Shown piece after piece: positions 1-64,000 of a stretch of 64,000 nt of DNA. Made by a program: the position numbers and the translations under genes. The notes beneath the pieces were generated by a model, which ran no database searches, was not told the DNA's origin, and was given only the letters and a program-made list of their open reading frames with translations. The DNA is taken from contig NZ_JACHIF010000005.1 in NCBI RefSeq assembly GCF_014203045.1, forward strand, positions 124,001-188,000, given 5' to 3'. The DNA comes from Prosthecobacter dejongeii. Lineage in GTDB: Bacteria; Verrucomicrobiota; Verrucomicrobiia; Verrucomicrobiales; Verrucomicrobiaceae. The stretch's first letter is position 1; each line of letters opens with the position of its first letter.

Positions 1-620
1 ATGTCCAGGCGCTTCCGCAGATCGGCTAGCAGTTCCATGATCTGCTTTTGGATGGTCACATCGAGCGCGGTGGTGGGCTCGTCAGCAATGAGCAGCTTAG
101 GCTGGCAACAGAGGGCCATGGCGATCATGACGCGCTGCTGCATGCCGCCGCTGAGTTCATGCGGGTAGGCGCTGAGGCGCTTTTCCGGCTCGGTGATGCC
201 GACGAGGCGCAACCAACTGAGGATTTCGGCATCGCGATCCTTCACTTCAGGGCGGTGCAGGTCCAGAGCTTCGCCGATCTGGGTGCGGACGGTGAGGACG
301 GGATTGAGCGAGGTGGTGGGCTCCTGGAAAACGTAGGCGATTTCTTTGCCACGGACTTTGCGCAGTTCCTTTTCCGTCATCTTCAGCACCTCATGGCCGG
401 CGATGCTGAGATGCGCGGCAGTGATGGTGGCAGGGGGCTCAGGAAGCAGGCGGGCCAGGGCCAAAGCGGTGGCGCTTTTACCACTGCCGCTTTCACCCAC
501 GATGGCGATGGATTCCCCCTGCTGCAGCTCCAGACTCAGGCTCTTCACAGCCACGGCAGGCGGTCCACCATGGCGGCGGAACTCGATCTTCAGGTCGCGG
601 ATGCTCAGGAGAGAGGACAT
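1..620 (-). CDS. Peptide ABC transporter ATP-binding protein (OppD/DppD-like), C-terminus cut by window edge
   Basis: The first 206 residues are visible; the C-terminus lies outside the window. It is a nucleotide-binding subunit of an oligopeptide/dipeptide-type importer at the cytoplasmic face of the membrane. Seen: Walker [10 protein letters not shown] (residues 41-49), Q-loop FQEP near 99, signature LSGGMQQR (156-163) and Walker B LLIADEPT (176-183). The start ATG at 618-620 lies 15 bp after the stop of the upstream permease gene, so it closes the run deacetylase, binding protein, permease, ATPase. The OppD-like assignment follows from the sequence style and from the SBP_bac_5-type binding protein next door. 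The substrate is not known. Confidence 0.9.
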
Positions 621-635
621 AAAGGAGAAGGGGTA

Positions 636-1541
636 CTACCGGGGACGCGGCAGGATGATGCGGGCCAGCAGCCCAAATGACAAGGCCCAAAGCACATACG
701 GCCAAGCGAGCAGCAAAGGGGCTTCTGGGGTCTGCAAAGCGGCGGTGTAAGCGGCGTGAAATTGCGCCGCTAAAACTGGATGACCAGGGCAGCCGAGGGC
801 GACCCACAGTACCAGACCCCAGGCCACGCCATTGCAAAGGGTGGAGATGACTCTACGGGTATCATGGCGCCAAAGGTGCCGCCGCCAAGTCTCCTCTGGG
901 CTGAGGCCGATGACCCAGGCTCCTTCGCGGATCTGGTCGTGTGCGGTGAGCTGATAAACCTCTGGCTGGCGGGGCCAGGCGCAGGCCCCACAGGCCCATA
1001 AACCAGCGAGCAAGAAAACAGGCAGCAGAGCGCCTAGCACGGAGCTCGTGGCCTCTGGTTGGAGGGTAGGGAGCAGGGCTGCAAGTGCGCCCGGCAGGTG
1101 AAAGGCATCCTCCGCCACGGCCAGCCCGAGTGCTGCGGGGAGGGCTAACCCTGCCACCTGCTGGTGAAAAGGCCGCCGACTTACGAGGCAGGAGCTCAGC
1201 AGGTGCGCCGTCAGGGGCGCGGCCAGGAGGAGGATGGCCGGTGCCCACCACCACACCCAGGTGGCGAGGCGTGTCAGGGCATCTCCTCCCGCAGAATCTG
1301 CTGCGGCTGGCATGAGGCTGCTGAGGGGGAGCCCCCACTGGCCTACCCACTGCCCCACCACTGCCCAGATGAGGACGGAGAGAGGTACCAGCGCGAGGGC
1401 CTGAGACAGCAGTGCGAGGGGCCAGCGCGCCCATGTCCCCAGTCCACGTGCCATGGCCGCCAGCGCTTGCGCTGTCGTCACGGTGAGCAGCAGCACTCCT
1501 AAAAGGAGGCTGAGGCTAACGAGGAATGAAACAATGGACAT
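636..1541 (-). CDS. Divergent ABC transporter permease of a peptide-type importer
   Basis: A 301-residue, strongly hydrophobic protein with about six membrane segments. Near the C-terminus there is a degenerate EAA loop (EGAWVIGLSPEETWRRH) that resembles the permease motif contacting the ATPase; conserved Ala and Gly positions are partly kept. It sits 6 bp after the binding-protein gene and 15 bp before the ATPase gene, so it almost certainly works with them. Oligopeptide importers normally use two permeases (OppB and OppC); only this one is visible, and it looks like neither in detail. Another permease may lie to the left of the window. The family call rests on context and the EAA-like loop. 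Confidence 0.65.
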   Translation of the reverse strand: MSIVSFLVSLSLLLGVLLLTVTTAQALAAMARGLGTWARWPLALLSQALALVPLSVLIWAVVGQWVGQWGLPLSSLMPAAADSAGGDALTRLATWVWWWAPAILLLAAPLTAHLLSSCLVSRRPFHQQVAGLALPAALGLAVAEDAFHLPGALAALLPTLQPEATSSVLGALLPVFLLAGLWACGACAWPRQPEVYQLTAHDQIREGAWVIGLSPEETWRRHLWRHDTRRVISTLCNGVAWGLVLWVALGCPGHPVLAAQFHAAYTAALQTPEAPLLLAWPYVLWALSFGLLARIILPRPR

Positions 1542-1547
1542 GATGAA

Positions 1548-3560
1548 CTATTCGTTAGGCGCGCGCATCTCCAACGATTCCAAAGGGTTGGCCCGTAAGA
1601 GTCGGCGAAGGGTCAAAGGTCGATTCAAATCGGGGGCCTCCAACTGAGGGAAGCGCGCGCGCCGAATGGCCATCTCCTGCAAGTCGCCGATGAGCGGTAA
1701 CACCGGCTGCTGGGAGAGAAAACGCTCCTGCAAAGCACGGGCGCGGAGCGGGAGCTGAGAGGTGTCAAACTCACCTGCCAAGGCTTCGAGGAGGAGGTCG
1801 AGCTGAGGGTCGGCCAGTTGGCCAAAATTCAGCCCGGCTCCCACCTGCCCACTGTGCCAAAAGGCCGTCTGATCCCAGGCCAGTTCATAGTCCAGGCCCA
1901 GCAGCACGGCATCGAATTTACCGGGGGAAAGGTGGTCTGGGAGCAAGTTTTCAGGCGCTACGGACAGGACGGTGACACGGGCACCCAGCAGGGCCCATTG
2001 CCGTGCCAGTTCCTGGGCCAGGGCATCTCGCAGGGCGTTACCCGTGGTGACTAACAGTTGGAATTCCAGGGCTTGGCCGCCTTTTTTGGCCACGCCTGAG
2101 ACGTCTTTCAGCCAGCCTGCGGCCTCCAGTTTTTCCTGCGCGGCCTTGGGGTCAAAGACGGAGTCGGTGGGGCCCGGAGAATACCACAGATTGGGGGTAA
2201 AAAGGGGGTCGGCTAGCCGTACTCGATTACTCTGCGGCAGCAGCTTGGGGCGATCCAGCCCCAGAGCGAGAGCTTCGCGCACGGGCAATTCCGAGAGGCG
2301 AGAGGAGCGTAGATTCCACACAACGAGCAGGCGATTTCGCGGCGGGGTGGGGTGAAAATTCAGCAGGGTTTCTTGCTCCAGTTCAGACTTCTCGTTAGGC
2401 CACACCACATCCAGTGTGCCTGTGGCGAGAGCCACGCGGGTTTGCAGTGCTGGGGTGCCAGTGAGGACCTCCAGCCGCGTGGGTTGGCTGCCCTCTCCTG
2501 GTGTGCGGGCGGACAGGGTGAGACGCTGCGTGCTCTGGTGGATGACCTGCCACTCGCCTGCGCCGGGAAGTGGGATAGGGGTGCCTTCGGGATGTTTTTC
2601 CAGCCAGGCTGCGGGCAGGATGGGGAAGCCCACCCAACTGGCCAAAGCAGCCCCGTAACTGCGCCGATACGTCACCCGCACTGTGTTGCTGCCCTGGGCT
2701 TTGATTTCCTGAATGTGACGGAAGCCCTCGCGCCCTGGGATGGGGTAACCGAGGCGCATGGCGTGGGCCACGGTGGCGCGCACATCCGCCGCAGTCACCG
2801 GGGCTGAATCTGGCCAGCTATGACGATTGTTCAGCTCCAAATCCAGCACCGGTTCCAGCAGGCCCGCCACCTCTGCTAGGGGTGTCATGCGTGGCACAGG
2901 CTGGCCATGATCCAGCAGCCAGGTGGCCACTGCATCCCGCACTTGCAAGAGGGGGCGGGTGGTTACCAGTTCACAGGTGCCATCTTCATCAAACCAGAGA
3001 CGAACGATGCCGGGTGCGTGAGCGGGATCTGCGGCAAAGGCTTCCAAGACGGATCGTGAAGCAGGCAGGCTATCCAAGCGCAGAAAGGTCAGCGGCAGCA
3101 GCGCATCCGTGGCCAGGGCCTGGAGGGCTTCATCCGTGCCGGGGCTGCCAGGTTTGGCAAAGCGGAGGATGAGGGTGAGGCCTTCGGTGGTCACTTCCTC
3201 CAAGGCCCAGGCTTGGCGCTGGGAAAGGGGGATTTCTGCCAGCTTACGCTGGGCGGTCTGCAGAGCTTCAGTGGTGGGGAACCAGCAGGTCACCCGCTGG
3301 TGCCAGGCCCAGCTTTCGGCCAGTCCAGGGGAGAGGCGGCCCTGACTGTCCAGACGGATCAGGGGCTCATGCAGCAGGTCCAGGAGCTGGCGCTCGGCCT
3401 CGCTGGTGGGGAGGAAGGGGTTCAGCGCCGGGATCTCCCCGGGCAACATCATCACCACCGCCTCGGCCCGGGCGGGGGATGCCCGATGGACCTGCCACGC
3501 CGCCCAACTGGCGACGCCGAGCGCCACCAGGGGGATGCCAAAGATCAAAGACCGGTTCAT
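1548..3560 (-). CDS. Peptide ABC transporter substrate-binding protein (SBP_bac_5 family)
   Basis: A 670-residue periplasmic binding protein. The N-terminus has a single hydrophobic segment (about residues 5-23, no lipobox Cys), probably an uncleaved anchor or signal peptide. The typical family-5 opening follows (LPGEIPALNPFLPTSEAERQ, then LLHEPLIRLDSQG and LAESW). Late features are FHPTPPRNRLLVVWNLRSS and REALALGLDR, as in DppA/OppA proteins. At 670 residues it is longer than the usual 500-550, with an insertion in the first half. Its ATG overlaps the stop of the upstream deacetylase gene (ATGA, 3557-3560), which implies translational coupling. The ligand cannot be deduced. Confidence 0.88.
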   Translation of the reverse strand: MNRSLIFGIPLVALGVASWAAWQVHRASPARAEAVVMMLPGEIPALNPFLPTSEAERQLLDLLHEPLIRLDSQGRLSPGLAESWAWHQRVTCWFPTTEALQTAQRKLAEIPLSQRQAWALEEVTTEGLTLILRFAKPGSPGTDEALQALATDALLPLTFLRLDSLPASRSVLEAFAADPAHAPGIVRLWFDEDGTCELVTTRPLLQVRDAVATWLLDHGQPVPRMTPLAEVAGLLEPVLDLELNNRHSWPDSAPVTAADVRATVAHAMRLGYPIPGREGFRHIQEIKAQGSNTVRVTYRRSYGAALASWVGFPILPAAWLEKHPEGTPIPLPGAGEWQVIHQSTQRLTLSARTPGEGSQPTRLEVLTGTPALQTRVALATGTLDVVWPNEKSELEQETLLNFHPTPPRNRLLVVWNLRSSRLSELPVREALALGLDRPKLLPQSNRVRLADPLFTPNLWYSPGPTDSVFDPKAAQEKLEAAGWLKDVSGVAKKGGQALEFQLLVTTGNALRDALAQELARQWALLGARVTVLSVAPENLLPDHLSPGKFDAVLLGLDYELAWDQTAFWHSGQVGAGLNFGQLADPQLDLLLEALAGEFDTSQLPLRARALQERFLSQQPVLPLIGDLQEMAIRRARFPQLEAPDLNRPLTLRRLLRANPLESLEMRAPNE

Positions 3561-4387
3561 GAAGGTTCCAGCCTAGGTGGGGGTGAGGCGGGTTGCAACG
3601 AGGGGGGCAGAGCAGCTTGCAGACCACGCGTGGCCAGCAATCTAAGGGTTCCCCCCAGTACTTCTACGCAGTTAGCGGGGCCATCATGCACCAGAATGAT
3701 CGCCCCCGGCTTCAACGAACGGGCAATGAGCCGCAGAATGAGCTGGGGGTCTTTGATCACGCCGTCAAAGCCCCGGCAGTTCCAGATGGCCATGGTCAGC
3801 CCAAGGGCACGCAGGGGTGGGGCCAGGAAAAGATTGTGATGCCCCACCGGAGGGCGGAACCAGCGCGGCTTTTCTCCCAGGATCTGTGTGAGCGTTTGTT
3901 GGCAGCCGGCCACTTCCTGCCACATGCGCGCTGGGCGCAGGGACCAAAAGCGGCCCGCAGGGTGGGTCTGGCTGTGATTTCCAATGAGGTGCCCCCGCTG
4001 GGCGATCTCCCGCACGAGCTCGGGATGGCGGGCGGCTTTGGCCCCGATGAGGAAAAAGCCTGCTTTGGCCTGGTAACGATCCAGCAGGTCTAACAATAAG
4101 GGGGTTGTGGTGGGGTCAGGCCCATCATCCACGGTGATCCACACCTGACCCTGGGCGGCTTGCTCGGCAGGAAGTTGAGACACATGCGGACCAAACAGGC
4201 GCACGCGGGGCACGATGCTGCCATAACCGATGAGGAAAAAAGTCGTCCAAAAAATGCCGAGAGCCCAGCCCCACTGCCCGGTGAGAAGACAGGCGGTGCA
4301 GGCAGTAGCTGGCAGCAGGCTGACGATGAAACGCCGCGCATTTTCACGGCGACAGGCCTCAGGCTGCTCAGGGATCGGCAGGGCCAT
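3557..4387 (-). CDS. Membrane-anchored polysaccharide deacetylase (NodB domain, carbohydrate esterase 4)
   Basis: 276 residues. A hydrophobic N-terminus (about 20-58, one or two membrane segments) precedes a NodB homology domain. Catalytic motifs are readable: TVDDGPD (85-91, catalytic base and metal Asp), HSQTH (138-142, the two metal His), RPPVG (178-182, usually RPPYG) and LVHDG near 235. The family hydrolyses N- or O-acetyl groups on peptidoglycan, chitin-like or other glycans outside the cytoplasm. It is the first gene of the transporter run and overlaps the binding-protein gene by 4 bp. Together they may process and import a cell-wall or amino-sugar product, which is inference. Confidence 0.88.
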   Translation of the reverse strand: MALPIPEQPEACRRENARRFIVSLLPATACTACLLTGQWGWALGIFWTTFFLIGYGSIVPRVRLFGPHVSQLPAEQAAQGQVWITVDDGPDPTTTPLLLDLLDRYQAKAGFFLIGAKAARHPELVREIAQRGHLIGNHSQTHPAGRFWSLRPARMWQEVAGCQQTLTQILGEKPRWFRPPVGHHNLFLAPPLRALGLTMAIWNCRGFDGVIKDPQLILRLIARSLKPGAIILVHDGPANCVEVLGGTLRLLATRGLQAALPPSLQPASPPPRLEPS

Positions 4388-4399
4388 CCAGGAAGACGG

Positions 4400-6307
4400 T
4401 TACCGCTTCAGCTTCCGCTTCAGGCGCATCCAGGTCGGGACGTCCAGGTCTTCACCGCCGGAGGCGATGGCAGGCTCGGTGTCCTTGAATCGGCCGCGAT
4501 CTTGGTCGGAGAACCCGAGGTCAATCTGTTCCTGGTTCGTGGGCTTTTTCGCCACCACCATGTTAGCGGGAGGGGCATAGGCGAGGTCTTCCGCCGGCAA
4601 ATTGGTGCGAGCGACGACGGCGGCCAGCGGAGAGGTGGCGGGGCGGGGCTGCGGCGCGGGAGCCACGGCCTGGGGTTCCGGTGCGGGTGCTGGCGCAGGG
4701 GCCGGCGTCATGAAATCTTCGATGCGGAGGCGCTCCCGCACGGGCGGGGCTGGGGCGGGAGCAGGCGGCTCGGGCTCCGGTTCGTACTCGGGTTCTGGAG
4801 CAAAGCTGGCATGCGAGGCAGAAGGCTCCTCCTCGTCATAATACTCTTCCTCTTCGTAAGCGGGTTCCGCCGCAGAAGGGGCGTCGGGTAGACCAGCAGC
4901 GGCTGGGGCTTCGGGGAAGAGTTCAGGCTCGTCTGCGATGAAAGAGGTGTGGGCTTCCGGTGCGGCCAGGGAGATGATTTCATCGTCCTTGAACAGCAGG
5001 TCCATGGAGTCATCGCGGCTCAGCGGAGCGGAGCGTGCTGGAGCGGCCACGGCGGCTGGTTGTGGCTCGGGTGCGGCAGCGACAGGGGCAGGAGCTGGGG
5101 CGGCGACAGGAGCTGGAGCTGGGGCGGGCCGTGGGGCACGGACACGGGGCGCTGGGGCCGGAGAGAGCGTGAGCGCCGGAGGCTGCTGAGTCGCCGCCGG
5201 AGCTGGAGCAGCCACGGGGGCTGCTGCCAGTGGGGCGGAAGCGACTGCATCGGCCAGGCTAGGCATGGGCCGGTCCGTCATCGGCAGCATGTTGGCGGGA
5301 GGGGCCGCTGCAGCGATGGTGTTGAGCTGGGTGAGGCCCAGGGAACTGATGAGGGTGACGGAAATGGCGTCTCCCAGGCGGGCATCCACAGCCACCCCGA
5401 AGAGGATGTGGGTGTGGTCGGGCACGTGGCGGCCCAGTTGCTTCATGACGGCATCCACCTCCATGAGGGTGAGCGTCTCGCCACCGGCGATGTGGACCAG
5501 CAGGGTCTTCGTCTGGTGCAGCAGGCGGCCTTGATCAATGAGCGGGCTCTTCAGCGCACGCTTCAGGGCCTCGGCACCGCGGTTTTGGCCACGGGCTTCG
5601 CCGAAGCCAAAGAGGCAGCGGCCATTGGAGGTGCTGAGGGCGCTGGTCAGGTCATCCAGGCCCAGCTTTACCAACCCGGGGGTGGAAACGATGGTGGAAA
5701 CGGCGCGCAGGCTCTGAGCGATGAGTTGATCCGCCTGAGCGAAGGCTTTCTGGATGCCGTCCTTCGGCAGGATCAGTTCGCCCATGCGATTGTTCTCAAA
5801 CAGGATGAGGGCATCCGCCCGCTTTTGCAGTTGGGTCAGGGCATCTTCCGCCTGGCTGAGGCGGCGGCGACCTTCGAAGCTGAAGGGCATCGTGGCGGTG
5901 ACGTAAACCAGGGCGTTGGAGGCTTTGGCGATTTCCGCAATGACAGGAGCAGCCCCAGAGCCGGTGCCGCCGCCAAGACCGGCGCAGATGAAAACGATGT
6001 CGTAGCCTTCGATGGCCTGGCGGATTTCCTCGCGGGAAAACATGGCAGCTTCACGGCCCAGGTCGGGATCTCCGCCCGCGCCGATGCCGCGCATCAGTTC
6101 CGCCCCGAGCTGGATCTTGGTCGGAGCCATGGCGTGGCCCAGTACACGGATGTCCGTGTGCATGCAGACGAGCTGCGCCTCCACGGTGCGATCCAGCGTG
6201 ATGCGGTCGAGTACATTGCTGCCTGCGCCGCCGATGCCGACGATGCAGGTACGAAGGGCGGGCTTGTTGGGTTCTTCCCGCTGCGAGTGGCGATCGTATT
6301 CAACCAT
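4400..6307 (-). CDS. ftsZ: Cell division GTPase FtsZ with altered T7 loop and long Pro/Ala linker
   Basis: 635 residues against roughly 380-400 in most bacteria. The N-terminal GTPase core (about 20-330) has the T1 loop GIGGAGSN (24-31) and the tubulin signature GGGTGSGAAP (112-121). The catalytic T7 loop, normally N-x-D-x-x-D, reads KLGLDD (214-219), so the first two catalytic positions are Lys and Gly and only the last Asp remains. Residues 331-618 form a low-complexity Pro/Ala linker with acidic patches. The end (LDVPTWMRLKRKLKR) matches the conserved C-terminal peptide that binds FtsA and other partners. ftsA lies 44 bp upstream and ftsQ just before it. Verrucomicrobial FtsZ proteins are known to be divergent. 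Confidence 0.96.
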   Translation of the reverse strand: MVEYDRHSQREEPNKPALRTCIVGIGGAGSNVLDRITLDRTVEAQLVCMHTDIRVLGHAMAPTKIQLGAELMRGIGAGGDPDLGREAAMFSREEIRQAIEGYDIVFICAGLGGGTGSGAAPVIAEIAKASNALVYVTATMPFSFEGRRRLSQAEDALTQLQKRADALILFENNRMGELILPKDGIQKAFAQADQLIAQSLRAVSTIVSTPGLVKLGLDDLTSALSTSNGRCLFGFGEARGQNRGAEALKRALKSPLIDQGRLLHQTKTLLVHIAGGETLTLMEVDAVMKQLGRHVPDHTHILFGVAVDARLGDAISVTLISSLGLTQLNTIAAAAPPANMLPMTDRPMPSLADAVASAPLAAAPVAAPAPAATQQPPALTLSPAPAPRVRAPRPAPAPAPVAAPAPAPVAAAPEPQPAAVAAPARSAPLSRDDSMDLLFKDDEIISLAAPEAHTSFIADEPELFPEAPAAAGLPDAPSAAEPAYEEEEYYDEEEPSASHASFAPEPEYEPEPEPPAPAPAPPVRERLRIEDFMTPAPAPAPAPEPQAVAPAPQPRPATSPLAAVVARTNLPAEDLAYAPPANMVVAKKPTNQEQIDLGFSDQDRGRFKDTEPAIASGGEDLDVPTWMRLKRKLKR

Positions 6308-6351
6308 AGTACGGCGTGGCTGGAGGGTGAGCTAAAAGGGAGGGTGAAAAA

Positions 6352-7566
6352 TCAGATGGCGACAGACAGGAGATCCGCCATCCGATGTGCCAGCCTTTTG
6401 AGCGGGGACAGGAAGGGCTTTTCTTGGTCCAGGATCTGCGCATAACGAATGAGACCGATAGGGGCGGAGAATTGAGGATTCTCGAAAGTAGCAGTCACGC
6501 CACTGACGGGAGCTGAACCTGCACGCGTTACCTTCATTCCAAACACTTCTCGGGCCACTACGTCAATCCCTTTTAGCAGGCTGGTGCCTCCCGTGAGATA
6601 AACTCCGGCGGCAATGCGGCCTGTGTGGCCTTCGCAGCGCTGGTGCACCTGTTCCAAAATTTCCCGCACCCGCAGGTAGATGACCTCATTCAAAAAGGCC
6701 CGCTCCACCTCGCCGAGCACGTAGCCCGTGTCATCTTCCACCCGCACCATTTCGCCGGGAGGGACGTCTTCATATTCGCAACTGCCTTCCGTCACCTTCA
6801 GCGCCTCCGCCCGGCCATGGGGAATCTGGAGGGCCATGGCGATGTCTTGGCTGATGTGGTCTCCCCCCAGAGGGATGCAGCCGGAGATGGTGAGCATGCC
6901 ATCTTCATAAAGCACGAAGTCAGCCGTGCCGCCCCCTAGGTCAATCATCAGCGCGCCTTCGCGTTTCGCCTCACGGTTCAGCACCACCTGAGCAGCGGCG
7001 ATGCCATTGAAAACCACGTCTTCGACTTCCAGCGGCACTTCCTTGACGCACTTGATGGAGTTCTGGATGCGCGGCAGGCTGCCGTGGACGATGTGATAGT
7101 CCGCCTCCAACTGCCGTGCCTGACGGCCGATGGGCTGGCGCACGGCCTCCACACCATCCACGATGTACTGGCGCGTGACGCTGTGCATGGAGATGCTGTC
7201 CTGCGGCGCAGGCACATTGCGGGCGATCTCCTTCACCTCTTCGACATCGTCTTCGGTGATTTCCGACTGGTCAGCCGGCAGGCGGTAGCAGCCACGATTG
7301 TTGACGCTTTCGATGTGGCCACCGCTGACGCCGAGGAAGACGTTGCGGATCATGACATCGCTGTAGTCTTCCGCCCGGACGAGGGCGTCATTCAGGCAGG
7401 TGTGGACGGTGTCAAAGTCCACGATTTCGCCTTTGCGGACGCCGCGTGAGGGAGCCGTGCCAACACCCAAGATCTTGATGGTGCCGTCGCGCTTCGCCTC
7501 GCCGACGACGACGCAGATCTTGCTGGTGCCGATTTCCAGGCCTGCATAGATGGTGGTCTTCGCCAT
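6352..7566 (-). CDS. ftsA: Cell division protein FtsA
   Basis: 404 residues of the actin/HSP70 fold. It tethers FtsZ filaments to the membrane. Seen: phosphate-1 motif AGLEIGTSKICVVVGE (8-23), the FtsA-type SHS2 (1C) insert around 85-165, phosphate-2 LMIDLGGGTADFVLYEDG (about 215-232) and an adenosine motif VYLTGGTSLLKG. The C-terminus (LKRLAHRMADLLSVAI) is an amphipathic helix of the kind that binds the membrane. The gene starts 6 bp after the ftsQ stop, so the two are co-transcribed and probably coupled; ftsZ follows after 44 bp. The length is normal. Confidence 0.96.
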   Translation of the reverse strand: MAKTTIYAGLEIGTSKICVVVGEAKRDGTIKILGVGTAPSRGVRKGEIVDFDTVHTCLNDALVRAEDYSDVMIRNVFLGVSGGHIESVNNRGCYRLPADQSEITEDDVEEVKEIARNVPAPQDSISMHSVTRQYIVDGVEAVRQPIGRQARQLEADYHIVHGSLPRIQNSIKCVKEVPLEVEDVVFNGIAAAQVVLNREAKREGALMIDLGGGTADFVLYEDGMLTISGCIPLGGDHISQDIAMALQIPHGRAEALKVTEGSCEYEDVPPGEMVRVEDDTGYVLGEVERAFLNEVIYLRVREILEQVHQRCEGHTGRIAAGVYLTGGTSLLKGIDVVAREVFGMKVTRAGSAPVSGVTATFENPQFSAPIGLIRYAQILDQEKPFLSPLKRLAHRMADLLSVAI

Positions 7567-7572
7567 AATGTG

Positions 7573-8565
7573 TCAACGAGCTGAGGTGGTTTTTGAAAGA
7601 GTCACGGGAACAGGGCTTTCCGGCTGCAGACCGGCGAGGTCAGGCGGCTGGCGAAAGGTGATGGGGACATTTTGCCGGGCGAGGAGATTCAGCGTGCCGA
7701 TCTCCCACCGCCGCTGGCGGGCCTCGAGGCGGATGCGGTCCAGCCGGGCGAGTTGCACATCCAGGTCATCCACGCCGAAGGTGATGACGGACTTGTCAGC
7801 AAAGGTGGCCAGCATGGAGTAGGGGGTCTGGATGTCCAGGCTGCGCACCTGAGGCTGGCCTTTTTCAAAGCGTTCTTCCAGCTCGCGCAGTAGTTTGAGG
7901 GCTGAGGTGAGTTGCAGATCCTGGATGGCGGTGCCTGCCGTTTTTTGGGCCAGCGCCGCGTAGCGGATTACGGGCAGGGCGGCCAGGGTCTCTGTCACCG
8001 TTTCGCAGGGAAAAGGCACGGCTTCGTGGTCCAGTAGGTGGCCTACTTCAGGGCGTCCAGCGATCATGCCCAGGCGCGGGCAGTCTAGCCACGCCACGGG
8101 CTGCCGCTGGGTGATGCGCAGAGTCATCAGGCCGGCGTCAAAGTCCCGCTCGATGGCCACATCCTTCACGGGGGGGAGCTGGCGCAGGCGGGTGTGCAGA
8201 GCACGCATGTTGATGGTCAGCAGGTTTTCCCCACGAGTGAGCAACGTGGCGCGAACGATCTTTTCCACCGAAAGCGGCCCACGCGTCTGCACGGCCACAT
8301 CTTGCAGCTCAAACTGAGGGTTTTTGAGGATGGCCTCCTGCACGGTGATCTTCACCAGCACAAAAAAGCAAATGATGGCGATGAGGCCCAGGGCCCACTT
8401 AAAGCCTCGCCGATGCGCGGCCTTTTTCTCCATCTCGCGGATCTTCGGCGAGTCCACCCGCAGGCAGACATCCATGGTCACTCCACCCACCTTCGCAGGC
8501 TGCTTTTTCGCAGCAGGACGAGGCGGCTTCGGAGCCGGGGCAGAAGCTTTCTTGGGTGAGGGCAT
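7573..8565 (-). CDS. ftsQ: Cell division protein FtsQ/DivIB
   Basis: 330 residues. A Lys/Pro/Ala-rich cytoplasmic tail (1-56) precedes one membrane segment (about 57-73, WALGLIAIICFFVLVKI). A POTRA-like domain follows (from about 82, with VEKIVRATLLTRGENLLTINMRALHTRLRQLPPVKDVAIERDF), then the beta domain. In the divisome FtsQ links FtsB and FtsL to the septum. Identity rests on this architecture and on its place directly upstream of ftsA; FtsQ sequences are poorly conserved. The start ATG at 8563-8565 is followed by a basic tail as expected. A terminator lies between the upstream ddl and this gene, so ftsQAZ probably has its own promoter in 8566-8657. Confidence 0.9.
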   Translation of the reverse strand: MPSPKKASAPAPKPPRPAAKKQPAKVGGVTMDVCLRVDSPKIREMEKKAAHRRGFKWALGLIAIICFFVLVKITVQEAILKNPQFELQDVAVQTRGPLSVEKIVRATLLTRGENLLTINMRALHTRLRQLPPVKDVAIERDFDAGLMTLRITQRQPVAWLDCPRLGMIAGRPEVGHLLDHEAVPFPCETVTETLAALPVIRYAALAQKTAGTAIQDLQLTSALKLLRELEERFEKGQPQVRSLDIQTPYSMLATFADKSVITFGVDDLDVQLARLDRIRLEARQRRWEIGTLNLLARQNVPITFRQPPDLAGLQPESPVPVTLSKTTSAR

Positions 8566-8657
8566 GTTCGGGAGAAGCTGACCTCAAGACTTTAAAGCCT
8601 TAATGATCAACTTTTATTAAATACCCGAAACGCTGTCTAAGCGCCATGACTTTTCTA
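8566..8657 (-). promoter_or_regulatory. Probable promoter region of ftsQ-ftsA-ftsZ
   Basis: The 90-bp gap between the ddl terminator and the ftsQ ATG contains an AT-rich stretch (minus strand TATTTAATAAAAG, about 8605-8630) that stands out in this GC-rich sequence. A -10-like TATTTAAT is visible, but I see no convincing -35 hexamer. The call rests on position and composition. Confidence 0.35.
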
Positions 8658-8697
8658 GAAAAAAGAGTGGCTGCGGCCTTTTCGGAGGTCGCAAGCC
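8658..8697 (-). terminator. Rho-independent terminator after ddl
   Basis: On the minus strand a GC-rich stem (GGCTTGCGACCT pairing with AAGGCCGCAGCC, two small bulges, CCGA loop) spans 8669-8697. A run of T residues follows, read as A on the plus strand at 8659-8664. It lies 9 bp after the ddl stop and 92 bp before the ftsQ start. This separates ddl transcription from ftsQAZ. Confidence 0.7.
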
Positions 8698-8705
8698 GTC
8701 TTCTC

Positions 8706-9626
8706 CTAGGCTCGCGCTGCCAAAGACAGCTCGATGATGTGCACGCAGAGGTCAGGGAACTCGATTCCCACGGCCAGCGCCGCCTTGGGCAGCAGGCTGC
8801 TGCTGGTCATGCCGGGGATGGTGTTGATCTCGAGAACGAAAGGTTCACCGTCATTCCGCAGCATCACGTCCACACGGCCATAGACCTCCGTGCCGCAGGA
8901 TTTAAAGGCAGCCATGGCGGCCTCCTGCACCCGCCGGGTGGTGGCCTCATCCAGGTCTGCTGGGCAGTGGTAGTGCGTTTTGCCCGTGCCATTCAGCCAG
9001 GGGTATTTATTGCTCATGTCATAGAACCCATCCACAGGCTCGATGTGAATGATGGGCAGCACCTGGTCTCCCAGGATGCCGATGGTCAGCTCTTTCCCCT
9101 CCACAAATTCTTCGACAAGGGTGGAGGTGCCGTATTTTTTCGCTTCCTCAATGGCGCTGACCCATTCTGCTTCGGTCCGGCAGATGTTCACACCCACGCT
9201 GGAGCCCTCACGCGGTGGTTTGGAAACCAAGGGGATGGAAATGTCGAGCGGCTGGCTGCCATCCAGCAGGTAATTTTGCGAACGTGGGGTAGGCACGCCT
9301 GCGGCGACGAATCTCTCTTTGCTCTGAGCTTTGTCGAAGGCGATGCGGCTGCTTTCCACTCCAGCACCGGTGTAGGGGATACCACGCTCTTCCAAAATCG
9401 CCTGCAACTGGCCATCCTCACCAAAGGTGCCGTGGATCAGGTTCATGGCGATGAGGGCATCCGCAGGCACGTCAAAGTCTGGCCCGGTCACGTCCACTTC
9501 CACCACCTCCGCTCCCTTGGTCTTCAAAGCGGCGATGACACTCTCTGCCGTCTTTTTAGACACTTCGCGTTCCGAACCGGGGCCGCCAAAGAGGACGGCG
9601 ATCTTCTTGCCTGTGATGTCGAGCAT
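8706..9626 (-). CDS. ddl: D-alanine--D-alanine ligase
   Basis: 306 residues from the ATG at 9626. The enzyme joins two D-Ala with ATP in the cytoplasm to make the peptidoglycan dipeptide. Seen: N-terminal KIAVLFGGPGSEREVS (8-23), IHGTFGEDGQLQ (substrate loop), ATP-grasp segments STLVEEFVEGKELTIGILGD and FVLEINTIPGMTSSSLLPKA. A GTG at 9647 in frame would add seven residues and has an AGGGAG directly before it, but too close to act as a ribosome site. The ATG gives the usual DdlB length. The gene starts a short minus-strand transcript that ends at the hairpin 9 bp beyond its stop, so it is not in a transcript with ftsQAZ despite being adjacent. Confidence 0.94.
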   Translation of the reverse strand: MLDITGKKIAVLFGGPGSEREVSKKTAESVIAALKTKGAEVVEVDVTGPDFDVPADALIAMNLIHGTFGEDGQLQAILEERGIPYTGAGVESSRIAFDKAQSKERFVAAGVPTPRSQNYLLDGSQPLDISIPLVSKPPREGSSVGVNICRTEAEWVSAIEEAKKYGTSTLVEEFVEGKELTIGILGDQVLPIIHIEPVDGFYDMSNKYPWLNGTGKTHYHCPADLDEATTRRVQEAAMAAFKSCGTEVYGRVDVMLRNDGEPFVLEINTIPGMTSSSLLPKAALAVGIEFPDLCVHIIELSLAARA

Positions 9627-9728
9627 GGTGGGGAGATATGCTCTCACTCCCTCATTCGTGCAAGAGCGCCTGACGAAAATCCCCAGACGGGGTCTTGCTA
9701 CCCTCGTCTGCCTTTCCTAACTTGCGGT

Positions 9729-11030
9729 ATGAAATTGCTGCCGCTGTTGTTGATCGGGGTTTCACCTCTGGCCTTGGCCGATGAAAAACGCGATGCTCTC
9801 TTTGCCTCATCGGTGGAGGCTATGTTTCCGAAACTCGTGGAGACCCGGCGCGACATCCATGCGCACCCGGAACTCTCCAATGAAGAGGCGCGCACCGCCG
9901 CTTTAGTCGCTGAGCGCCTGCGCGCCCTGGGCCTGGAGGTGCAAACGGGCGTGGCGAAGCATGGTGTGGTGGCTCTGCTCAAAGGTGGCCAGGAGGGCAA
10001 GTGCGTGGCCGTGCGGGCGGACATGGATGCACTGCCCATCAAAGAACTGCGCTCCGTCCCGTATCGCTCGCAGAACCCCGGTGTGATGCACGCCTGTGGG
10101 CATGACCTGCACACCACAGTGGCGCTGGGGGTGGCGGAGCTGCTGGTCAAGCACCGCGACCAAGTGAAAGGCAGCGTGAAGTTCCTCTTTCAGCCCGCCG
10201 AGGAGGCCATGCCGGCCAGCTTCAAGGGCATCTGGGGTGCGAAGATGATGATCGCAGAAGGGGCGATGGCCAATCCGAAACCGGATGCCGTCTTCGGCCT
10301 GCACTGCACCACCTCCGTCGCCCCGGTGGGCGTGACGGACGACGAAACGCACTACCTTTCAGCTGGGCAGGTGGCCTACACCATCGGTGCAGACAACGCG
10401 AACAGCGACCGTTTCCAAATCACCATCCGAGGCAAGATGGCCCACGGCTCTGCCCCGCATAAAGGTGTGGATGCCATCGTCGTCGCGGCGGAGGCCATCA
10501 CCGCTTTGCAGACCATCCGCAGTCGGCAGACGAACACCCGCCAGCCCCTGGTCATCAGCATCGGCACCATCCAGGGCGGCCAGCGGGAAAACATCTTGGC
10601 GGAGGAAGTGACCCTGGGGGGCACCGTCCGCACCTATGATGCGGCCTTTCGCGATGGCGTGGTGGAGATGATGAAACGCATCCTCAAAGGCATCACGGAA
10701 GCGCATGGGGCTACCTACACCATGGACTACCGCATCGGCTACCCCAGCATCATCAATCAAGAGGCGCTGGTGAAGGCCACCCTGCCTGCTTTCAAACGCC
10801 TGCTGGGGGAGGCCAATGTGCTGGAAGTCATCCCGAGCATGGGTGGGGAAGACTTCTCCTACTTTGCTCAGGTGACCCCTGGATTTTACTTTCGGTTAGG
10901 CGTGGCCAATGAGAAAAAAGGCATCATCCATGGGGCGCACACCCCCATGTTCGATGCGGATGAGGACAGTCTAAAAACCGGAGTCGAAGTGATGGCGGCG
11001 GCGGTCTGTGACTTTCTGAATGCGAAGTAG
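9729..11030 (+). CDS. Secreted M20-family amidohydrolase/peptidase
   Basis: 433 residues from the ATG at 9729. The same frame stays open for 1 kb upstream (from 8646), but that part is antisense to ddl. A signal peptide (1-17, MKLLPLLLIGVSPLALA) directs export. The M20D metal site is visible: IHAHPELS (43-50), RADMDALP (96-103) and HACGHDLHTT (121-130), then QPAEE and MGGEDFSYF. Relatives (HipO, AmhX, IAA-amino acid hydrolases) cleave N-acyl amino acids; the true substrate is unknown. It is transcribed divergently from ddl and alone. A hairpin follows its stop. Confidence 0.9.
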   Translation: MKLLPLLLIGVSPLALADEKRDALFASSVEAMFPKLVETRRDIHAHPELSNEEARTAALVAERLRALGLEVQTGVAKHGVVALLKGGQEGKCVAVRADMDALPIKELRSVPYRSQNPGVMHACGHDLHTTVALGVAELLVKHRDQVKGSVKFLFQPAEEAMPASFKGIWGAKMMIAEGAMANPKPDAVFGLHCTTSVAPVGVTDDETHYLSAGQVAYTIGADNANSDRFQITIRGKMAHGSAPHKGVDAIVVAAEAITALQTIRSRQTNTRQPLVISIGTIQGGQRENILAEEVTLGGTVRTYDAAFRDGVVEMMKRILKGITEAHGATYTMDYRIGYPSIINQEALVKATLPAFKRLLGEANVLEVIPSMGGEDFSYFAQVTPGFYFRLGVANEKKGIIHGAHTPMFDADEDSLKTGVEVMAAAVCDFLNAK

Positions 11031-11032
11031 AT

Positions 11033-11051
11033 CCAGCCCGGCAGAGGCTGG
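11033..11051. terminator. Short bidirectional hairpin between convergent genes
   Basis: CCAGCC and GGCTGG form a perfect 6-bp stem around a 7-nt loop. It lies 2 bp after the M20 gene stop and 3 bp before the stop of the convergent oxidoreductase gene. Only a weak AAGTT tail is present, so termination efficiency is uncertain. Confidence 0.45.
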
Positions 11052-11054
11052 AAG

Positions 11055-12821
11055 TTAACCTGCGGCTGCCTCAGTCCGCACTTCTTCCAGCCAGGCTTTC
11101 ACGACGATGCGGCTGGTGTCATTGCAGGCCTGCAATCCATAGGAATAAGGCCGGTGACCCGTGGTGTGAGGGAAGGCGATGTCGTGGATTCTTGGGTTTG
11201 CCTTCCCGCAGTCACCAATCACCCGATACCTATGATCAATGTCAATGCCGCCCGTTTTTAGCAGCGTGTCTCCATGGATTTTTAACAGCAGTTCGGGGTC
11301 TTCCTTCGCCAGTTTGGCCACGCTTTTGGATCGGTAAAAAGCGGCGCAGGCAGAGCGGACAGTTTTGTTTTTCACCAGGCTCGGAAAGGGGTAGTCTTCG
11401 AGCTCCAGGGGGCCCTGGCCACTGCAATCAATGAACATCTCATAAGTATAGGTGGAGGTGTCATCTTCCTGCTCCACCTCAACCACCGTGTGCCGCTTGG
11501 CTTTTGATTTTCTGACATGGGTGACAGAGCCGGGAATCATCTCTAGCTTGCCTGCATCATAAAGGGCTAGAATGGTATTCCCTGAAGGCAGAGGCATGGC
11601 TGCGATGACATTGAGAAGGAATGGCATCAACTTTTTATGCAGGGTGACATGATCCTCCGCCGGCATGCAGTCGGCGTAGTAGTTGAGGGTGTAGATGAGA
11701 TCATCCACCCGTTCTTTCCAATGGATGGGCCGATGTTGTTTCACGGACTCCTCGGCCTCCTTCATCTCGATGCGCATGCCTTCAAACGCATTGTCGTATT
11801 CATGCTGCTGGCTCATTTCCTCGATGAAATCGAGCAGCTTAAACGAAGGGTCCTTCAGCCGTTTCACCATCTCGGGCAGGTCATCTTTCTGAAAGGCCTC
11901 TTGAAGCACAGGACGGCAGACTTGGTCGAAGTACGTTTCCAACCTCAGCCTGCCCTGGGCATCCATCAGCTTGGCCATGTCTGAAGGACTGACATGACGA
12001 TAAATTTCCCGCATGGGCTCCTCCTGGTCGAACTGCAAGTGCGGTAGCAATCCTTTCGAAGAGTGCATGACCATCTTGAATCCTTCCGTGCCGGGGTGAG
12101 GGCGGTAAGTGAGGGTCTCCCCCTTCCGAATAAAGTCCCCATGCCGATGAGCCAGTGAAGAAATCACATCGAAAGCGCTAAGTGAGGCCCCCAGAGTACC
12201 GATGACAAAGTTGTAGTGTTTCCCCTCCTTTGGCAGCAGCTTGGCGATGGGCCAGGGAGATGCATAATAGCCCGCTTCGGGCACGTCTTTTTCAGGCCAG
12301 CGGTGCCCGGTCGCGATGATCACGCGATCAAACTCATACGCCTCACCCGACTGAGTGAAGAGGGTGACACGCTGGTTTTCAGCATCATCTTTGACATCCA
12401 CCACCTGACAGTCGGCGTGGCTGTGAACGCGGATGCCGACTTCGGACAGCCAGGCCTGCAGCAGTTGATACTGAGCTTTGAAATACTGGCCGAGCGCCAA
12501 ACGCCCATACACCTCATCTTCCTTGATCTCCATGCCCTCCAGCCCCAGGTCTGCGAGGACGGAAGGAGCCTGAGAGCGGAGCCAGTCTGCCAAGGTGGTG
12601 GGTAGCTCGGGCAGTTCCTCAGACGAGATGTTTGACATGTTGTAAATGTCCGTCGTCTGTGGCGTGTAGGGCATGCCCATGCCGATAAAAGCATTCTTTT
12701 CAAAGACCACGATTTCGCTCAGCGTAGGGCTGAGGCTGGCGGCGTGATCCATGATGTGCTTGAGCAGGTAGATCGCCGAAGGGCCGCTGCCGATGATGGC
12801 GAGAGATTGAGGACGGGTCAT
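11055..12821 (-). CDS. FAD/NAD(P)-binding oxidoreductase (NAD_binding_9-like)
   Basis: 588 residues with a Rossmann dinucleotide motif at the N-terminus (LAIIGSGPSAIYLL, 7-20). A family-typical stretch follows: VVFEKNAFIGMGMPYTP, then NMSNISSEELPELP. A second nucleotide site is suggested by ATGHRWPE and VIGTLGASLSAFDVISSLA (about 171-220). A C-terminal FIDCSGQGPLE closes the FAD fold. Proteins of this type are soluble flavoproteins with poorly defined substrates, sometimes linked to siderophore or amine hydroxylation. The gene stands alone and converges on the M20 gene. I recognise the fold, not the reaction. Confidence 0.82.
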   Translation of the reverse strand: MTRPQSLAIIGSGPSAIYLLKHIMDHAASLSPTLSEIVVFEKNAFIGMGMPYTPQTTDIYNMSNISSEELPELPTTLADWLRSQAPSVLADLGLEGMEIKEDEVYGRLALGQYFKAQYQLLQAWLSEVGIRVHSHADCQVVDVKDDAENQRVTLFTQSGEAYEFDRVIIATGHRWPEKDVPEAGYYASPWPIAKLLPKEGKHYNFVIGTLGASLSAFDVISSLAHRHGDFIRKGETLTYRPHPGTEGFKMVMHSSKGLLPHLQFDQEEPMREIYRHVSPSDMAKLMDAQGRLRLETYFDQVCRPVLQEAFQKDDLPEMVKRLKDPSFKLLDFIEEMSQQHEYDNAFEGMRIEMKEAEESVKQHRPIHWKERVDDLIYTLNYYADCMPAEDHVTLHKKLMPFLLNVIAAMPLPSGNTILALYDAGKLEMIPGSVTHVRKSKAKRHTVVEVEQEDDTSTYTYEMFIDCSGQGPLELEDYPFPSLVKNKTVRSACAAFYRSKSVAKLAKEDPELLLKIHGDTLLKTGGIDIDHRYRVIGDCGKANPRIHDIAFPHTTGHRPYSYGLQACNDTSRIVVKAWLEEVRTEAAAG

Positions 12822-12902
12822 ACGGGGGGAGTCGTTGGAGTATCAGAGCTTCGTGTGGGAGCCATTTGGTGGCCTTGATGCGAACTTGAATAACTGCGCG
12901 TT

Positions 12903-13451
12903 ATGGAAACCAACGATCCCCCTTTGCCCCTGCCGCTGGAAGATGTGGTGCTCGCAAACGTGCCCGTCTGGGAGGCGGAGCTGCTGCACATCTACATTTC
13001 ACCGGGGCATGACTACTGGGGCAAGCAGGGGGAAGGGCGGTTGCAGCATGGCATTCAGCAGGTGAGCCAGGTGGAGTGCATCGCGGGCCGGGGGCTACGG
13101 GGTGATCGTTACAGTGAGCGGCGCATCGGCCACAAGGGGCAGGTGACGTTTTTTGATGCGCAGGTGGTTGAGGACATTCGCAGCCGCTTTCGCCTGCCTA
13201 AGCTGCCCGCTTCCGTCTTCCGGCGGAATTTGATCGTCCGGGGGCCGAGATTGCAAGATTGGTTAGGCCGGCGATTTCTGTTTCAAGGCATCGTCTTTGA
13301 AGGTGTGCAAGAGTGCCAGCCCTGCCACTGGATGGACCGGGTAGTGGCCGCTGGGGCGGAGGAGTTTTTAGCGTCTGACTTTCGCGGTGGTTTGAGGGCG
13401 AAGGTGCTCACGCCAGGCATCCTGCGTGTTACGGAAGAGCTGCCAGGCTGA
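12903..13451 (+). CDS. MOSC domain-containing protein
   Basis: 182 residues. A MOSC core is recognisable: GLRGDRYSERRIGHKGQVTFFDAQVVEDI (about 63-91), FRRNLIVRG and LFQGIVFEGVQECQPCHWMDR (about 124-144) with paired Cys. MOSC proteins are sulfur carriers or molybdenum-cofactor sulfur-transfer modules, and stand-alone versions of the YiiM type handle N-hydroxylated substrates. No molybdenum cofactor gene is nearby. Divergent from the FAD oxidoreductase with 81 bp between the starts. The ATG gives a normal domain length. The substrate is unknown. Confidence 0.82.
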   Translation: METNDPPLPLPLEDVVLANVPVWEAELLHIYISPGHDYWGKQGEGRLQHGIQQVSQVECIAGRGLRGDRYSERRIGHKGQVTFFDAQVVEDIRSRFRLPKLPASVFRRNLIVRGPRLQDWLGRRFLFQGIVFEGVQECQPCHWMDRVVAAGAEEFLASDFRGGLRAKVLTPGILRVTEELPG

Positions 13452-13470
13452 GATGAAGCCCTCATCCAGA

Positions 13471-13537
13471 GAAGGGCTGGGCATCCACAAAAAGCGGCCA
13501 TTCTTGCCAAACTAACCCTGTTCATGGCCAGCCCTTC
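13471..13537. repeat. Perfect 10-bp inverted repeat with 47-nt loop
   Basis: GAAGGGCTGG (13471-13480) is matched by CCAGCCCTTC (13528-13537). It lies between the MOSC gene stop and the ppk2 start. It could terminate the upstream transcript or structure the ppk2 leader; the tail carries no T-run. Confidence 0.45.
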
Positions 13538-13578
13538 CTGCTAATGCTACGTCTGCTGTCTCATCTCCCTCAGACCTC

Positions 13579-14466
13579 ATGAAACTCAAACTGGACCTTC
13601 ACGACTTTCGCGTGCCCGATGGCAAACCTTTCCGCATCGCTAAGGCGAAGACGAAGGTGAAGGATCTCTACACGGACAGCGCCCACTACGAGACCCTCAT
13701 CTCCCAATTCCGTGAGGAGATCGATGATCTGCAACAGAAGATGTATGCGCAGGATCGCCAGGGGCTGCTGCTGATCTTTCAGGCCATGGATGCGGCGGGG
13801 AAAGACAGTACCATCAAGCACGTGATGAGTGGCGTGAACACGCAAGGTGTGGAGGTGCACAGCTTCAAGCGCCCCACCAGTGCGGAGCTAGATCACGACT
13901 TTCTCTGGCGCACTTCTCGCGTTTTGCCACAGCGTGGCCGCATCGGCATCTTTAACCGCAGTTATTATGAAGAGGTTCTCTGCTGCCGCGTGCATCCTGA
14001 GATCGTCACCGATATCCAAAGACTGCCGGAGAAGACCACGAAGAATTTGGACAAGCTGTTTGCCGATCGCCTCAAAGACATCCGTAACCTGGAGGTTTAC
14101 TGCCACCGCAATGGCATCCGCATCGTGAAATTCTTCCTCAATGTTTCCAAGGAAGAGCAAAAGAAACGCTTTCTGGCCCGCATTGACACGCCCAGCAAAA
14201 ATTGGAAATTCGAGGAAGGCGATGTCAAAGAGCGCGGCTTTTGGAAAGAGTACATGCACGCTTATGAAGACGCCATCCGCCACACTGGCACAGAAGACTG
14301 CCCCTGGTATGTCGTCCCGGCGGATGATAAGAAAAACATGCGCCTCATCGTCAGCGCCGCCATCTTGCATGAGATGCAGGGCATGAAGCTCAAGTACCCT
14401 GAGCTGCCTCCAGAACAAAAGGCTCAGTTGGCCGTGGCGAAGAAACTGCTTTTAGAAGAAAAGTAA
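13579..14466 (+). CDS. ppk2: Polyphosphate kinase 2 family protein
   Basis: 295 residues, the usual size of a one-domain PPK2. Seen: Walker A FQAMDAAGKDSTIKHV (68-83), a following GVNTQGVEVHSFKRPT, the lid/Walker B region IGIFNRSYYEEVL (about 124-136) and LDKLFADRLKDIRN. The family moves phosphate between polyphosphate and nucleotides in the cytoplasm. The sub-class (AMP, ADP or GDP as acceptor) cannot be fixed by eye, although the KDSTIKHVMSGVNPQG-like stretch is common in the AMP- or broad-acceptor class. Single gene, followed by repeat-filled intergenic DNA. Confidence 0.9.
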   Translation: MKLKLDLHDFRVPDGKPFRIAKAKTKVKDLYTDSAHYETLISQFREEIDDLQQKMYAQDRQGLLLIFQAMDAAGKDSTIKHVMSGVNTQGVEVHSFKRPTSAELDHDFLWRTSRVLPQRGRIGIFNRSYYEEVLCCRVHPEIVTDIQRLPEKTTKNLDKLFADRLKDIRNLEVYCHRNGIRIVKFFLNVSKEEQKKRFLARIDTPSKNWKFEEGDVKERGFWKEYMHAYEDAIRHTGTEDCPWYVVPADDKKNMRLIVSAAILHEMQGMKLKYPELPPEQKAQLAVAKKLLLEEK

Positions 14467-14531
14467 GTTAGGGGTAGATGGAGGACGTCCTAGCTGAAGG
14501 CCAAACCACCACTCACTCGCTCTTTCATCCC

Positions 14532-14734
14532 GAGCTTCCAAAAGCGCGTTCCCTCTCCCCGCTTGCGGGGATGAGGCCCAGTTGAGGGGTGGTCGCAGCA
14601 CGCAGAACCTCGTTTGCAAAAGGGTGCCCTCTTCCCTCAAACGACACCGCTGTCATCCAGCCCCGACAGCCCTGCGACAGCCTCTCACTCCTCGCCCTAC
14701 TCCCCGCAAGCGGGGAGAGGGGGGACGTCTTTTA
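14532..14734 (+). repeat. MITE-like interspersed repeat, copy A
   Basis: About 203 bp. It starts GAGCTTCCAAAAGCG, then a CCCCGCTTGCGGGG hairpin, a GTCGCAGCACGCAGAA core, a GGGTGCCCTCTTCCCTCAAACGACACC segment and a closing CCCCGCAAGCGGGGAGAGG...GACGTCTTTT. The two ends are inverted copies of each other, so the whole element can fold back. It fills most of the 330-bp gap 14467-14796; the rest shows no gene. Confidence 0.75.
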
Positions 14735-14796
14735 GCCTTCGTTCGCTGAAGACCCTTTAGCCTTGTTCACCGCACGTGCGCAGCTTCCAAAACAGA

Positions 14797-15582
14797 TCAC
14801 TTTTTCCCAAAGAAGGCTGCCAGCTTTTGCAGGTCCTTCGGCTCTGCGGGTTTCATGGCGCTTTCGATGGCCTCCTGCTGGAGGGCGCAGAGTTCCGTGA
14901 TGCCTTTGCGGCCCACGGCCAGCATGGAGTCCAGTTCAGCTTGGCTGAAGGTGGCTTCTTCACCGCTGCCCTGGATTTCGACAAAGTCGCCCTTGTCCGT
15001 CAGCACCAGGTTGCAGTCCACATCGGCATCGCGGTCTTCCACGTAGCAGAGGTCCAGCAGGGTCTCGCCTTTCAGTACGCCCACGCTGATGGCGGCCACC
15101 TTTTTGGTCATCGGTTGCAGGGTGATCTTGCCTTTTTCCAGCAGGCGATTGAAGGCGATGGAGGCAGCGATGCAGGCCCCGGTGATGGAGGCGGTGCGGG
15201 TGCCGCCGTCTGCCTGCAGCACGTCGCAGTCAATGCAGAGCGTGCGCTGGCCCAGCTTCTTGAGGTCCACCACGGCGCGCAGACTGCGGCCGATGAGGCG
15301 CTGGATTTCGATGCTGCGGCCATCGGGGCGGCCCTTGCTGCTGTCGCGGTCTTTGCGATCCAGCGTGGAGTAGGGGAGCATGGAGTACTCCGCCGTCAGC
15401 CAGCCGCCTTGGACATTCTGCACCTTCATCCAGCGGGGCACTTCCTCCTGAATGGTGGCTGCGCAAATGACGCGCGTGTTGCCAAAAGCAATCAGCACGG
15501 AGGCCGTGGCGTGGGGGGCCACATCCAGGATGTATTCAATGGGGCGAAGTTGGTCGTAGGTGCGTCCGTCGGGTCTAGGCAT
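14797..15582 (-). CDS. rph: Ribonuclease PH
   Basis: 261 residues from the ATG at 15582 (MPRPDGRTYDQLRP), which matches the usual RNase PH beginning and has AAGG upstream. In-frame TTG/ATG codons at 15603/15600 would add six or seven residues without a ribosome site. Seen: SVLIAFGNTRVICAATIQ, WLTAEYSMLPYST, RKDRDSSKGRPDGRSIEIQRLIGRSLRA and DCDVLQADGGTRTASITGA, which carry the phosphate-binding Arg and catalytic Asp. The enzyme trims tRNA 3' ends with phosphate as co-substrate. It forms a minus-strand pair with the membrane protein gene 48 bp upstream. Confidence 0.97.
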   Translation of the reverse strand: MPRPDGRTYDQLRPIEYILDVAPHATASVLIAFGNTRVICAATIQEEVPRWMKVQNVQGGWLTAEYSMLPYSTLDRKDRDSSKGRPDGRSIEIQRLIGRSLRAVVDLKKLGQRTLCIDCDVLQADGGTRTASITGACIAASIAFNRLLEKGKITLQPMTKKVAAISVGVLKGETLLDLCYVEDRDADVDCNLVLTDKGDFVEIQGSGEEATFSQAELDSMLAVGRKGITELCALQQEAIESAMKPAEPKDLQKLAAFFGKK

Positions 15583-15630
15583 CGCACGCCTTAACGTCAT
15601 CAAGTCGCACGGTCAAGGCAGTCGTCAGCT

Positions 15631-16446
15631 TCAGACGCGGATCATGTCCTTCACCACCTGAAACCACAGGTAAAAGCAGCCACGCCAGGAATAGCGGAAC
15701 ACGCCCTCACCCGCAGGCTCGATGACGCCGATGGTGATGTTGTGGTCAATCTGCGCGGACATGTCGCGCTCGATGTAGGTAGAAAGCTCGTCCGTATCCA
15801 GATCCACCAGTTGATCCTGTACTTCGTGCTTGGTTAGAAAGGCCTGATGCGCGGCCACCAACGTCTCCATGGAGTCCGCATACACCTGGCGATTCACCAG
15901 TTGCTGCGGGGAGAACTGCATGGTCGGGGCAAAGGGGTAGTTGGTCGTCGTGTAGGTCACCCCGGCGCGTGTGCGGGAGGTGAGGCTGACGTAGGAGAAG
16001 GCAAATTCACCCTGCTGGGCGAGGGCGATGGAGGCCTGGGTGCGCTTTTCCGCCTGATAAAACAGGCGCATGAAGTGATCGGTCTCGCTCCATTTCCAGC
16101 CAGTGTCGCCGGCTTCTTTAAACCCTGCCGCCTCCGTCTCGCGGCTGAGTTCTTCCAGATCGGGGAAAACCTCGCGGGACGGGGGGAAGCGATGTTTGAC
16201 CTCGCTATGGATGGGAAAGCGCAATTGACGCACGCGGCCGACGATCTCTAACCACGGCAGCATGAACCACAGAGCGATGCCGAACGCTCCTGCCGCGTGG
16301 CTGTCTGTGAGGAAATAACCGCCCAGGTAAGACGCCCCCAGATAGGCCAGCCAACCGAGCTTTTGCAGGAAGCGATTGTCAAAAGTACGGCAGGCAATCG
16401 CGAACACGACGGTCGCGGCCAAATAGAGGAATTGCTGAAGAGCCAT
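15631..16446 (-). CDS. Membrane protein of unknown function
   Basis: 271 residues. Two or three hydrophobic segments lie in the first 70 residues (about 3-20, 30-46 and 51-68). A soluble domain of about 200 residues follows, with no motif I recognise. It includes TDHFMRLFYQAEKRTQASIA and a Tyr/Thr-rich AGVTYTTTNYPFAPT stretch, followed by a C-terminal aromatic YSWRGCFYLWFQVVKDM. Probably an inner-membrane protein with a cytoplasmic or periplasmic domain. It lies upstream of rph on the same strand. No function is proposed. Confidence 0.7.
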   Translation of the reverse strand: MALQQFLYLAATVVFAIACRTFDNRFLQKLGWLAYLGASYLGGYFLTDSHAAGAFGIALWFMLPWLEIVGRVRQLRFPIHSEVKHRFPPSREVFPDLEELSRETEAAGFKEAGDTGWKWSETDHFMRLFYQAEKRTQASIALAQQGEFAFSYVSLTSRTRAGVTYTTTNYPFAPTMQFSPQQLVNRQVYADSMETLVAAHQAFLTKHEVQDQLVDLDTDELSTYIERDMSAQIDHNITIGVIEPAGEGVFRYSWRGCFYLWFQVVKDMIRV

Positions 16447-16596
16447 TTAAAACGAATACGGCCACCGAAGGGGGGTGCCGCTTGTCTCCTATGTATAAAC
16501 TGACGCCGGAAGGGAGGCAACCATTCAAATCTACCCCCAGGCCCGGCGGGTTTTTTGTCTTTTCAGCCATGATTGGGCCCGCCCATACTGGCGGAA

Positions 16597-17526
16597 ATGC
16601 AGCGCCGCCACTTCCTGAAAACCGCCGCTCTCAGCCCCCTGCTGCCCCCATGGGCCGGTGCGCAGAGCCCCGCCGCAGTGCGGGTGATAGATACCCACAC
16701 CCATTTTTATGATCCCACCCGCCCTGGCGGCGTTCCTTGGCCGAAGGCCGGTACCCCCCTCCACCGCAAGGTGATGCCGGCAGACTGGCAGGCCCTGGCA
16801 AATCCCCTTGGCATCAAAGAGACCGTCATCGTCGAGGCCAGCCCCCTGGTGGAGGATAACCAGTGGATCCTGGACCTGGCAGCCCAGGAAAAATGCATCG
16901 TCGGGTTCGTCGGCAATCTGGACCCCAATGACGCCCACTTTGACTCTCATGTGAAACGTTTTGCGGGGAATCCCCTGTTTCGCGGCGTGCGCTGGCGGGG
17001 AGATCTGGTGAAGCTGGATGCGAACCTGGACCGCGTGAAAGCGGGAGCGCAGCGGCTGGCGATGGAGGATCTTTCACTCGACCTCAATGGTCCCGCCAGT
17101 GCCCTACCTCAGGCGGCCCAACTCGCTGCCGAGGTGCCCACACTGCGCATCGTCATCAATCACCTCGGCGGTTCCGGCGACCCTCAATCGCTCAAGCCCG
17201 AGTGGAAAGAAAACATCCGCCTCCTGGCCCAGCGGCCAAATGTGGTCATGAAAGTCTCCGCCCTGGTGGAGCAAGTGCCCGGCAAAGAAGGCCAGGCCCC
17301 GCGTGAGCTGGACTACTACCTGCCCGTGCTGGATCACTTGTGGGAATGCTTCGGCCCAGATCGCCTCCTCTACGGTAGCAACTGGCCCGTCTCAGATCGC
17401 GGGGGTTCGTATGAAACCGTCTTCCGCCTGGTGGCCGAGTTTTTCCGCAGCAAAGGCCGTGAGGCGGAAGAGAAATACTTCTGGCGAAACTCTCTGGCTG
17501 CTTACCGCTGGATCGAACGAGGGTAA
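16597..17526 (+). CDS. Exported TIM-barrel metal-dependent hydrolase (amidohydrolase-2 family)
   Basis: 309 residues from the ATG at 16597; a TTG further upstream at 16573 is less likely. The N-terminus MQRRHFLKTAALSPLLPPWAGA looks like a twin-arginine signal (RRHFLK). The barrel starts with VIDTHTHFYDP (metal-binding HxH) and continues with EASPLVEDNQWILDLA, VGFVGNLDP, RIVINHLGGSG (metal His) and LLYGSNWPVSD (metal Asp region). Relatives include sugar-lactone and 2-pyrone-dicarboxylate lactonases. The exact substrate cannot be read. Single gene, divergent from the membrane protein gene. Confidence 0.85.
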   Translation: MQRRHFLKTAALSPLLPPWAGAQSPAAVRVIDTHTHFYDPTRPGGVPWPKAGTPLHRKVMPADWQALANPLGIKETVIVEASPLVEDNQWILDLAAQEKCIVGFVGNLDPNDAHFDSHVKRFAGNPLFRGVRWRGDLVKLDANLDRVKAGAQRLAMEDLSLDLNGPASALPQAAQLAAEVPTLRIVINHLGGSGDPQSLKPEWKENIRLLAQRPNVVMKVSALVEQVPGKEGQAPRELDYYLPVLDHLWECFGPDRLLYGSNWPVSDRGGSYETVFRLVAEFFRSKGREAEEKYFWRNSLAAYRWIERG

Positions 17527-17598
17527 TGCCATCGTTGGTTGAGAGCGGGTTGGTTCTTCAGACGGGAACATTTGAGCCTGCATTTGCTCTCGCATCGC

Positions 17599-17817
17599 CA
17601 GCTTCCAACAGCACGGTCCCTCGCCCCCAATAATTGGGGGTGCGAAGCCGCGAAACGAAATGACAGGTGAGGGGTGCGCAGCATGCATAAAGTCCGTCGG
17701 TAAAGGGTGCCCTTTTCTCCAAAACGAGACCTCTGTACTCCATCCCCGAGACCATTCGACCGCCCCTCACCCCAGCCCTGCTCCCCGCAAGCGGGGCGAG
17801 GGAGGATGTCTTTTCGC
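17599..17817 (+). repeat. MITE-like interspersed repeat, copy B
   Basis: Same order of blocks as copy A: CAGCTTCCAACAGCACGG, a CCCCCAATAATTGGGGG hairpin, a diverged core, AAAGGGTGCCCTTTTC, then CCCCGCAAGCGGGGCGAGGG and ATGTCTTTTCGCC. The left hairpin has a different sequence but stays self-complementary, so the structure rather than the sequence is kept. It lies in the gene-free stretch 17527-18151. Confidence 0.72.
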
Positions 17818-17885
17818 CTTCGTACACAAAAAACTAAACCACCTTCCTTTGTTCTGAATCAACCCTCGTTCGCCCCCACAATTCC

Positions 17886-18100
17886 GAGCTTGCAAAAGAC
17901 CTTCCCTCTCCCCCAGGAACTGGGGGAGAGGCCCAGGTGAGGGGGTAGTCGCAGCACGCAGAATCCCGTTCGCAAATGGGCACCCTCTTCCCTTCAACGA
18001 CACCTTGTACTCCTCCCCGAGACCACTCGATAGCTCCTCACCCCAGCCCCTGTTCGCTTCGTCGGCTTCGCATCCTCGCTAGCGGGGAGAGGAGGCTGTG
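17886..18100 (+). repeat. MITE-like interspersed repeat, copy C
   Basis: Begins GAGCTTGCAAAAGACC with a CCCCCAGGAACTGGGGG hairpin. The GTCGCAGCACGCAGAA core and CAACGACACC segment are well kept. The right end is interrupted by GTTCGCTTCGTCGGCTTCGCATCC before AGCGGGGAGAGGAGG. It is 68 bp from copy B in the same orientation. The rest of 17527-18151 shows no coding or RNA feature. Confidence 0.72.
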
Positions 18101-18151
18101 GTTAGGCCTTTGTTATCAAGATCCATCACCCTTCTAGATGGTGGATTATGA

Positions 18152-18583
18152 TTATTTGTTAGGCCATGGGTGAAGGACAATCGCTTTTACTGGACTGCCA
18201 TCCCCTGGATCAAAAAGCCATCGGGTGGTGCTGCCGCTCTGCTCATACTCCAAAGTCGGATCCCAACCGAGTGACAGCCGTAAGCGATAGCCTTTTGGAG
18301 CGGAAATATAACTCCAGAGTTCAAAATTCTCTTTATCCTTGGTCGCTGCTGAATGCATGAACCCAACAAGGTCACTTTTTTCTTTTGGATAATGACTGTG
18401 CGTGTTTCGATAACGCTCAAGAGCTTCCACCAGAGGTAAGGCAGAACCAGCCTGAACAGTCAGCCACGGGTCTTCATCTACGGCCGGGTAGTGAGAGGAA
18501 ATGCCACCTATCACTCCCCGCCCGCAGGAGCAGGTCAGCAAGAGAATGGCAGCCAGCAGCAGACCCTGAACAAAAGACTTCAT
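18152..18583 (-). CDS. Small lipoprotein of unknown function
   Basis: 143 residues with a lipoprotein signal peptide: basic start MKSF, hydrophobic core and lipobox LTCSC with the lipidated Cys at about residue 20. The mature part contains PLVEALERYRNTHSHYPKEKSDLVGF, a pattern seen in many verrucomicrobial and planctomycete proteins related to pseudopilin tails, and ends in LFDPGDGSPVKAIVLHPWP. No enzyme motif is present. It lies 19 bp from the stop of the upstream ABC exporter gene on the same strand and may be co-transcribed with it. Confidence 0.72.
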   Translation of the reverse strand: MKSFVQGLLLAAILLLTCSCGRGVIGGISSHYPAVDEDPWLTVQAGSALPLVEALERYRNTHSHYPKEKSDLVGFMHSAATKDKENFELWSYISAPKGYRLRLSLGWDPTLEYEQSGSTTRWLFDPGDGSPVKAIVLHPWPNK

Positions 18584-18602
18584 CGACTTGAAGGCTAATT
18601 TA

Positions 18603-20342
18603 TCATAGCAGCGCCAGACTGGCCAGTTCGCGATAGTAGGGGCAGCTCAAAAGCAGATCCTCATGGCGGCCATGGGCCAGCACTTCTCCCTGACGCATCA
18701 CGTAGATCACATCCGCACTGATAACGGTGCTGAGGCGATGGGCGATGACGAGGCAGGTGCGGTCCTGGCGGAGGGTCTCGAGGGCTTGCTGGATGAGTTG
18801 CTCCGACTTTGTATCCACAGCGCTGGTGGCTTCGTCCAGCAGGAGGATGGGGGCATCTTTGAGAAAGGCGCGCGCCATGGCGATGCGTTGCCGCTCTCCC
18901 CCGCTCAGCATGACGCCACGTTCACCCACCTGCGCATCCAGTCCCTCAGGGTGACGACTAACAAACTCTTCCGCACAGGCTAGATTGAGCGCCTGCCACA
19001 TCTCAGCATCGTCCGCTGCGTGTTTGCCCAGGCGCAGGTTTTCCCGGATGGTCCCGGCGAAGAGAAACGCATCTTGAGTGACGTAGGCAATGGCATCTCG
19101 CAGAGAGACGCGGCTGTAATCAGCAATCGGAGAGCCATCCAGAGTGATGCTGCCTGACTGCGGATCATAAAACCGGGTGAGCAATTGAAACAGGGTGGAC
19201 TTACCGGACCCCGTCGCGCCCACAATGGCAACGGTCTGCCGGGGTTGGACGGTGAGGTTCAGACCATGCACCACCGGCTTGTCCGGCTGATAACCGAAGG
19301 TCACTTGGCGGAATTCGATGGCTCCTTTTGCCTGCGCGAGCGTGCGACCTTTTTCCAAATCTTCTTCGCCTTCCTGATCCAGGATTTTAAAGACACGCTC
19401 TGCACTAGCCAGGCCGGTGACGATGGTTTGATTCACGCCATGCAGGCGGGCGATGGGCTCAAAGAAGAAGCCTAACAAAAAGATGAATTTGAAAAGCTCA
19501 CCCGTGGTCAGGTTGCCCTGAATGGCTCCATAGGCCCCGACGCCTAGCAGCAAGACGAGACCCAGACTGCCGAAGAAACCCATGAGCGGACTGTACACAG
19601 CCCAGGCGGTCATGAGCTTTTGCTGGGCCTCGCGCAGGCCATGGCTGGCATTGTTAAAGTCTTCCTGCTTGGTATCTTCGGCCGTGTAGCTTTTGATCTG
19701 GCGGATGCCGGTGATGGTGTCATGCAGCAGGGAATTCATGTGGCTGCTGGCCTCGCGTGCCAGTTTGGCCCGGGGGGCGATCCAGCGCGCGAACAGCCAG
19801 CCCCCGGCCGCGATGAAGGGCGTGGGCACCATGACAATGAGGGCGAAGGTGCTGTTGGTATAAAACATCACAACCGCACTGATGAGGATCTGCAAGATGG
19901 AGGTGACCCCTTGCTCGATGCCTTCCAGGATCACGCGCTGAGTTGCGGGCACGTCATCCGCCATGCGGGTGAGGATGTCCCCGGTGCTCTGGCAGTCAAA
20001 CCAGCTCAAGGGCAGGCGGGCGATCTTGTGATGAAGCTGCCCGCGCAGGTCAAAGATCATGCGCTGCTCAAAGACGCTATTGAGACGAGTGCGGACGTAA
20101 AAAAGAAACTCTCGCAGAAAGAAAGCGCCCACCGCCAGGCCACCCGCCCGCCAGATGCCGGGGATGTCTTTGTTCGGGATGATGTCATCCACAAACCACT
20201 GCACCACACCGGGGAAGACAATGATCAAAGACGTGCCAATGATGGCCAGGACAAACTGCACCGCCGCCATGCGCCAATGGGCCCTGGCAAAGACGAGCAA
20301 ACGACTGGCCGTGGTGCGTAAAGAAGTGGGTTTTTCGGACAT
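18603..20342 (-). CDS. ABC exporter, fused permease and ATPase (MsbA/lipid A exporter-like)
   Basis: 579 residues, one half of a homodimeric type IV exporter. Membrane region about 20-320 (six segments) and nucleotide-binding domain about 340-579. Motifs: Walker A GATGSGKSTLFQLL, Q-loop YVTQDAFLF, signature LSGGERQRIAMARAFLK, Walker B ILLLDEATSAVD and the switch His in LVIAHRLSTV. The N-terminal WFVDDIIPNKD stretch is typical of MsbA-like lipid or multidrug exporters. The substrate is not determined. The small lipoprotein follows after 19 bp. Confidence 0.9.
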   Translation of the reverse strand: MSEKPTSLRTTASRLLVFARAHWRMAAVQFVLAIIGTSLIIVFPGVVQWFVDDIIPNKDIPGIWRAGGLAVGAFFLREFLFYVRTRLNSVFEQRMIFDLRGQLHHKIARLPLSWFDCQSTGDILTRMADDVPATQRVILEGIEQGVTSILQILISAVVMFYTNSTFALIVMVPTPFIAAGGWLFARWIAPRAKLAREASSHMNSLLHDTITGIRQIKSYTAEDTKQEDFNNASHGLREAQQKLMTAWAVYSPLMGFFGSLGLVLLLGVGAYGAIQGNLTTGELFKFIFLLGFFFEPIARLHGVNQTIVTGLASAERVFKILDQEGEEDLEKGRTLAQAKGAIEFRQVTFGYQPDKPVVHGLNLTVQPRQTVAIVGATGSGKSTLFQLLTRFYDPQSGSITLDGSPIADYSRVSLRDAIAYVTQDAFLFAGTIRENLRLGKHAADDAEMWQALNLACAEEFVSRHPEGLDAQVGERGVMLSGGERQRIAMARAFLKDAPILLLDEATSAVDTKSEQLIQQALETLRQDRTCLVIAHRLSTVISADVIYVMRQGEVLAHGRHEDLLLSCPYYRELASLALL

Positions 20343-20407
20343 GGGGGGCGAGGGCGAAAACTCTGACGTGAGGGCCCCGTCAATTGATCAGATTAACTGC
20401 GGTTTTT

Positions 20408-21307
20408 TTATCGCCGCTGATACACGATGCTGTCCATGGCCTCCTCCAGCGCCAAGCCCTTCAGGAAAGGCTCTAGCTCCGGGTTGCTGGCCGTCTTGAC
20501 TACCTGGGGCAGTTGCATGAGGCCTGCAAAGTCCTGCCGCGAGATGGCCTGCCGCACTTTTTCATCCCGGCCCAGAGCCGCCATTTCGGGGTGATTCAGC
20601 GCCTGCGCTGTTTGGGGGCCCTTCGCCGCGATCTGCTGCCACACGCGCCCATCGGGCCACAGGATGAGCAGCCGCGCCAGATTGGCCGTGGCACGGAAAT
20701 CATAAGGGTCCAGCTTTTCCACCAACTTACCCACGGAGGTGTGGTCCACCTTCTGCGCCAGTTGCTCCACCCAGGCCCCGAAGTCGCTTTTTTCGCCCTT
20801 GCCCTGTTGCTGAATGGAGGCGTTTTCCAGCCCGTACACACTGCCTACCAGGCGCAGCACCATCGTGCTGAGCCACACCATGACTCCCGAGGGCAGCAGG
20901 CTCAGCAGCCCTGCCTTCCAGCCGGTGATGCTGCCTAAAAAGGCCAGCAGACCAAAACCAGCCACCACATTGATGACGGCCCGCGCGAGGAAAAAGGTGA
21001 GCATGGCGGCCGCGCCCGACATCATGAGCAGCGTGTCTGTGCTCATGTTCGCCCCATAAGCGCCGAAGACCTCCGCGCGATGGCGGAAGATGTACAGACC
21101 TGCCAGCACAGAGAGACCCAGGCTCAGCATGGTGAGGATCTGCGAAACGATGCCGCGTGCAAAGGCCAGCCCTGCTAGGAAGGCCACCAGGGCCATGCCG
21201 CCCGCCGTCATGCTGCTGCCTGAAAAAGTGCTTTTCACACTTTCCAAGGCACCGCTCATGTCGGGCAGGCTGATGGCGAGTTCTTGCATGGATGGAATCT
21301 CACGCAT
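20408..21307 (-). CDS. CvpA-like multi-spanning membrane protein
   Basis: 299 residues from the ATG at 21307; an ATG at 21289 (MQELAIS) is also possible, and the longer frame to 21433 runs into palindromic DNA. The N-terminal half has four or five hydrophobic segments; VAFLAGLAFARGIVSQILTMLSLGLSVLAGLYIF recalls CvpA family proteins. The C-terminal half is soluble and helical (DFGAWVEQLAQKVDHTSVGKLVEKLDPYD..., then VRQAISRQDFAGLMQLPQV). The function is unknown and the family call is tentative. Confidence 0.6.
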   Translation of the reverse strand: MREIPSMQELAISLPDMSGALESVKSTFSGSSMTAGGMALVAFLAGLAFARGIVSQILTMLSLGLSVLAGLYIFRHRAEVFGAYGANMSTDTLLMMSGAAAMLTFFLARAVINVVAGFGLLAFLGSITGWKAGLLSLLPSGVMVWLSTMVLRLVGSVYGLENASIQQQGKGEKSDFGAWVEQLAQKVDHTSVGKLVEKLDPYDFRATANLARLLILWPDGRVWQQIAAKGPQTAQALNHPEMAALGRDEKVRQAISRQDFAGLMQLPQVVKTASNPELEPFLKGLALEEAMDSIVYQRR

Positions 21308-21382
21308 CAAAAGGGTAGGCACGCCCGGCTGCAAGCCGTTTGTCGGATATACTCCCAAGGGGCGCAGCTCTGTACAGTATTC

Positions 21383-21454
21383 ATCACTCTCCGAGTGATG
21401 CGTCCGCCCCCTTTCTTCGCGAGTCGCCCTCAAGAAACCGCACTCGGAGAGTGC
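21383..21454. repeat. Pair of REP-like palindromes in opposite orientation
   Basis: ATCACTC-TCC-GAGTGAT at 21383-21399 and GCACTC-GGA-GAGTGC at 21440-21454 share the core CACTC-N3-GAGTG, and their loops are reverse complements. The two are therefore inverted copies of one element, 40 bp apart. The layout resembles REP/BIME units. They lie between two minus-strand genes. Confidence 0.6.
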
Positions 21455-21457
21455 AGA

Positions 21458-22048
21458 CTACCGTGCAGACCTTCCCGGCGCTTTCTCTTGAAACAGGCTC
21501 TTCGGATTCAGTGCCTCGCCTTTGAGAAAGTTGCCGTCGTAATGACGATGCAGGTCATCCGCCGTCCACATTTGGCGGTCGGGCCCGGCGCTGCGGATGT
21601 CCACCTTATCTCGCGCCAGCGCATGGAAATAGAGGGGAGTTTCCCAGCGGTCAATGAGCTGACCCTGGGCATTGAAGGCACGGTGGGAGTCTGAGAGAAA
21701 ACGTAACTGGGTGCGGTTCTTGCCGCGCAGCGCGGCGGCGAATTCTTCATTGGCTCCCATGCGGAAAGGTGAGTCGCCTTTGATCAGCAGCAGCAGATTG
21801 CTCAACGTGTGGGCCAGGGCCTCCAGATCTTCCTGAGGGCGTGTGGTGGGCAGCGCGTAGTTTTTCAGGATGGCATCGCCGGGTAGCTCCAGAGGTGGAT
21901 GCATCTGGGGTGTGCTTCCCGCGTGCACTTCTGGCTTTGCCAACGAAGCGGGCGGTGGGGGCGGAGAGCTGGATCTCCGCCACATCAGCAGCGCGACCCC
22001 GAGCAGCACACCCAGGCCCAGGAAGAAGAAAAGGCGGGGCCGGGGCAT
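21458..22048 (-). CDS. Membrane-anchored protein with pseudopilin-like C-terminal segment
   Basis: 196 residues. An N-terminal anchor (about 5-23, LFFFLGLGVLLGVALLMW) is followed by a Pro-rich linker. The C-terminal block LIDRWETPLYFHALARDKVDIRSAGPDRQMWTADD matches a pattern common in verrucomicrobial proteins related to type II secretion pseudopilins (D.WGTP..F...S...IRSAGPD). It is not a pilin itself because there is no prepilin cleavage motif. Same strand as the aldo/keto reductase 24 bp upstream. No function is assigned. Confidence 0.65.
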   Translation of the reverse strand: MPRPRLFFFLGLGVLLGVALLMWRRSSSPPPPPASLAKPEVHAGSTPQMHPPLELPGDAILKNYALPTTRPQEDLEALAHTLSNLLLLIKGDSPFRMGANEEFAAALRGKNRTQLRFLSDSHRAFNAQGQLIDRWETPLYFHALARDKVDIRSAGPDRQMWTADDLHRHYDGNFLKGEALNPKSLFQEKAPGRSAR

Positions 22049-22072
22049 GAGCTTGGGGGAAAAGTCGCTTGT

Positions 22073-23113
22073 TTACAGTCTCCGCAGTCCGTCTTCCGTC
22101 ATCGGATTGGGGATCTCCACTTCGAGTTCATCAATGAGGCGCAGAGTCTCCGCATCCAAGATGAGATCCATGGCGTCTAGGCTTTCCTGAAGTTGAGCTA
22201 CGGTGGTGGCTCCGATGATGGTGGAGGCGACAAAATTGTGCTGGCGGCTCCAGGCCACGGATAGGGCAGTGACGGTGGTGCCGATGTCAGCGGCGATTTT
22301 CCCCAGCCGTTCCGCCGTCGCCAGGCTGCGTTCATTGACGAAACGCCGGGCCATGCGCTGCTGGCGCTCGCCGCCATTGACGAGGTAGTCACTGAAGCGT
22401 GCCCCCGTGGGTAGGGCCCCGCCATTGTATTTGCCTGTGAGCACGCCCCCTCCCAGCGGGGAGTAGGGCAGCAGGCTCACGCCTTCCATCCGGCAGACTT
22501 GGGCCAGTTCGTTCTGGCAGCGGCGATTGATCAGGGAGAAGTTGTTTTGGACGGTGTCAAACCGGGCCAAATTGTTTTTCTCAGAGGCCCAAAGGTTCTT
22601 CATCAGGCCCCAGCTTGTCTCATTGCTGCAGCCGATCGCGCGCACTTTCCCCTGCTTTACGAGCTCGGTCAGGGCTTCCAGGGTGTCTTCCTGGCGCATG
22701 CCGTGGTCAGGCCAGTGCGTCTGGTAAAGATCAATGTAATCTGTCTGGAGCCGGCGCAGGCTGTCCTCGCAGGCTTGGAAAATCTGTCGCCGATCCAGCG
22801 CTGTGAATCCGCCCCGGATGGGTGGGCGGAACCAGCCATGACCCGGCCCTGTGACCTTGGTAGCCACGATGACCTCGCCGCGCGTTTTGGTTTTCAGCCA
22901 GCGGCCCACGATCTGTTCGGTGATGCCGAAACGCTCGGCGCTAGGTGGGACGGGATACATTTCAGCCGCGTCAAAGAAGTCGATCCCAGCCTCGTAAGCT
23001 GTATCCATGATGGCAAAAGAGGTCTTTTCATCTGCCTGGAGGCCGAAAGTCATGGTCCCCATGCAGATGTCTGTCACCACAATGCCGCTGCGTCCGAGTC
23101 GTCTGCGTTCCAT
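22073..23113 (-). CDS. Aldo/keto reductase
   Basis: 346 residues from the ATG at 23113 (MERRRLGRSGIVVTDICMGTMTFG), the standard family start; the frame stays open to 23230 but runs through the inverted-repeat region. Catalytic tetrad: Asp in FFDAAEMYP (about 48) with Tyr53, Lys in VATKVTG and His in YQTHWPDHG. C-terminal NADPH-binding residues are in STIIGATTVAQLQESL. It is a soluble NADPH-dependent carbonyl reductase of the YghZ/Tas-like group. It is divergent from the porin gene; the 164-bp intergenic segment holds regulatory inverted repeats that could serve both. Confidence 0.92.
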   Translation of the reverse strand: MERRRLGRSGIVVTDICMGTMTFGLQADEKTSFAIMDTAYEAGIDFFDAAEMYPVPPSAERFGITEQIVGRWLKTKTRGEVIVATKVTGPGHGWFRPPIRGGFTALDRRQIFQACEDSLRRLQTDYIDLYQTHWPDHGMRQEDTLEALTELVKQGKVRAIGCSNETSWGLMKNLWASEKNNLARFDTVQNNFSLINRRCQNELAQVCRMEGVSLLPYSPLGGGVLTGKYNGGALPTGARFSDYLVNGGERQQRMARRFVNERSLATAERLGKIAADIGTTVTALSVAWSRQHNFVASTIIGATTVAQLQESLDAMDLILDAETLRLIDELEVEIPNPMTEDGLRRL

Positions 23114-23171
23114 GCTGGAAACTAGGAGGAAGAGGCCCGGGGAGCAACCGGCAGCCGCGTTTTTCCGCCTC

Positions 23172-23285
23172 TGTGACAGGAAAATGTCACAAAAGGGCCT
23201 TTGTGACGGGTTATGTGACAAACATGTCACACGCTGAAGCTACCCATACTGCGGCTGTTGGTGCTTATGTGACGCACATGTCACT
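23172..23285. promoter_or_regulatory. Array of TGTGAC/GTCAC inverted repeats upstream of the porin gene
   Basis: Three inverted repeats: TGTGACA-N6-TGTCACA (23172-23191, perfect), TGTGACA-AACA-TGTCACA (23214-23231, perfect) and TGTGACG-CACA-TGTCACT (23268-23285, 5-bp arms). Extra half-sites lie at 23202 (TGTGACG) and 23321 (TGTCACA). The second and third units are 54 bp apart and share 18 of 20 bases. The half-site resembles that of CRP/FNR proteins, but the spacing is not the CRP spacing. Likely operators for the porin, the reductase or both. Confidence 0.65.
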
Positions 23286-24828
23286 GCGAAACCGCACTCA
23301 CACCTCCCTCCTGTCAAAGCTGTCACAGAGCCTCCGCGTTCTGGGCGTGGCCCTCACCTTTGGCAGCCTTTGCCTGCCACCTCAGGCCATGGCAGACAAT
23401 GCCGCCCTAATGAAACTCTTTGAGATCATGAAGGCCAAAGGTTCCATCACGCAGGAAGAGTATGACCAGCTCGTCGCTGTGGCCCAAGCCGAAGATGCTA
23501 AACCTGCCCCTGCTCCCGCCCCGGTACCAGCCGCAGCCCCTGCCTTGCCATCGAATGCGCGCCTGGAGCAGATGGAAGAGCGCATCGCCCAGACTGAGGC
23601 GGAAATGAAAGAGCTGGACGCCCACATTGCCGAAAGCAAAAAGTCCCTGGCCGAGCTGGACAAACTTTCCAGCGAGACGCCGAAGGACCTCATGGAAAAG
23701 ATGCTGGACGGCAAGTGGTATGAAAACCTCAGCTTCCGTGGTTACGCCCAGTTTCGCTACACCGCCCTCTATGGGGACAATGCAGAAGGCCTGAATGTGC
23801 CGAATGATCGCTCCGTCAGCGATACGGAGTCCTTCCTCATCCGCCGTGGCCGCCTCATCCTCAGCGGCGATGTCTCAGATCACCTCTACATCTATGCGCA
23901 GAGTGACTACGCGGGCTCCACGGGCACCGGTGACTTCGCCCTCCAGATGCGTGACCTTTACGCGGACATCGCGCTGGATGCGGACAAAGAATTTCGTTTC
24001 CGCGTCGGTCAGTCGAAGGTGCCTTTCGGCTTTGTGAACCTTCAGTCCAGCCAAAACCGCGCCCCGATGGAGCGTCCGGATGCTCTGAACTCGGCTGTCG
24101 AGGGTGAGCGTGACATTGGTGCCTACTTCTACTGGGCGCCGAAAGAGAAGCGTAAACTCTTTAGCAAACTCGTCAAAGAAGGCCTCAAAGGCTCCGGCGA
24201 CTACGGTGTCTTCGGCATCGGTGCTTACAACGGCCAGGGGCTGAACCGTGGCGACCTCAACGGCCAGCCTCATTATGTGGCCCGCTTCGCTTACCCCGTG
24301 GAATTCAAAAGCGGGCAGATCATGGAATTCGGCCTGCAAGGCTACACCGGCAGCTTCGTCAGCCGCACGTCCAACATTGCTGGAGTGGGCACCCCCAGCT
24401 CTCCTGAGCATGGCAATAAGGACGAGCGCATGGCCCTCACCTACGTGCTGTATCCGCAGCCCTTCGGGATCGAAGCGGAATGGGCTTGGGGCCGTGGCCC
24501 GCAGCTTAGCAATGACATGACCACCATCGAAACTGCTTCCCTCCAGGGTGGTTACGTGCAGGCCAATTACCGCATCAAGGATGGCACCGCCACTTGGTTC
24601 CCTTTCGTCCGTTACAACCACTATGAAGGCGGTCGTAAATTCGGCACCAACTCTCCTTGGGACCATGTTTCCGAAGTGGATGTAGGCCTGGAGTGGTCCC
24701 CGAACAAAGACATCGAGCTGACCCTCATGTACACCCACACCTTCCAGCGCACGAACACCTCCGCAGCTCCCTACGACGAAGTGGAAAATGCCGACCGTCT
24801 CGGCCTCCAGCTTCAGTGGAACTTCTGA
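23278..24828 (+). CDS. OprO/OprP-like outer-membrane porin with coiled-coil N-terminus
   Basis: 516 residues from the ATG at 23278. This start gives a clean signal peptide (LRVLGVALTFGSLCLPPQAMA, cleavage near residue 39); in-frame ATGs at 23224 and upstream fall inside the inverted-repeat array. A region rich in Ala and Pro precedes a coiled coil (about 80-135, LEQMEERIAQTEAEMKELDA). The beta barrel follows, with SFRGYAQFRYTALYGD, FLIRRGRLILSGDVSDHLYIYAQSDYA and a terminal RLGLQLQWNF ending in Phe, as outer-membrane barrels do. The family carries phosphate- or anion-selective channels; selectivity here is unknown. mlaE starts 111 bp downstream. Confidence 0.85.
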   Translation: MSLRNRTHTSLLSKLSQSLRVLGVALTFGSLCLPPQAMADNAALMKLFEIMKAKGSITQEEYDQLVAVAQAEDAKPAPAPAPVPAAAPALPSNARLEQMEERIAQTEAEMKELDAHIAESKKSLAELDKLSSETPKDLMEKMLDGKWYENLSFRGYAQFRYTALYGDNAEGLNVPNDRSVSDTESFLIRRGRLILSGDVSDHLYIYAQSDYAGSTGTGDFALQMRDLYADIALDADKEFRFRVGQSKVPFGFVNLQSSQNRAPMERPDALNSAVEGERDIGAYFYWAPKEKRKLFSKLVKEGLKGSGDYGVFGIGAYNGQGLNRGDLNGQPHYVARFAYPVEFKSGQIMEFGLQGYTGSFVSRTSNIAGVGTPSSPEHGNKDERMALTYVLYPQPFGIEAEWAWGRGPQLSNDMTTIETASLQGGYVQANYRIKDGTATWFPFVRYNHYEGGRKFGTNSPWDHVSEVDVGLEWSPNKDIELTLMYTHTFQRTNTSAAPYDEVENADRLGLQLQWNF

Positions 24829-24939
24829 GTTTGAAGGATCACGTGTGATGAAGGCGGCGGCTCTCCTTCATCACTTACTCGCTTGTGTGACGGTGTCATG
24901 GGTTGCCTTTGCCCCGCAGCGTGCCATCGTAACCGCCTG

Positions 24940-25746
24940 ATGGATGCACTGTTCGGATTCCTGGCCTTGCCTGGGCGCTCTTTCTTAAACTTCCTGGCTT
25001 ACCTGGGACAGTTAGGCGCGCTGGTGGGTGAGCTATGGGAGTCACTGACAAAAGGCACCCTGCGCCTGCGTCTCATGGCCGAGCAGATGGTGATGATCGG
25101 TTATGGCTCCCAGGCGGTGGTTTTGGTCACGGGTGCCTTCACGGGCGCGGTCTTCACGGCGCAGTCGTATTTTAAATTCAAAGACTTCGGCATTGAGTCC
25201 ACCGTCGGCGGCATCGTCAGCGTCTCCCTTTGCCGAGAGCTCGGCCCCGTGCTGGCGGGTCTCATGGTCACGGGCCGCGTGGGGGCCTCCATGGCGGCAG
25301 AAATCGGCACCTTGAAGGTGAGTGAGCAGATTGACGCCCTTCGCGTCATGGGTGCGCACCCGGTGGACTACCTGGTGCTGCCACGTTTCCTGGCCATGCT
25401 CATTTCCATGCCACTGCTCATCGCTGAGTGCATCGTCTTTGGCCTCGGGGCCTCGGTCATCGTGGGAACGGGCGTTTTTGGCATCCCCTTTGCGTGGTTC
25501 TGGGAGCATGTGCGGGACCACACGAACCTTGAGGACCTCAGTTTTGGCATGGTGAAGGGGTTTGTCTTCGGGATCCTCATCGTCATCATCTCCTGTCACC
25601 AGGGATTGATCGCCTCCAACGGAGCGGTGGGCGTGGGCTTGGGCACCACGCGGGCAGTGGTCTTTTCCTCCCTGGCTTTGCTGGTGGCGAATTTCTTCCT
25701 CACCCTGCTGCTGAACTACTTTTTCCCCCTGGGGACTGCCCTGTGA
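24940..25746 (+). CDS. mlaE: MlaE-type ABC transporter permease
   Basis: 268 residues from the ATG at 24940 (MDALFGFLALPG); the frame extends to 24883 but that part is not membrane-like. Five hydrophobic segments and the family blocks TGAFTGAVFTAQSYF, CRELGPVLAGLMVTGRVGASMAAEIGTLKVSEQIDALRVMG and the C-terminal VGVGLGTTRAVVFSSLALL are clear. MlaE works with MlaF (ATPase) and the MCE protein MlaD to move phospholipids between the inner and outer membranes. Stop and next start overlap as TGATG, so translation is coupled to mlaF. Confidence 0.94.
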   Translation: MDALFGFLALPGRSFLNFLAYLGQLGALVGELWESLTKGTLRLRLMAEQMVMIGYGSQAVVLVTGAFTGAVFTAQSYFKFKDFGIESTVGGIVSVSLCRELGPVLAGLMVTGRVGASMAAEIGTLKVSEQIDALRVMGAHPVDYLVLPRFLAMLISMPLLIAECIVFGLGASVIVGTGVFGIPFAWFWEHVRDHTNLEDLSFGMVKGFVFGILIVIISCHQGLIASNGAVGVGLGTTRAVVFSSLALLVANFFLTLLLNYFFPLGTAL

Positions 25747-26525
25747 TGAACGAGCCCGCCCCCCCAGCCGCGAATCCAGACGTGCCTTTCATCCGCATCA
25801 CCGGCTTGAAAAAAAGCTTTGGAGAGCAAAAGACGCTGCAAGGCGTGGACCTCACCATCCACCATGGCGAAACGCTGGTGCTCATCGGCCCTAGCGGCGA
25901 GGGTAAAAGCGTGCTGCTGAAGCACATCATCGGCCTCCTGCATCCCGATGAAGGCCGCGTGGAACTGGATGGTGTGGACCTGTGCAGTCTGAATGAACGG
26001 CAGTTGGTCAAGTTCCGCCGCCGCATGGGCTACCTGTTTCAAAACGCCGCCCTTTTCGACAGCCTCACTGTGGCTCAAAACGTGGCTTTTCCGCTGAAGG
26101 AGGCCGGTGTCACCAATCAGGCGGACATTGACCAGCAAGTGCATGAGGCCCTGGAATTGGTCGAGCTGGCGGAGCACAAGGACAAAATGCCCATCAATCT
26201 CTCCGGCGGCATGCGCAAGCGTGTGGGCATCGCCCGCGCCATCATCTGCCGCCCGGAATGTGTGCTGTATGACGAGCCCACCGCAGGGCTGGACCCCATT
26301 GTCACAGACGTGATTGATCAGATGATCATCCGCCTGCAAAAGCGCTTTCGCGTCACCAGCATCGTCATCACCCATGACATGGGCAGCGTGTTCAAGATCG
26401 CCGACCGAGTGGCCATGCTGAAAAACGGCGTGGTCTCCTTTCTCGGCACGCGGGATGAGCTGCGCACTTCGACAAATCCCGACATCCAAAATTTCATCGC
26501 TGGCCGCTCCGGCCTCTGTGCCTAA
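25746..26525 (+). CDS. mlaF: MlaF-type ABC transporter ATP-binding protein
   Basis: 259 residues from the ATG at 25746, whose first base is the last base of the mlaE stop; a GTG one codon earlier is also possible. Motifs: Walker A GPSGEGKSVLLKH, Q-loop YLFQNAALFDS, signature NLSGGMRKRVGIARAI, Walker B CVLYDEPTAGLDP and switch His in IVITHDM. GMRKRVGIARAI and EPTAGLDPI are typical of the Mla/TGD3 branch. It powers lipid transport with MlaE and MlaD. Seven bases separate it from mlaD. Confidence 0.95.
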   Translation: MNEPAPPAANPDVPFIRITGLKKSFGEQKTLQGVDLTIHHGETLVLIGPSGEGKSVLLKHIIGLLHPDEGRVELDGVDLCSLNERQLVKFRRRMGYLFQNAALFDSLTVAQNVAFPLKEAGVTNQADIDQQVHEALELVELAEHKDKMPINLSGGMRKRVGIARAIICRPECVLYDEPTAGLDPIVTDVIDQMIIRLQKRFRVTSIVITHDMGSVFKIADRVAMLKNGVVSFLGTRDELRTSTNPDIQNFIAGRSGLCA

Positions 26526-26532
26526 GACCCGT

Positions 26533-27564
26533 ATGACTAAAGATCGCAAAACAGAAATCCTCGTGGGCCTGTTTCTCCTCGTGGGCCTGCTGATGCTGGG
26601 CGGCATCATCCTGGAATTTGGCAGCCTGCGCACCCTCTTTCGCGACACTTACCAGTTGAAGGTGGCGTTTCCAAACGCCTCCGGCATCAAGGAAGGCTCC
26701 CCTGTTTTCCTCGGGGGCTCGAAGGTGGGCAAGGTGGTGAAGCACCCCGAACTCAATGAGACCTTCACGGGTGTCATCATGACGCTGGAGATCTTCGATG
26801 TCGTGGATATCCCCGTGGATGCCACCTTTGGAATTGGCTCGAAAGGCCTCATGGGAGATGCCTTGGTGGAGATCAAACCCAGCGGCCTCCTTTCGGACAA
26901 ATTTCTGCCGCATGACTATGACAAAATCATCGAAGGCAGCAAATCTGGCGGTCTCTCTGATCTCCAAGGCCAGGCTGAAGTGGTGGCTAAGAAGGTGGAC
27001 CTCGTCCTCGACGACGTGCGCACAGCCCTCGTGGATGTGAAAGCCGCCATGGAAAAGGTGAACAAAGGTGCCCTCTCAGACAGCACCATCACCGACTTCA
27101 AAGAGAGCATGGAGCACCTGAATAACACCATGACTCGCGTGGATGAAAAGGTGCTGGGCGACGAAAACGCCAACAATCTCAAGGCTGCCATTGCCGATAT
27201 CAAGGACGCCGCTGCCAGCTTCAAAGTCTCCGCCAAAAATGTCGAGGCCAGCACTCAGAAGCTCGGCCCCATGATTGACAAGCTGGACCCTGTCATCGCC
27301 AAGGCAGATACCGCCATGGCCACGGCGGATGCCTCGTTGAAATCCATCAAAACCGCTGCGGACAGCTTCTCCGTCGCCGCCCGCAACATCACCTCCGGCA
27401 AAGGCCTCCTGGGAGCTCTGATGAATGACGCGGAGTTGAAGTCTGAATTCAAAGACCTCATCACCAATCTCAAGCGCAACGGCGTGATCTTTTACCGCAA
27501 CAGCGCTGATAAAGAACGCACCCGCGAAGAACCTTCCAAACCCACCTCTCCCTTCCGGCGCTGA
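26533..27564 (+). CDS. mlaD: MlaD/MCE family lipid-transport protein
   Basis: 343 residues from the ATG at 26533. One N-terminal membrane anchor (about 8-28, ILVGLFLLVGLLMLGGIIL). An MCE domain follows (about 39-120) with YQLKVAFPNASGIKEGSPVFLGGSKVGKV and GIGSKGLMGDALVEIKPSG. The long C-terminal part (about 140-320) is helical coiled coil with repeating Ala/Lys/Asp heptads, ending RRNGVIFYRNSADKERTREEP-like. MCE proteins form hexameric tunnels for lipids; the long coiled coil may form a PqiB/LetB-style or YebT-like needle, which is inference. It ends the mlaEFD operon. Confidence 0.93.
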   Translation: MTKDRKTEILVGLFLLVGLLMLGGIILEFGSLRTLFRDTYQLKVAFPNASGIKEGSPVFLGGSKVGKVVKHPELNETFTGVIMTLEIFDVVDIPVDATFGIGSKGLMGDALVEIKPSGLLSDKFLPHDYDKIIEGSKSGGLSDLQGQAEVVAKKVDLVLDDVRTALVDVKAAMEKVNKGALSDSTITDFKESMEHLNNTMTRVDEKVLGDENANNLKAAIADIKDAAASFKVSAKNVEASTQKLGPMIDKLDPVIAKADTAMATADASLKSIKTAADSFSVAARNITSGKGLLGALMNDAELKSEFKDLITNLKRNGVIFYRNSADKERTREEPSKPTSPFRR

Positions 27565-27628
27565 GGTTCCGTCCTACGCAGAGTGGAGAATCTTCGGTCT
27601 AGCACCCCTCGCACCGCATGCAGGGAAC

Positions 27629-27793
27629 TGGGCTGGGGGGGCTGGCGACTGATCTCGAGGGTCGGAGTCTAGGAGCGTCGTCTTCGAGAAAAAGGGCACC
27701 CTTTTGCGAACGAGGTTCAGCGTGCTGCGACCACCCCCTCACCTGGGCCTCGTCCCCCAATTCTTGGGGGAGAGGGAACGTGTCTTGGAAGCT
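27629..27793 (-). repeat. MITE-like interspersed repeat, copy D1 (truncated)
   Basis: Reverse orientation compared with A-C. Read on the minus strand it has GAGCTTCCAAGACACG, a CCCCCAAGAATTGGGGG hairpin, the GTCGCAGCACGCTGAA core and AAAAGGGTGCCCTTTTTC, but the right terminal CCCCGCAAGCGGGG arm is missing. It starts 64 bp after the mlaD stop in the 569-bp gene-free stretch 27565-28133. Confidence 0.68.
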
Positions 27794-27861
27794 CTGGATG
27801 AGAGAGCGAACGGGGGGTTTAAGAACGAATGATCATCGTATGGTCTTCAGCACATGGAGTT

Positions 27862-27990
27862 CAAAAGACGCCCTCCCTCGCCCCGCTTGCGGGGAGTAGG
27901 GCCCGGGGTGAGGGGCTGTCGAGAGGTCTCGCGGATGGAGTGCAGAGGTGTCGTTTGGGGAAAAGGGCACCCTTTGTGAACGAGGCGTGA
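27862..27990 (-). repeat. MITE-like interspersed repeat, copy D2 (right half only)
   Basis: On the plus strand it opens with AAAAGACGCCCTCCCTCG, then CCCCGCTTGCGGGG. It continues through the inner GACACC and AAAGGGCACCC segments and stops at the core. Together with D1 it looks like two truncated insertions, or one element split by 69 bp of other DNA. 27991-28133 shows nothing recognisable. Confidence 0.65.
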
Positions 27991-28133
27991 ACCGCTCAGA
28001 ATTTCATACTCGACAGACGGACCACCTCATTTTTTAAACGCTTTTAATCACCAAACATTCCCAGTGTCAGCGGACACCCCAGCGCCTCCGTTCGCTCTTC
28101 TCGATCCAGCTCCAAAATCATTGGACCCGTATT

Positions 28134-28385
28134 TCACGTCAAGTCCGAGCTCAGCACTGAGTGGGCCGTGCGCAGGGCCAAGTCCTTCGCTTGAGATACC
28201 ACACGCGTCGCCGTGGCATCGAATTTGTAGGCGTGGCAGCTCGGACAGGTGACGGCACGCGCTACCACGATGGACCCACAACCTTCGCAAACTTTATACT
28301 GCTCAGGATGGCTGGTGATCTTCTCGGCCTGTTTCAGCCGTTGATCCTTGGACTCGTCAGGTGCGCTCATGAATGTCTTTTCCAT
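28134..28385 (-). CDS. Small zinc-ribbon protein
   Basis: 83 residues from the ATG at 28385 (MEKTFMSAPDES); an ATG five codons later is an alternative. Two CxxC knuckles are visible, CEGCGS and CPSCHAYK, separated by 13 residues, which form a zinc ribbon of about 25 residues in the centre. A helical tail (VVSQAKDLALRTAHSVL) follows. Such minimal ribbons often bind nucleic acid or a partner protein, but no role is known. It lies 46 bp downstream of the OmpA-family gene on the same strand. Confidence 0.72.
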   Translation of the reverse strand: MEKTFMSAPDESKDQRLKQAEKITSHPEQYKVCEGCGSIVVARAVTCPSCHAYKFDATATRVVSQAKDLALRTAHSVLSSDLT

Positions 28386-28431
28386 GTTACGCTGCTGCCA
28401 CCCAAAGCGCAACGCCCGGCCCTTAAGAAAT

Positions 28432-29517
28432 TTATTTCCGAGGACGGACCTTGATCTCCACGCGGCGGTTGAGCCCCTGTTCTTCCACCGTACCGGTGGT
28501 GGGGACGATGGGCTTGGTCTTACCCATTCCGGCGGCTTGGATGCGATCCACACCCAGACGTAGGGAGTCGCGCAGCCACTGCACTACGGCATTGGCGCGG
28601 CGGATGCTCAGTTCCAGATTGTATTCATCTCCGCCGTAGCTGTCCGTATGACCTTCGATGATGAAGAGGGAATTCGGGTTCTTTTCAATGAGGAAACCCA
28701 GCTTCATTAGGCTCAGGCGGGCACCTTCGGCCAGTTGGTCACTGCCGTATTCGAAAAGCAGGTCCGTGGGCATCAGAATGGGAGCCGTGCTGCCACCCAT
28801 GCTGCCACCGCCGCCCAGGAGGTCATCTAGATTGCTAAAGCCTTTCACTCGCTGCCCGGCACCGTCGCCCTGGCCCTGGGCCTTCACCTGATCCAGAAGC
28901 TTCATGTCCACCTTGCCGCCATCCACAGGATCCAGTCCCCCGGCATCCAGCAGCATCTGTTTTTCAGAAACAGGCTTTGATAGCACATCCCGGCGCACGC
29001 TGGCCATCTCCGTGGCGAGGTCCGGTGTGGCGATGGCCTGGGGTGCCAACATGGCGGCCATATCAGGCATTTTGCCGCCCGGGGTCTTGCCATCGCCAGG
29101 GTCATTGGCACGGATGAAATTGGTCACGTCTTTGACGTTCGGCGTCAGGTCGATCTCCTGGTTTTCAGGCACCATCTGGGCCTTGTCGAAGTTGTCCAGA
29201 TTTGGCTCAAAGGACTTGATGTCGGGCTGATTTCCTGGGGCGATCAACTCGGGGATTTCCTGAATGGCCTTTTGTTCCACCAGCTTTTGGGGATCAATCT
29301 TGAATCGCTCCGGGACTTTATTGTTCACCACTTTCGCTGGGGCACTGCTGCCCAGAAAACGGCTGATTTTGTCAAAGCTCACGTACAGCAACCCATGCAG
29401 CAGAAAGGAAAGAATCAGGGCGAACATGATCCACCACTTCAGGCTCCAGTCCTCACGGGAACGGAAGGAAGAGCGCGGAGTCGAACTCCAAGTCGTGGAT
29501 TGAGGAACATTAGCCAT
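28432..29517 (-). CDS. OmpA-family protein with N-terminal membrane anchor
   Basis: 361 residues from the ATG at 29517 (MANVPQSTT). One membrane segment (about 29-47, WWIMFALILSFLLHGLLYV) resembles the anchor of TonB-like proteins. A long Pro/Asp-rich periplasmic linker follows. The C-terminal OmpA domain (about 245-361) has the peptidoglycan-binding pattern IIEGHTDSYGGDEYNLELSIRRANAVVQWL and GLNRRVEIKV. Unlike true OmpA it is anchored in the inner membrane, so it probably links inner membrane and peptidoglycan, as MotB-type proteins do. No motor or transport genes lie beside it. Confidence 0.85.
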   Translation of the reverse strand: MANVPQSTTWSSTPRSSFRSREDWSLKWWIMFALILSFLLHGLLYVSFDKISRFLGSSAPAKVVNNKVPERFKIDPQKLVEQKAIQEIPELIAPGNQPDIKSFEPNLDNFDKAQMVPENQEIDLTPNVKDVTNFIRANDPGDGKTPGGKMPDMAAMLAPQAIATPDLATEMASVRRDVLSKPVSEKQMLLDAGGLDPVDGGKVDMKLLDQVKAQGQGDGAGQRVKGFSNLDDLLGGGGSMGGSTAPILMPTDLLFEYGSDQLAEGARLSLMKLGFLIEKNPNSLFIIEGHTDSYGGDEYNLELSIRRANAVVQWLRDSLRLGVDRIQAAGMGKTKPIVPTTGTVEEQGLNRRVEIKVRPRK

Positions 29518-29638
29518 GAGGGCGGGAGACAGTAACACGCAATGAGCGTTCAGGAAAATTCAATCTCCGCGCAATGAATTGCGGCAAAATGGGGCCGGAC
29601 TTGAACTCTTTCACGTATTCTTCCGTCAGAGAACTGTT

Positions 29639-30943
29639 GTGTCCCCCCTTTTCCGTCTCTGCCTGCCCTTAATTGTGGCCACGCTTTGCCAGCCCGTTAC
29701 GGCTGCGCAATGCCTCGTCCTGGGCGATAGCCTGACCAAAGAATACGAGGTGGAATTCCCCGCTCTTTTCCCGGCCAACCCTGCCTCCTGGGACTCTCGC
29801 AACTGGATCGAAATCCTCCATGAGCGCCGCAATGCCTGGTTTGATCTGGGCGAGTTCGATGGGTACGCCGATCCCCGGCTCACTGGCCACGAGCACAACT
29901 GGGCCTTCCCCGGTGCGACGACCACGGAGATCCGCGGGCAGCTCAGTTCCTTTCAGAATTTCTGGTGGGTTTGGGAACTGGAAGGCCAGATCGAAGATGC
30001 CGCAGAGCGCATTGTCATCTTCGCCGGTGGCAATGATGTGGATAGCTATTACGGCCAGATTTATAACGGGGCCTCACCCACCACTTACATCAACCAGACA
30101 CGGGATAACCTCCAGTGGATCGTCAATTACGTACGCGGGGTGAAGTCCTCCCTGCCCATTGTGCTCGTCTCCGTGCCGCACCTCGGCTGCGCGCCAGATG
30201 TACAGCGCCAGTATCCTACGGACCCGGTGAAAACAGCCCGCGTCACGGCTGCACTCGATAGCCTAAATGCCCAGCTCGCCACCTTTGCGCAGAGCAAGGG
30301 CATCGGTTTCGTTCCCGGCGTTTACCAGTTTACCAAGGACATCATCAATGGTCCCTTCCGCATTGGCGGCATTGATTTTTACAAGCAGGCCGATCCTGAT
30401 TCCCGGCCGCGTTATGTTTTCTCAGGCGATGGGTTCCATCCGGCCACCAGTGCTCATGGAAAGATCGCGCAGATGGTCATCGAGGCCTTCCGGGCCAAGT
30501 ATCCCGCCACCCAGATCACCCCGCTGACGGATCGCGAAATCGTCTCGAATATCCTGGGGCTGAATCCAGACATTCCGTTTCAGGAGTGGATCGCCACGCA
30601 AGGCATCCCCAATGGTCAGACCGCGCCGCAGGATGACCCTGATGGGGATGGCCTAACCAATGCCGTGGAATTTTCTCTGGAAGGGGCTTCAGCCTCCGTG
30701 GCCACGCCCAGCCTCATTCTGCCCCAGATCGAAAATGGCAACGTACCCCGCCAGCTCGCCTGGACCTATCGCCTCCGACCACTGGCGGCTGAGTGGGCCC
30801 CGCCACGCCTGCAGCAGTCTGCCAATCTGGTGAACTGGACCGACCTGCCCCCCAGTGCCATCACCACCAATCCTGATGGTTCTCAGACCGCGCGCTTACC
30901 GTTGATCGGGCGCGGTTTCATGCGGCTGAAGGTGGACCGATGA
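29639..30943 (+). CDS. Secreted SGNH/GDSL-type hydrolase
   Basis: 434 residues from a GTG at 29639, chosen because it places a signal peptide (LFRLCLPLIVATLCQPVTA) at the N-terminus; a TTG at 29579 would add 20 unlikely residues. Block I GDS motif VLGDSLTKEYE follows the signal, then the block III-like FAGGNDVDSY and a late GDGFHPATSAHGKIA with the Asp-x-x-His pair. Residues 350-434 form a small C-terminal domain that opens with DDPDGDGLTNAVEFSL, a calcium-binding-like stretch frequent in verrucomicrobial secreted proteins. The esterase or lipase substrate is unknown. Confidence 0.8.
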   Translation: MSPLFRLCLPLIVATLCQPVTAAQCLVLGDSLTKEYEVEFPALFPANPASWDSRNWIEILHERRNAWFDLGEFDGYADPRLTGHEHNWAFPGATTTEIRGQLSSFQNFWWVWELEGQIEDAAERIVIFAGGNDVDSYYGQIYNGASPTTYINQTRDNLQWIVNYVRGVKSSLPIVLVSVPHLGCAPDVQRQYPTDPVKTARVTAALDSLNAQLATFAQSKGIGFVPGVYQFTKDIINGPFRIGGIDFYKQADPDSRPRYVFSGDGFHPATSAHGKIAQMVIEAFRAKYPATQITPLTDREIVSNILGLNPDIPFQEWIATQGIPNGQTAPQDDPDGDGLTNAVEFSLEGASASVATPSLILPQIENGNVPRQLAWTYRLRPLAAEWAPPRLQQSANLVNWTDLPPSAITTNPDGSQTARLPLIGRGFMRLKVDR

Positions 30944-31477
30944 TCACCGCGCAGCTCGGCGCAGTTCTGCCGCTTTGGCTCGGAGTTCGGCTGCTTTTTT
31001 GGCCAGGTCTGCCGTCTCCGGTTGGCTGGCATACACGCTTTCTTTTTTCTGGCTGTAGGCCGTCCCTGTTTGGTCGGCCGCATTCAGCAGGGCAGCGAGT
31101 TCCGGTACCTGCCGGGCTTGGAGGTTGATCTGTCGCTCGCTCTCCGCATACGCAGACTTGGCCTCTTCTTGGGCGGCCGCATCTCCTTGGTTTCCTAACG
31201 CAGCCATCTTTTTAAAGGCCGCATCTCGCTGTGCCCGCGCTTCTGCGAGTGAGGGATGCGTTTTCATGGCTGCTTCAGCGGCTTTGAAGGCTCGGTTAGA
31301 CTCCTCTTGTAGGGCCTTCAGAGCTGGATCACGGTCCTCAATGTTCGGGATCAGTTTGTAAATCTCGCGATCTATTTTGGAGGCTTGGCGGCTGAGTTGC
31401 CGTGCTTCCTCTTTGGGGTCTGCATGGGCCAGGGAAAGGGTGAGAAAAAAGGTCAGGGCAGCCGCGAGAATTTTCAT
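30944..31477 (-). CDS. Periplasmic coiled-coil protein of unknown function
   Basis: 177 residues from the ATG at 31477, which gives a good signal peptide (MKILAAALTFFLTLSLAHA). The mature part is almost entirely charged helix rich in Ala, Glu, Lys and Arg (EARQLSRQASKIDREIYKL, AALGNQGDAAAQEEAKSAYAESERQ, AAELRAKAAELRRAAR), so an elongated coiled coil is expected. Its stop is immediately next to the stop of the SGNH gene (TGA then TCA, 30941-30946) with no room for a terminator. No function is proposed. Confidence 0.68.
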   Translation of the reverse strand: MKILAAALTFFLTLSLAHADPKEEARQLSRQASKIDREIYKLIPNIEDRDPALKALQEESNRAFKAAEAAMKTHPSLAEARAQRDAAFKKMAALGNQGDAAAQEEAKSAYAESERQINLQARQVPELAALLNAADQTGTAYSQKKESVYASQPETADLAKKAAELRAKAAELRRAAR

Positions 31478-31649
31478 GAATGAAAAGGAGAGTGTTGGCT
31501 CTTCATGATACACCTTTCGGTTCATCTGGGTTTCTACGAGCGGGGCATCGGGACAAAAAACTTTTGATTTACTGCTCTCTCTGAGGCTGTGCACCCTAGA
31601 CGTCGCTTTGCTCCTTGCTCGTGGCTTCTTTATCCGTCACTAACGGACC

Positions 31650-34328
31650 ATGCTGCAACCTGTGCTCACACCTGACGGCCTTCTCCTCACGGAGGGGGAG
31701 CGCGGGACTGTGGAGGAGCGGCGGTTGGGCGAGCTCGCCCGCGAGGGGCCGGGGGCACTTTTCATCGGCCTCGGCACTGAGTTCCTGCTGGCAGAACTGG
31801 AGGCCCCCTGGCGATGGATGCGGGGCTGGGCACGACCTTTTTTAACTCGCCTGTGCCAGACTCGCGATCTCGCCCTGGTACCGCTGCCGTCGGAGGCTGA
31901 GCGTCAAAGTTGGCTGGCCACCGCACCGCCCTTTGCTGGGGTGGAGCATCTTTCGCCCGCACTTCTGGAGCTCTGGTGGCAGGCCATGGTGGTGCAGGTG
32001 CAGCAAAAGATCACCGCTCATCCAGGCGGGCTGGAAGGTTGGCTCCAGGCGGCGAACGCAGCGTGGCATCTGGTGGGACGTGTGACCTTTCACCTGGCGG
32101 AAAACAAGACGGATCCACAGCGTCCTTTTGCCTTTTTAGCCACCTTCACCGAAAAGTTGAATGCCAGCGGGCAGGTGCAGCATTTGCCGTTAGCCCGCGC
32201 CTTGCAAATGTATGCTGGGCAGAAGGATGAAGCGGCCATGCAGGCCCTGCTAGAGCCTGTGCGCACCGCTGCCACCCAGAGCGCGCTGCTGCGAGAGTGG
32301 CTGGAGACACGCCGCCTCTTCCAGCCCCTGGCGCTGGACCCTGCTGAGGCCTACCGCTGGCTGCGCGACAGTCACGTCTTCCAAGAGAGTGGCATCGTGG
32401 TGAAACTGCCCAACTGGTGGCGAGAAGGGAAGGGGACACGCCCGGCGGTGCAGGTGACCATTGATGCTCCACAAGATGGCCATCTCCATGCCGGGGCCAT
32501 GCTCACTTTCAAGGTGGATGCCACCCTGCAAGGCAGCCCTTTGACAGAGGCGGAATGGGAAAAGCTGCTGAGTTCCGAGACCGGCCTCGTCTCCCTGCGT
32601 GGGCAGTGGGTGGAGGTGCATGGGGCCAAGCTGCAACAGGTGCTTGATCATTGGAACCGAGTGCAAAATGCGGTGGGGGAGGGGCTGATCGGTTTCCTCG
32701 ATGGCATGCGCCTGCTGGCGAAATATGTGCCGAAGGCCAGCGCGGAGGAAGCCGCTGCCGCAGAGACGCTGCATGACTGGTCAGACATCGTGGCGGGCAA
32801 GGGCCTCGCAGAGGTGCTGGAAAAGATGCTGGACCCGTCTGCGGTGCAGCCTCCAGACCATTTCCGTGCCACCTTGCGGCCTTATCAGCAAAAGGGCCTC
32901 GCCTGGCTGCATTTCATGACACGCTTGGGGTTAGGGGCCTGTCTGGCGGATGACATGGGGCTGGGGAAAACGGTGCAGGTCATCGCCCTGCTGTTGCTCC
33001 GCCAGGGTCAGGCCAAGGAGCCCGTTTTGCTCGTGGTGCCCGCTTCCTTGATTGGCAACTGGAAGGCGGAGATCGCCAAATTCGCGCCCGATTTGAAGTT
33101 GCTCATCGCCCACCCTTCTGCGCTGGAGCGGATGGACCTGCAACGCTTGGCTCACCAACCTGCGGCGATGCTGCGTGGCTACGATGTGATGCTCACCACC
33201 TACACTTTTTTGCAAAGGACCGAGAGCTGGCAGTCGCACCCGTGGAGCCTCGTGATCTTGGATGAAGCTCAGGCCATCAAGAACCCCACCAGCGGCAGCA
33301 CCCAGGCGGTGAAACGCTTGCAGGCGCCTGCGCGGATTGCCCTCACCGGGACGCCGGTGGAAAATCGTCCGGGGGATCTGTGGAGCCTGTTTGATTTCCT
33401 CAATCCCGGCCTGCTGGGGCCTGCCTCCGTCTTTGCCGAAGTGGTGAAACAATGTGCGACAGGGCGCGAAGGTTACGCCCCTCTGCGGCGGGTGGTGCAG
33501 CCCTACATCCTTCGCCGCATGAAGACGGATAAGAGCATCATCAATGACCTACCGGAAAAGATCGAGGTCAAAGCCTGGTGCGGCCTAACTAAAAGGCAGA
33601 CCACCATCTATGCCAAGCTGGTGGACCAGATGGCCAAGCTGATGCGTGACGCCACCATGGACCCCATCAAGCGCCAGGGACTGGTGCTGAGCTTCCTCAT
33701 CCAGTTCAAACAAGTGTGCAATCACCCCAGCCACTGGAATGGCGATGGGATTTGGGGGCATGAGGACAGCGGAAAGTTTGCGCGGTTAGCAGAGATCTGT
33801 GCCCAGATCGCCGAACGGCGGGAACGCGCCCTCATCTTCACCCAGTTTCAAGAAACGTGCGATCCTCTGGCTCGCTTTCTGGCCAAGGTATTTGGCCGGG
33901 AGGGGCTCGTGCTGCATGGCGGCACACCCGTGAAGAAACGGCCTCAAATCGTCGAAGCTTTTCAGCAGCCTGATGGCCCGCCCTTCATGGTCATCAGTGT
34001 CAAAGCCGGTGGCACGGGTCTCACACTCACCGCCGCCAGTCACGTGATCCATTTTGATCGCTGGTGGAATCCCGCCATTGAAAACCAGGCCACGGATCGC
34101 GCCTTCCGCATCGGTCAGAAAAAGAACGTACTGGTTCACAAGTTCATCTGCCAGGGCACCATTGAGCAACGCATTGATGCCTTGTTAGAAAAGAAAATGG
34201 CGCTCTCGGAGGCCCTGCTTTCTCAGGAAGGCAGCACGGAGGTCCTGCTCACGCAAATGAGCACGGAGGAGCTGCTGCACCTGGTCTCCCTGGATGTGAA
34301 TGCTGCGCTGGTAGGTGCCGCTTCATGA
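31650..34328 (+). CDS. SNF2/Rad54-family DNA translocase (helicase-like ATPase)
   Basis: 892 residues. The N-terminal 420 residues form a bacterial SNF2-associated region (alpha-helical, Trp-rich). The ATPase core follows: LRPYQQKGLAWLHFM (Q-motif region), motif I LADDMGLGKTVQVIAL, motif Ia VVPASLIGNWKAEI, motif II LDEAQAIKNPTS (DEAQ box), motif III ALTGTPVENRPGDLWSLFDFL, motif V GGTGLTLTAASHVIHFDRWWNP and motif VI ATDRAFRIGQKK. The family translocates on double-stranded DNA in repair or transcription recycling. It overlaps the convergent DUF2721 gene by 6 bp at the 3' end. Confidence 0.95.
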   Translation: MLQPVLTPDGLLLTEGERGTVEERRLGELAREGPGALFIGLGTEFLLAELEAPWRWMRGWARPFLTRLCQTRDLALVPLPSEAERQSWLATAPPFAGVEHLSPALLELWWQAMVVQVQQKITAHPGGLEGWLQAANAAWHLVGRVTFHLAENKTDPQRPFAFLATFTEKLNASGQVQHLPLARALQMYAGQKDEAAMQALLEPVRTAATQSALLREWLETRRLFQPLALDPAEAYRWLRDSHVFQESGIVVKLPNWWREGKGTRPAVQVTIDAPQDGHLHAGAMLTFKVDATLQGSPLTEAEWEKLLSSETGLVSLRGQWVEVHGAKLQQVLDHWNRVQNAVGEGLIGFLDGMRLLAKYVPKASAEEAAAAETLHDWSDIVAGKGLAEVLEKMLDPSAVQPPDHFRATLRPYQQKGLAWLHFMTRLGLGACLADDMGLGKTVQVIALLLLRQGQAKEPVLLVVPASLIGNWKAEIAKFAPDLKLLIAHPSALERMDLQRLAHQPAAMLRGYDVMLTTYTFLQRTESWQSHPWSLVILDEAQAIKNPTSGSTQAVKRLQAPARIALTGTPVENRPGDLWSLFDFLNPGLLGPASVFAEVVKQCATGREGYAPLRRVVQPYILRRMKTDKSIINDLPEKIEVKAWCGLTKRQTTIYAKLVDQMAKLMRDATMDPIKRQGLVLSFLIQFKQVCNHPSHWNGDGIWGHEDSGKFARLAEICAQIAERRERALIFTQFQETCDPLARFLAKVFGREGLVLHGGTPVKKRPQIVEAFQQPDGPPFMVISVKAGGTGLTLTAASHVIHFDRWWNPAIENQATDRAFRIGQKKNVLVHKFICQGTIEQRIDALLEKKMALSEALLSQEGSTEVLLTQMSTEELLHLVSLDVNAALVGAAS

Positions 34329-34727
34329 ACTTTTGGCCATGTCACTGAGCTGCATGTCCAGGGCGCGGCCAGAGATCACCACCTCATTCAGCGTGAGACT
34401 GAGGGAGAGGATCATGAAGACGAGGCTGATGGCGAAAAAGATCTGCCCACCTGGCTGGTAGCTGACGAATAAAAACATGGTGCTGACTGTGCAGGCGATG
34501 AGGCTCACCACGCCAGCAGCCTGCATGTTACGAATGAGGACGAGGCGGCGGCGGAGGTTCGTGATCTGCGCTTCCAGCAGAGGATCGTGATTTTGCCGCC
34601 AGGAGGCGTGCAGGTTTCTCACGATGGTGGCCAGGGCCAGGAATCGGTTGGTATAGGCCAGCATCAACAAGGAAATGGCTGGGAACAGCAAGGACGGAGT
34701 GGCGATGGGCAGATCCGGGAGGGTCAT
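34323..34727 (-). CDS. DUF2721 family membrane protein
   Basis: 134 residues with three hydrophobic segments (about 10-30, 72-92 and 95-118). The middle contains LRRRLVLIRNMQAAGVVSLIACTVSTMFLF, the hallmark of DUF2721 inner-membrane proteins. The function of the family is not known. Its 3' end overlaps that of the SNF2 gene. Start ATG at 34725-34727; the divergent MTA phosphorylase begins about 90 bp away. Confidence 0.82.
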   Translation of the reverse strand: MTLPDLPIATPSLLFPAISLLMLAYTNRFLALATIVRNLHASWRQNHDPLLEAQITNLRRRLVLIRNMQAAGVVSLIACTVSTMFLFVSYQPGGQIFFAISLVFMILSLSLTLNEVVISGRALDMQLSDMAKSS

Positions 34728-34818
34728 GCCGCCAGTCTAAGGCACATCCTGGATCTGTGAAACGGCGGGTTTTCATTCGCCCCCTTGAATGCCGCGCGCT
34801 CACCCCTATGATGTGACC

Positions 34819-35691
34819 ATGGCAGACGCGTTTCCCCCAGCTATTGGCATCATCGGCGGCTCTGGTTTGTATGACATCGAAGGTTTTGAAGGTCGTGAAG
34901 AGATCGAAGTCTCCACGCCCTTTGGCCCCCCTTCGGATAAGATCGTCAGTGGCCTGTATGCGGGGCGGCGCATGTTTTTTCTGCCTCGTCATGCTAAAGG
35001 CCATCGCATCCTGCCCACGGAGCTGAATCATCGGGCCAATATCTGGGCGCTGCGTTCTCTCAATGTGCGCTGGATCATCGCCGTCACCGCCGTCGGCAGT
35101 CTGAAGGAGGAGTACAAACCGCGCGATGTGGTGCTGCCGGATCAATTTTTTGACCGCACCAGTCGTCGTGAGCATCACACCTTTTTTGGCAACGGCCTCG
35201 TCGCTCATGTGGCGTTTGCGGATCCGATCAGCTCCGGGCTGCGGGAATTGTTGGCGGAGGAGGCCACCGCCGCAGGGGCCTGCGTGCACAATGGCGGCAC
35301 TTACGTGAACATGGACGGGCCCGCCTTTTCCACTCGCGCAGAATCGAATGCAAATCGCCAGCTCGGCTTCGATGTCATCGGCATGACCAATTTACCTGAG
35401 GCCAAACTGGCCCGCGAAGCCGAAGTCTCTCTGGCCACGCTCGCTATGATCACGGACTACGACTGCTGGAAAACAGACGAAGCCCACGTCACGGCGGAGG
35501 CGGTGATGGCCCATGTCTCTGCGAATGCGGCGATGGCAAAAGCGGTGATCGCCCGTGTCATTCCCCGCATCCCACTCGAGCCGTCGTGGCCCGAGCATCA
35601 TGCCCTGGATGGTGCCATCATGACCGACCGCAAGCTGTGGCCGGAAGCTGTCACCGCTGATTTGAAGCCCCTCCTCGAACGTTACCTCTAG
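34819..35691 (+). CDS. mtnP: S-methyl-5'-thioadenosine phosphorylase
   Basis: 290 residues from the ATG at 34819 (MADAFPPAIGIIGGSGLYDIEG). An ATG at 34789 is in frame but less likely. It splits methylthioadenosine into adenine and methylthioribose-1-phosphate in methionine salvage and polyamine metabolism. Seen: GIIGGSGLYD, PFGPPSD, FLPRHAKGHRILPTELNHRANIWAL, VTAVGSLKEEYKPRDVVLPDQFFDRT and the substrate pocket MDGPAFSTRAESNANRQLGFDVIGMTNLPEAKLAREAEV. The 12-bp gap to the mutarotase gene suggests a two-gene operon. No mtnA is seen in the window. Confidence 0.96.
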   Translation: MADAFPPAIGIIGGSGLYDIEGFEGREEIEVSTPFGPPSDKIVSGLYAGRRMFFLPRHAKGHRILPTELNHRANIWALRSLNVRWIIAVTAVGSLKEEYKPRDVVLPDQFFDRTSRREHHTFFGNGLVAHVAFADPISSGLRELLAEEATAAGACVHNGGTYVNMDGPAFSTRAESNANRQLGFDVIGMTNLPEAKLAREAEVSLATLAMITDYDCWKTDEAHVTAEAVMAHVSANAAMAKAVIARVIPRIPLEPSWPEHHALDGAIMTDRKLWPEAVTADLKPLLERYL

Positions 35692-35703
35692 CCCCTTTTT
35701 GCC

Positions 35704-36564
35704 ATGTCCCTCCCCGCCTCCATTTCCCTCAGCGAAGCCCTGCCTGGTTATCCCATCTTCACGGTGAATCACCCCACCTGCACGGCGCGGATCGCGCTGA
35801 ATGGGGCGCATGTCATGGAGTGGACCCCCACGGGGCATTCCCCCGTTTTATACCTCAGCCCAGACGCAGTTTTGGAGCCGGGCAAACCTATCCGTGGGGG
35901 CATCCCCGTGTGCTGGCCGTGGTTCAATGCGCATCCCACCGATGAGGCGAAACCCATGCATGGCTTTGCCCGCAATCGTCCTTGGACCTTGATCGAGGCC
36001 AGTGAGTCGGACAGTGGTGTGAAAATGGCCTTTGTGCTGTGCAGCGATGCGGCGACGAGAGAACTCTGGCCGCATGAATTTGAGGCGCATCTCACCGTTC
36101 TGCTCGGCAGCACTCTGGAGGTCTCTTTGCAAACCATCAATAAAGGCAGCAGTGAGTTTTCCATCGCCGAGGCCCTGCACACTTACTTGACCGTGGGTGA
36201 CATCACGCAAGTCACCGTGAAGGGATTGGCGGAGACACCTTACCTGGACACCGTGGGCGCGCGCGCCATGCGTCATCAAACGGGAGACATCACCTTTGAT
36301 CAGGAAGTGGATCGCCAATACGTCAGCCTGGCCACCGTGACGGTGGAAGACCCCGCGCTCCGCCGCAGCCTCACCATTGAAAAAAGCGGCAGTGCTACCA
36401 CGGTTGTGTGGAATCCCTGGATCGAGAAATCCAAGCGTCTTGCAGATCTGCCGGATGAGGCTTACCCGCACTTCCTGTGTGTGGAGGCGGCCAATGCGGG
36501 CGATGCAACAGTGACCGTGGCGCCTGGTGAAGCGCATGTCATCCAGACCACCATCCGTCTGTAA
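35704..36564 (+). CDS. D-hexose-6-phosphate mutarotase (YeaD-like)
   Basis: 286 residues of the galactose-mutarotase fold. It interconverts the anomers of glucose-6-phosphate in the cytoplasm. Seen: ARIALNGAHVMEWTPTGHSPVLYLSPDA, KPIRGGIPVCWPWF, MHGFARNRPW (catalytic His) and SIAEALHTYLTVGDI (second His), with a conserved Glu near VWNPWIEKSKRLADLP. It starts 12 bp after the MTA phosphorylase gene. The name YeaD is by resemblance. Confidence 0.92.
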   Translation: MSLPASISLSEALPGYPIFTVNHPTCTARIALNGAHVMEWTPTGHSPVLYLSPDAVLEPGKPIRGGIPVCWPWFNAHPTDEAKPMHGFARNRPWTLIEASESDSGVKMAFVLCSDAATRELWPHEFEAHLTVLLGSTLEVSLQTINKGSSEFSIAEALHTYLTVGDITQVTVKGLAETPYLDTVGARAMRHQTGDITFDQEVDRQYVSLATVTVEDPALRRSLTIEKSGSATTVVWNPWIEKSKRLADLPDEAYPHFLCVEAANAGDATVTVAPGEAHVIQTTIRL

Positions 36565-36657
36565 CTGAATACTGCGCCTTTCGTTGCATCAGGCTGTTTC
36601 TGCGGTGTGGATCGCGGTGGCATTCTTCTGGCACCGTGTCATTCTCCGCGCTCCCTT

Positions 36658-37143
36658 ATGACCCCCGACTGGACCCACTGGCAACCCGGCATCCGTGCCA
36701 CCCTCATGTTCATTGTGGACGAAGCTCAGGAGCGGGTGCTGCTCATCCGCAAAAAACGCGGTTTGGGCGCAGGTAAAATCAATGGCCCCGGTGGCAAGAT
36801 GGACCCCGGCGAAACTTCGGCCGAGTGCGCCATCCGCGAGACTCAAGAAGAACTGGGAGTCACGGCGCTGAATCCCGTGAAGCACGGCGAGCTGTGGTTC
36901 CAGTTTGTGGATGGCCTCGCCCTGCATGTGGATGTTTTCCGTGCCACGGAGTGGGAAGGGGAAGCCTATGAAACGCCAGAGGCCATCCCGCTGTGGACCT
37001 CGCTCAAGGCCCTGCCCTTTGACGAAATGTGGGCCGATGACCGCTTTTGGTTAGCCGAACTCCTCATCGAAAAGAAGCACTTCATCGGGCGCTTTCTCTT
37101 CGATGATGACCAGATGCTGACGAACGAGATTCAGTGGCCATGA
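36658..37143 (+). CDS. NUDIX hydrolase, 8-oxo-dGTP diphosphatase-like
   Basis: 161 residues from the ATG at 36658 (MTPDWTHWQPGIRATLMF). The NUDIX box is complete: GGKMDPGETSAECAIRETQEELGV, with the metal-binding REXXEE core (RETQEE). The N-terminal RVLLIRKKRGLGAGKINGPGGK and C-terminal WADDRFWL...FDDDQM resemble the MTH1 group that clears oxidised purine nucleotides. The precise nucleotide is not certain. Single gene. Confidence 0.9.
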   Translation: MTPDWTHWQPGIRATLMFIVDEAQERVLLIRKKRGLGAGKINGPGGKMDPGETSAECAIRETQEELGVTALNPVKHGELWFQFVDGLALHVDVFRATEWEGEAYETPEAIPLWTSLKALPFDEMWADDRFWLAELLIEKKHFIGRFLFDDDQMLTNEIQWP

Positions 37144-37308
37144 AGCCTTTGAACGATTACCAAAAATCTGTTCCGGAAAGTGACAAGAGGGCGGGACGAT
37201 TGACGGTCACCGCAAGTGGGACTTGGCTGTGATCATCAAGATAGCAGCCTGCGCTCTTGCCTTGCGACTCATTCCACCGCGCCCGCCTTTTAATCGGGGA
37301 GATTCAGT

Positions 37309-37563
37309 CTAGGACTTCGCTGGCGGGCTGGCTGAAGAGCCGCCAGAGTCTTGCTTCGCGGCAGCTTTGTAGGAATCGCTGCGGTAGTCGGTGATGTAAA
37401 AGCCGCTGCCTTTGAAAATGAGGCCGGAGCCCAGACCGATCTTACGCTTCACCGGTCCGGCACAGGCTTCCACCGGGCAGTCGGTCAGGTGCGGGTCTTT
37501 CATGGACTGGCGTGCTTCGAACTGGTGGCCGCAGGTCTGGCATTCGTAGTCGTAGGTGGGCAT
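37309..37563 (-). CDS. FmdB-family putative regulatory zinc-ribbon protein
   Basis: 84 residues. It begins MPTYDYECQTCGHQFEARQ with a first CxxC, followed by CPVEACAGPVKRKIG with a second pair of Cys, then the family-typical FKGSGFYITDYRSDSYK. The C-terminus is Ser/Ala-rich. FmdB-type ribbons are near-universal small proteins of uncertain function. The gene lies alone, divergent from yceH. The intergenic stretch 37144-37308 shows no feature. Confidence 0.88.
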   Translation of the reverse strand: MPTYDYECQTCGHQFEARQSMKDPHLTDCPVEACAGPVKRKIGLGSGLIFKGSGFYITDYRSDSYKAAAKQDSGGSSASPPAKS

Positions 37564-37699
37564 AGCTTAAACGGGTGGGTTTTAAAGAAACGGGGAACCG
37601 GATGTATGCGGGATACGCCGCTGCCGTGCAAAGGGAAATTGTTCTCACGCGTCCGCAGCCTTGCAGCCGGGCGCATTGCGCTGCACCTTTTAGACTCGC

Positions 37700-38380
37700 A
37701 TGGAAGACTCTGAAACAGCCCCCGCTCCGCAACTTTCCGCCCTTGAGGCCCGCATCATCGGCTGCCTCATCGAAAAAGAAATCACCCTGCCAGACTACTA
37801 TCCGCTGACGCTGAATGCGCTGGTTTCTGCCTGCAATCAGTCCACCAATCGTGATCCCGTGATGAGCGTGGACGAGGGCACGGTGCAGCGTGCGCTGGAG
37901 GCGCTGAAAATGCGCGGGTGGGTCTTCCAAGTCACGGTGGCTGGTGCCCGCGTGCAGAAGTTCCGCCACAACATCAAAGGTAAACTGCCGCGCCTAGAAA
38001 AGCCCGGCATTTCCCTGCTGGCCGTGCTTCTGCTGCGCGGCGCACAGACGGTGGGAGAGCTGCGCCAGCGTACCGAGCGCCTGCAGACCTTCCCGGATCT
38101 GGAAAGTGTGGAGGTGGAGCTGACCGGCCTCATCAGCTACCCCGAAGGTCCTGTGGTGGCCTGTTTGCCTGCGGGCCCAGGACGGCGCGTGGCACTTTAT
38201 GCTCAACTTTTGACCGGTGAGCCGAGTGGTCTCGCCCCTCAGACTGAGATCATCGTGGCCCCGGTGATAACGCCAGAACGCGCCGAAGATCAGGAATGGA
38301 AACAGCGCATGGAACTCGAGATCGAGTTCCTCAAGGCGCAGTTAGCCCGGCTAAAGGCGAACTTAGGGATTGATGAATGA
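37700..38380 (+). CDS. yceH: YceH/DUF480 family protein
   Basis: 226 residues with the two winged-helix domains of DUF480. The N-terminal domain has LSALEARIIGCLIEKEITLPDYYPLTLNALVSACNQSTNRDPVM and TVQRALEALKMRGWV. The second has KPGISLLAVLLLRGAQTVGELRQRTERL. A coiled-coil tail (WKQRMELEIEFLKAQLARLKANL) closes it. The role is unknown although the family is widespread. Divergent from the FmdB-type gene. Confidence 0.92.
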   Translation: MEDSETAPAPQLSALEARIIGCLIEKEITLPDYYPLTLNALVSACNQSTNRDPVMSVDEGTVQRALEALKMRGWVFQVTVAGARVQKFRHNIKGKLPRLEKPGISLLAVLLLRGAQTVGELRQRTERLQTFPDLESVEVELTGLISYPEGPVVACLPAGPGRRVALYAQLLTGEPSGLAPQTEIIVAPVITPERAEDQEWKQRMELEIEFLKAQLARLKANLGIDE

Positions 38381-38446
38381 GGTCCATCCCCTTGTTGACT
38401 GCCCGTAGGCAGAGAGCATTCTAGCACTGCTTCCGTGCACCCTTCT

Positions 38447-39979
38447 ATGATTGCCTCTCGTATCTCAGGATCTTTCTTCCTGTCTCTCTGTACCGCCGTC
38501 TGTTTTACCACTCAAGCGGCAGACCTGACTCTGACAGATGTGACGGATTTTGAGTCGCTGCAAAAGCTGGCGGCGCAGGTGGCGCTGAAGCCTTACCAGG
38601 CCCCCTCGCAGCAACTCGACCCGTTTTTTGAAGGCCTCAAATATGACGGGCATCGTCAGATCCGTTTCCTGGAGGACAAAGCTCTCTACGGCGAAAACAA
38701 GGAGCTCTACCGCGTGCAGTTTTTCCATCCGGGGTGGATGTTCAAAAAGCCCGTGGGTTTCTTCAATGTGGATGGCGTCACCACCACGCCTGTTCCTTTT
38801 GATCAGAGCCTGTTTGATTACGGCAATCTGAAGCTGCCCGAAGGCTTCAAGAAACCTGAGGGCTACTCCGGCTTCCGTGTCCTGGCCCCGCATTCGCTGC
38901 TGGATAAGCGTTTTGAGTTCATGGTCTTCATGGGCGCGAGTTATTACCGTGCCGTTACTACAGAGCTAGGCTACGGCATCAGCGCCCGTGGTGTGGCGGT
39001 CAATACCATCGGTGGCAAGCCTGAAGAGTTCCCCGATTTCACGCATTTCTGGTTCCAGCAGCCGAAGCCAGGGCAGAAATACTTCCGTGTTCTGGCCCTC
39101 CTCAATGGCCCGAGCATTGCTGGGGCTTACCAGTTCGATGTTTCCCCCGGCAAGACGACGGACATGCTGGTGAAGGCTACTTTGTTCCTCCGCCAGCCGG
39201 TCGAAATGCTCGGCATCGCGCCGTTTTCAAGCATGTTTTGGTTTGGCGAGAATAGCCACCCGAAGCCCTACGACTTCCGCCCGGAAGTGCATGATAGCGA
39301 CGGCCTCCAGATCGAGGTCGAAGGTGGTCCCTCCATCTGGCGCCCCTTGGATGTCAGCCGTGACCTGCGCCTGAGCGTCTTTGAGATGGATAAGTTGAAG
39401 GGGTTCGGCCTCGGGGAGCGTGACCGTGATTTCAACAACTTCCAGGACCTGGAAGCCATGTATCACCGCCGCCCCGCCGTGTGGGTGGAGCCGATCAAAG
39501 GCTTTAACAAAGGTGCCGTCGTCCTCGTGGAACTTTCCACCGGCGAAGAGACCTGGGATAACATCGTGGCCATGTGGCGCCCGTCTGAGCTGCCTAAAAC
39601 CCCCACAGAGCCGCTCAATTTCGAATACCGTCTGGCCTGGCTGGAGGAGCAACTCCCCGGCCTGCTCTGCAAGGTCACGAATACCCGCCGGGGTTTCGTC
39701 ATGAAGACGGACGATCACGAGTACGTGGTGGATTTCACCAAAGGCGGCGTCAAACTGGACAAGCCTGCGGATTGGGTGCCGGAGTTGGACGTGGTGGTGA
39801 GCAACGGCGAGGCCAAAGTCCTGGACAAGCGTGTCATGTTCAACCGCGAGACCGGCGGCTGGCGCGCCTTTTTCAAACTGGATGTGCCAGACACCACCAA
39901 CCTTCTGGAGATGATGTGCGAAATGAAGGATGGAGAAAAGGTGATTTCTGAACGCTGGATGTATCAGTGGCGTCGTTAG
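38447..39979 (+). CDS. opgG: Periplasmic glucan biosynthesis protein OpgG/MdoG family
   Basis: 510 residues from the ATG at 38447; a GTG at 38435 is possible. A signal peptide (about 1-24, SFFLSLCTAVCFTTQAA) leads to the periplasm. The domain covers the whole mature protein, with YDGHRQIRFLEDKALYG, FQVQFFHPG-like LYRVQFFHPGWMF, GFRVLAPH, MGASYYRAV, SPGKTTDMLVKATLFLRQPVEMLGIAPFSSMFWFGENS and ERDRDFNNFQDLEAMYHRRPAVWVEP. OpgG works with the glucosyltransferase OpgH on osmoregulated periplasmic glucans, but no opgH-like gene lies in the window. Confidence 0.93.
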   Translation: MIASRISGSFFLSLCTAVCFTTQAADLTLTDVTDFESLQKLAAQVALKPYQAPSQQLDPFFEGLKYDGHRQIRFLEDKALYGENKELYRVQFFHPGWMFKKPVGFFNVDGVTTTPVPFDQSLFDYGNLKLPEGFKKPEGYSGFRVLAPHSLLDKRFEFMVFMGASYYRAVTTELGYGISARGVAVNTIGGKPEEFPDFTHFWFQQPKPGQKYFRVLALLNGPSIAGAYQFDVSPGKTTDMLVKATLFLRQPVEMLGIAPFSSMFWFGENSHPKPYDFRPEVHDSDGLQIEVEGGPSIWRPLDVSRDLRLSVFEMDKLKGFGLGERDRDFNNFQDLEAMYHRRPAVWVEPIKGFNKGAVVLVELSTGEETWDNIVAMWRPSELPKTPTEPLNFEYRLAWLEEQLPGLLCKVTNTRRGFVMKTDDHEYVVDFTKGGVKLDKPADWVPELDVVVSNGEAKVLDKRVMFNRETGGWRAFFKLDVPDTTNLLEMMCEMKDGEKVISERWMYQWRR

Positions 39980-40073
39980 ACCGCCGTTGATCGTTAAGGG
40001 ATTGAGAAGGATTTGTCTTGTCAGTCCTAAATGTTTTTGGTTTTAGTTCAGATCCTGCTTTCTCCACAAACTC

Positions 40074-40298
40074 ATGCGCGCGGTTTTTTATTGGCTGTTT
40101 TCGATTGCCCTGGCTGGCTTGGCCGCCCGGGCATCTGAACATTCAGACAAAGCCAGCCAACTGCTCTGGGATTCCTCTGTGGCAGCCGATGCGCTGCCTG
40201 TGCCGGAGCCTTCCCGCGCCATTTTGCTGAGCTTCGGCATCATGGCCATCGCCTTCACCTATCGGCAGGCTTGGCTCAACTGGAAGCGGAAGGACTGA
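40074..40298 (+). CDS. PEP-CTERM-tailed miniprotein
   Basis: 74 residues. A signal peptide (1-20, MRAVFYWLFSIALAGLAARA) is followed by about 22 residues. Then comes a PEP-CTERM tail: VPEPSRA (43-49), a hydrophobic stretch ILLSFGIMAIAFTY and a basic end WLNWKRKD. The mature spacer between signal and tail is so short that little beyond the sorting tail would be left. The tail marks it as a candidate substrate of an exosortase. A hairpin follows the stop. Confidence 0.65.
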   Translation: MRAVFYWLFSIALAGLAARASEHSDKASQLLWDSSVAADALPVPEPSRAILLSFGIMAIAFTYRQAWLNWKRKD

Positions 40299-40329
40299 TG
40301 CTGGAGCTTCCCAGCTCTACCACAGCATC
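40297..40329. terminator. Nested hairpin between convergent genes
   Basis: Outer arms GATGCTG (40297-40303) and CAGCATC (40323-40329), and inner arms GAGCT / AGCTC. It overlaps both stop codons, that of the PEP-CTERM miniprotein and that of the DUF3313 gene, so it may serve as a bidirectional terminator. Confidence 0.45.
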
Positions 40330-41090
40330 AAAGTAAATGGGGAGCTGTCCTTTACCCGACCACCAGCGGGTGTGCGGGTGATCTGCTCAAACTGGGCCGC
40401 CCATTCGCGGACGGTTTTCCGTGAGGCACTGTAGGCATTGTAATCATGCACGGAGAGGATGAGGGCGGAGCGGTTGTGTTCCGCATCCGCAAACTCATAC
40501 AGGCTTTCCTTTTGCTCCGGGTCCCACACGCGGCCTTCGATGGCGATGCTGCCTTTGAGGGGTCTTCCCACGATGGACTCGGCTCCAGGGACGGCCAGAA
40601 GGTTGATGGCGCGGCGGGTCAGCCCGGCGGCGATGGAGTTCGGATTGAATTCCACCAGCGCCAGTTCCAGCGTCACGCTGTCTTTCTGCGGAGTCTCGAC
40701 GATTTCATACCGGGGAGTTTTGGAGTTGCGGAATGCTTGGGTGAATTGATCCCGGATGTAGGTGGCTAACTTTTTCGCCTCTTTCTGGCGGGATTTTTCC
40801 CGCACTTCCACACGCGACATCGGCTTGGTCATGGGGCGCAGGTAGTCCAGGCTTACGGGCGCGATGTACAGGGTCTTCTTGGTTTCCGCCTTGGCCCAGA
40901 CTTCTTTGGAGTCATTCCGCCACACCCGTAGAAAAGGGTCGTGGTCCGCCTTCGTCTTTTTCAAATCTGCCGCGTGGGGAAGAAACGCGGAGGGCTTGGC
41001 TGCTCCCGCTTTGGCCAGGCGTTCTAGGGAACTGCAAGCAGGGAGGCTGAGCAGGAAGAGCAGAGAAAAACAAAGACGGGCGGCAATCAT
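40317..41090 (-). CDS. DUF3313 family lipoprotein
   Basis: 257 residues with a lipoprotein signal: MIAARLCFSLLFLLSLPACSS, lipidated Cys at about 19. The mature region contains LRVWRNDSKEVWAKAETKKTLYIAPVSLDYLRPM, YIRDQFTQAFRNSKTPRYEIVETPQKDSVTLELALVEFNPN and IAIEGRVWDPEQKESLYEFAD, matching DUF3313 outer-membrane-associated proteins of unknown role. Divergent from the ggt gene by 50 bp. Confidence 0.8.
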   Translation of the reverse strand: MIAARLCFSLLFLLSLPACSSLERLAKAGAAKPSAFLPHAADLKKTKADHDPFLRVWRNDSKEVWAKAETKKTLYIAPVSLDYLRPMTKPMSRVEVREKSRQKEAKKLATYIRDQFTQAFRNSKTPRYEIVETPQKDSVTLELALVEFNPNSIAAGLTRRAINLLAVPGAESIVGRPLKGSIAIEGRVWDPEQKESLYEFADAEHNRSALILSVHDYNAYSASRKTVREWAAQFEQITRTPAGGRVKDSSPFTLMLW

Positions 41091-41140
41091 TTCACGAGGG
41101 ACGATGGACGAGCGAACACAGAATCGCTACGATTAGACTC

Positions 41141-42811
41141 ATGAAACTGCTGTTTTGTTCCTTTTTTGTCGGACTGGGCGTGATTTCCGCCGCAGCTCAG
41201 GAGACGGGTTTTGCCAAATTTGCCGCTGCCACGGTGCATCCCCTCGCCACGGATGCCGCCACTGCCGCCTACGCACGCGGGGGCAATGCTGTGGATGCAG
41301 CCATCGCCGCAGCACTCACCCTCGGTGTGGTGGACGGGCATAATTCCGGCATCGGCGGTGGCTGTTTCATCGTCATCCGTGCGGCCGATGGAACCTTAAC
41401 AGCGATTGATGGCCGCGAAATGGCCCCTGCCAAGGCGCACCGTGACATGTACCTCAAAGAGGGAAAAGTGGACGATGAGGCGAGCAAGACGGGCGCTTTA
41501 GCCTCTGGCATTCCGGGGGCATTACGCGCTTATGACCTGGCGCTGAAAAAACACGGTCAACTCACCCTGGCAGATCTCCTTCGTCCAGCGGCGGATCTTG
41601 CGGAAAAGGGCTTCCCTATAGATGCCGTGTATGCCCGAAAACTGGCGGCCACGGCGAAAAAACTGCGCCTCTTCCCTGCCTCAGCCGCCATTTTTCTCAA
41701 GGCCGATGGCACGCCGCTGAAGGAGGGAGATTTACTGGTGCAGAAGGACCTCGCTCAAACCTATCGGGCGGTAGCAGACCACGGATTGACTTGGTTTTAC
41801 GGGGGAGAGTTTGCCCAACAAACCGCCACCTGGATGGCTGAAAATGGCGGCATCATCTCAGCGGCGGACTTTGCCAATTACCGGGCTCTGGAGCGTGAGC
41901 CCATCCGTTCCACCTACCGTGGTTATGAATTGGTCTGCATGCCACCCCCCAGCAGCGGCGGGGTGCATGTGGCGCAGATTCTCAATGTGCTGGAACATTT
42001 CCCTCTTCGCCATTTCCGCGCCAGCAGCCGCATCCATGTGGTGACGGAGGCGATGAAGCTGGCCTTTGCAGATCGTGCCCATTGGTTGGGGGATCCTGAC
42101 TTTGCCTCTGTGCCGAAGGGGCTGGTAGATAAAACCTACGCGGCTGAGCTGGCTAAAAAAATAGACCTGGACCACGTGACCGCTGTGCCCGCTCACAACA
42201 CCCCGCCCCGGTGGGAAGGAGACATCTTTGGCAAGCACACCACGCACCTTTCCACGGCGGATGCTAAAGGGAACTGGGTGGCGCTGAACCAGACCATCAA
42301 TACGGCCTTTGGCAGCAAGGTGGTGGTCCCAGGCACAGGCGTGCTACTGAACGATGAAATGGATGATTTCGCCGTGCAGCCTGGGGTGCCGAATGCCTTC
42401 AAGCTCATCGGTGCGGAGGCCAATGCCATCGCTCCTGGCAAACGCCCTCTTTCCAGCATGAGCCCGACTCTGGTCTTCAAGGATGGTCAGCCTCTGCTCA
42501 CCGTGGGTGCTGCAGGCGGGCCGACGATCATCACCCAAACTCTGTTGCTCATCAGCCACGTCATTGACGACGGCCAAGGCCCGAATGCAGCCCTGGCAGA
42601 GCCGCGCTTTCACCATCAGTGGAATCCAGACACGTTGAAGATTGAAACCCAGTTCGGTGCAGGCACCCTTCGTCGAGTTCAGGCCCTCGGTCACACGCTG
42701 GATGAAACCAGCGCCTTCGGGGCCTGCCAAGCTGTGATGTGGGATGCCGAGCGGAAGCTCCTCGTTCCTGCGCATGACCCCCGCATTCCGGGCAAGGCCT
42801 CAGGCCTGTGA
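41141..42811 (+). CDS. ggt: Gamma-glutamyltransferase
   Basis: 556 residues with signal peptide (MKLLFCSFFVGLGVISAAAQ), exported to the periplasm. The precursor cleaves itself before the catalytic Thr of KHTTHLSTAD (about 367-376). Other conserved blocks are GGNAVDAAIAAALTLGVVDGHNSGIGGG, ASGIPGALRAYDLALK, PPPSSGGVHVAQILN, NDEMDDFAV and GKRPLSSMSPT (oxyanion region). It transfers or hydrolyses gamma-glutamyl groups, mainly of glutathione-like compounds. Single gene with the neighbouring sugar transferase in opposite orientation. Confidence 0.95.
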   Translation: MKLLFCSFFVGLGVISAAAQETGFAKFAAATVHPLATDAATAAYARGGNAVDAAIAAALTLGVVDGHNSGIGGGCFIVIRAADGTLTAIDGREMAPAKAHRDMYLKEGKVDDEASKTGALASGIPGALRAYDLALKKHGQLTLADLLRPAADLAEKGFPIDAVYARKLAATAKKLRLFPASAAIFLKADGTPLKEGDLLVQKDLAQTYRAVADHGLTWFYGGEFAQQTATWMAENGGIISAADFANYRALEREPIRSTYRGYELVCMPPPSSGGVHVAQILNVLEHFPLRHFRASSRIHVVTEAMKLAFADRAHWLGDPDFASVPKGLVDKTYAAELAKKIDLDHVTAVPAHNTPPRWEGDIFGKHTTHLSTADAKGNWVALNQTINTAFGSKVVVPGTGVLLNDEMDDFAVQPGVPNAFKLIGAEANAIAPGKRPLSSMSPTLVFKDGQPLLTVGAAGGPTIITQTLLLISHVIDDGQGPNAALAEPRFHHQWNPDTLKIETQFGAGTLRRVQALGHTLDETSAFGACQAVMWDAERKLLVPAHDPRIPGKASGL

Positions 42812-42844
42812 GGGGACTTTGGCCTGCCGGTCTCTGTCTTCGCC

Positions 42845-44308
42845 TTACGCCGCTGCGTCCACTGCATTGGTCGGGTTAGACATCACGGGGATGCTGGTGG
42901 TCCGGGAGGTGGGGGTGGCGAGGTAGCGCGGCTTTTGCGCCTCTTTCTTCATGCCGCCGATGAGGACCACACGAATGGTATCCAGCAGGATAAGAAGATC
43001 GAAAACGACCCCTGCGTGCTTCAGGTAGTAGAGGTCATACTCAAGCTTGCAGCGCGCATCGTCCGTGGTGGAACCGTAGGGATAGCTCACCTGTGCCCAG
43101 CCCGTCAAACCGGGATGGATCATGTGGCGCTCTTGATAAAAGGCTAACTCCTCAGCCAATTTCGAAACGAAAGCTGGCTGTTCGGGCCGTGGGCCCACGA
43201 AGGACATGTCCCCACGCAAGATGTTAAAAAGCTGGGGGATCTCATCAATGCGGTACTGACGCAGCAGCTTTCCGCCAGGGAACACCCGTGGATCTTTGGT
43301 GCCGCTGGACCACTGAGGACCATTGACTTCCGCATCCGTGCGCATGGAACGAAGCTTGAGGATTTTGAATTTTTTACCGAATCGGCCGATGCGCTCCTGA
43401 GTGAAAAACAGCGGACCATCCGGAGAGAAAATTTTCACGATGGCCATCCCGACCAGCAGGGGAGGCGAAAGCAAAAGCAGCAACGCCAGAGACGTCATCA
43501 CGTCGAAAGTCCTCTTCAGCTTACTGAAGTAAAAATCTCGGGGCGCACTTTCCGAGTGCATCAGCCATTCATTGGTCACCAAGTGCAGCGGGACGTATTG
43601 CAGGTATTCCTCACACAGGCTGATGAGCGGGCTGCAGGTGATGCCAGAGTAACGCAACTGCCGCAGCAAAGGCCGCGAGTACGGATCTCCTAAGCGCCAG
43701 TCGGCAAAAACGACTCGATCCACCTTATGACGTGAAATGATGGAGGTGGCATGTTTGAGGCGACCCAAAACATCCGATCCCCGGTCCGATTCCCGCACGG
43801 TGATGCGACCGACGATCTCGATGCCGCGAGGTTTCAGTTCCCGCAGGCACTGGTATTCTTCCAGCTCGCTTGGTGTCTCAGCCACGAAGGCCACACGCTC
43901 AGGAGCAAAACGGTGTTTATTAAACATCACCCAATGGTGAAGCATCAGTGAAGGATACGCGGTGCTAAGGCCTAAAAGCATGAAACCACGCCCCACCCGG
44001 GTGCCGAAGTCCACATAACCGACGAGAATGACGGCAAGAAAAGCACCCAGGAAGGCGATGCTAAAAAACAAACCGTGAACGAAAAAACGTGAGCGCCCTC
44101 GCGACTCCACCGAATACAGACCTAAAATGTAACTGGCGGTGATGAGGATGGCTGCGCCTGCTGAGATGGGAAACAAGTACTCATCCAGCTTCCAAAAAGT
44201 CTGGAAGCGGACGTAGTTTGCCACCAGGAAACTCAAAACGAAAAAGATGCCATCGCGGCCTGCGCGACGGGCGATGGACATCCAATGACTTGTGCCGGGA
44301 AGAAGCAT
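42845..44308 (-). CDS. Undecaprenyl-phosphate sugar phosphotransferase (PGPT, bacterial sugar transferase domain)
   Basis: 487 residues. Four N-terminal membrane segments (about 17-130), a Rossmann-like central domain (about 140-260), a fifth membrane segment in LKRTFDVMTSLALLLLLSPPLLVGMAIVKI, then the catalytic sugar-transferase domain with GPLFFTQERIGRFGKKFKILKLRSMRTD and IDEIPQLFNILRGDMSFVGPRPE (catalytic Asp-Glu pair and Arg). It starts exopolysaccharide repeat-unit assembly on undecaprenyl phosphate. Last gene of the minus-strand run that begins with the PEP-CTERM gene. Confidence 0.92.
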   Translation of the reverse strand: MLLPGTSHWMSIARRAGRDGIFFVLSFLVANYVRFQTFWKLDEYLFPISAGAAILITASYILGLYSVESRGRSRFFVHGLFFSIAFLGAFLAVILVGYVDFGTRVGRGFMLLGLSTAYPSLMLHHWVMFNKHRFAPERVAFVAETPSELEEYQCLRELKPRGIEIVGRITVRESDRGSDVLGRLKHATSIISRHKVDRVVFADWRLGDPYSRPLLRQLRYSGITCSPLISLCEEYLQYVPLHLVTNEWLMHSESAPRDFYFSKLKRTFDVMTSLALLLLLSPPLLVGMAIVKIFSPDGPLFFTQERIGRFGKKFKILKLRSMRTDAEVNGPQWSSGTKDPRVFPGGKLLRQYRIDEIPQLFNILRGDMSFVGPRPEQPAFVSKLAEELAFYQERHMIHPGLTGWAQVSYPYGSTTDDARCKLEYDLYYLKHAGVVFDLLILLDTIRVVLIGGMKKEAQKPRYLATPTSRTTSIPVMSNPTNAVDAAA

Positions 44309-44373
44309 GAACGGGAGAACTGCGTGTCGACAGAGGTCTTTTTACAGTGAGTGTAAATGTACTACCTGAAATA

Positions 44374-45549
44374 CTATCTAACGTTACGGACTTTTTTCGT
44401 CATAGCAAATAAGCGCTGCCAATATGTTTGAGCGCAGTGCGGCCAGGAACGTACGCGCGCATAGTGACTTAAGTCAGTTTCATTAGGTGGATTTTCAAGG
44501 GCGCGACGGAGAGTTGCGGTATAATCGGCGATTTCCCGGCCCTTGACCAAAAAGCCTCCCCCGGGAGATGGGGCCGTGATTTCAGAGATGCCCCCCACAT
44601 CGGTGGAAACGAGCGCGCGACCGCTGGCAAAGGCTTCGAGTAGGACATTGGGGACTCCTTCGTTGAGACTGGAAAGGCACACGGCATTCGCAGCATGCAT
44701 GTAATGTGCCACTTCGGCAGGACCCTTTCGCCCTGCGAAGGTCACCGCCTCCAGGCCACGGGTCTGGCAGAGTCCTCGGAGATCGGCTTCTAAGGGTCCA
44801 CTGCCGATGAGTACGAGGTGTACAGGCCGCTCTTTTTGAAGTTGGGCCGTGGCTTGGATGAGCAAGTCCAGGCCTTTGACGGGTAGGAAATTCCCCACGA
44901 AGAGCAGGATTTCAGGCTTCTCCGGCAGCCCCAGTTCCCGACGGGCTTCTAGGCGATTGCCAGGCCGGAAGGTGTGAACGTCCACGCCATTATAAACGGT
45001 GCTGACTTGGTCTGCCGGAGATTGGGCTCTCAACAGCCGCTGGCGCAGATCTTCACTGCGGGTGATGATGTGGGCCCGCTGACTGAGGGCCTGGATGGCG
45101 CGGCGGCGCCAAGGCATGTCGAGATACTGGTGAACATCTGACCCCTGGGCCACGGCTAAAAGCGGGATGCCCTCAAATTCAGGCACGCGGTGGACTCCGC
45201 AGGCATCCGGGAAAAGCCAGGGCACTAGCAGCGCCTCCGGTTTCCACCCCTGAGGCAGGGTCCTCAGTGCCCGGCGCACGGCCAGCGTGTAGAGGCGATC
45301 ATTCAGGCCGCCAAATTTCGGAATGTAGGGGGCCCAGTGATAGCTGGGATGCAGGGGTTCATCCCCACAGCGAGGTTGTAGGGTGCAGGCTTTCCCTGTC
45401 CAGTAGCCATGTCCCGGGCGCAGGCACAGCACGCGGATGTCTGCCTCAGGCTGCTCGGCTTTCAGCGCATGCAGCAGGGTGACATTGTCCAGCCCGCGCC
45501 AGGGCTGGAGGGTATCAGGAAAAAGATTCGTCAGGCAGAGCAGGCGCAT
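44374..45549 (-). CDS. Glycosyltransferase family 4
   Basis: 391 residues from the ATG at 45549; a TTG at 45564 adds five residues. GT-B fold: the N-terminal half begins MRLLCLTNLFPDTLQPWRGLD, the C-terminal half holds EILLFVGNFLPVKGLDLLIQATAQL, VHLVLIGSGPLEADLRGLCQTRGL and the donor-binding EGVPNVLLEAFASGRALVSTDVGGISEI (E-x7-E motif). It probably adds a sugar to a lipid-linked intermediate made by the downstream phosphotransferase. 17 bp after the oxidoreductase gene stop. Confidence 0.93.
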   Translation of the reverse strand: MRLLCLTNLFPDTLQPWRGLDNVTLLHALKAEQPEADIRVLCLRPGHGYWTGKACTLQPRCGDEPLHPSYHWAPYIPKFGGLNDRLYTLAVRRALRTLPQGWKPEALLVPWLFPDACGVHRVPEFEGIPLLAVAQGSDVHQYLDMPWRRRAIQALSQRAHIITRSEDLRQRLLRAQSPADQVSTVYNGVDVHTFRPGNRLEARRELGLPEKPEILLFVGNFLPVKGLDLLIQATAQLQKERPVHLVLIGSGPLEADLRGLCQTRGLEAVTFAGRKGPAEVAHYMHAANAVCLSSLNEGVPNVLLEAFASGRALVSTDVGGISEITAPSPGGGFLVKGREIADYTATLRRALENPPNETDLSHYARVRSWPHCAQTYWQRLFAMTKKVRNVR

Positions 45550-45566
45550 AGCGGGGCATGCCAATG

Positions 45567-46781
45567 TCAGCAGCGGGAGACAAAGTCCACTGCCATTTTC
45601 CCCGCTGCCTCTCCTGTGGCCATGCAGGTGCCCATCACCCGCAGAGACGCCAGCGCTTCATGATCGGCCGAAAGGCAGCGCCCGGCGAAAAACAGTCCCG
45701 GTGCATCCTGGCGGAAAAGACAGCGTGCGGGGATGCCGGGGGGCAGGGGTTCATCAAAGTAACGGAACTTGGGCCCCCGGGCGTTTTCGCGCTTTTCCAT
45801 GGGCCAACCTGCGAGCGCGACTTCGTCCTCAAAGCGGCGGCTGCTCGCCAGATCATCCCCGGTGATGATGTAGTCACCGATGTAACGGGCAGTCTCACGG
45901 ATGCCCGCTTTCACTGGCAGCATGGGCGGTGGGCAGGGGCGGAAATCGGGGTGCTGCTGGCGCAGGTATTTCCACAGGGCCAGCACGACTTCGCGCCCCT
46001 CCTGCTCCATCCGTGCACGTTTGGTGGGGTCAAACGGGTCCCACTCTCCTTGCCCGGCCTCCAGATCCACGGTGACAAAAGTTTCACCCGCGAAGGGGGA
46101 GTCACGAAAGCCTGCACCGATGGCTGCCGCAGGCAATAAACCCTCCCGGATCGCGCGCACGATGACCGCTCCTGTTTGCAATCTCCAGCCATCATCATGC
46201 GTGCCCAGCACCCCATGGAAAGCGGCGATGTAAGCGGGCCGATACAGGCGGCTACCCTCCACCTGCTGGCACCACGAAGGCCGCAGGAGACGGGCCCCGG
46301 TCGCATCCCCTGTGGTATCCACCAGAGTTTGAGTATGCAGAGTTCTACGTTCCCCCCGGGTGATGATGCCCAGATGCCAGCCTTTTTCATCCTTCTGGAG
46401 GTCAATCCACTCGGTACCGCTTAGGACGGATAGGCGAGGCTCCGCCAGGCAGAGTTCATCGGCAATCTGGGCATAAAGAGAGGGGTGCTGGCGCAGCACG
46501 TACACCCTGCCCATCAGGTCAGGTGCCGTCTGTCCCGTGCGGTCCATCATTGCCTGGCCGATTTCCGCCGGGATACCGGCATTCACCCAGGCCCAGGGCT
46601 GAGATACATCCGGGTGAAAGAGGCCACAAAAGGTATGAACCAGGGCATTTGTGCCCATGCCGCCCAGTTTGGTCTGCCGCTCAATCAATAGCGTGCGTGC
46701 ACCAGCACGGGCCGCCGCTAGGGCCGCTGCCAGCCCCGCGCTGCCACCTCCGGCCACGATGACATCGGCTTCCAGGGTCAT
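45567..46781 (-). CDS. FAD-dependent oxidoreductase (FAD_oxidored/PF12831-like)
   Basis: 404 residues with Rossmann motif VAGGGSAGLAAALAAARAGARTLLIER (9-35) and the family pattern KLGGMGTNALVHTFCGLF. Later it has VDTTGDATGARLL (FAD-binding) and C-terminal GLFFAGRCLSADHEALASLRVMGTCMATGEAAG. These are soluble flavoproteins; many lie next to secreted or sugar-related genes with unknown reactions. The start overlaps the acyl carrier protein stop by 4 bp (ATGA), which implies that the flavoprotein acts on the carrier-bound substrate or at least is tightly co-produced. Confidence 0.85.
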   Translation of the reverse strand: MTLEADVIVAGGGSAGLAAALAAARAGARTLLIERQTKLGGMGTNALVHTFCGLFHPDVSQPWAWVNAGIPAEIGQAMMDRTGQTAPDLMGRVYVLRQHPSLYAQIADELCLAEPRLSVLSGTEWIDLQKDEKGWHLGIITRGERRTLHTQTLVDTTGDATGARLLRPSWCQQVEGSRLYRPAYIAAFHGVLGTHDDGWRLQTGAVIVRAIREGLLPAAAIGAGFRDSPFAGETFVTVDLEAGQGEWDPFDPTKRARMEQEGREVVLALWKYLRQQHPDFRPCPPPMLPVKAGIRETARYIGDYIITGDDLASSRRFEDEVALAGWPMEKRENARGPKFRYFDEPLPPGIPARCLFRQDAPGLFFAGRCLSADHEALASLRVMGTCMATGEAAGKMAVDFVSRC

Positions 46782-47032
46782 ACGGCGCTGCGGTTCGGGT
46801 GGGAAAGCCAGGATGACAAAACCCGGGCCGTGGCAAAGTGGTTCCGCGTCATTTCAGCCGGGGAAATGCGCACGCTGAATTCGCGCTCCAGATGCAGCAT
46901 CAATTGCATCATCGCCATCGAGTCCAGCCCCTGGGCAAAAAGATCCACATCCGGCGTCAGGGCCTCACTCGTCTCCACGATCTGGTGCTGCGTGATGAGG
47001 GTGATGACGGCTTCCGGTGAGATGTCAGGCAT
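46778..47032 (-). CDS. Acyl carrier protein
   Basis: 84 residues from the ATG at 47032 (MPDISPEAVITLI); an upstream extension to 47119 overlaps the preceding gene and is not carrier-like. The phosphopantetheine site is LDSMAMMQLMLHLE with Ser38 in DSM (LFAQGLDSM). The four-helix layout fits a PP-binding domain. The carrier is not near fatty acid genes. It lies 61 bp downstream of the PEP-CTERM gene and overlaps the FAD oxidoreductase. Carriers of this kind occur in exosortase/PEP-CTERM exopolysaccharide loci. Confidence 0.88.
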   Translation of the reverse strand: MPDISPEAVITLITQHQIVETSEALTPDVDLFAQGLDSMAMMQLMLHLEREFSVRISPAEMTRNHFATARVLSSWLSHPNRSAV

Positions 47033-47093
47033 GCCATCACTGTGAAAAGCCGGAGCGCTAGGGCAAGGGCGGGAAACAGAGATTGCCCAGCCT

Positions 47094-47843
47094 TCATCGG
47101 GCTCTCCGCCGACGGACAAGCCCCGCCCCGCCGCTCAGGCCCAACAACAGCAACCTCGTAGGCTCAGGCACGGTGGAAAACTGGATGGACTCATAATAAA
47201 TCGTGCGGGGTGGGATGACGGTGGACTGACCATTATTATCCCCCCAATAAACCTGTTGGGCGCCATTGCCTGCCAAGCTCAATCCCGCATAAGTTTTCCA
47301 CACTTCCCCATCAATGCGGATGGTGGCCAGCGCCGTGACGGGATCATACAACAAGCTGTAATCATGATAGCCTGGGGCCAGAGTGCGCGTGCCCGTGACG
47401 CCATACGCCGCGACCAAAGTATCCCCATTGGCCGCACGGCCAAACATCAGCGCCCAGACCCGGCGGTTGGTGAGCGTTTCATTGATGATGAAGCCCAGCC
47501 AGGCATTGCTATCCGTGCCGATGGCGTTGCCGAGCGTGGGATCATCCGTGGGCACGCTGAGAGTGGTGGAAAGATCCCAGCCCGTGGCCATCACCGAACT
47601 GGCCAAAGTGGCATTCATGACCGCACTGTACGTTAGGCTGGTGCCGCCACTGCTGAGTCCGGGATCATAGACACGCCAGACATCCCGCCCGTCATCATCA
47701 AAGGGCTCACCCACCACGGTCGTGGTGGACGTGCGGATCCAGCCCTCCGTGGTGGGATTGGCCGAGCCAGTGTGCGAATAAAGAAGCGTCGTCGCCTGAA
47801 GCCCCGAAGGGAAGAGTAAAGCGAACCAAAGAAGACCTTTCAT
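47094..47843 (-). CDS. PEP-CTERM sorted secreted protein
   Basis: 249 residues. Signal peptide about 1-17 (MKGLLWFALLFPSGLQA). The mature part is beta-rich and Thr/Gly-rich with a lectin/LamG-like look (YHDYSLLYDPVTALATIRIDGEVW). The C-terminus carries a full PEP-CTERM signal: VPEPTRLLLLGLSGGAGLVRRRRAR, i.e. VPEP, a hydrophobic helix and an Arg cluster. It is a predicted exosortase substrate to be attached to or exported into the exopolysaccharide. First gene of the run leading to the carrier, flavoprotein and glycosyltransferase genes. Confidence 0.85.
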   Translation of the reverse strand: MKGLLWFALLFPSGLQATTLLYSHTGSANPTTEGWIRTSTTTVVGEPFDDDGRDVWRVYDPGLSSGGTSLTYSAVMNATLASSVMATGWDLSTTLSVPTDDPTLGNAIGTDSNAWLGFIINETLTNRRVWALMFGRAANGDTLVAAYGVTGTRTLAPGYHDYSLLYDPVTALATIRIDGEVWKTYAGLSLAGNGAQQVYWGDNNGQSTVIPPRTIYYESIQFSTVPEPTRLLLLGLSGGAGLVRRRRAR

Positions 47844-47909
47844 CTTCTCCTACTCAAGCAACCCGCAAGCCACGTTGGCCGCGAGCTCCGGCACATTGCT
47901 CACGTGAAC

Positions 47910-48938
47910 CTATACTTTCTTGCTCCTTAGCCAGATCTCTTGCAAGGCCCATTGAGCATGCTCAGAGATGAGCGGGTGCTCATCCTGTGCGGCGATCTCT
48001 AGCGCCGCTACATCTTCATCCGTGCCGACATTGCCCAGGGCCACACAGACATTGCGGAGAAAGGCCGGGCGTTTGATGCGCTTGATGGGAGACTTGGCAA
48101 ACAGAGCGCGAAAAGACTCATCGGTCAGGGTCAGGAAATCGCGCAACTTTTGGTTAAACACTGTTTCGCGTGCCTGAAACGTCGCCTCCTGGGAAAGCTG
48201 GGCAAACTTGTTCCAGGGGCAGGCGCTGAGGCAGTCATCGCAGCCATAAATTCGATCCCCCATGGCGCGGCGGAATTCCAAGGGGATGGGTCCTTTGCTC
48301 TCGATGGTGAGGTAGCTCACGCAGCGGCGTGCATCCATCCGGCGCGGGGCCGTGATGGCCTGGGTGGGGCAGGCCACCATGCAGCGGGTGCACTTGCCAC
48401 ACAGGTCACGGGCGGGGGTATCCACCGCTAGATCCAGGGTGCTGATGAGCTCCGCCAGGAAAAACCAGGTGCCGAGCTGGCGATGGATCTGCATGGTGCT
48501 TTTCCCGCCCCAGCCCAGCCCGGCCTCACTGGCAAAATCCCGCTCCAGCACCGGGCCGGTATCCACATAGTACCTCTGTGTGCCGCCATGCTGAATGAGA
48601 AAGGCATCCAGCGCCTTTAGCTTGGCCACGATGAGGTCATGGTAATCCTCATTCCATGCGTAACGGGCGATGCGGTAGCCGCCAGCGGCGGTGGCTGGCG
48701 CTGGTCCTTGATAATAATTCATGGCTAGGACGATGACGGTCTTCGCCCCTGGCTGAACCACGCAGGGGTCTGTGCGGCGGTCCATGTTCCGCGCCATCCA
48801 GGCCATGTCGCCATATTTGCCCTCAGCCACCCATTGCTCATAGATCTCCCGGTGCGCTGCGGGTCTGGCCGGGGCGATTCGGCAGTCGGCAAAGCCCAGT
48901 TCATGAGCTTGGGAGATGAGCTGAGTCTTGAGATCCAT
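47910..48938 (-). CDS. queG: Epoxyqueuosine reductase
   Basis: 342 residues. It makes queuosine in tRNA from epoxyqueuosine, using cobalamin and two [4Fe-4S] clusters. Seen: YYVDTGPVLERDFASEAGLGWGGKSTMQI (catalytic Asp region), cluster-binding CGKCTRCMVACPTQAI and CDDCLSACPWNKFA, and the C-terminal HEAT-like LRNVCVALGNVGTDEDVAALEIAAQDEHPLISEHAQWAL. The gene begins 5 bp after the stop of the ArsR-family regulator, so it shares that regulator's transcript. No other queuosine gene is nearby. Confidence 0.95.
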   Translation of the reverse strand: MDLKTQLISQAHELGFADCRIAPARPAAHREIYEQWVAEGKYGDMAWMARNMDRRTDPCVVQPGAKTVIVLAMNYYQGPAPATAAGGYRIARYAWNEDYHDLIVAKLKALDAFLIQHGGTQRYYVDTGPVLERDFASEAGLGWGGKSTMQIHRQLGTWFFLAELISTLDLAVDTPARDLCGKCTRCMVACPTQAITAPRRMDARRCVSYLTIESKGPIPLEFRRAMGDRIYGCDDCLSACPWNKFAQLSQEATFQARETVFNQKLRDFLTLTDESFRALFAKSPIKRIKRPAFLRNVCVALGNVGTDEDVAALEIAAQDEHPLISEHAQWALQEIWLRSKKV

Positions 48939-48943
48939 CAGGC

Positions 48944-49309
48944 TCAGATTTTGGGGTCAAAGGCCAGCGCGCGAGCCTGGGCCTCCATGTCCTCCCGCAA
49001 CCTGCGGCACATCATTTCGCAAAGCTCATTCACCATGGGATCTGCGATGTAACAGTACGTGGACAGTCCCTCTTTACGCATGCCGATCATGCCCGCATCT
49101 CTCAGCAGAGCGAGGTGTTTGGACACATTGGCCTGTCCCAGACCGGCAGCCTCCACCAGTTGGCCCACGGTGTGCTCCCCCTGCATCAGCAGATTCAGCA
49201 GCCGCAGCCGTGTCGGCTCTGACAGCGCACGAAAGCGCATCGCCACCAGCTCCAGGGCCTTTTCAGACATCGGCATGGGGCTGGGCTCGGATTTTTTCTT
49301 TTTAGGCAT
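48944..49309 (-). CDS. ArsR/SmtB-family repressor, probably sulfide/persulfide-responsive
   Basis: 121 residues with a winged-helix domain: RFRALSEPTRLRLLNLL, HTVGQLVEAAGLGQANVSKHLALLRDAGMIG (recognition helix) and KEGLSTYCYI. Cys residues lie in the C-terminal half at STYCYIADP, NELCEM and MCRRL. The metal site CxC of ArsR and the His/Asp site of SmtB are absent. BigR/SqrR-type relatives sense persulfides through two Cys, and the divergent operon carries a persulfide dioxygenase-like gene, which is why a sulfur signal is proposed. A 22-bp palindrome lies between the two starts. Confidence 0.85.
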   Translation of the reverse strand: MPKKKKSEPSPMPMSEKALELVAMRFRALSEPTRLRLLNLLMQGEHTVGQLVEAAGLGQANVSKHLALLRDAGMIGMRKEGLSTYCYIADPMVNELCEMMCRRLREDMEAQARALAFDPKI

Positions 49310-49326
49310 GAAAGAATAATGTTTGT

Positions 49327-49348
49327 TATATCGCTATATAGCAATATA
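49327..49348. promoter_or_regulatory. 22-bp near-perfect palindrome, likely operator of the ArsR-family repressor
   Basis: TATATCGCTATATAGCAATATA: 20 of 22 positions are symmetric around a perfect GCTATATAGC core. It lies 18 bp from the repressor start and 48 bp from the rhodanese start. The region is AT-rich in a GC-rich genome, and the palindrome would overlap promoters of both directions. ArsR-family dimers bind such symmetric AT-rich sites. Confidence 0.75.
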
Positions 49349-49395
49349 GTTTATATCAACAACAGAACAGTTTAACTCTGCAACCCACCCTCGCA

Positions 49396-49953
49396 ATGCA
49401 AACCACCATCACTCCCAAACAACTCAACACTCAACTTCAGGCGGGCCGCTGCCAGCTTGTGGACGTCCGCGAGCCTGTGGAACATGCGGAAGAGCACATC
49501 TCCCAGGCGCGGCTCATTCCTTTAGGGGAACTGGAAAAACGCGCTTCCGAGCTCAATCGGGATCTGCCCATCGTCATCCATTGCCGCAGTGGCAAGCGCG
49601 GAGAACAGGCCCTCGCGAAGCTGCAATCTTTAGGTTTTACCCAGGTGCAAAATTTGGAAGGCGGGATCCAGGCCTGGAAAGCTTCTGGGCTGCCCGTGGC
49701 CCGTGCCGCGAAAAAAGTCTTCCCCCTCATGCAGCAGGTGCAGCTCACCATCGGCCTGGGTGTGCTGACGGGGGCGGCCCTGTCACTCACCGTGCATCCT
49801 TACTGGGTCTTTCTCAGCGCGTTCTTTGGTGCGGGGCTGGTCCTCGCAGGCAGTACCGGCTGGTGTGGGCTGGCCATCTTGCTGTCTAAGATGCCCTGGA
49901 ACCGGATCGAAGGCCAGGCCTGCTGTTCGCCCAAGAATTGTTCTGCTCGTTAA
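49396..49953 (+). CDS. Rhodanese with two membrane segments (YgaP-like)
   Basis: 185 residues. The rhodanese domain (1-105) has the LVDVREPVEHAEEHI entry and the active loop IHCRSGKR with catalytic Cys63. A C-terminal DUF2892-like hairpin follows (about 115-165, two membrane segments with LTIGLGVLTGAALSL), then GSTGWCGLAILLSKMPW and a Cys-rich end QACCSPKNCSAR. This is the YgaP layout. The family transfers sulfane sulfur and is membrane bound. First gene of the sulfur operon; 21 bp before the MBL gene. Confidence 0.92.
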   Translation: MQTTITPKQLNTQLQAGRCQLVDVREPVEHAEEHISQARLIPLGELEKRASELNRDLPIVIHCRSGKRGEQALAKLQSLGFTQVQNLEGGIQAWKASGLPVARAAKKVFPLMQQVQLTIGLGVLTGAALSLTVHPYWVFLSAFFGAGLVLAGSTGWCGLAILLSKMPWNRIEGQACCSPKNCSAR

Positions 49954-49974
49954 TCCTCCACCTCTTCCACGTTC

Positions 49975-51417
49975 ATGTTCCTTCGCCAAATCACCGATTC
50001 ATCCTTGGCCCAAAATGCCTACCTCATCGGCTGCCAGCGCACAGGCGAGGCCGTGATCGTGGACCCAGAGCGGGATGTGGATCGCTACCTCAAGCTGGCG
50101 GCTGAAAATGACCTTCGCATCACTGCCGTGGCGGAGACCCATATCCATGCCGACTACCTCAGCGGTGCCCGTGAGCTGATGGAACGCCATGGCGTGAAGG
50201 CCTACCTGTCTGCGGAAGGTGGACCGGAGTGGCAGTTTGAATGGGCGCAGGGGAGTCCTCAGGCGCAATTTCTGCGCGATGGAGACTCCTTCCATGTGGG
50301 CAACATCGAACTCACGGCGGTACTTTCTGCCGGCCATACGCCGGAGCACCTCAGCTACCTGGTGACGGATCACGGCCATGGTGCCACGGAGCCGATGGCG
50401 CTGCTGAGTGGTGATTTCATCTTCGTGGGGGATGTGGGGCGGCCAGACCTGCTGGAAACAGCCGCCGGACAGACCGGGGTGATGGAGGCCAGCGCCCGCA
50501 CCCTTTACGCCAGCCTGCGCAGCACCGAAAGACTGCCCGAACATCTGCAAATCCTGCCTGCACACGGTGCTGGGAGTGCCTGTGGGAAGGCCCTGGGCGC
50601 AGTCCCGAGCAGCGTTCTAGGTTATGAGCGGCGTTTTAACCCGGCGCTCAACGAAGCCCTCACCGAAAGTGAGGATGAATTTGTCAAAGACATCCTCACC
50701 GGGCAGCCGGAGCCACCGCTCTACTTCGCCCGCATGAAGCGAGACAACCGTGCTGGTCCTGCCCTGCTGCCGGAGGGCAGGTTGCCTCAGCCTAGGCACC
50801 TCACCGCCATGGAGGTGCCTGCCTATCTGGCAGAATCCCGCGTGGTCGTACTGGATCTGCGGGCGGATCGCACTTCGTTCCTGCAAAGGCACATCCAAGG
50901 AGCTCTGTTGGCTCCACTGGCGGGTGGAAAGTTGCCCATTGCTGCGGGATCGTATGTTGAGGAAGGCGTGCGGATCCTCTTGATTGTGCAGAACGCGGCG
51001 GAAGTGGAAGAAGCCGTGCGGCAGCTCATCCGCATCGGGCTGGATCAGGTCACTGCCTGGATGACGGTGGCGGAGATGGAGGAGATCAGGGATGGGCTGA
51101 TGACTGCGCAGCCTTACATCACACCTGAGCAGTTGCAGGGAGCCCTAGCGGCAGACCCTGATGCCCTGGTGCTGGATGTGCGAGGGGCTGATGAATACGC
51201 AGAACGTCATGTCCAAGGAGCACGAAACATCGCCTACACACGGCTAGCTGCACGGCTCTCGGAAGTGCCAGGAGACCGCCGCATTTATGTCCACTGTGGC
51301 AGCGGCCTGCGCGCCAGCTTGGCAGTGGCCTTTCTAGCCAGCCAGGGACGTGACGTGGTGCTGGTGGACGGAGCCTTTGCGAAAATTTCGATCGAGATAA
51401 AAACAACTTCCGCCTAA
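49975..51417 (+). CDS. MBL-fold persulfide dioxygenase-like protein with two rhodanese domains
   Basis: 480 residues. A metallo-beta-lactamase domain (1-240) carries THIHADYLSG (metal His56, His58, Asp60), SAGHTPEHLSY and SGDFIFVGDVGRPDLL, like ETHE1-type persulfide dioxygenases. The first rhodanese domain (about 270-360) is degenerate: the active loop reads LIVQNAAEVEEA with no Cys. The second (about 375-480) has YVHCGSGLRAS with Cys441. It probably oxidises glutathione or protein persulfides, with the second rhodanese relaying sulfur. The next gene starts 3 bp after its stop. Confidence 0.9.
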   Translation: MFLRQITDSSLAQNAYLIGCQRTGEAVIVDPERDVDRYLKLAAENDLRITAVAETHIHADYLSGARELMERHGVKAYLSAEGGPEWQFEWAQGSPQAQFLRDGDSFHVGNIELTAVLSAGHTPEHLSYLVTDHGHGATEPMALLSGDFIFVGDVGRPDLLETAAGQTGVMEASARTLYASLRSTERLPEHLQILPAHGAGSACGKALGAVPSSVLGYERRFNPALNEALTESEDEFVKDILTGQPEPPLYFARMKRDNRAGPALLPEGRLPQPRHLTAMEVPAYLAESRVVVLDLRADRTSFLQRHIQGALLAPLAGGKLPIAAGSYVEEGVRILLIVQNAAEVEEAVRQLIRIGLDQVTAWMTVAEMEEIRDGLMTAQPYITPEQLQGALAADPDALVLDVRGADEYAERHVQGARNIAYTRLAARLSEVPGDRRIYVHCGSGLRASLAVAFLASQGRDVVLVDGAFAKISIEIKTTSA

Positions 51418-51420
51418 CCA

Positions 51421-51930
51421 ATGATGAAAATGACAATAGCCATGCTTGTTTGCACGATGCCACTGCTGGTGGTGCCACCTTCGCAGGCTACGGAGGCTTC
51501 CGTGCCTGTCATTCCGCTGCAAGTTCGGGAGAATCTGCGCATCGTCTATCAGGTGACGGATGATGTGACCCATGAAGGAGTCAACAAAGGGCTGTTCTAT
51601 GCCCGTAAGCTCATGGATACCTACCAAAAGCAGGGCATCGCTGCGGATCAGGTGCACCTGCATTTGGTGTTTCATGGCACCGGGATACAGGCCGTGGTGA
51701 ATGCCGAAGCGCGCACCCGGCTGAAAGCGGACAAAGCTGAAAATCCCAATGGCGAAATTTTGGCAGAATTGGTTAAACGCGGCGTGCAGATAGAACTCTG
51801 TGAAAACACCATGCAGCAAAGAGGTGTGACTCCCCGGGAACTGATGCCTGGGGTGAAACGGGTGGTGGGGGCCTTCCCCCGGCTGGTGGATCTGCAACTC
51901 CAGGGCTACGCCTACATCAAGTTTGAGTAA
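51421..51930 (+). CDS. Exported DsrE-family sulfur-transfer protein
   Basis: 169 residues. Signal peptide (about 1-24, MTIAMLVCTMPLLVVPPSQA). The mature domain is DsrE/DsrF-like: LRIVYQVTDDVTHEGVNKGLFYARKLMDTYQ, HLHLVFHGTGIQAVV and IELCENTMQQRGVTPRELMPGVKRVVGAFPRLVDLQLQGYAYIKF with the expected reactive Cys in ELCENTM. A periplasmic DsrE is compatible with receiving persulfide sulfur outside the cytoplasm. It is coupled to the MBL gene by a 3-bp gap. Confidence 0.88.
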   Translation: MMKMTIAMLVCTMPLLVVPPSQATEASVPVIPLQVRENLRIVYQVTDDVTHEGVNKGLFYARKLMDTYQKQGIAADQVHLHLVFHGTGIQAVVNAEARTRLKADKAENPNGEILAELVKRGVQIELCENTMQQRGVTPRELMPGVKRVVGAFPRLVDLQLQGYAYIKFE

Positions 51931-51942
51931 CGAAAGCCTCTC

Positions 51943-52476
51943 ATGCTAGCTTCGCTCCATCCTGCTCTCTATGCCCTCGTCGGCATGGGCGCTGTCGCGT
52001 TGCTGCTTTGGTGGTTCATGGACCACCGGCGGGGCACAGCTTGGGCCATCTCAGTGGTGCGGGAGCGGTTTCCTGACGTGGCGCAGCTTTCTGTGGATGG
52101 AGTTGAGCGTTTGCTGGCAGGTGAAGTGGCCACTCACCCCGTGCTTCTTGATGCTCGTTCGGCTGAGGAATACGCCGTTAGCCACTTGCCAGGGGCCCTT
52201 TCCCTGCCTGTAAAAACAGTGACAGATGAGGCTCTGCGTGAACTGGCGACTTCCGCCCCCTATGTGGTTTATTGCTCGGCCGGCTATCGTGCCTGTGAGC
52301 TGGCGCGGCGTCTGCATCAGGCGGGTATCCATCAAGTGCAGAATCTGGAAGGCGGCATCTTTGCTTGGGCCAATGCAGGCCAGCCAGTGCATCGCGCTGG
52401 CCAGCCTGTGAAGGTGGTGCATACCTATCATCGCCTGTTTTCCCGCCTGCTGAAACCGGAGCGCCGCCAGCCATGA
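51943..52476 (+). CDS. Membrane-anchored rhodanese
   Basis: 177 residues. One N-terminal membrane segment (about 8-26, ALYALVGMGAVALLLWWFM). The rhodanese domain follows, with LLDARSAEEYAVSHLPGAL and active loop VVYCSAGYRACEL, Cys111. It would carry sulfane sulfur at the membrane surface. Stop and the next start overlap as ATGA (52473-52476), so it is translationally coupled to the TauE permease. Confidence 0.92.
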   Translation: MLASLHPALYALVGMGAVALLLWWFMDHRRGTAWAISVVRERFPDVAQLSVDGVERLLAGEVATHPVLLDARSAEEYAVSHLPGALSLPVKTVTDEALRELATSAPYVVYCSAGYRACELARRLHQAGIHQVQNLEGGIFAWANAGQPVHRAGQPVKVVHTYHRLFSRLLKPERRQP

Positions 52477-53222
52477 ATGCACTGGCCATCTCGGGGGCTT
52501 TGTTCATCGGCCTATCGCTTGGGTTGACGGGGGCGGGAGGTAGCATCATCACCCTGCCGGTGCTGGTGTATTTGGCGGGCCTGCCAGCGAAGCAGGCTGT
52601 GGGCGTTAGCCTTTTTGTGGTGGGCATCGCCGCGTTGCTGGGTGCGGTGCAGCGTGCACGAACGGGAGAATTTCATGCACGTGCAGCACTTCTGTTTGCC
52701 CTTTCAGGCATGGCTGGGGCCACCGTGGGCGCACGGTTCACATCCTGGGTGCCTGCACCGATTTTGATGATGCTTTTCGCGCTGCTGATGCTGACCGTGG
52801 CGCTGAATATGTGGTTAGGCCGAGCGGAGAGATTCACTCTTCCTGCGGAATGTCGTCCGCTTCGCTGCCTGCTGGCTGGGACGGGCGTAGGGCTGTTCAC
52901 CGGGTTCATCGGGGTCGGCGGGGGATTTATGCTGGTGCCTGCCTTGATCAAATTTGCCCGCCTGCCGCAGCGGACTGCGACGGGGACATCCTTGGCCGTG
53001 ATCGCCTTCAACTCAGCCGCAGGCTTTTTCAGTCACATGGGCGAGGCGCCTGTGTATTGGCCGCTGGCTCTGCTGTTTTCCGGGATGGCGGGAGTGGGTG
53101 TGCTCCTGGGTAGTTTTTTTGCTAGCCGTCTGCCGGTGAAAAAACTGCAGCGGGGTTTTGCCCTCCTGGTTTTCGCCACCGGGGTCTATGTGCTGTGGCA
53201 AAATGGGCTTTCTTTGGTTTAA
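52473..53222 (+). CDS. Sulfite exporter TauE/SafE family permease
   Basis: 249 residues from the ATG at 52473, with seven or eight hydrophobic segments. Conserved repeats GLSLGLTGAGGSIITLPVLVYLAGL and GTGVGLFTGFIGVGGGFMLVPALIKFARLPQRTATGTSLAVIAFNSAAGF are the two inverted halves of the family. TauE/SafE proteins export sulfite, thiosulfate or sulfoacetate. As last gene of the sulfur operon it can remove the sulfite made by the dioxygenase. Confidence 0.93.
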   Translation: MNALAISGALFIGLSLGLTGAGGSIITLPVLVYLAGLPAKQAVGVSLFVVGIAALLGAVQRARTGEFHARAALLFALSGMAGATVGARFTSWVPAPILMMLFALLMLTVALNMWLGRAERFTLPAECRPLRCLLAGTGVGLFTGFIGVGGGFMLVPALIKFARLPQRTATGTSLAVIAFNSAAGFFSHMGEAPVYWPLALLFSGMAGVGVLLGSFFASRLPVKKLQRGFALLVFATGVYVLWQNGLSLV

Positions 53223-53235
53223 TGTTCTTCACGCC

Positions 53236-53520
53236 ATGGAAGACGAGGAACCTATCCGCATCCCCATCACCAACGAGCTGGACCTGCACACTTTCCGGCC
53301 CAGTGAGGTGGGGGATCTGTTGGTGGACTACCTGGGCGAATGCCAGAAGCTGGGCATCCGGAACGTGCGCGTCATTCATGGCAAAGGCACCGGCACGCTG
53401 CGCATCGGTGTGCATGCCGCCCTGGATAAAATGGAAATCGTCGAAGGCTGGACCTGGCCCGCCGGGGAGAGATCCGGCGGCTGGGGTGCGACGTGGGTGC
53501 AGGTGAAAGGGCTCACCTGA
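53236..53520 (+). CDS. Smr-domain protein
   Basis: 94 residues from the ATG at 53236 (MEDEEPIRIPITNELDLH). An isolated Smr domain with LDLHTFRPSEVGDLLVDYL and VRVIHGKGTGTLRIGVHAALDKM, the signature LDxH and HGxGxG motifs, is followed by GGWGATWVQVKG. Smr domains of this type often have nuclease activity or bind RNA/DNA; stand-alone versions resemble SmrA-like proteins. It starts 13 bp after the TauE stop on the same strand, so it may be read through. Confidence 0.9.
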   Translation: MEDEEPIRIPITNELDLHTFRPSEVGDLLVDYLGECQKLGIRNVRVIHGKGTGTLRIGVHAALDKMEIVEGWTWPAGERSGGWGATWVQVKGLT

Positions 53521-53563
53521 AAGCCAACTTGCTTTGCAGTGACCTTCCGATTAAACTCCGTCC

Positions 53564-53827
53564 ATGACAAAGAGTGTAGTATCTCAAGAAGACCTGTTGG
53601 ATCCCTTTGTCGGCATGATGGATGCTGAGGCTGCCAGGGCCATTTTGAGTCTGAAATCCTCACCGGAGATGCAAGATCGTGCCGAGGTGATGGCACACAA
53701 GTCACGTGAAGGACAACTCACGCAGGAAGAACAACGTCAATATGAATCCTATGCAGATACTGTAGCGATGATCTCCCTGATGCAGGCACATGCAAGACGA
53801 GTTTTACGTCAGGCCGGCAAACTGTGA
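53564..53827 (+). CDS. Small helical protein paired with HNH nuclease
   Basis: 87 residues, helical and charged, with EAARAILSLKSSPEMQDRAEVMAHKSREGQLTQEEQRQYESYADTVAMISLMQAHARRVLRQ. No known domain by eye, though proteins of this pattern (EGQLTxEE...YE.Y) recur in front of HNH genes in planctomycetes, cyanobacteria and verrucomicrobia as I recall. Stop and the HNH start overlap as TGATG, so they are translated together. The pair looks less GC-rich than its neighbours. Function unknown; an antitoxin-like or accessory role is possible. Confidence 0.7.
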   Translation: MTKSVVSQEDLLDPFVGMMDAEAARAILSLKSSPEMQDRAEVMAHKSREGQLTQEEQRQYESYADTVAMISLMQAHARRVLRQAGKL

Positions 53828-54228
53828 TGGAGCCAGCAATTCGTCAGCTTGTCTGGCAGCGAGCCGCCCGTCGTTGCGAATATTGTCGTCTCAAACAAGA
53901 GCATGAGTTGGCTCAGCGTTTTCATGTAGAGCACATCATCGCCCTGCAACATCGCGGAGAGAGTGCTGTGGAAAATCTGGCGTTGTCTTGTGCCAAATGC
54001 AATGCCTACAAAGGGCCCAATTTAACCTCGCGAGATCCTGACACAGGAAAAGTTGAGGAGCTGTTTCATCCTCGAAATCATCGTTGGGAAGATCATTTCT
54101 GCATGAATGGGCCGAGAATTCTCGGTATCACCGCGACGGGGAGGACGACTGTTTGGCTCCTGCAAATGAATAGCGCACGCCGATTGGCGCTCCGGCAAGT
54201 GTTGATTGAGGATGGAGACTGGGACTGA
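53827..54228 (+). CDS. HNH endonuclease
   Basis: 133 residues from the ATG at 53827; a GTG one codon earlier is also possible. HNH motif: two zinc knuckles CEYCRLKQ and CAKCNAYKGPN frame FHVEHIIALQHRGESAVENLALS, which holds the catalytic His and Asn. The C-terminus is a conserved-looking DPDTGKVEELFHPRNHRWEDHF...GITATGRTTVWLLQMN. Similar small nucleases are found with an upstream helical partner. Natural target unknown. The start overlaps the partner gene. Confidence 0.85.
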   Translation: MEPAIRQLVWQRAARRCEYCRLKQEHELAQRFHVEHIIALQHRGESAVENLALSCAKCNAYKGPNLTSRDPDTGKVEELFHPRNHRWEDHFCMNGPRILGITATGRTTVWLLQMNSARRLALRQVLIEDGDWD

Positions 54229-54307
54229 GCGCACCCGCCAATGAGGCTGCAACAATGCGTGCTCACGCTTGCCCGCGCACGGCTCCCGTTTACCATGGGC
54301 GCTTCCC

Positions 54308-56614
54308 ATGTCTCACGCCGTCCTCAGCCTCCTCAAAGAAAGCCGTCACCCCATGCGCATTGACCTCATCGGCGTGGCCGGGTCGGGCATGAGTGGGCTG
54401 GCCTCCCTGCTGCTGGCCCTGGGGCATAAGGTCAATGGATCGGACAAAGTCACCACGCTGGAGACGGATCGGCTGGTGAAGCTGGGACTGAATTTCTTTT
54501 CCCCCCATTCTGAAAAGGAAGTGGAAGAGTGCGACATGGTCATCTACTCCAGCGCCATCAAGCCTGGGAACGTGGCCTATGAGGCGGCCTACAAGCAGGG
54601 CATCCCCCTGGTGCGCCGGGCCGAGGCCCTGGCCGCCGTGATGGCCCATAAGAAGGGCGTGGTCGTAGGCGGCACCCATGGCAAGACCACCACCTCCGCC
54701 CTCACTGCCCACGTTTTGCGCCAGGGCGGCCTGAAACCCAGTCACTACGTGGGGGCGGAAATCCCTATTCTGGGGGCCAATGCGCACTGGGACCCCGAGG
54801 GCGAACTCTTCGTGGCTGAAGGCGATGAAAGCGACGGTACGCTGGTGAACTTCCACCCGGAGCATTCCATCATCCTGAACATCGAGGCCGAGCACCTGGA
54901 CTTTTACGATGGCATCGAGGCCATCAAAGACGTGTTCCGCCGGCTGCTGTCCCAGACCCCTGGGCACTGGGTGCACTGTGCGGAAGATCCCGTGGCACGG
55001 GAAGTCTGTGCGGGCCCTCAGGGCGTGAGCTACGGCTGGTCTCGCGACTTTGATTTCTCCGCCAACATCCTGGCCATGAAGCCGGACCATTCGGACTTCG
55101 AAGTGTATCAAAAGAATACTTTGTTAGGCGTCGCGACCCTGGGAATCCCCGGCAAGCACAATGTCTCGAACGCTCTCGCCGCCATCGCTTTGGCCACTCG
55201 GCTGGGCGTGCCGTTTGAAAACATCCAGCATGCGTTGAAAAGCTTTCGCGGGGCGAAACGCCGCTTTGAGATCCGTCACAGTGGCGAGCGCTTCACCGTA
55301 GTGGATGACTACGGCCATCACCCCAGCGAGATTGCAGCCACGCTGGCCACGGCCAAGGGATTGCAGCCAAAGCGCATCGTCTGCCTCTTTCAGCCACACC
55401 GGTACAGCCGCACGCAACTGCTAAAGAAAGAGTTTGGCGCGAGCTTTGGTGACGTGGACGAACTTTTTGTTACGGACGTTTATGCGGCCAGTGAAAAGCC
55501 GCTGCCTGGTGTCAGTGGTGAGACGATCGTGGAAGAAGTGAAAGCGCAATCCGCCGCCAAAGCCCAGTCCACGCCGACCCTGCTCCTGTCTCGCGACAAG
55601 GTGGGAAATGCGCTGCGGCCAGGAGATCTGCTCATCACGCTCGGTGCAGGAAACGTGCATGAAGTGGGGCGCTGCATTGCCAAGGACCTGCCTGTTTTGG
55701 AGCAACTGTGGGCGCTTTTGGAAGATCACGGCGGCGGTGCAGCGCGGCTGTATGAACCGATGAATCGCCACACCACCTTCCTCATCGGCGGCCCAGCCCA
55801 GTATTGGGTGGAGCCACGGACCGTGGAGGGTTTTGCCGAGATCGTTCGTTACCTGCGCTCCCAGTCGGTGCCCATTCGCGTTATCGGGCGCGGGTCAAAT
55901 CTACTGGTCAAAGATGGTGGCATTCGCGGTGCAGTGATCCATCCGGCCAAAGGGGACTTCGAAGAGGTGCGTGTGGAAGGGCAGACCCTCATTGTTGGAG
56001 TCGGCGCACGGTTGAAAAAGATCGCCAGTGCGGCCCGCAATGCTGGGCTGGGTGGGTTTGAATGGATGGAGGGTGTGCCTGGAAATCTGGGCGGTGCCAT
56101 CCGCATGAACGCCGGGGCCATGGGCACAGAAACGTTCGACCAAATCGTCAGCGTGCGATTCATTGATACCGATGGCCAGATCAAAGAAAAGCCTCTGGCT
56201 GAGATCGTGCATCACTACCGCAACGTGCCGGAATTTGAAGAGCGCTACATCGTCTCTGCCGTGCTGAAAGGCAGTCCCGCTCCCCAGGCCGAGATTGATG
56301 CGAAACTCGCCGCCTCTCATCAAAAGCGCCGCACCAGCCAGCCCGTGGGGGCGAGCGCAGGTTGTGCCTTCAAGAACCCGGAAGTCTGCGGGGCAGGCAA
56401 GCTCATTGACGAACTGGGCCTCAAAGGTCGCAGCGTCGGCGCCGCCATCGTTTCCGACATCCATGGCAACTTCATCGTCAACAGCGGCGGTGCTACCGCC
56501 CGTGAAGTCCTCGACCTCGTCGCCGAGATCCAGGAGATCGCCCAGCGTGAGCGCGGCGTGCAGTTGGAGATGGAGGTCAAGGTGATCGGCGAAGACCAGC
56601 CGATGGGGATGTGA
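54308..56614 (+). CDS. murC-murB: Fused UDP-N-acetylmuramate--L-alanine ligase / UDP-N-acetylmuramate dehydrogenase (MurC-MurB)
   Basis: 768 residues from the ATG at 54308 (MSHAVLSLLKESRHPMRIDLIG); an ATG at 54353 would remove 15. MurC part (about 10-460): IGVAGSGMSGLASLL, ATP loop GGTHGKTTTSAL, EGDESDGTL, GIPGKHNVSNALAAIALA and DDYGHHPSEI. MurB part (about 480-768): VIGRGSNLLVKDGGIRG, EGVPGNLGGAIRMNAGAMG, then SAGCAFKNPE, where the usual catalytic Ser is Cys686, and AAIVSDIHGNFIVN. The fusion carries two cytoplasmic steps of UDP-MurNAc-L-Ala synthesis. It lies 45 kb from ddl and ftsQAZ, the usual neighbours of these genes. Confidence 0.96.
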   Translation: MSHAVLSLLKESRHPMRIDLIGVAGSGMSGLASLLLALGHKVNGSDKVTTLETDRLVKLGLNFFSPHSEKEVEECDMVIYSSAIKPGNVAYEAAYKQGIPLVRRAEALAAVMAHKKGVVVGGTHGKTTTSALTAHVLRQGGLKPSHYVGAEIPILGANAHWDPEGELFVAEGDESDGTLVNFHPEHSIILNIEAEHLDFYDGIEAIKDVFRRLLSQTPGHWVHCAEDPVAREVCAGPQGVSYGWSRDFDFSANILAMKPDHSDFEVYQKNTLLGVATLGIPGKHNVSNALAAIALATRLGVPFENIQHALKSFRGAKRRFEIRHSGERFTVVDDYGHHPSEIAATLATAKGLQPKRIVCLFQPHRYSRTQLLKKEFGASFGDVDELFVTDVYAASEKPLPGVSGETIVEEVKAQSAAKAQSTPTLLLSRDKVGNALRPGDLLITLGAGNVHEVGRCIAKDLPVLEQLWALLEDHGGGAARLYEPMNRHTTFLIGGPAQYWVEPRTVEGFAEIVRYLRSQSVPIRVIGRGSNLLVKDGGIRGAVIHPAKGDFEEVRVEGQTLIVGVGARLKKIASAARNAGLGGFEWMEGVPGNLGGAIRMNAGAMGTETFDQIVSVRFIDTDGQIKEKPLAEIVHHYRNVPEFEERYIVSAVLKGSPAPQAEIDAKLAASHQKRRTSQPVGASAGCAFKNPEVCGAGKLIDELGLKGRSVGAAIVSDIHGNFIVNSGGATAREVLDLVAEIQEIAQRERGVQLEMEVKVIGEDQPMGM

Positions 56615-56616
56615 CC

Positions 56617-57255
56617 GGGCGGCGTGGCCGAGAAGAGTGAGCGAAGGCTTTATTGTGCAACCACCCCGCTGGCATCCCTGCCGGGATGCGACGGTGAGTG
56701 GGGGTGTTTTGGCCTAACCAGGGGTGCGTTCGCTAAGGCTCACTTACCTCTGGCTACCGGCTGCGATGCCTCCGGCATCGGAGTGTTTTGGGATCGCAAA
56801 GCCGATGGGCATGTAATTGGGGGGCTGGCCGAGGAGGGCGAGTAAAGGCTTGATTGTGCAACCACCCTGCTGGCATCCCTGCCGGGATGTGACGGTGAGT
56901 GGGTGTGTTTTGGCCTAACCAGGGGTGCGTTCGCTAGGGCTCACTTACCCCTGGCTACCCGCTGTGATGCCTCTGGCATCGGGGAAGCTGTGGGATCGCA
57001 AAGCCAATGGGCATGTGATTGGGCGGCTTGGCCGAGGAGAGCGAGCGAAGGTCATGTGGGATGCTCACCCCTCTGGCATCCCTGCCGGGATGCGACGGTG
57101 AGTGCGCATGTTTTGGCCTAACCAGGGGTGCGTTCGCTAGGGCTCACTACTTCTGGCTACCCGCTGCGATGCCTCCGGCATCGGGGAAGCTGTGGCATTG
57201 CAAAGCCGATGAGGATGTGATTGCGCGGCTTGGCCGGGGAGAGTGAGCGAAGGTC
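56617..57255 (+). repeat. Three tandem copies of a 202-bp hairpin-rich repeat plus a partial fourth
   Basis: Units begin at 56617, 56819, 57021 and 57223 (start of the partial fourth), i.e. a regular 202-bp step. Each unit opens GGC(G/T)TGGCCGAG(G/A)AG and contains three self-complementary pieces: GCATCCC-TGCC-GGGATGC, CCAGGGGT...ACCCCTGG and GATGCC-TCC-GGCATC. It starts 3 bp after the murC-murB stop and covers most of the 685-bp gene-free stretch 56615-57299. Short frames inside it are not believed to be coding. Confidence 0.85.
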
Positions 57256-57299
57256 TTTGTGGAATTCACGCCGCGGGCGCTCTCCGTCGTCACGTGCCC

Positions 57300-57650
57300 T
57301 CACATCACGGCCACTTTCTCCGCTCTCGCTGAAAAATGTTCCTGATGGCTCACCGTCCAGTGGTGGATGTCCATGACGATGACCATCACGGTGCGGCCCC
57401 AATCGGTCAGGGAGTACTCCACCAGTTTCACGCGGCCCTCTTGAAAGTCGCGCCGCTGGATGAGGCCATCCGCCTCCATTTCCCGGAGCCGCTGAGTGAG
57501 CATTTTTTGGGTGATGCCCGTCAGGCGGCGCAGGAGTTGCCCGTGGCGTTGCGGGCAGGCATCCAGCTCGCGCAGCAGGACGACCTTCCAACGGCCGCCG
57601 ATCATGCGCAGCAACTCTTCCACATGGCATTGCACTCGGGGTTCCTTCAT
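57300..57650 (-). CDS. HxlR-family transcriptional regulator
   Basis: 116 residues. HxlR winged helix: CHVEELLRMIGGRWKVVLLRELDA with the N-terminal Cys, RHGQLLRRLTGITQKMLTQRLREMEADGLIQRRDF (recognition helix) and VEYSLTDWGRTVM. The family responds to thiol stress, aldehydes or quinones, often through the conserved N-terminal Cys (here in QCHVEEL). It faces the isochorismatase gene, with a perfect palindrome between them. Confidence 0.93.
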   Translation of the reverse strand: MKEPRVQCHVEELLRMIGGRWKVVLLRELDACPQRHGQLLRRLTGITQKMLTQRLREMEADGLIQRRDFQEGRVKLVEYSLTDWGRTVMVIVMDIHHWTVSHQEHFSARAEKVAVM

Positions 57651-57693
57651 ACTCGCTTTTAAAGCATGGTCGGGGGTGGGAGCGCAAGCAGGG

Positions 57694-57713
57694 TAGGCAC
57701 TTTTTTGTGCCTA
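57694..57713. promoter_or_regulatory. Palindrome TAGGCAC-TTTTTT-GTGCCTA, probable HxlR operator
   Basis: 7-bp perfect inverted arms separated by six T, in the 138-bp region between the divergent HxlR and isochorismatase starts. Position and symmetry fit an autoregulatory operator for a dimeric HxlR protein. Confidence 0.65.
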
Positions 57714-57788
57714 ATTGTGCGGTTTTTGTTTTCGCGGCAGAATGGCTGTCCTTTCGGGTAAATAAACAGCATCACCCTTTGTGTTACC

Positions 57789-58466
57789 ATGAGTCACTAT
57801 CACCAACTCTTCACGGCTGAGGATACGGCCGTGGTTTTCATTGACCATCAGCCGCAGATGACCTTCGGCGTCGCGAACATTGATCGCGCCACCTTGATCA
57901 ACAATGTCACCCTCCTGGCCAAAGTGGCGAAGGAATTTAACGTCCCCACCGTGCTCACCGCCGTGGAGACGGAGTCCTTCAGCGGCTACATTTGGCCTCA
58001 GCTTCTGGATGTGTTCCCTGGCCAGCCCATCGTGGAGCGAACCTCCATGAATTCCTGGGACGATGCTGGCTTTCGCGCGGCCATTGAAGCGACGGGGAAA
58101 AAGAACATTCTCATGACTGGGCTGTGGACGGAGGTGTGTGTGACCTGGCCCACGATTGAGATGATCGGCGCAGGCTACAACATTTACGTGGTGGAGGACT
58201 GCTGCGGGGCCACTTCCCCTGCCGCGCATGAGGCCGCCATGAGCCGCATGGTCCAGGCCGGGGCCACCCGTCTCACCACGATCCCCGCGCTGTTGGAATG
58301 GCAACGCGACTGGAAAAACCGTGGGCATTACAACAACCTCATGGACATCCTCAAATCTCAAGGCGGTGCCTATGGCGTCGGTGTGGAATATGCCTACACC
58401 ATGGTGCACAAGGCCCCTCAATCTGCCCAAGTACCCCAGGTGGTGACCGGCGGGCTGAAACATTGA
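57789..58466 (+). CDS. Isochorismatase-family hydrolase (YcaC-like)
   Basis: 225 residues of the cysteine-hydrolase fold. Catalytic residues visible: Asp in VVFIDHQPQMTF, Lys near ATGKKNILMTG and Cys in GLWTEVCVTWPTIEM. Position matches the D-K-C triad; the rest (VVEDCCGATSPAAHEAAMSRMVQAGATRLTTIPALLEWQ) resembles YcaC and related hydrolases of unknown substrate. It is probably controlled by the divergent HxlR regulator. A large hairpin follows its stop. Confidence 0.92.
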   Translation: MSHYHQLFTAEDTAVVFIDHQPQMTFGVANIDRATLINNVTLLAKVAKEFNVPTVLTAVETESFSGYIWPQLLDVFPGQPIVERTSMNSWDDAGFRAAIEATGKKNILMTGLWTEVCVTWPTIEMIGAGYNIYVVEDCCGATSPAAHEAAMSRMVQAGATRLTTIPALLEWQRDWKNRGHYNNLMDILKSQGGAYGVGVEYAYTMVHKAPQSAQVPQVVTGGLKH

Positions 58467-58485
58467 TCCTCTCCACATCGGCAGG

Positions 58486-58535
58486 GAGTGGAAGGATGAA
58501 GCCAGCGGCTAGCCGCTGCGGCCTTCTTTCCACTC
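58486..58535 (+). terminator. Nested palindromic hairpin after isochorismatase gene
   Basis: Outer arms GAGTGGAA and TTCCACTC enclose GAAG/CTTC and a perfect 16-bp palindrome CAGCGGCTAGCCGCTG (58503-58518). It lies 20 bp after the stop and 30 bp before the next gene. It lacks a strong T-run but is the most stable structure in this gap. Confidence 0.5.
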
Positions 58536-58565
58536 TCCTTCTTTACTCCCGCCCCGCGTTTCATC

Positions 58566-59099
58566 ATGAGCATCCATGTTGCCATCACCCGCCACGTCCG
58601 CCCCGGTAGCGAGGCTGAGTTTGAACAAAGGCTCAGCCGATTTGCCCAACGTTCGCTTGAGATCCCGGGCACACGTGGAGTGCAGATGCTGCATCCCGCC
58701 CCCGGCGCAAAAAATGCCGAGTACGGCATCCTGCGCACCTTTGCCAGCGCGGCAGATCGGGATGCGTTTTACACCTCCTCGGCCTACTTGGACTGGGAAA
58801 AAGAGATCGCCCACCTCACCGATGGCGCGCCCGTGTTCCGGGACCTGCATGGGCTGGAGGCCTGGTTTCGCCAGCCTGATGCACCGCGCCCACCCCGGTG
58901 GAAGATGGCGCTGGCCACCTGGGCGGGGGTTTATCCCACCAGCTTATTGTTAGGCCTATTGTTAGCCCCACACCTGCACACGCTGCCCCGGCCCCTGTCC
59001 GCCCTCGTCATCTCCGGCTGCATGGTGGTGGCCCTCACCTGGCTGGTGATGCCAGTCGTGACTAAGCTGCTGCACCGTTGGCTGCACCCGCAGGAGTAA
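58566..59099 (+). CDS. ABM-domain (antibiotic biosynthesis monooxygenase) protein with membrane tail
   Basis: 177 residues. N-terminal ABM-type ferredoxin-like domain (about 1-95): ITRHVRPGSEAEFEQRLSRFAQRS, GVQMLHPAP and YGILRTFASAADRDAFYTSSAYLDWEKEI. The C-terminus has two membrane segments (about 115-133 and 143-165, SLLLGLLLAPHLHTL and LVISGCMVVALTWLVMPVV). This layout matches YgiN-like membrane versions whose function is not known. It lies 100 bp after the isochorismatase gene on the same strand, beyond the hairpin. Confidence 0.82.
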   Translation: MSIHVAITRHVRPGSEAEFEQRLSRFAQRSLEIPGTRGVQMLHPAPGAKNAEYGILRTFASAADRDAFYTSSAYLDWEKEIAHLTDGAPVFRDLHGLEAWFRQPDAPRPPRWKMALATWAGVYPTSLLLGLLLAPHLHTLPRPLSALVISGCMVVALTWLVMPVVTKLLHRWLHPQE

Positions 59100-59206
59100 G
59101 GCATAGGCGCTTTTAAATTCAGATTGGATTCTTCTTTTGGTTAGGCGGTGGGCGCTGATTCAGGCATGAGCCCCCCTTGGTTAAATCTTCACGCACTCTC
59201 ACTTCG

Positions 59207-61057
59207 ATGTCTCTCGATACCACCACTCAGGCTGACTTGATCTTGTACAATGGCCGCATCACCACGCTGGATCCCGCCTACCCAGAAGCCCGCAATATGG
59301 CCATCGGCGGGGGCCGTATCCTGGGCGTGGATGAGGGCGAGGAATACGCAGACATCTCCACCCCACAGACACGCCGCATTGACCTCCAAGGCCGCCGCGT
59401 CGTCCCCGGTCTCTATGACAGCCACCTGCACGTCATCCGTGGCGGCTTGAACTACAATCTGGAACTGCGCTGGGATGGCGTGAGCTCCGTCCACGATGCC
59501 CTCGCCCTGCTGAAGATCCAGGCCGACCGCACCCCCGCCCCACAGTGGGTGCGCGTGGTGGGTGGGTGGAGTGAATTTCAGTTCCAGGAGCGCCGGATGC
59601 CCACGCTGGAGGAGATCAATACCGCCGCTCCTGACACCCCCGTTTTCATCCTGCACCTCTACTGTCATGCGATGCTGAACCGCGCCGCCCTCCGCGCCGT
59701 GGGCTATGACCGTAACTCACCCAACCCGCCCGGTGGCGAAATCCAGCGGGATAAAAATGGCGACCCCACCGGCCTGCTCATCGCCCGGCCCAATGCCATG
59801 ATCCTCTACGCCACTCTGGCCAAAGGGCCCAAGCTGCCACTGGAGTACCAGTACAACTCCACCCGCCATTTCATGCGCGAGCTGAACCGCCTCGGCCTAA
59901 CCAGTGTTTGCGATGCGGGCGGCGGCTTTCAAAATTATCCCGATGACTACGAGGTGGTGACTGAGCTGCATAAACGCGGCGAGCTGACCCTGCGCATCGC
60001 CTACAATCTATTCACCCAAAACAAGGGGCAGGAGAAAGCCGACTTTGCCCGCTGGATCGGCATGACTCAGCCCGACTCCGGAGATGATTACTACCGCGTC
60101 AATGGCGCTGGAGAGATGCTCGTCTTTAGCGCCGCAGATTTTGAGGATTTTCTCGAGCCCCGCCCGGACCTGCCGCCCACCTTGGAGACAGATCTTAAAG
60201 AGGTGGTCACCCTGCTGGCGAAGAACCGCTGGCCCTTCCGTCTGCATGCCACGTATGAGGAGAGCATCACGCGCTTTTTGAATGTCTTTGAAGAAGTGAA
60301 TCAAGAAGCCCCGCTGGAGGGACTGCACTGGTTCTTCGATCACTGCGAAACGATCAGTGACAAAAACATCGAGCGTGTGAAGGCCCTCGGTGGCGGCATC
60401 GCCATTCAGCACCGCATGGCCTTCCAGGGTGAGTATTTTGTGGACCGCTACGGCGCTGCCGCTGCCGAGCGCACGCCCCCTGTGCGGCGCATGCTGGAGA
60501 TGGGCGTGCCCGTGGGCGCTGGCACAGATGCCACTCGCGTGGCCAACTACAACCCGTGGAATTCCCTCTACTGGTTAGTCACCGGGCGCACCGTCGGCGG
60601 GCTGAATTTATACCCAGAAAAAAACTGCCTCACCCGCGAAGAAGCCCTGCGCCTCTACACCCAAGGCAGCGCTTGGTTCAGCCGCGACGAAGAGAAAAAA
60701 GGCGTGCTGAAACCTGGCCAGCTCGCCGACCTTATCGTGCTGAGTGGAGACTACTTCGGCGTGCCGGAAGAAGAGATCAAAGGCCTCCACAGTGTGCTCA
60801 CGCTGCTGGGTGGCCGGGTCGTCTGGGCCGACGCCGAGTTTAAAAATCAAGGCCCTGCCGACCTACCCGTCATGCCCGATTGGTCGCCCGTGGCCAAGTT
60901 CGGCGGCTACGGTGCGCCCGGCTTCATCCGCAGCGAGCGCACCGTCTCCTTCGCCCCCTGGGCCGCCCCGCGCACCATGCAGCGCAGCGGTCCCGCGCCC
61001 GGCCCGAAACCTCTCGGCCAACTCTGGGGCTCCGGCTGCGACTGCTTCGCCTTTTGA
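59207..61057 (+). CDS. YtcJ-like amidohydrolase
   Basis: 616 residues from the ATG at 59207 (MSLDTTTQADLILYNGRITTLD). Amidohydrolase-3 family, with metal-binding VVPGLYDSHLHVIRGG (HxH) near 78, EFQFQERRMPTLEEINTAAPDTPVFILHLYCHAMLN and late GVPVGAGTDATRVANYNPW (metal Asp) plus LVTGRTVGGLNLYP. Relatives hydrolyse N-substituted formamides, or their substrates are unknown. The C-terminal GCDCFAF end is unusual for a barrel enzyme. Converges on metX with 15 bp between the stops. Confidence 0.88.
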   Translation: MSLDTTTQADLILYNGRITTLDPAYPEARNMAIGGGRILGVDEGEEYADISTPQTRRIDLQGRRVVPGLYDSHLHVIRGGLNYNLELRWDGVSSVHDALALLKIQADRTPAPQWVRVVGGWSEFQFQERRMPTLEEINTAAPDTPVFILHLYCHAMLNRAALRAVGYDRNSPNPPGGEIQRDKNGDPTGLLIARPNAMILYATLAKGPKLPLEYQYNSTRHFMRELNRLGLTSVCDAGGGFQNYPDDYEVVTELHKRGELTLRIAYNLFTQNKGQEKADFARWIGMTQPDSGDDYYRVNGAGEMLVFSAADFEDFLEPRPDLPPTLETDLKEVVTLLAKNRWPFRLHATYEESITRFLNVFEEVNQEAPLEGLHWFFDHCETISDKNIERVKALGGGIAIQHRMAFQGEYFVDRYGAAAAERTPPVRRMLEMGVPVGAGTDATRVANYNPWNSLYWLVTGRTVGGLNLYPEKNCLTREEALRLYTQGSAWFSRDEEKKGVLKPGQLADLIVLSGDYFGVPEEEIKGLHSVLTLLGGRVVWADAEFKNQGPADLPVMPDWSPVAKFGGYGAPGFIRSERTVSFAPWAAPRTMQRSGPAPGPKPLGQLWGSGCDCFAF

Positions 61058-61072
61058 CCGAGTCTATTCAAT

Positions 61073-62278
61073 TCACTCCACCTCTGCCACTTGACCATCC
61101 ACGGAGTCGCGATGGGCGCGGCCTTCGAGGGTGTAAACGAGGTGGGGGGTGTAGAGCTCGGGTTCCAGGAGGAAGGAGTCGTGGCCTTTGGCTGAGTGCA
61201 CGGTGATGTGCATGGAGGAGGTCCTGGCTTTTTCCAGGGCGCTGACCATTTCCGCCTGCTCTTCAGGGTAGAAACAGAAGTCTGAATCAATGCTGAAGAC
61301 GAGGTAGTGATGGCCTGCAGCGGTGCTGCGGGCAAAGAGCTGCTCGTAGTTGTCCACCCCGGCATCGCGCAGCGGGTCAAAGCGCAGCCACATGTTGATG
61401 ATGCGCAGGTAGCTGTTGGCATCGAAGCGGCTGACGAATTTTTTGCCCTGGTGGAGCATGTAACTTTCGACGTTGTGCCCCACCTTGTACCAGGAAAGCT
61501 GGCCATCCGGCTGGCTGACGGTGTCCTTGGCCCGTTTTTCGATGGCGTCTAAGTGCACGAAGGTCTTGTGCGAGATCATCCGCGCCAGGGCGAGGCCGTA
61601 GGCTGGGGGAGGGCCGTCGTAATAATCCCCGCCGTGAAAGTGGGGATCGTTTTCGATGGCCATGACCTGCTCAAACAATGTCAGGCGGGTGAGCACGGTG
61701 GTCTTAAGCCCCGTGGCCACAGGCATGACGATGCGCACGCGCTCCGGGTAAAGGGTGGCTAGGTTCAAGGCCAGAAGACCGCCAATGCTGGTGCCGATGA
61801 CGGCGTGCAGTTGCTCGATGCCGAGGTGATCCAGCAGGGCGATCTGGCTGCGCACCACATCGGTGGTGAGCACGGGTGGGAAAGCGCTGCCGTAGGGTTT
61901 GCCCGTGGCCGGATTGATGGATGCCGGGCCGCTGCTGCCGTAGCACCCGCCCAGGTAGTTGGCGCAGATGACGCAGTAGCGTTTGGTATCCAGTGCTTTG
62001 CCAGGGCCGATGAAAAGGTCCCACCAGCCTGCCTTGATATCATTGGTCCAGCGGTCATCGGTGCCTTCCACTTCCTCCGTGTGGCCGGCGGCGTGCTGGC
62101 TGCCGGAGAGCGCGTGGAAAAGCAGGATGGCATTGGACTTTTTGGCGTTCAGTTTGCCATACATCTCATAGGCCACCGTGATGCCAGGCAGGGAGTCGCC
62201 ATTGGCAAAGACGAAGGGTTCGGCCTCGGAGCCGAGATGGAAGAAATGCGTGGCAGTTTTGCCCTGACCTTTAGACAT
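61073..62278 (-). CDS. metX: Homoserine O-acetyltransferase
   Basis: 401 residues of the alpha/beta-hydrolase fold. It activates homoserine for methionine synthesis. Seen: FHALSGSQHAAG, GWWDLFIGPGKALDTKRYCVICANYLGGCYGSSGPASINP, the nucleophile elbow VIGTSIGGLLAL (Ser164; most family members read GGSMGG), EQVMAIENDPHFHGGDYY and a C-terminal SAKGHDSFLLE (catalytic His). No SAM riboswitch was seen in the short leader. Converges on the amidohydrolase. Confidence 0.93.
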   Translation of the reverse strand: MSKGQGKTATHFFHLGSEAEPFVFANGDSLPGITVAYEMYGKLNAKKSNAILLFHALSGSQHAAGHTEEVEGTDDRWTNDIKAGWWDLFIGPGKALDTKRYCVICANYLGGCYGSSGPASINPATGKPYGSAFPPVLTTDVVRSQIALLDHLGIEQLHAVIGTSIGGLLALNLATLYPERVRIVMPVATGLKTTVLTRLTLFEQVMAIENDPHFHGGDYYDGPPPAYGLALARMISHKTFVHLDAIEKRAKDTVSQPDGQLSWYKVGHNVESYMLHQGKKFVSRFDANSYLRIINMWLRFDPLRDAGVDNYEQLFARSTAAGHHYLVFSIDSDFCFYPEEQAEMVSALEKARTSSMHITVHSAKGHDSFLLEPELYTPHLVYTLEGRAHRDSVDGQVAEVE

Positions 62279-62334
62279 AAGCTGAGGACGTAGCAGCAGG
62301 AAGGCCCGTCTTCAAGGTGCAAGGTGCCCCAGTC

Positions 62335-63375
62335 TCAGGCCTCTAGAGTAAAAGCCGAATGGGCCAGCAGCTTATCCAGCGCTTTCCGGTACGGGCTAGG
62401 CATAGCCAGGGTGGCGAGGTCTCGGTGTGGAATCAGCCGATGGTTCTCCGGCCAAGCCTGCGCGGGGGTGGGAGGGAGTTCATGCACCCACAGCGTCACT
62501 TTGTAGCGGGTGATGCCGTAGTTCATCTTGAGCAAGACCGCTGGAGGAGTGCCCGCCAGGTTTTCCGGCAGGGCGGGTAGCTTCCACAGGCCCGTGCGGC
62601 GGGCACCTGTCTCTTGCTCTAGTAGCACGCCCTCAGCGGTCTGGAGGAAAACGACGCGCTCGGTGACTTCGGTGATCTGCGTCTTGTTCGCTTTCACGGG
62701 CAATGACGTGGGAGCCGTGGCTTGGCAGTATTTTTTTACGGGGCACTGTGGGCACAAAGGCTGTGTCGGTTTGCAGAGGGTCTGGCCCAGCTCCATGAGG
62801 GCGGAATTGAGGGCGCGAGGATCATCGGTGGCTTGGACCAGCTCCGTCGCGCGCTCCCAGAGACGCTTGCTGCCAGCCGTGGAGTCAATGGGCGTGGCAT
62901 CATTATCCAGGCGCGAAAGGACACGAGCCACATTGCCATCCACGATGGGTTCTGCCAGGCCGTAGGCAAAGCTGGAAATGGCCCCCGCCGTGTAAGGGCC
63001 GATGCCGGGCAGGGCACGGATGGCGGTGGGGTCCGCTGGGAATAGGCCGCCGTGCTCAGCCACCACTGCTTGCGCCAGCTTCTGCAAATTGCGCGCGCGC
63101 CGGTAGTAACCCAGCCCCTCCCAGGCCTTTAGGATCTCACTTTCAGAAGCGGCCGCCAGAGTGGCAAAATCTGGAAAGAGCGCCAGCCAGCGCGCATAAT
63201 ACCCACGATCCAGCACGGTGCTGATCTGCGTCTGCTGCAGCATGATCTCCGAGACCAAAATGGCATACGCATCCCGCGTCTGCCGCCACGGGTAGTCGCG
63301 CCCGTTTTGGCGAAACCAGGAGACCAGAGCGGTGGAGATGAGCGGGGCAGGAGACAGCATGCAGTGATCATCCAT
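62335..63375 (-). CDS. mutY: A/G-specific adenine glycosylase
   Basis: 346 residues. It removes adenine opposite 8-oxoguanine in base excision repair. Motifs: DYPWRQTRDAYAILVSEIMLQQTQISTV, LPGIGPYTAGAISSFAYG (helix-hairpin-helix), VDGNVARVLSRL (catalytic Asp) and cluster-binding C-x6-C-x2-C-x5-C in LCKPTQPLCPQCPVKKYC. A NUDIX-like C-terminal domain (about 235-346) recognises the lesion. Metal-cluster and HhH features are intact. Preceded 35 bp upstream by the MprF-like gene. Confidence 0.96.
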   Translation of the reverse strand: MDDHCMLSPAPLISTALVSWFRQNGRDYPWRQTRDAYAILVSEIMLQQTQISTVLDRGYYARWLALFPDFATLAAASESEILKAWEGLGYYRRARNLQKLAQAVVAEHGGLFPADPTAIRALPGIGPYTAGAISSFAYGLAEPIVDGNVARVLSRLDNDATPIDSTAGSKRLWERATELVQATDDPRALNSALMELGQTLCKPTQPLCPQCPVKKYCQATAPTSLPVKANKTQITEVTERVVFLQTAEGVLLEQETGARRTGLWKLPALPENLAGTPPAVLLKMNYGITRYKVTLWVHELPPTPAQAWPENHRLIPHRDLATLAMPSPYRKALDKLLAHSAFTLEA

Positions 63376-63410
63376 GAGGCAGTCGAAAAAGCGCTTTCAC
63401 AAGGCCTGTT

Positions 63411-64000
63411 TTAGGAGCCGATGAGTCCTCGAAAGCCTTTGGGTAAATGAACCCCCGCCACAGCCAGTGCCACCATGGTCAAAGGCGTGCGCGGGCGATA
63501 AGCGAGATAGCGCCCCTGCCACTCCGGCTGGTACTTCTTTTTGAAGTTGAAGAGGCTTTTGTAGCCGTAAAATCGGTCGAAATTATCAAACAAGAATTTC
63601 ACGGCTCGGTCCTCACGGGTCAGCACCGCATTTTCTTCCCCCGCTTCCACATTGGCCAGCGGCGCATTGCCCAGGCTGATCTGTTCCACTGCGAGTGTTT
63701 TGAAGTGGTCAATGGCTTCCACGATTAAAAAGTCCATGACATCTCGCACATCCTCCCGGCCACGCATGAGATCGAGACAACGGCCTTTCCCCTGGGCGTA
63801 AGGCCACCAGGTGGCAAAGGCCTCAATGCGGCCCTCTGGGTTACGCACGATGGAGACCCCTCGCTGGCGAATCATCTGAAGATCAAAACTTCCGAGATCA
63901 AAGGTCATCTCACCCCCGTGTTTGTTTTCTAACCAATTCTGTGATAACAGTTGAAGCTGTGCTTCCAGGCCGTGATCGGGTGCCGGGGTGGCATCATACC
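63411..64000 (-). CDS. MprF-like DUF2156 domain protein, N-terminus cut by window edge
   Basis: The visible 196 residues run open through the right edge, so the protein is larger; the Met at 63908 is internal. Seen: the YDATPAPDHGLEAQL lead, IRQRGVSIVRNPEGRIEAFATWWPY, LDLMRGREDVRDVMDFLIVEAIDHFKTLAVEQISLGNAPLAN and YGYKSLFNFKKKYQPEWQGRYLAYRP. These blocks match the catalytic lysyl-phosphatidylglycerol synthetase domain (DUF2156), which makes amino-acid-modified lipids at the membrane. Whether a flippase domain precedes it cannot be seen. Confidence 0.88.
   Translation of the reverse strand, partial: YDATPAPDHGLEAQLQLLSQNWLENKHGGEMTFDLGSFDLQMIRQRGVSIVRNPEGRIEAFATWWPYAQGKGRCLDLMRGREDVRDVMDFLIVEAIDHFKTLAVEQISLGNAPLANVEAGEENAVLTREDRAVKFLFDNFDRFYGYKSLFNFKKKYQPEWQGRYLAYRPRTPLTMVALAVAGVHLPKGFRGLIGS

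Follow-up and report, generated by a model that had tools for sequence, protein, structure and literature searches.

Sequence evidence for a conserved FtsZ variant altered on both faces of the active site in the order of Prosthecobacter

We find that the FtsZ encoded in the window (the whole stretch of Prosthecobacter DNA that was analysed, 64,000 nucleotides) carries substitutions on both faces of the inter-subunit catalytic site. Its T7 loop reads K-x-G-x-D-D in place of the canonical N-x-D-x-x-D, and the canonical K+ ligand contributed by the neighboring subunit, Gln47 (E. coli numbering, used for all positions unless another species is named), is Arg (R54 of the window protein). These states are fixed in the genus and nearly so in the order, the residues that bind GTP are kept, and a sister clade shows the mirror image, with the other catalytic acid lost. 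By comparison across genomes we regard this as a genuine and conserved form of the FtsZ catalytic site that extends across the order.

The window protein has the domains, fold and genomic setting of FtsZ. In a Pfam profile search it matches PF00091 (1e-37, 130.7 bits, cut-off 33) and FtsZ_C, PF12327 (9.6e-19, 67.9 bits, cut-off 27), and it has no match to Tubulin_C (PF03953), which is present in BtubA and BtubB of the same genome. It falls below the cut-off of TIGR00065, the NCBIfam equivalog for ftsZ (272.4 bits, cut-off 295.2), which is passed by only 23/288 genomes of the phylum versus 13/14 control genomes. The AF2 model has a mean pLDDT of 84.7, with a middling 66 over residues 211-220 (T7), and its best structural match is a solved FtsZ, 2rhl_A (Z 41.2, rmsd 2.7, 304 residues aligned, the comparison giving aligned ranges rather than residue pairs), which places the protein in the FtsZ fold. 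The tubulin signature and the C-terminal peptide, described as intact in an earlier note on this DNA, are both present (GGGTGSG and DVPTWMRLKRKLKR). Upstream of ftsZ lie ftsA, the gene of an FtsQ-type POTRA protein and a D-Ala-D-Ala ligase gene, the context of a division cluster (Table 1). The protein is most likely the working division FtsZ of Prosthecobacter, and it is the sole FtsZ found in the genome. Between its core and the C-terminal peptide runs a long linker; for Verrucomicrobium spinosum FtsZ, a C-terminal extension is reported to take very few insertions (PMC12283558).

Table 1. Location of the ftsZ region and of the active-site residues in the window, with the equivalent residues of E. 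coli and S. aureus FtsZ
Feature	Position	Strand	Details
ftsZ	4400..6307	-	635 aa: GTPase domain, FtsZ_C domain, linker of ~300 residues, C-terminal peptide
FtsZ linker, core to C-terminal peptide	4442..5350	-	~300 residues, Pro/Ala/Glu-rich by eye
T7 loop GLVKLGLDD, residues 211-219	5651..5677	-	translation and alignments to solved and E. coli FtsZ
D219 = kept catalytic Asp, D212 / S. aureus D213	5651..5653	-	D or E in 78/78 order rows
D218 = extra Asp at E. coli A211	5654..5656	-	family rows: Asp 41/50, Ala 6, Ser 3
G216 = catalytic D209 / S. aureus D210	5660..5662	-	order rows: Gly 77/78, Ser 1
K214 = E. coli N207 / S. aureus N208	5666..5668	-	K or R in 50/50 family rows
R149 = kept catalytic Arg, R142 / S. 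aureus R143	5861..5863	-	alignment
R54 = K+ ligand Q47 / S. aureus Q48	6146..6148	-	Arg in 78/78 order rows
H50 = N43 / S. aureus N44 (holds Mg2+ waters)	6158..6160	-	family rows: His 45/50, Gln 5/50
ftsA, directly upstream of ftsZ	6352..7566	-	PF14450 3.8e-27, PF02491 9.3e-20
ftsQ-like gene	7573..8565	-	PF08478 POTRA_1, FtsQ-type, 25.9 bits, cut-off 23

The earlier note had read two of the three T7 residues as replaced (Asn by Lys and the first Asp by Gly), and translation and alignment both bear this out. The loop can be aligned gap-free both with E. coli FtsZ (NC_000913.3) and with GLINLDFADVKT, the stretch found in the PDB entries for B. subtilis and S. aureus FtsZ. Family f2 relatives with the Asn still in place (8/11 rows, for example GLINVGLDDL), together with titled Luteolibacter and Akkermansiaceae loci, fix the register, so that the loop contains no intact N-x-D-x-x-D at another position when the protein is aligned with verrucomicrobial and model FtsZ. 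The same note described a kept last Asp preceded by an extra one. Both align as described, at positions 212 and 211, but the extra Asp is not required: in the Verrucomicrobium-like genera of the family (g7-g11; 9/50 rows) position 211 is Ala or Ser. The idea that this residue stands in for the lost D209 is thus not general. Among the positions that we take to lie around GTP in E. coli FtsZ, the window protein keeps G20, D45, G107, T108, G109, P134, F135, E138, R142, N165 and F182. It has His in place of N43 and Asp in place of N186, and this Asp also occurs in 10/12 controls from outside the phylum.

FtsZ is present in 66/68 genomes of the family and 225/239 of the order, and our order sample comprises 78 FtsZ rows from families f1-f6, the families that constitute the order in our survey, f1 being the window's own with 50 rows. 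Position 209 is Gly in all but one of the 78, and position 212 is always acidic (72 Asp, 6 Glu). Position 207, always basic in f1, is mixed in the other families, and in f2 the rows without Asn have Q or S. Within the genus (31 rows) K, G, D and D at positions 207, 209, 211 and 212 never change, while two, four, two and two different codons, respectively, encode them. Fixed residues with synonymous codon change show purifying selection on the altered loop and agree with the earlier view that the gene is not decaying. Given that the loop is fixed in the genus and nearly fixed in the order, the T7 change is more than chance. It is also not special to the window protein: it is ordinary in its order, and titled Chthoniobacterales have lost D209 too. 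In a scan of titled genome records, Gly209 was found in 77/77 readable loci of the best 80 of 450, the search patterns coming from Verrucomicrobiales and hence favoring the clade that we call A below; the records include Luteolibacter, Akkermansiaceae, Roseibacillus, Verrucomicrobium sp. BvORR034 and Chthoniobacterales. The T7 loop of BvORR034 reads GIVRMGIADL and is identical in a second genome (G067).

Two features of this FtsZ had gone without mention in the earlier note: the replacement of Q47 by Arg on the opposite face and a single-acid pattern across the phylum. In S. aureus filaments, the K+ in T7 is reported to touch N208 and, across the interface, Q48 of the neighboring subunit; the water is positioned by a swing of D210 and framed by D213 and G72, with help from R143 (PMC8936486). 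Of the six residues that the same report describes as conserved across species (D46, Q48, R143, N208, D210 and D213), the window FtsZ has changed N208, D210 and Q48 and kept D46, R143 and D213. The two faces appear to have changed stepwise, because all three rows of families f10 and f18 have G209 and Asp211 and yet retain Q47; L232 and L247 are examples of titled Chthoniobacterales loci in which Gln47 is likewise kept. From these distributions, D209 was probably lost first and Gln47 was replaced by Arg later, within the order.

A comparison across the phylum reveals the mirror-image state. We define clade A as families f1-f6, f10 and f18 (81 rows) and clade B as f7, f9, f13, f14, f16 and f17 (39 rows), both in the same class. 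In clade A, position 209 is Gly in 80 rows and 212 is acidic in all 81; the kept acid, R142, D45 and G71 are invariant or nearly so, and 207 varies as one of the freer columns. In clade B, D209 is kept in 39/39 rows and D212 in none, its place being taken by T, A, S, G or Q in 39/39. N207 is kept in only 35 of these, the exceptions lying in f13 and f17; in the 35 rows of f7, f9, f14 and f16, N207 and D209 are invariant and 212 is variable. A FastTree phylogeny built without columns 207, 209, 211 and 212 recovers the clade A group, together with f11 and f15, as one clade (83 tips, support 0.985) and clade B as another (39 tips, support 0.974). In alpha/beta tubulin, the catalytic acid at the D212 position is kept by one subunit type and absent from the other, and both kinds are paired in one filament. 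Clade B, which lacks D212, resembles beta-tubulin; unlike in tubulin, one FtsZ per genome is the rule across our scan of the phylum.

Counted over 207 phylum rows, which combine best-scoring rows with hand-picked divergent families and are a non-random subset of the FtsZ-bearing genomes, 96 rows have only the second acid (212), 72 only the first (209), 36 both and 3 neither, so that single-acid FtsZ makes up 168/207. The rows stand for 206 genomes, as G428 was entered twice (L176 and L287, both in the class with both acids), and L004 is the window gene. The three rows with neither acid (L313, L314 and L322) have low profile scores (242, 199 and 226 bits) and a weak T7 alignment. The outside controls are a small set, with one sequence from the E. 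coli chromosome and 11 taken from plasmid-collection records; both acids are present in 12/12, whereas N207 is missing in 2/12 and Q47 in 2/12. Parsimony places 14 changes at position 209 and 11 at 212. A model in which the two losses depend on each other fits better than one in which they do not (LR 13.4, 4 df, p 0.009), but 12% of 500 simulations under independence gave three or fewer tips with neither acid, the number observed being three. These results are thus no more than suggestive of mutually exclusive losses. The opposite losses fixed in the two clades suggest that FtsZ can function with only one of its two catalytic acids.

We propose that the site has been rebuilt on both faces, with catalysis based on D212, basic residues in place of K+ and slower turnover, a model to which we give about an even chance. 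The protein would bind GTP and form head-to-tail filaments. On the T7 face, the water-placing D209 has given way to a fixed Gly and the K+-holding Asn207 to Lys; on the nucleotide face, the K+ ligand Gln47 has given way to Arg, with Asp212, Arg142, Asp45 and Gly71 remaining. Asp212 (Glu in some relatives) and Arg142 may then orient the water, and the basic side chains at 47 and 207 may do the bridging otherwise done by the bound K+. GTP hydrolysis would thus need no K+ and would probably run more slowly than in E. coli. The earlier note had offered either rewired hydrolysis or a different filament turnover. A rewired site is the best reading of the alignments, which are equally compatible with a slower and with a differently organized enzyme.

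Published work on standard FtsZ bears on this model in several ways. S. aureus FtsZ is reported to have a tenfold lower GTPase with Na+ in place of K+, and N208L, D210N and D213N each abolish its assembly (PMC8936486); E. coli D212G and Q47K are reported not to complement without a suppressor (PMC5405962). Single losses being harmful in standard FtsZ, these lineages must either compensate or tolerate slow turnover, and we favor compensation, given that the changed residues do not vary and occur on either face of the site. Such FtsZ is very probably functional, because ftsZ is reported to be essential by transposon sequencing in V. spinosum, a species with canonical peptidoglycan that undergoes binary fission (PMC12283558), and because Verrucomicrobium sp. 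BvORR034 has a loop of this kind. Conversely, the rebuilt-site model is weakened by the loss of assembly in the three S. aureus mutants and the failure of E. coli Q47K to complement, which make a poor enzyme possible, and by the middling confidence of T7, among the less certain regions of the AF2 model. The replacement of K+ at position 207 is weakened by that column, which is not always basic and is among the freer ones in clade A. Moreover, the changes are co-fixed in one clade and so amount to few events, which make no statistical case for co-evolution. Our literature search turned up no biochemical work on an FtsZ with such a site.

More tentatively, and with well under even confidence, we suggest that Verrucomicrobiota contain two mirror-image single-acid FtsZ enzymes, each of which would have arisen once in a major clade: one working through D212, with a fixed Gly209, Arg47 and often Lys/Arg207 in place of K+, and the other through D209, with D212 free to vary. 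This suggestion and the rebuilt-site model are both made slightly less likely by the incomplete retention of N207 in clade B and by the harm done by Q47K in E. coli. If two such enzymes exist, FtsZ-based division would need one catalytic acid only and K+ dependence would be optional.

The strongest competing explanation, which we consider rather unlikely, is an FtsZ nearly dead for hydrolysis, whose GTP-stabilized slow or static filaments would scaffold septal wall synthesis while partners drive disassembly. E. coli D212A is reported to retain 7% of its GTPase (PMC8142252), D212G has about tenfold lower activity and static rings (PMC7320174), and all of clade B lives with D212 replaced; however, a mere scaffold would have no need of the kept acid, R142, D45 and G71, which are (near-)invariant in clade A, and the altered positions themselves are frozen. 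An improbable alternative is relaxed constraint, in which verrucomicrobial FtsZ is drifting as a stage toward the loss of FtsZ seen in Planctomycetota and Chlamydiota. T7 and T2 do vary widely in other families of the phylum (85 rows outside both clades), few phylum genomes pass the TIGR00065 cut-off and FtsZ divergence has been published (PMC9871819), but the altered residues are conserved at the codon level in the window's order and ftsZ is reported as essential in V. spinosum (PMC12283558), so that for this order the explanation is already weak. It is very improbable that the extra Asp is a shifted D209 in an otherwise canonical loop: two neighboring Asp residues favor such a shift, but the alignment has no gaps against 12/12 controls, the Asn-keeping f2 rows read N-x-G-x-D-D and genera g7-g11 have G209 without Asp at 211, and we reject a misalignment. 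Finally, a takeover by BtubA/B followed by degeneration of FtsZ is scarcely credible and is contradicted by distribution. Although btubA, btubB and a TPR gene stand in a row in this genome, the same T7 loop occurs at 9/30 loci of the genus (L004-L033) whose genomes, some of them incomplete assemblies, gave no match to BtubA, none of the 51 BtubA-positive genomes (of 239 in the order) is from f2, where Gly209 is nonetheless present in 11/11 rows, and FtsZ is essential in V. spinosum (PMC12283558).

The rebuilt-site model can be set against known systems. The window protein shares with canonical FtsZ (E. coli, B. subtilis and S. aureus) the fold, the GTP-binding residues, the ftsQ-ftsA-ftsZ context and the C-terminal peptide; it differs in a T7 loop without N207 and D209, in Arg at 47 and in His at 43. 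FtsZ of Verrucomicrobium sp. BvORR034 and the like also lacks N207 and D209 and keeps D212, but there, unlike in the window protein, position 207 is Arg and position 211 is Ala or Ser. The V. spinosum FtsZ, published as canonical, belongs to the same family as the window FtsZ, and the text of that paper notes divergence and leaves the T7 loop unmentioned (PMC1845146). An FtsZ-like protein of Nitrosopumilus maritimus also has an altered T7 motif, but it is reported also to lack the GTP-binding motif, which is intact in the window FtsZ, and to form no polymers in yeast (PMC3684127). That verrucomicrobial FtsZ is strongly divergent was already known (PMC9871819; PMC1845146), and it has been suggested in a general way that FtsZ has undergone functional change within the PVC group (PMC12283558). 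We found no report of the T7 states described here in a literature search judged mainly on titles and abstracts; Pilhofer 2007 and 2008, on ftsZ of Prosthecobacter and the PVC group, may mention the loop. The T7 and T2 residues are called conserved across species (PMC8936486), yet these lineages divide without one acid, and do so in two opposite ways. As natural separation-of-function variants, they bear on which of fast hydrolysis, turnover or scaffolding division needs, and on the loss of FtsZ in related phyla.

The 6.0-Mb assembly has three tubulin/FtsZ domain matches. One is FtsZ, and the other two are proteins encoded side by side, 473 and 426 aa long. These two have tubulin N- and C-terminal domains and are followed by a TPR gene (G000:C2:219839-222607; L001, L129); from a gene order like that described in PMC5372463, we read the three as putative BtubA, BtubB and Bklc, which fits a Prosthecobacter-like organism. 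By eye, the BtubA T7 region (TVEISLRELLTNLVP) lacks N-x-D and keeps Glu.

One genome with the same genus label (G044, locus L078) has an FtsZ that is only 57% identical, with the signature GGGTGGG and the loop DGLVKLGVDD; either its species is highly divergent or the genome is misplaced. BtubA-like genes extend beyond Prosthecobacter, with matches at E <= 1e-10 in 11/48 genera of the order, including three genomes of family f3 (G100, G177 and G203). Two of these carry a further divergent tubulin (G177, L338:3476-4954, minus strand; G100, L336:3538-4830, minus strand), in both of which the T7 region by eye lacks N-x-D-x-x-E; the protein in L338 scores 139 bits against PF00091 and has no Tubulin_C match. 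In family f4, genomes G092 and G086 encode proteins of ~600 aa (L333:1-1824, plus strand; L335:1125-2999, minus strand) with a mid-protein tubulin/FtsZ domain (residues 191-396 and 214-418) that are 30-33% like BtubA and possibly form a separate family.
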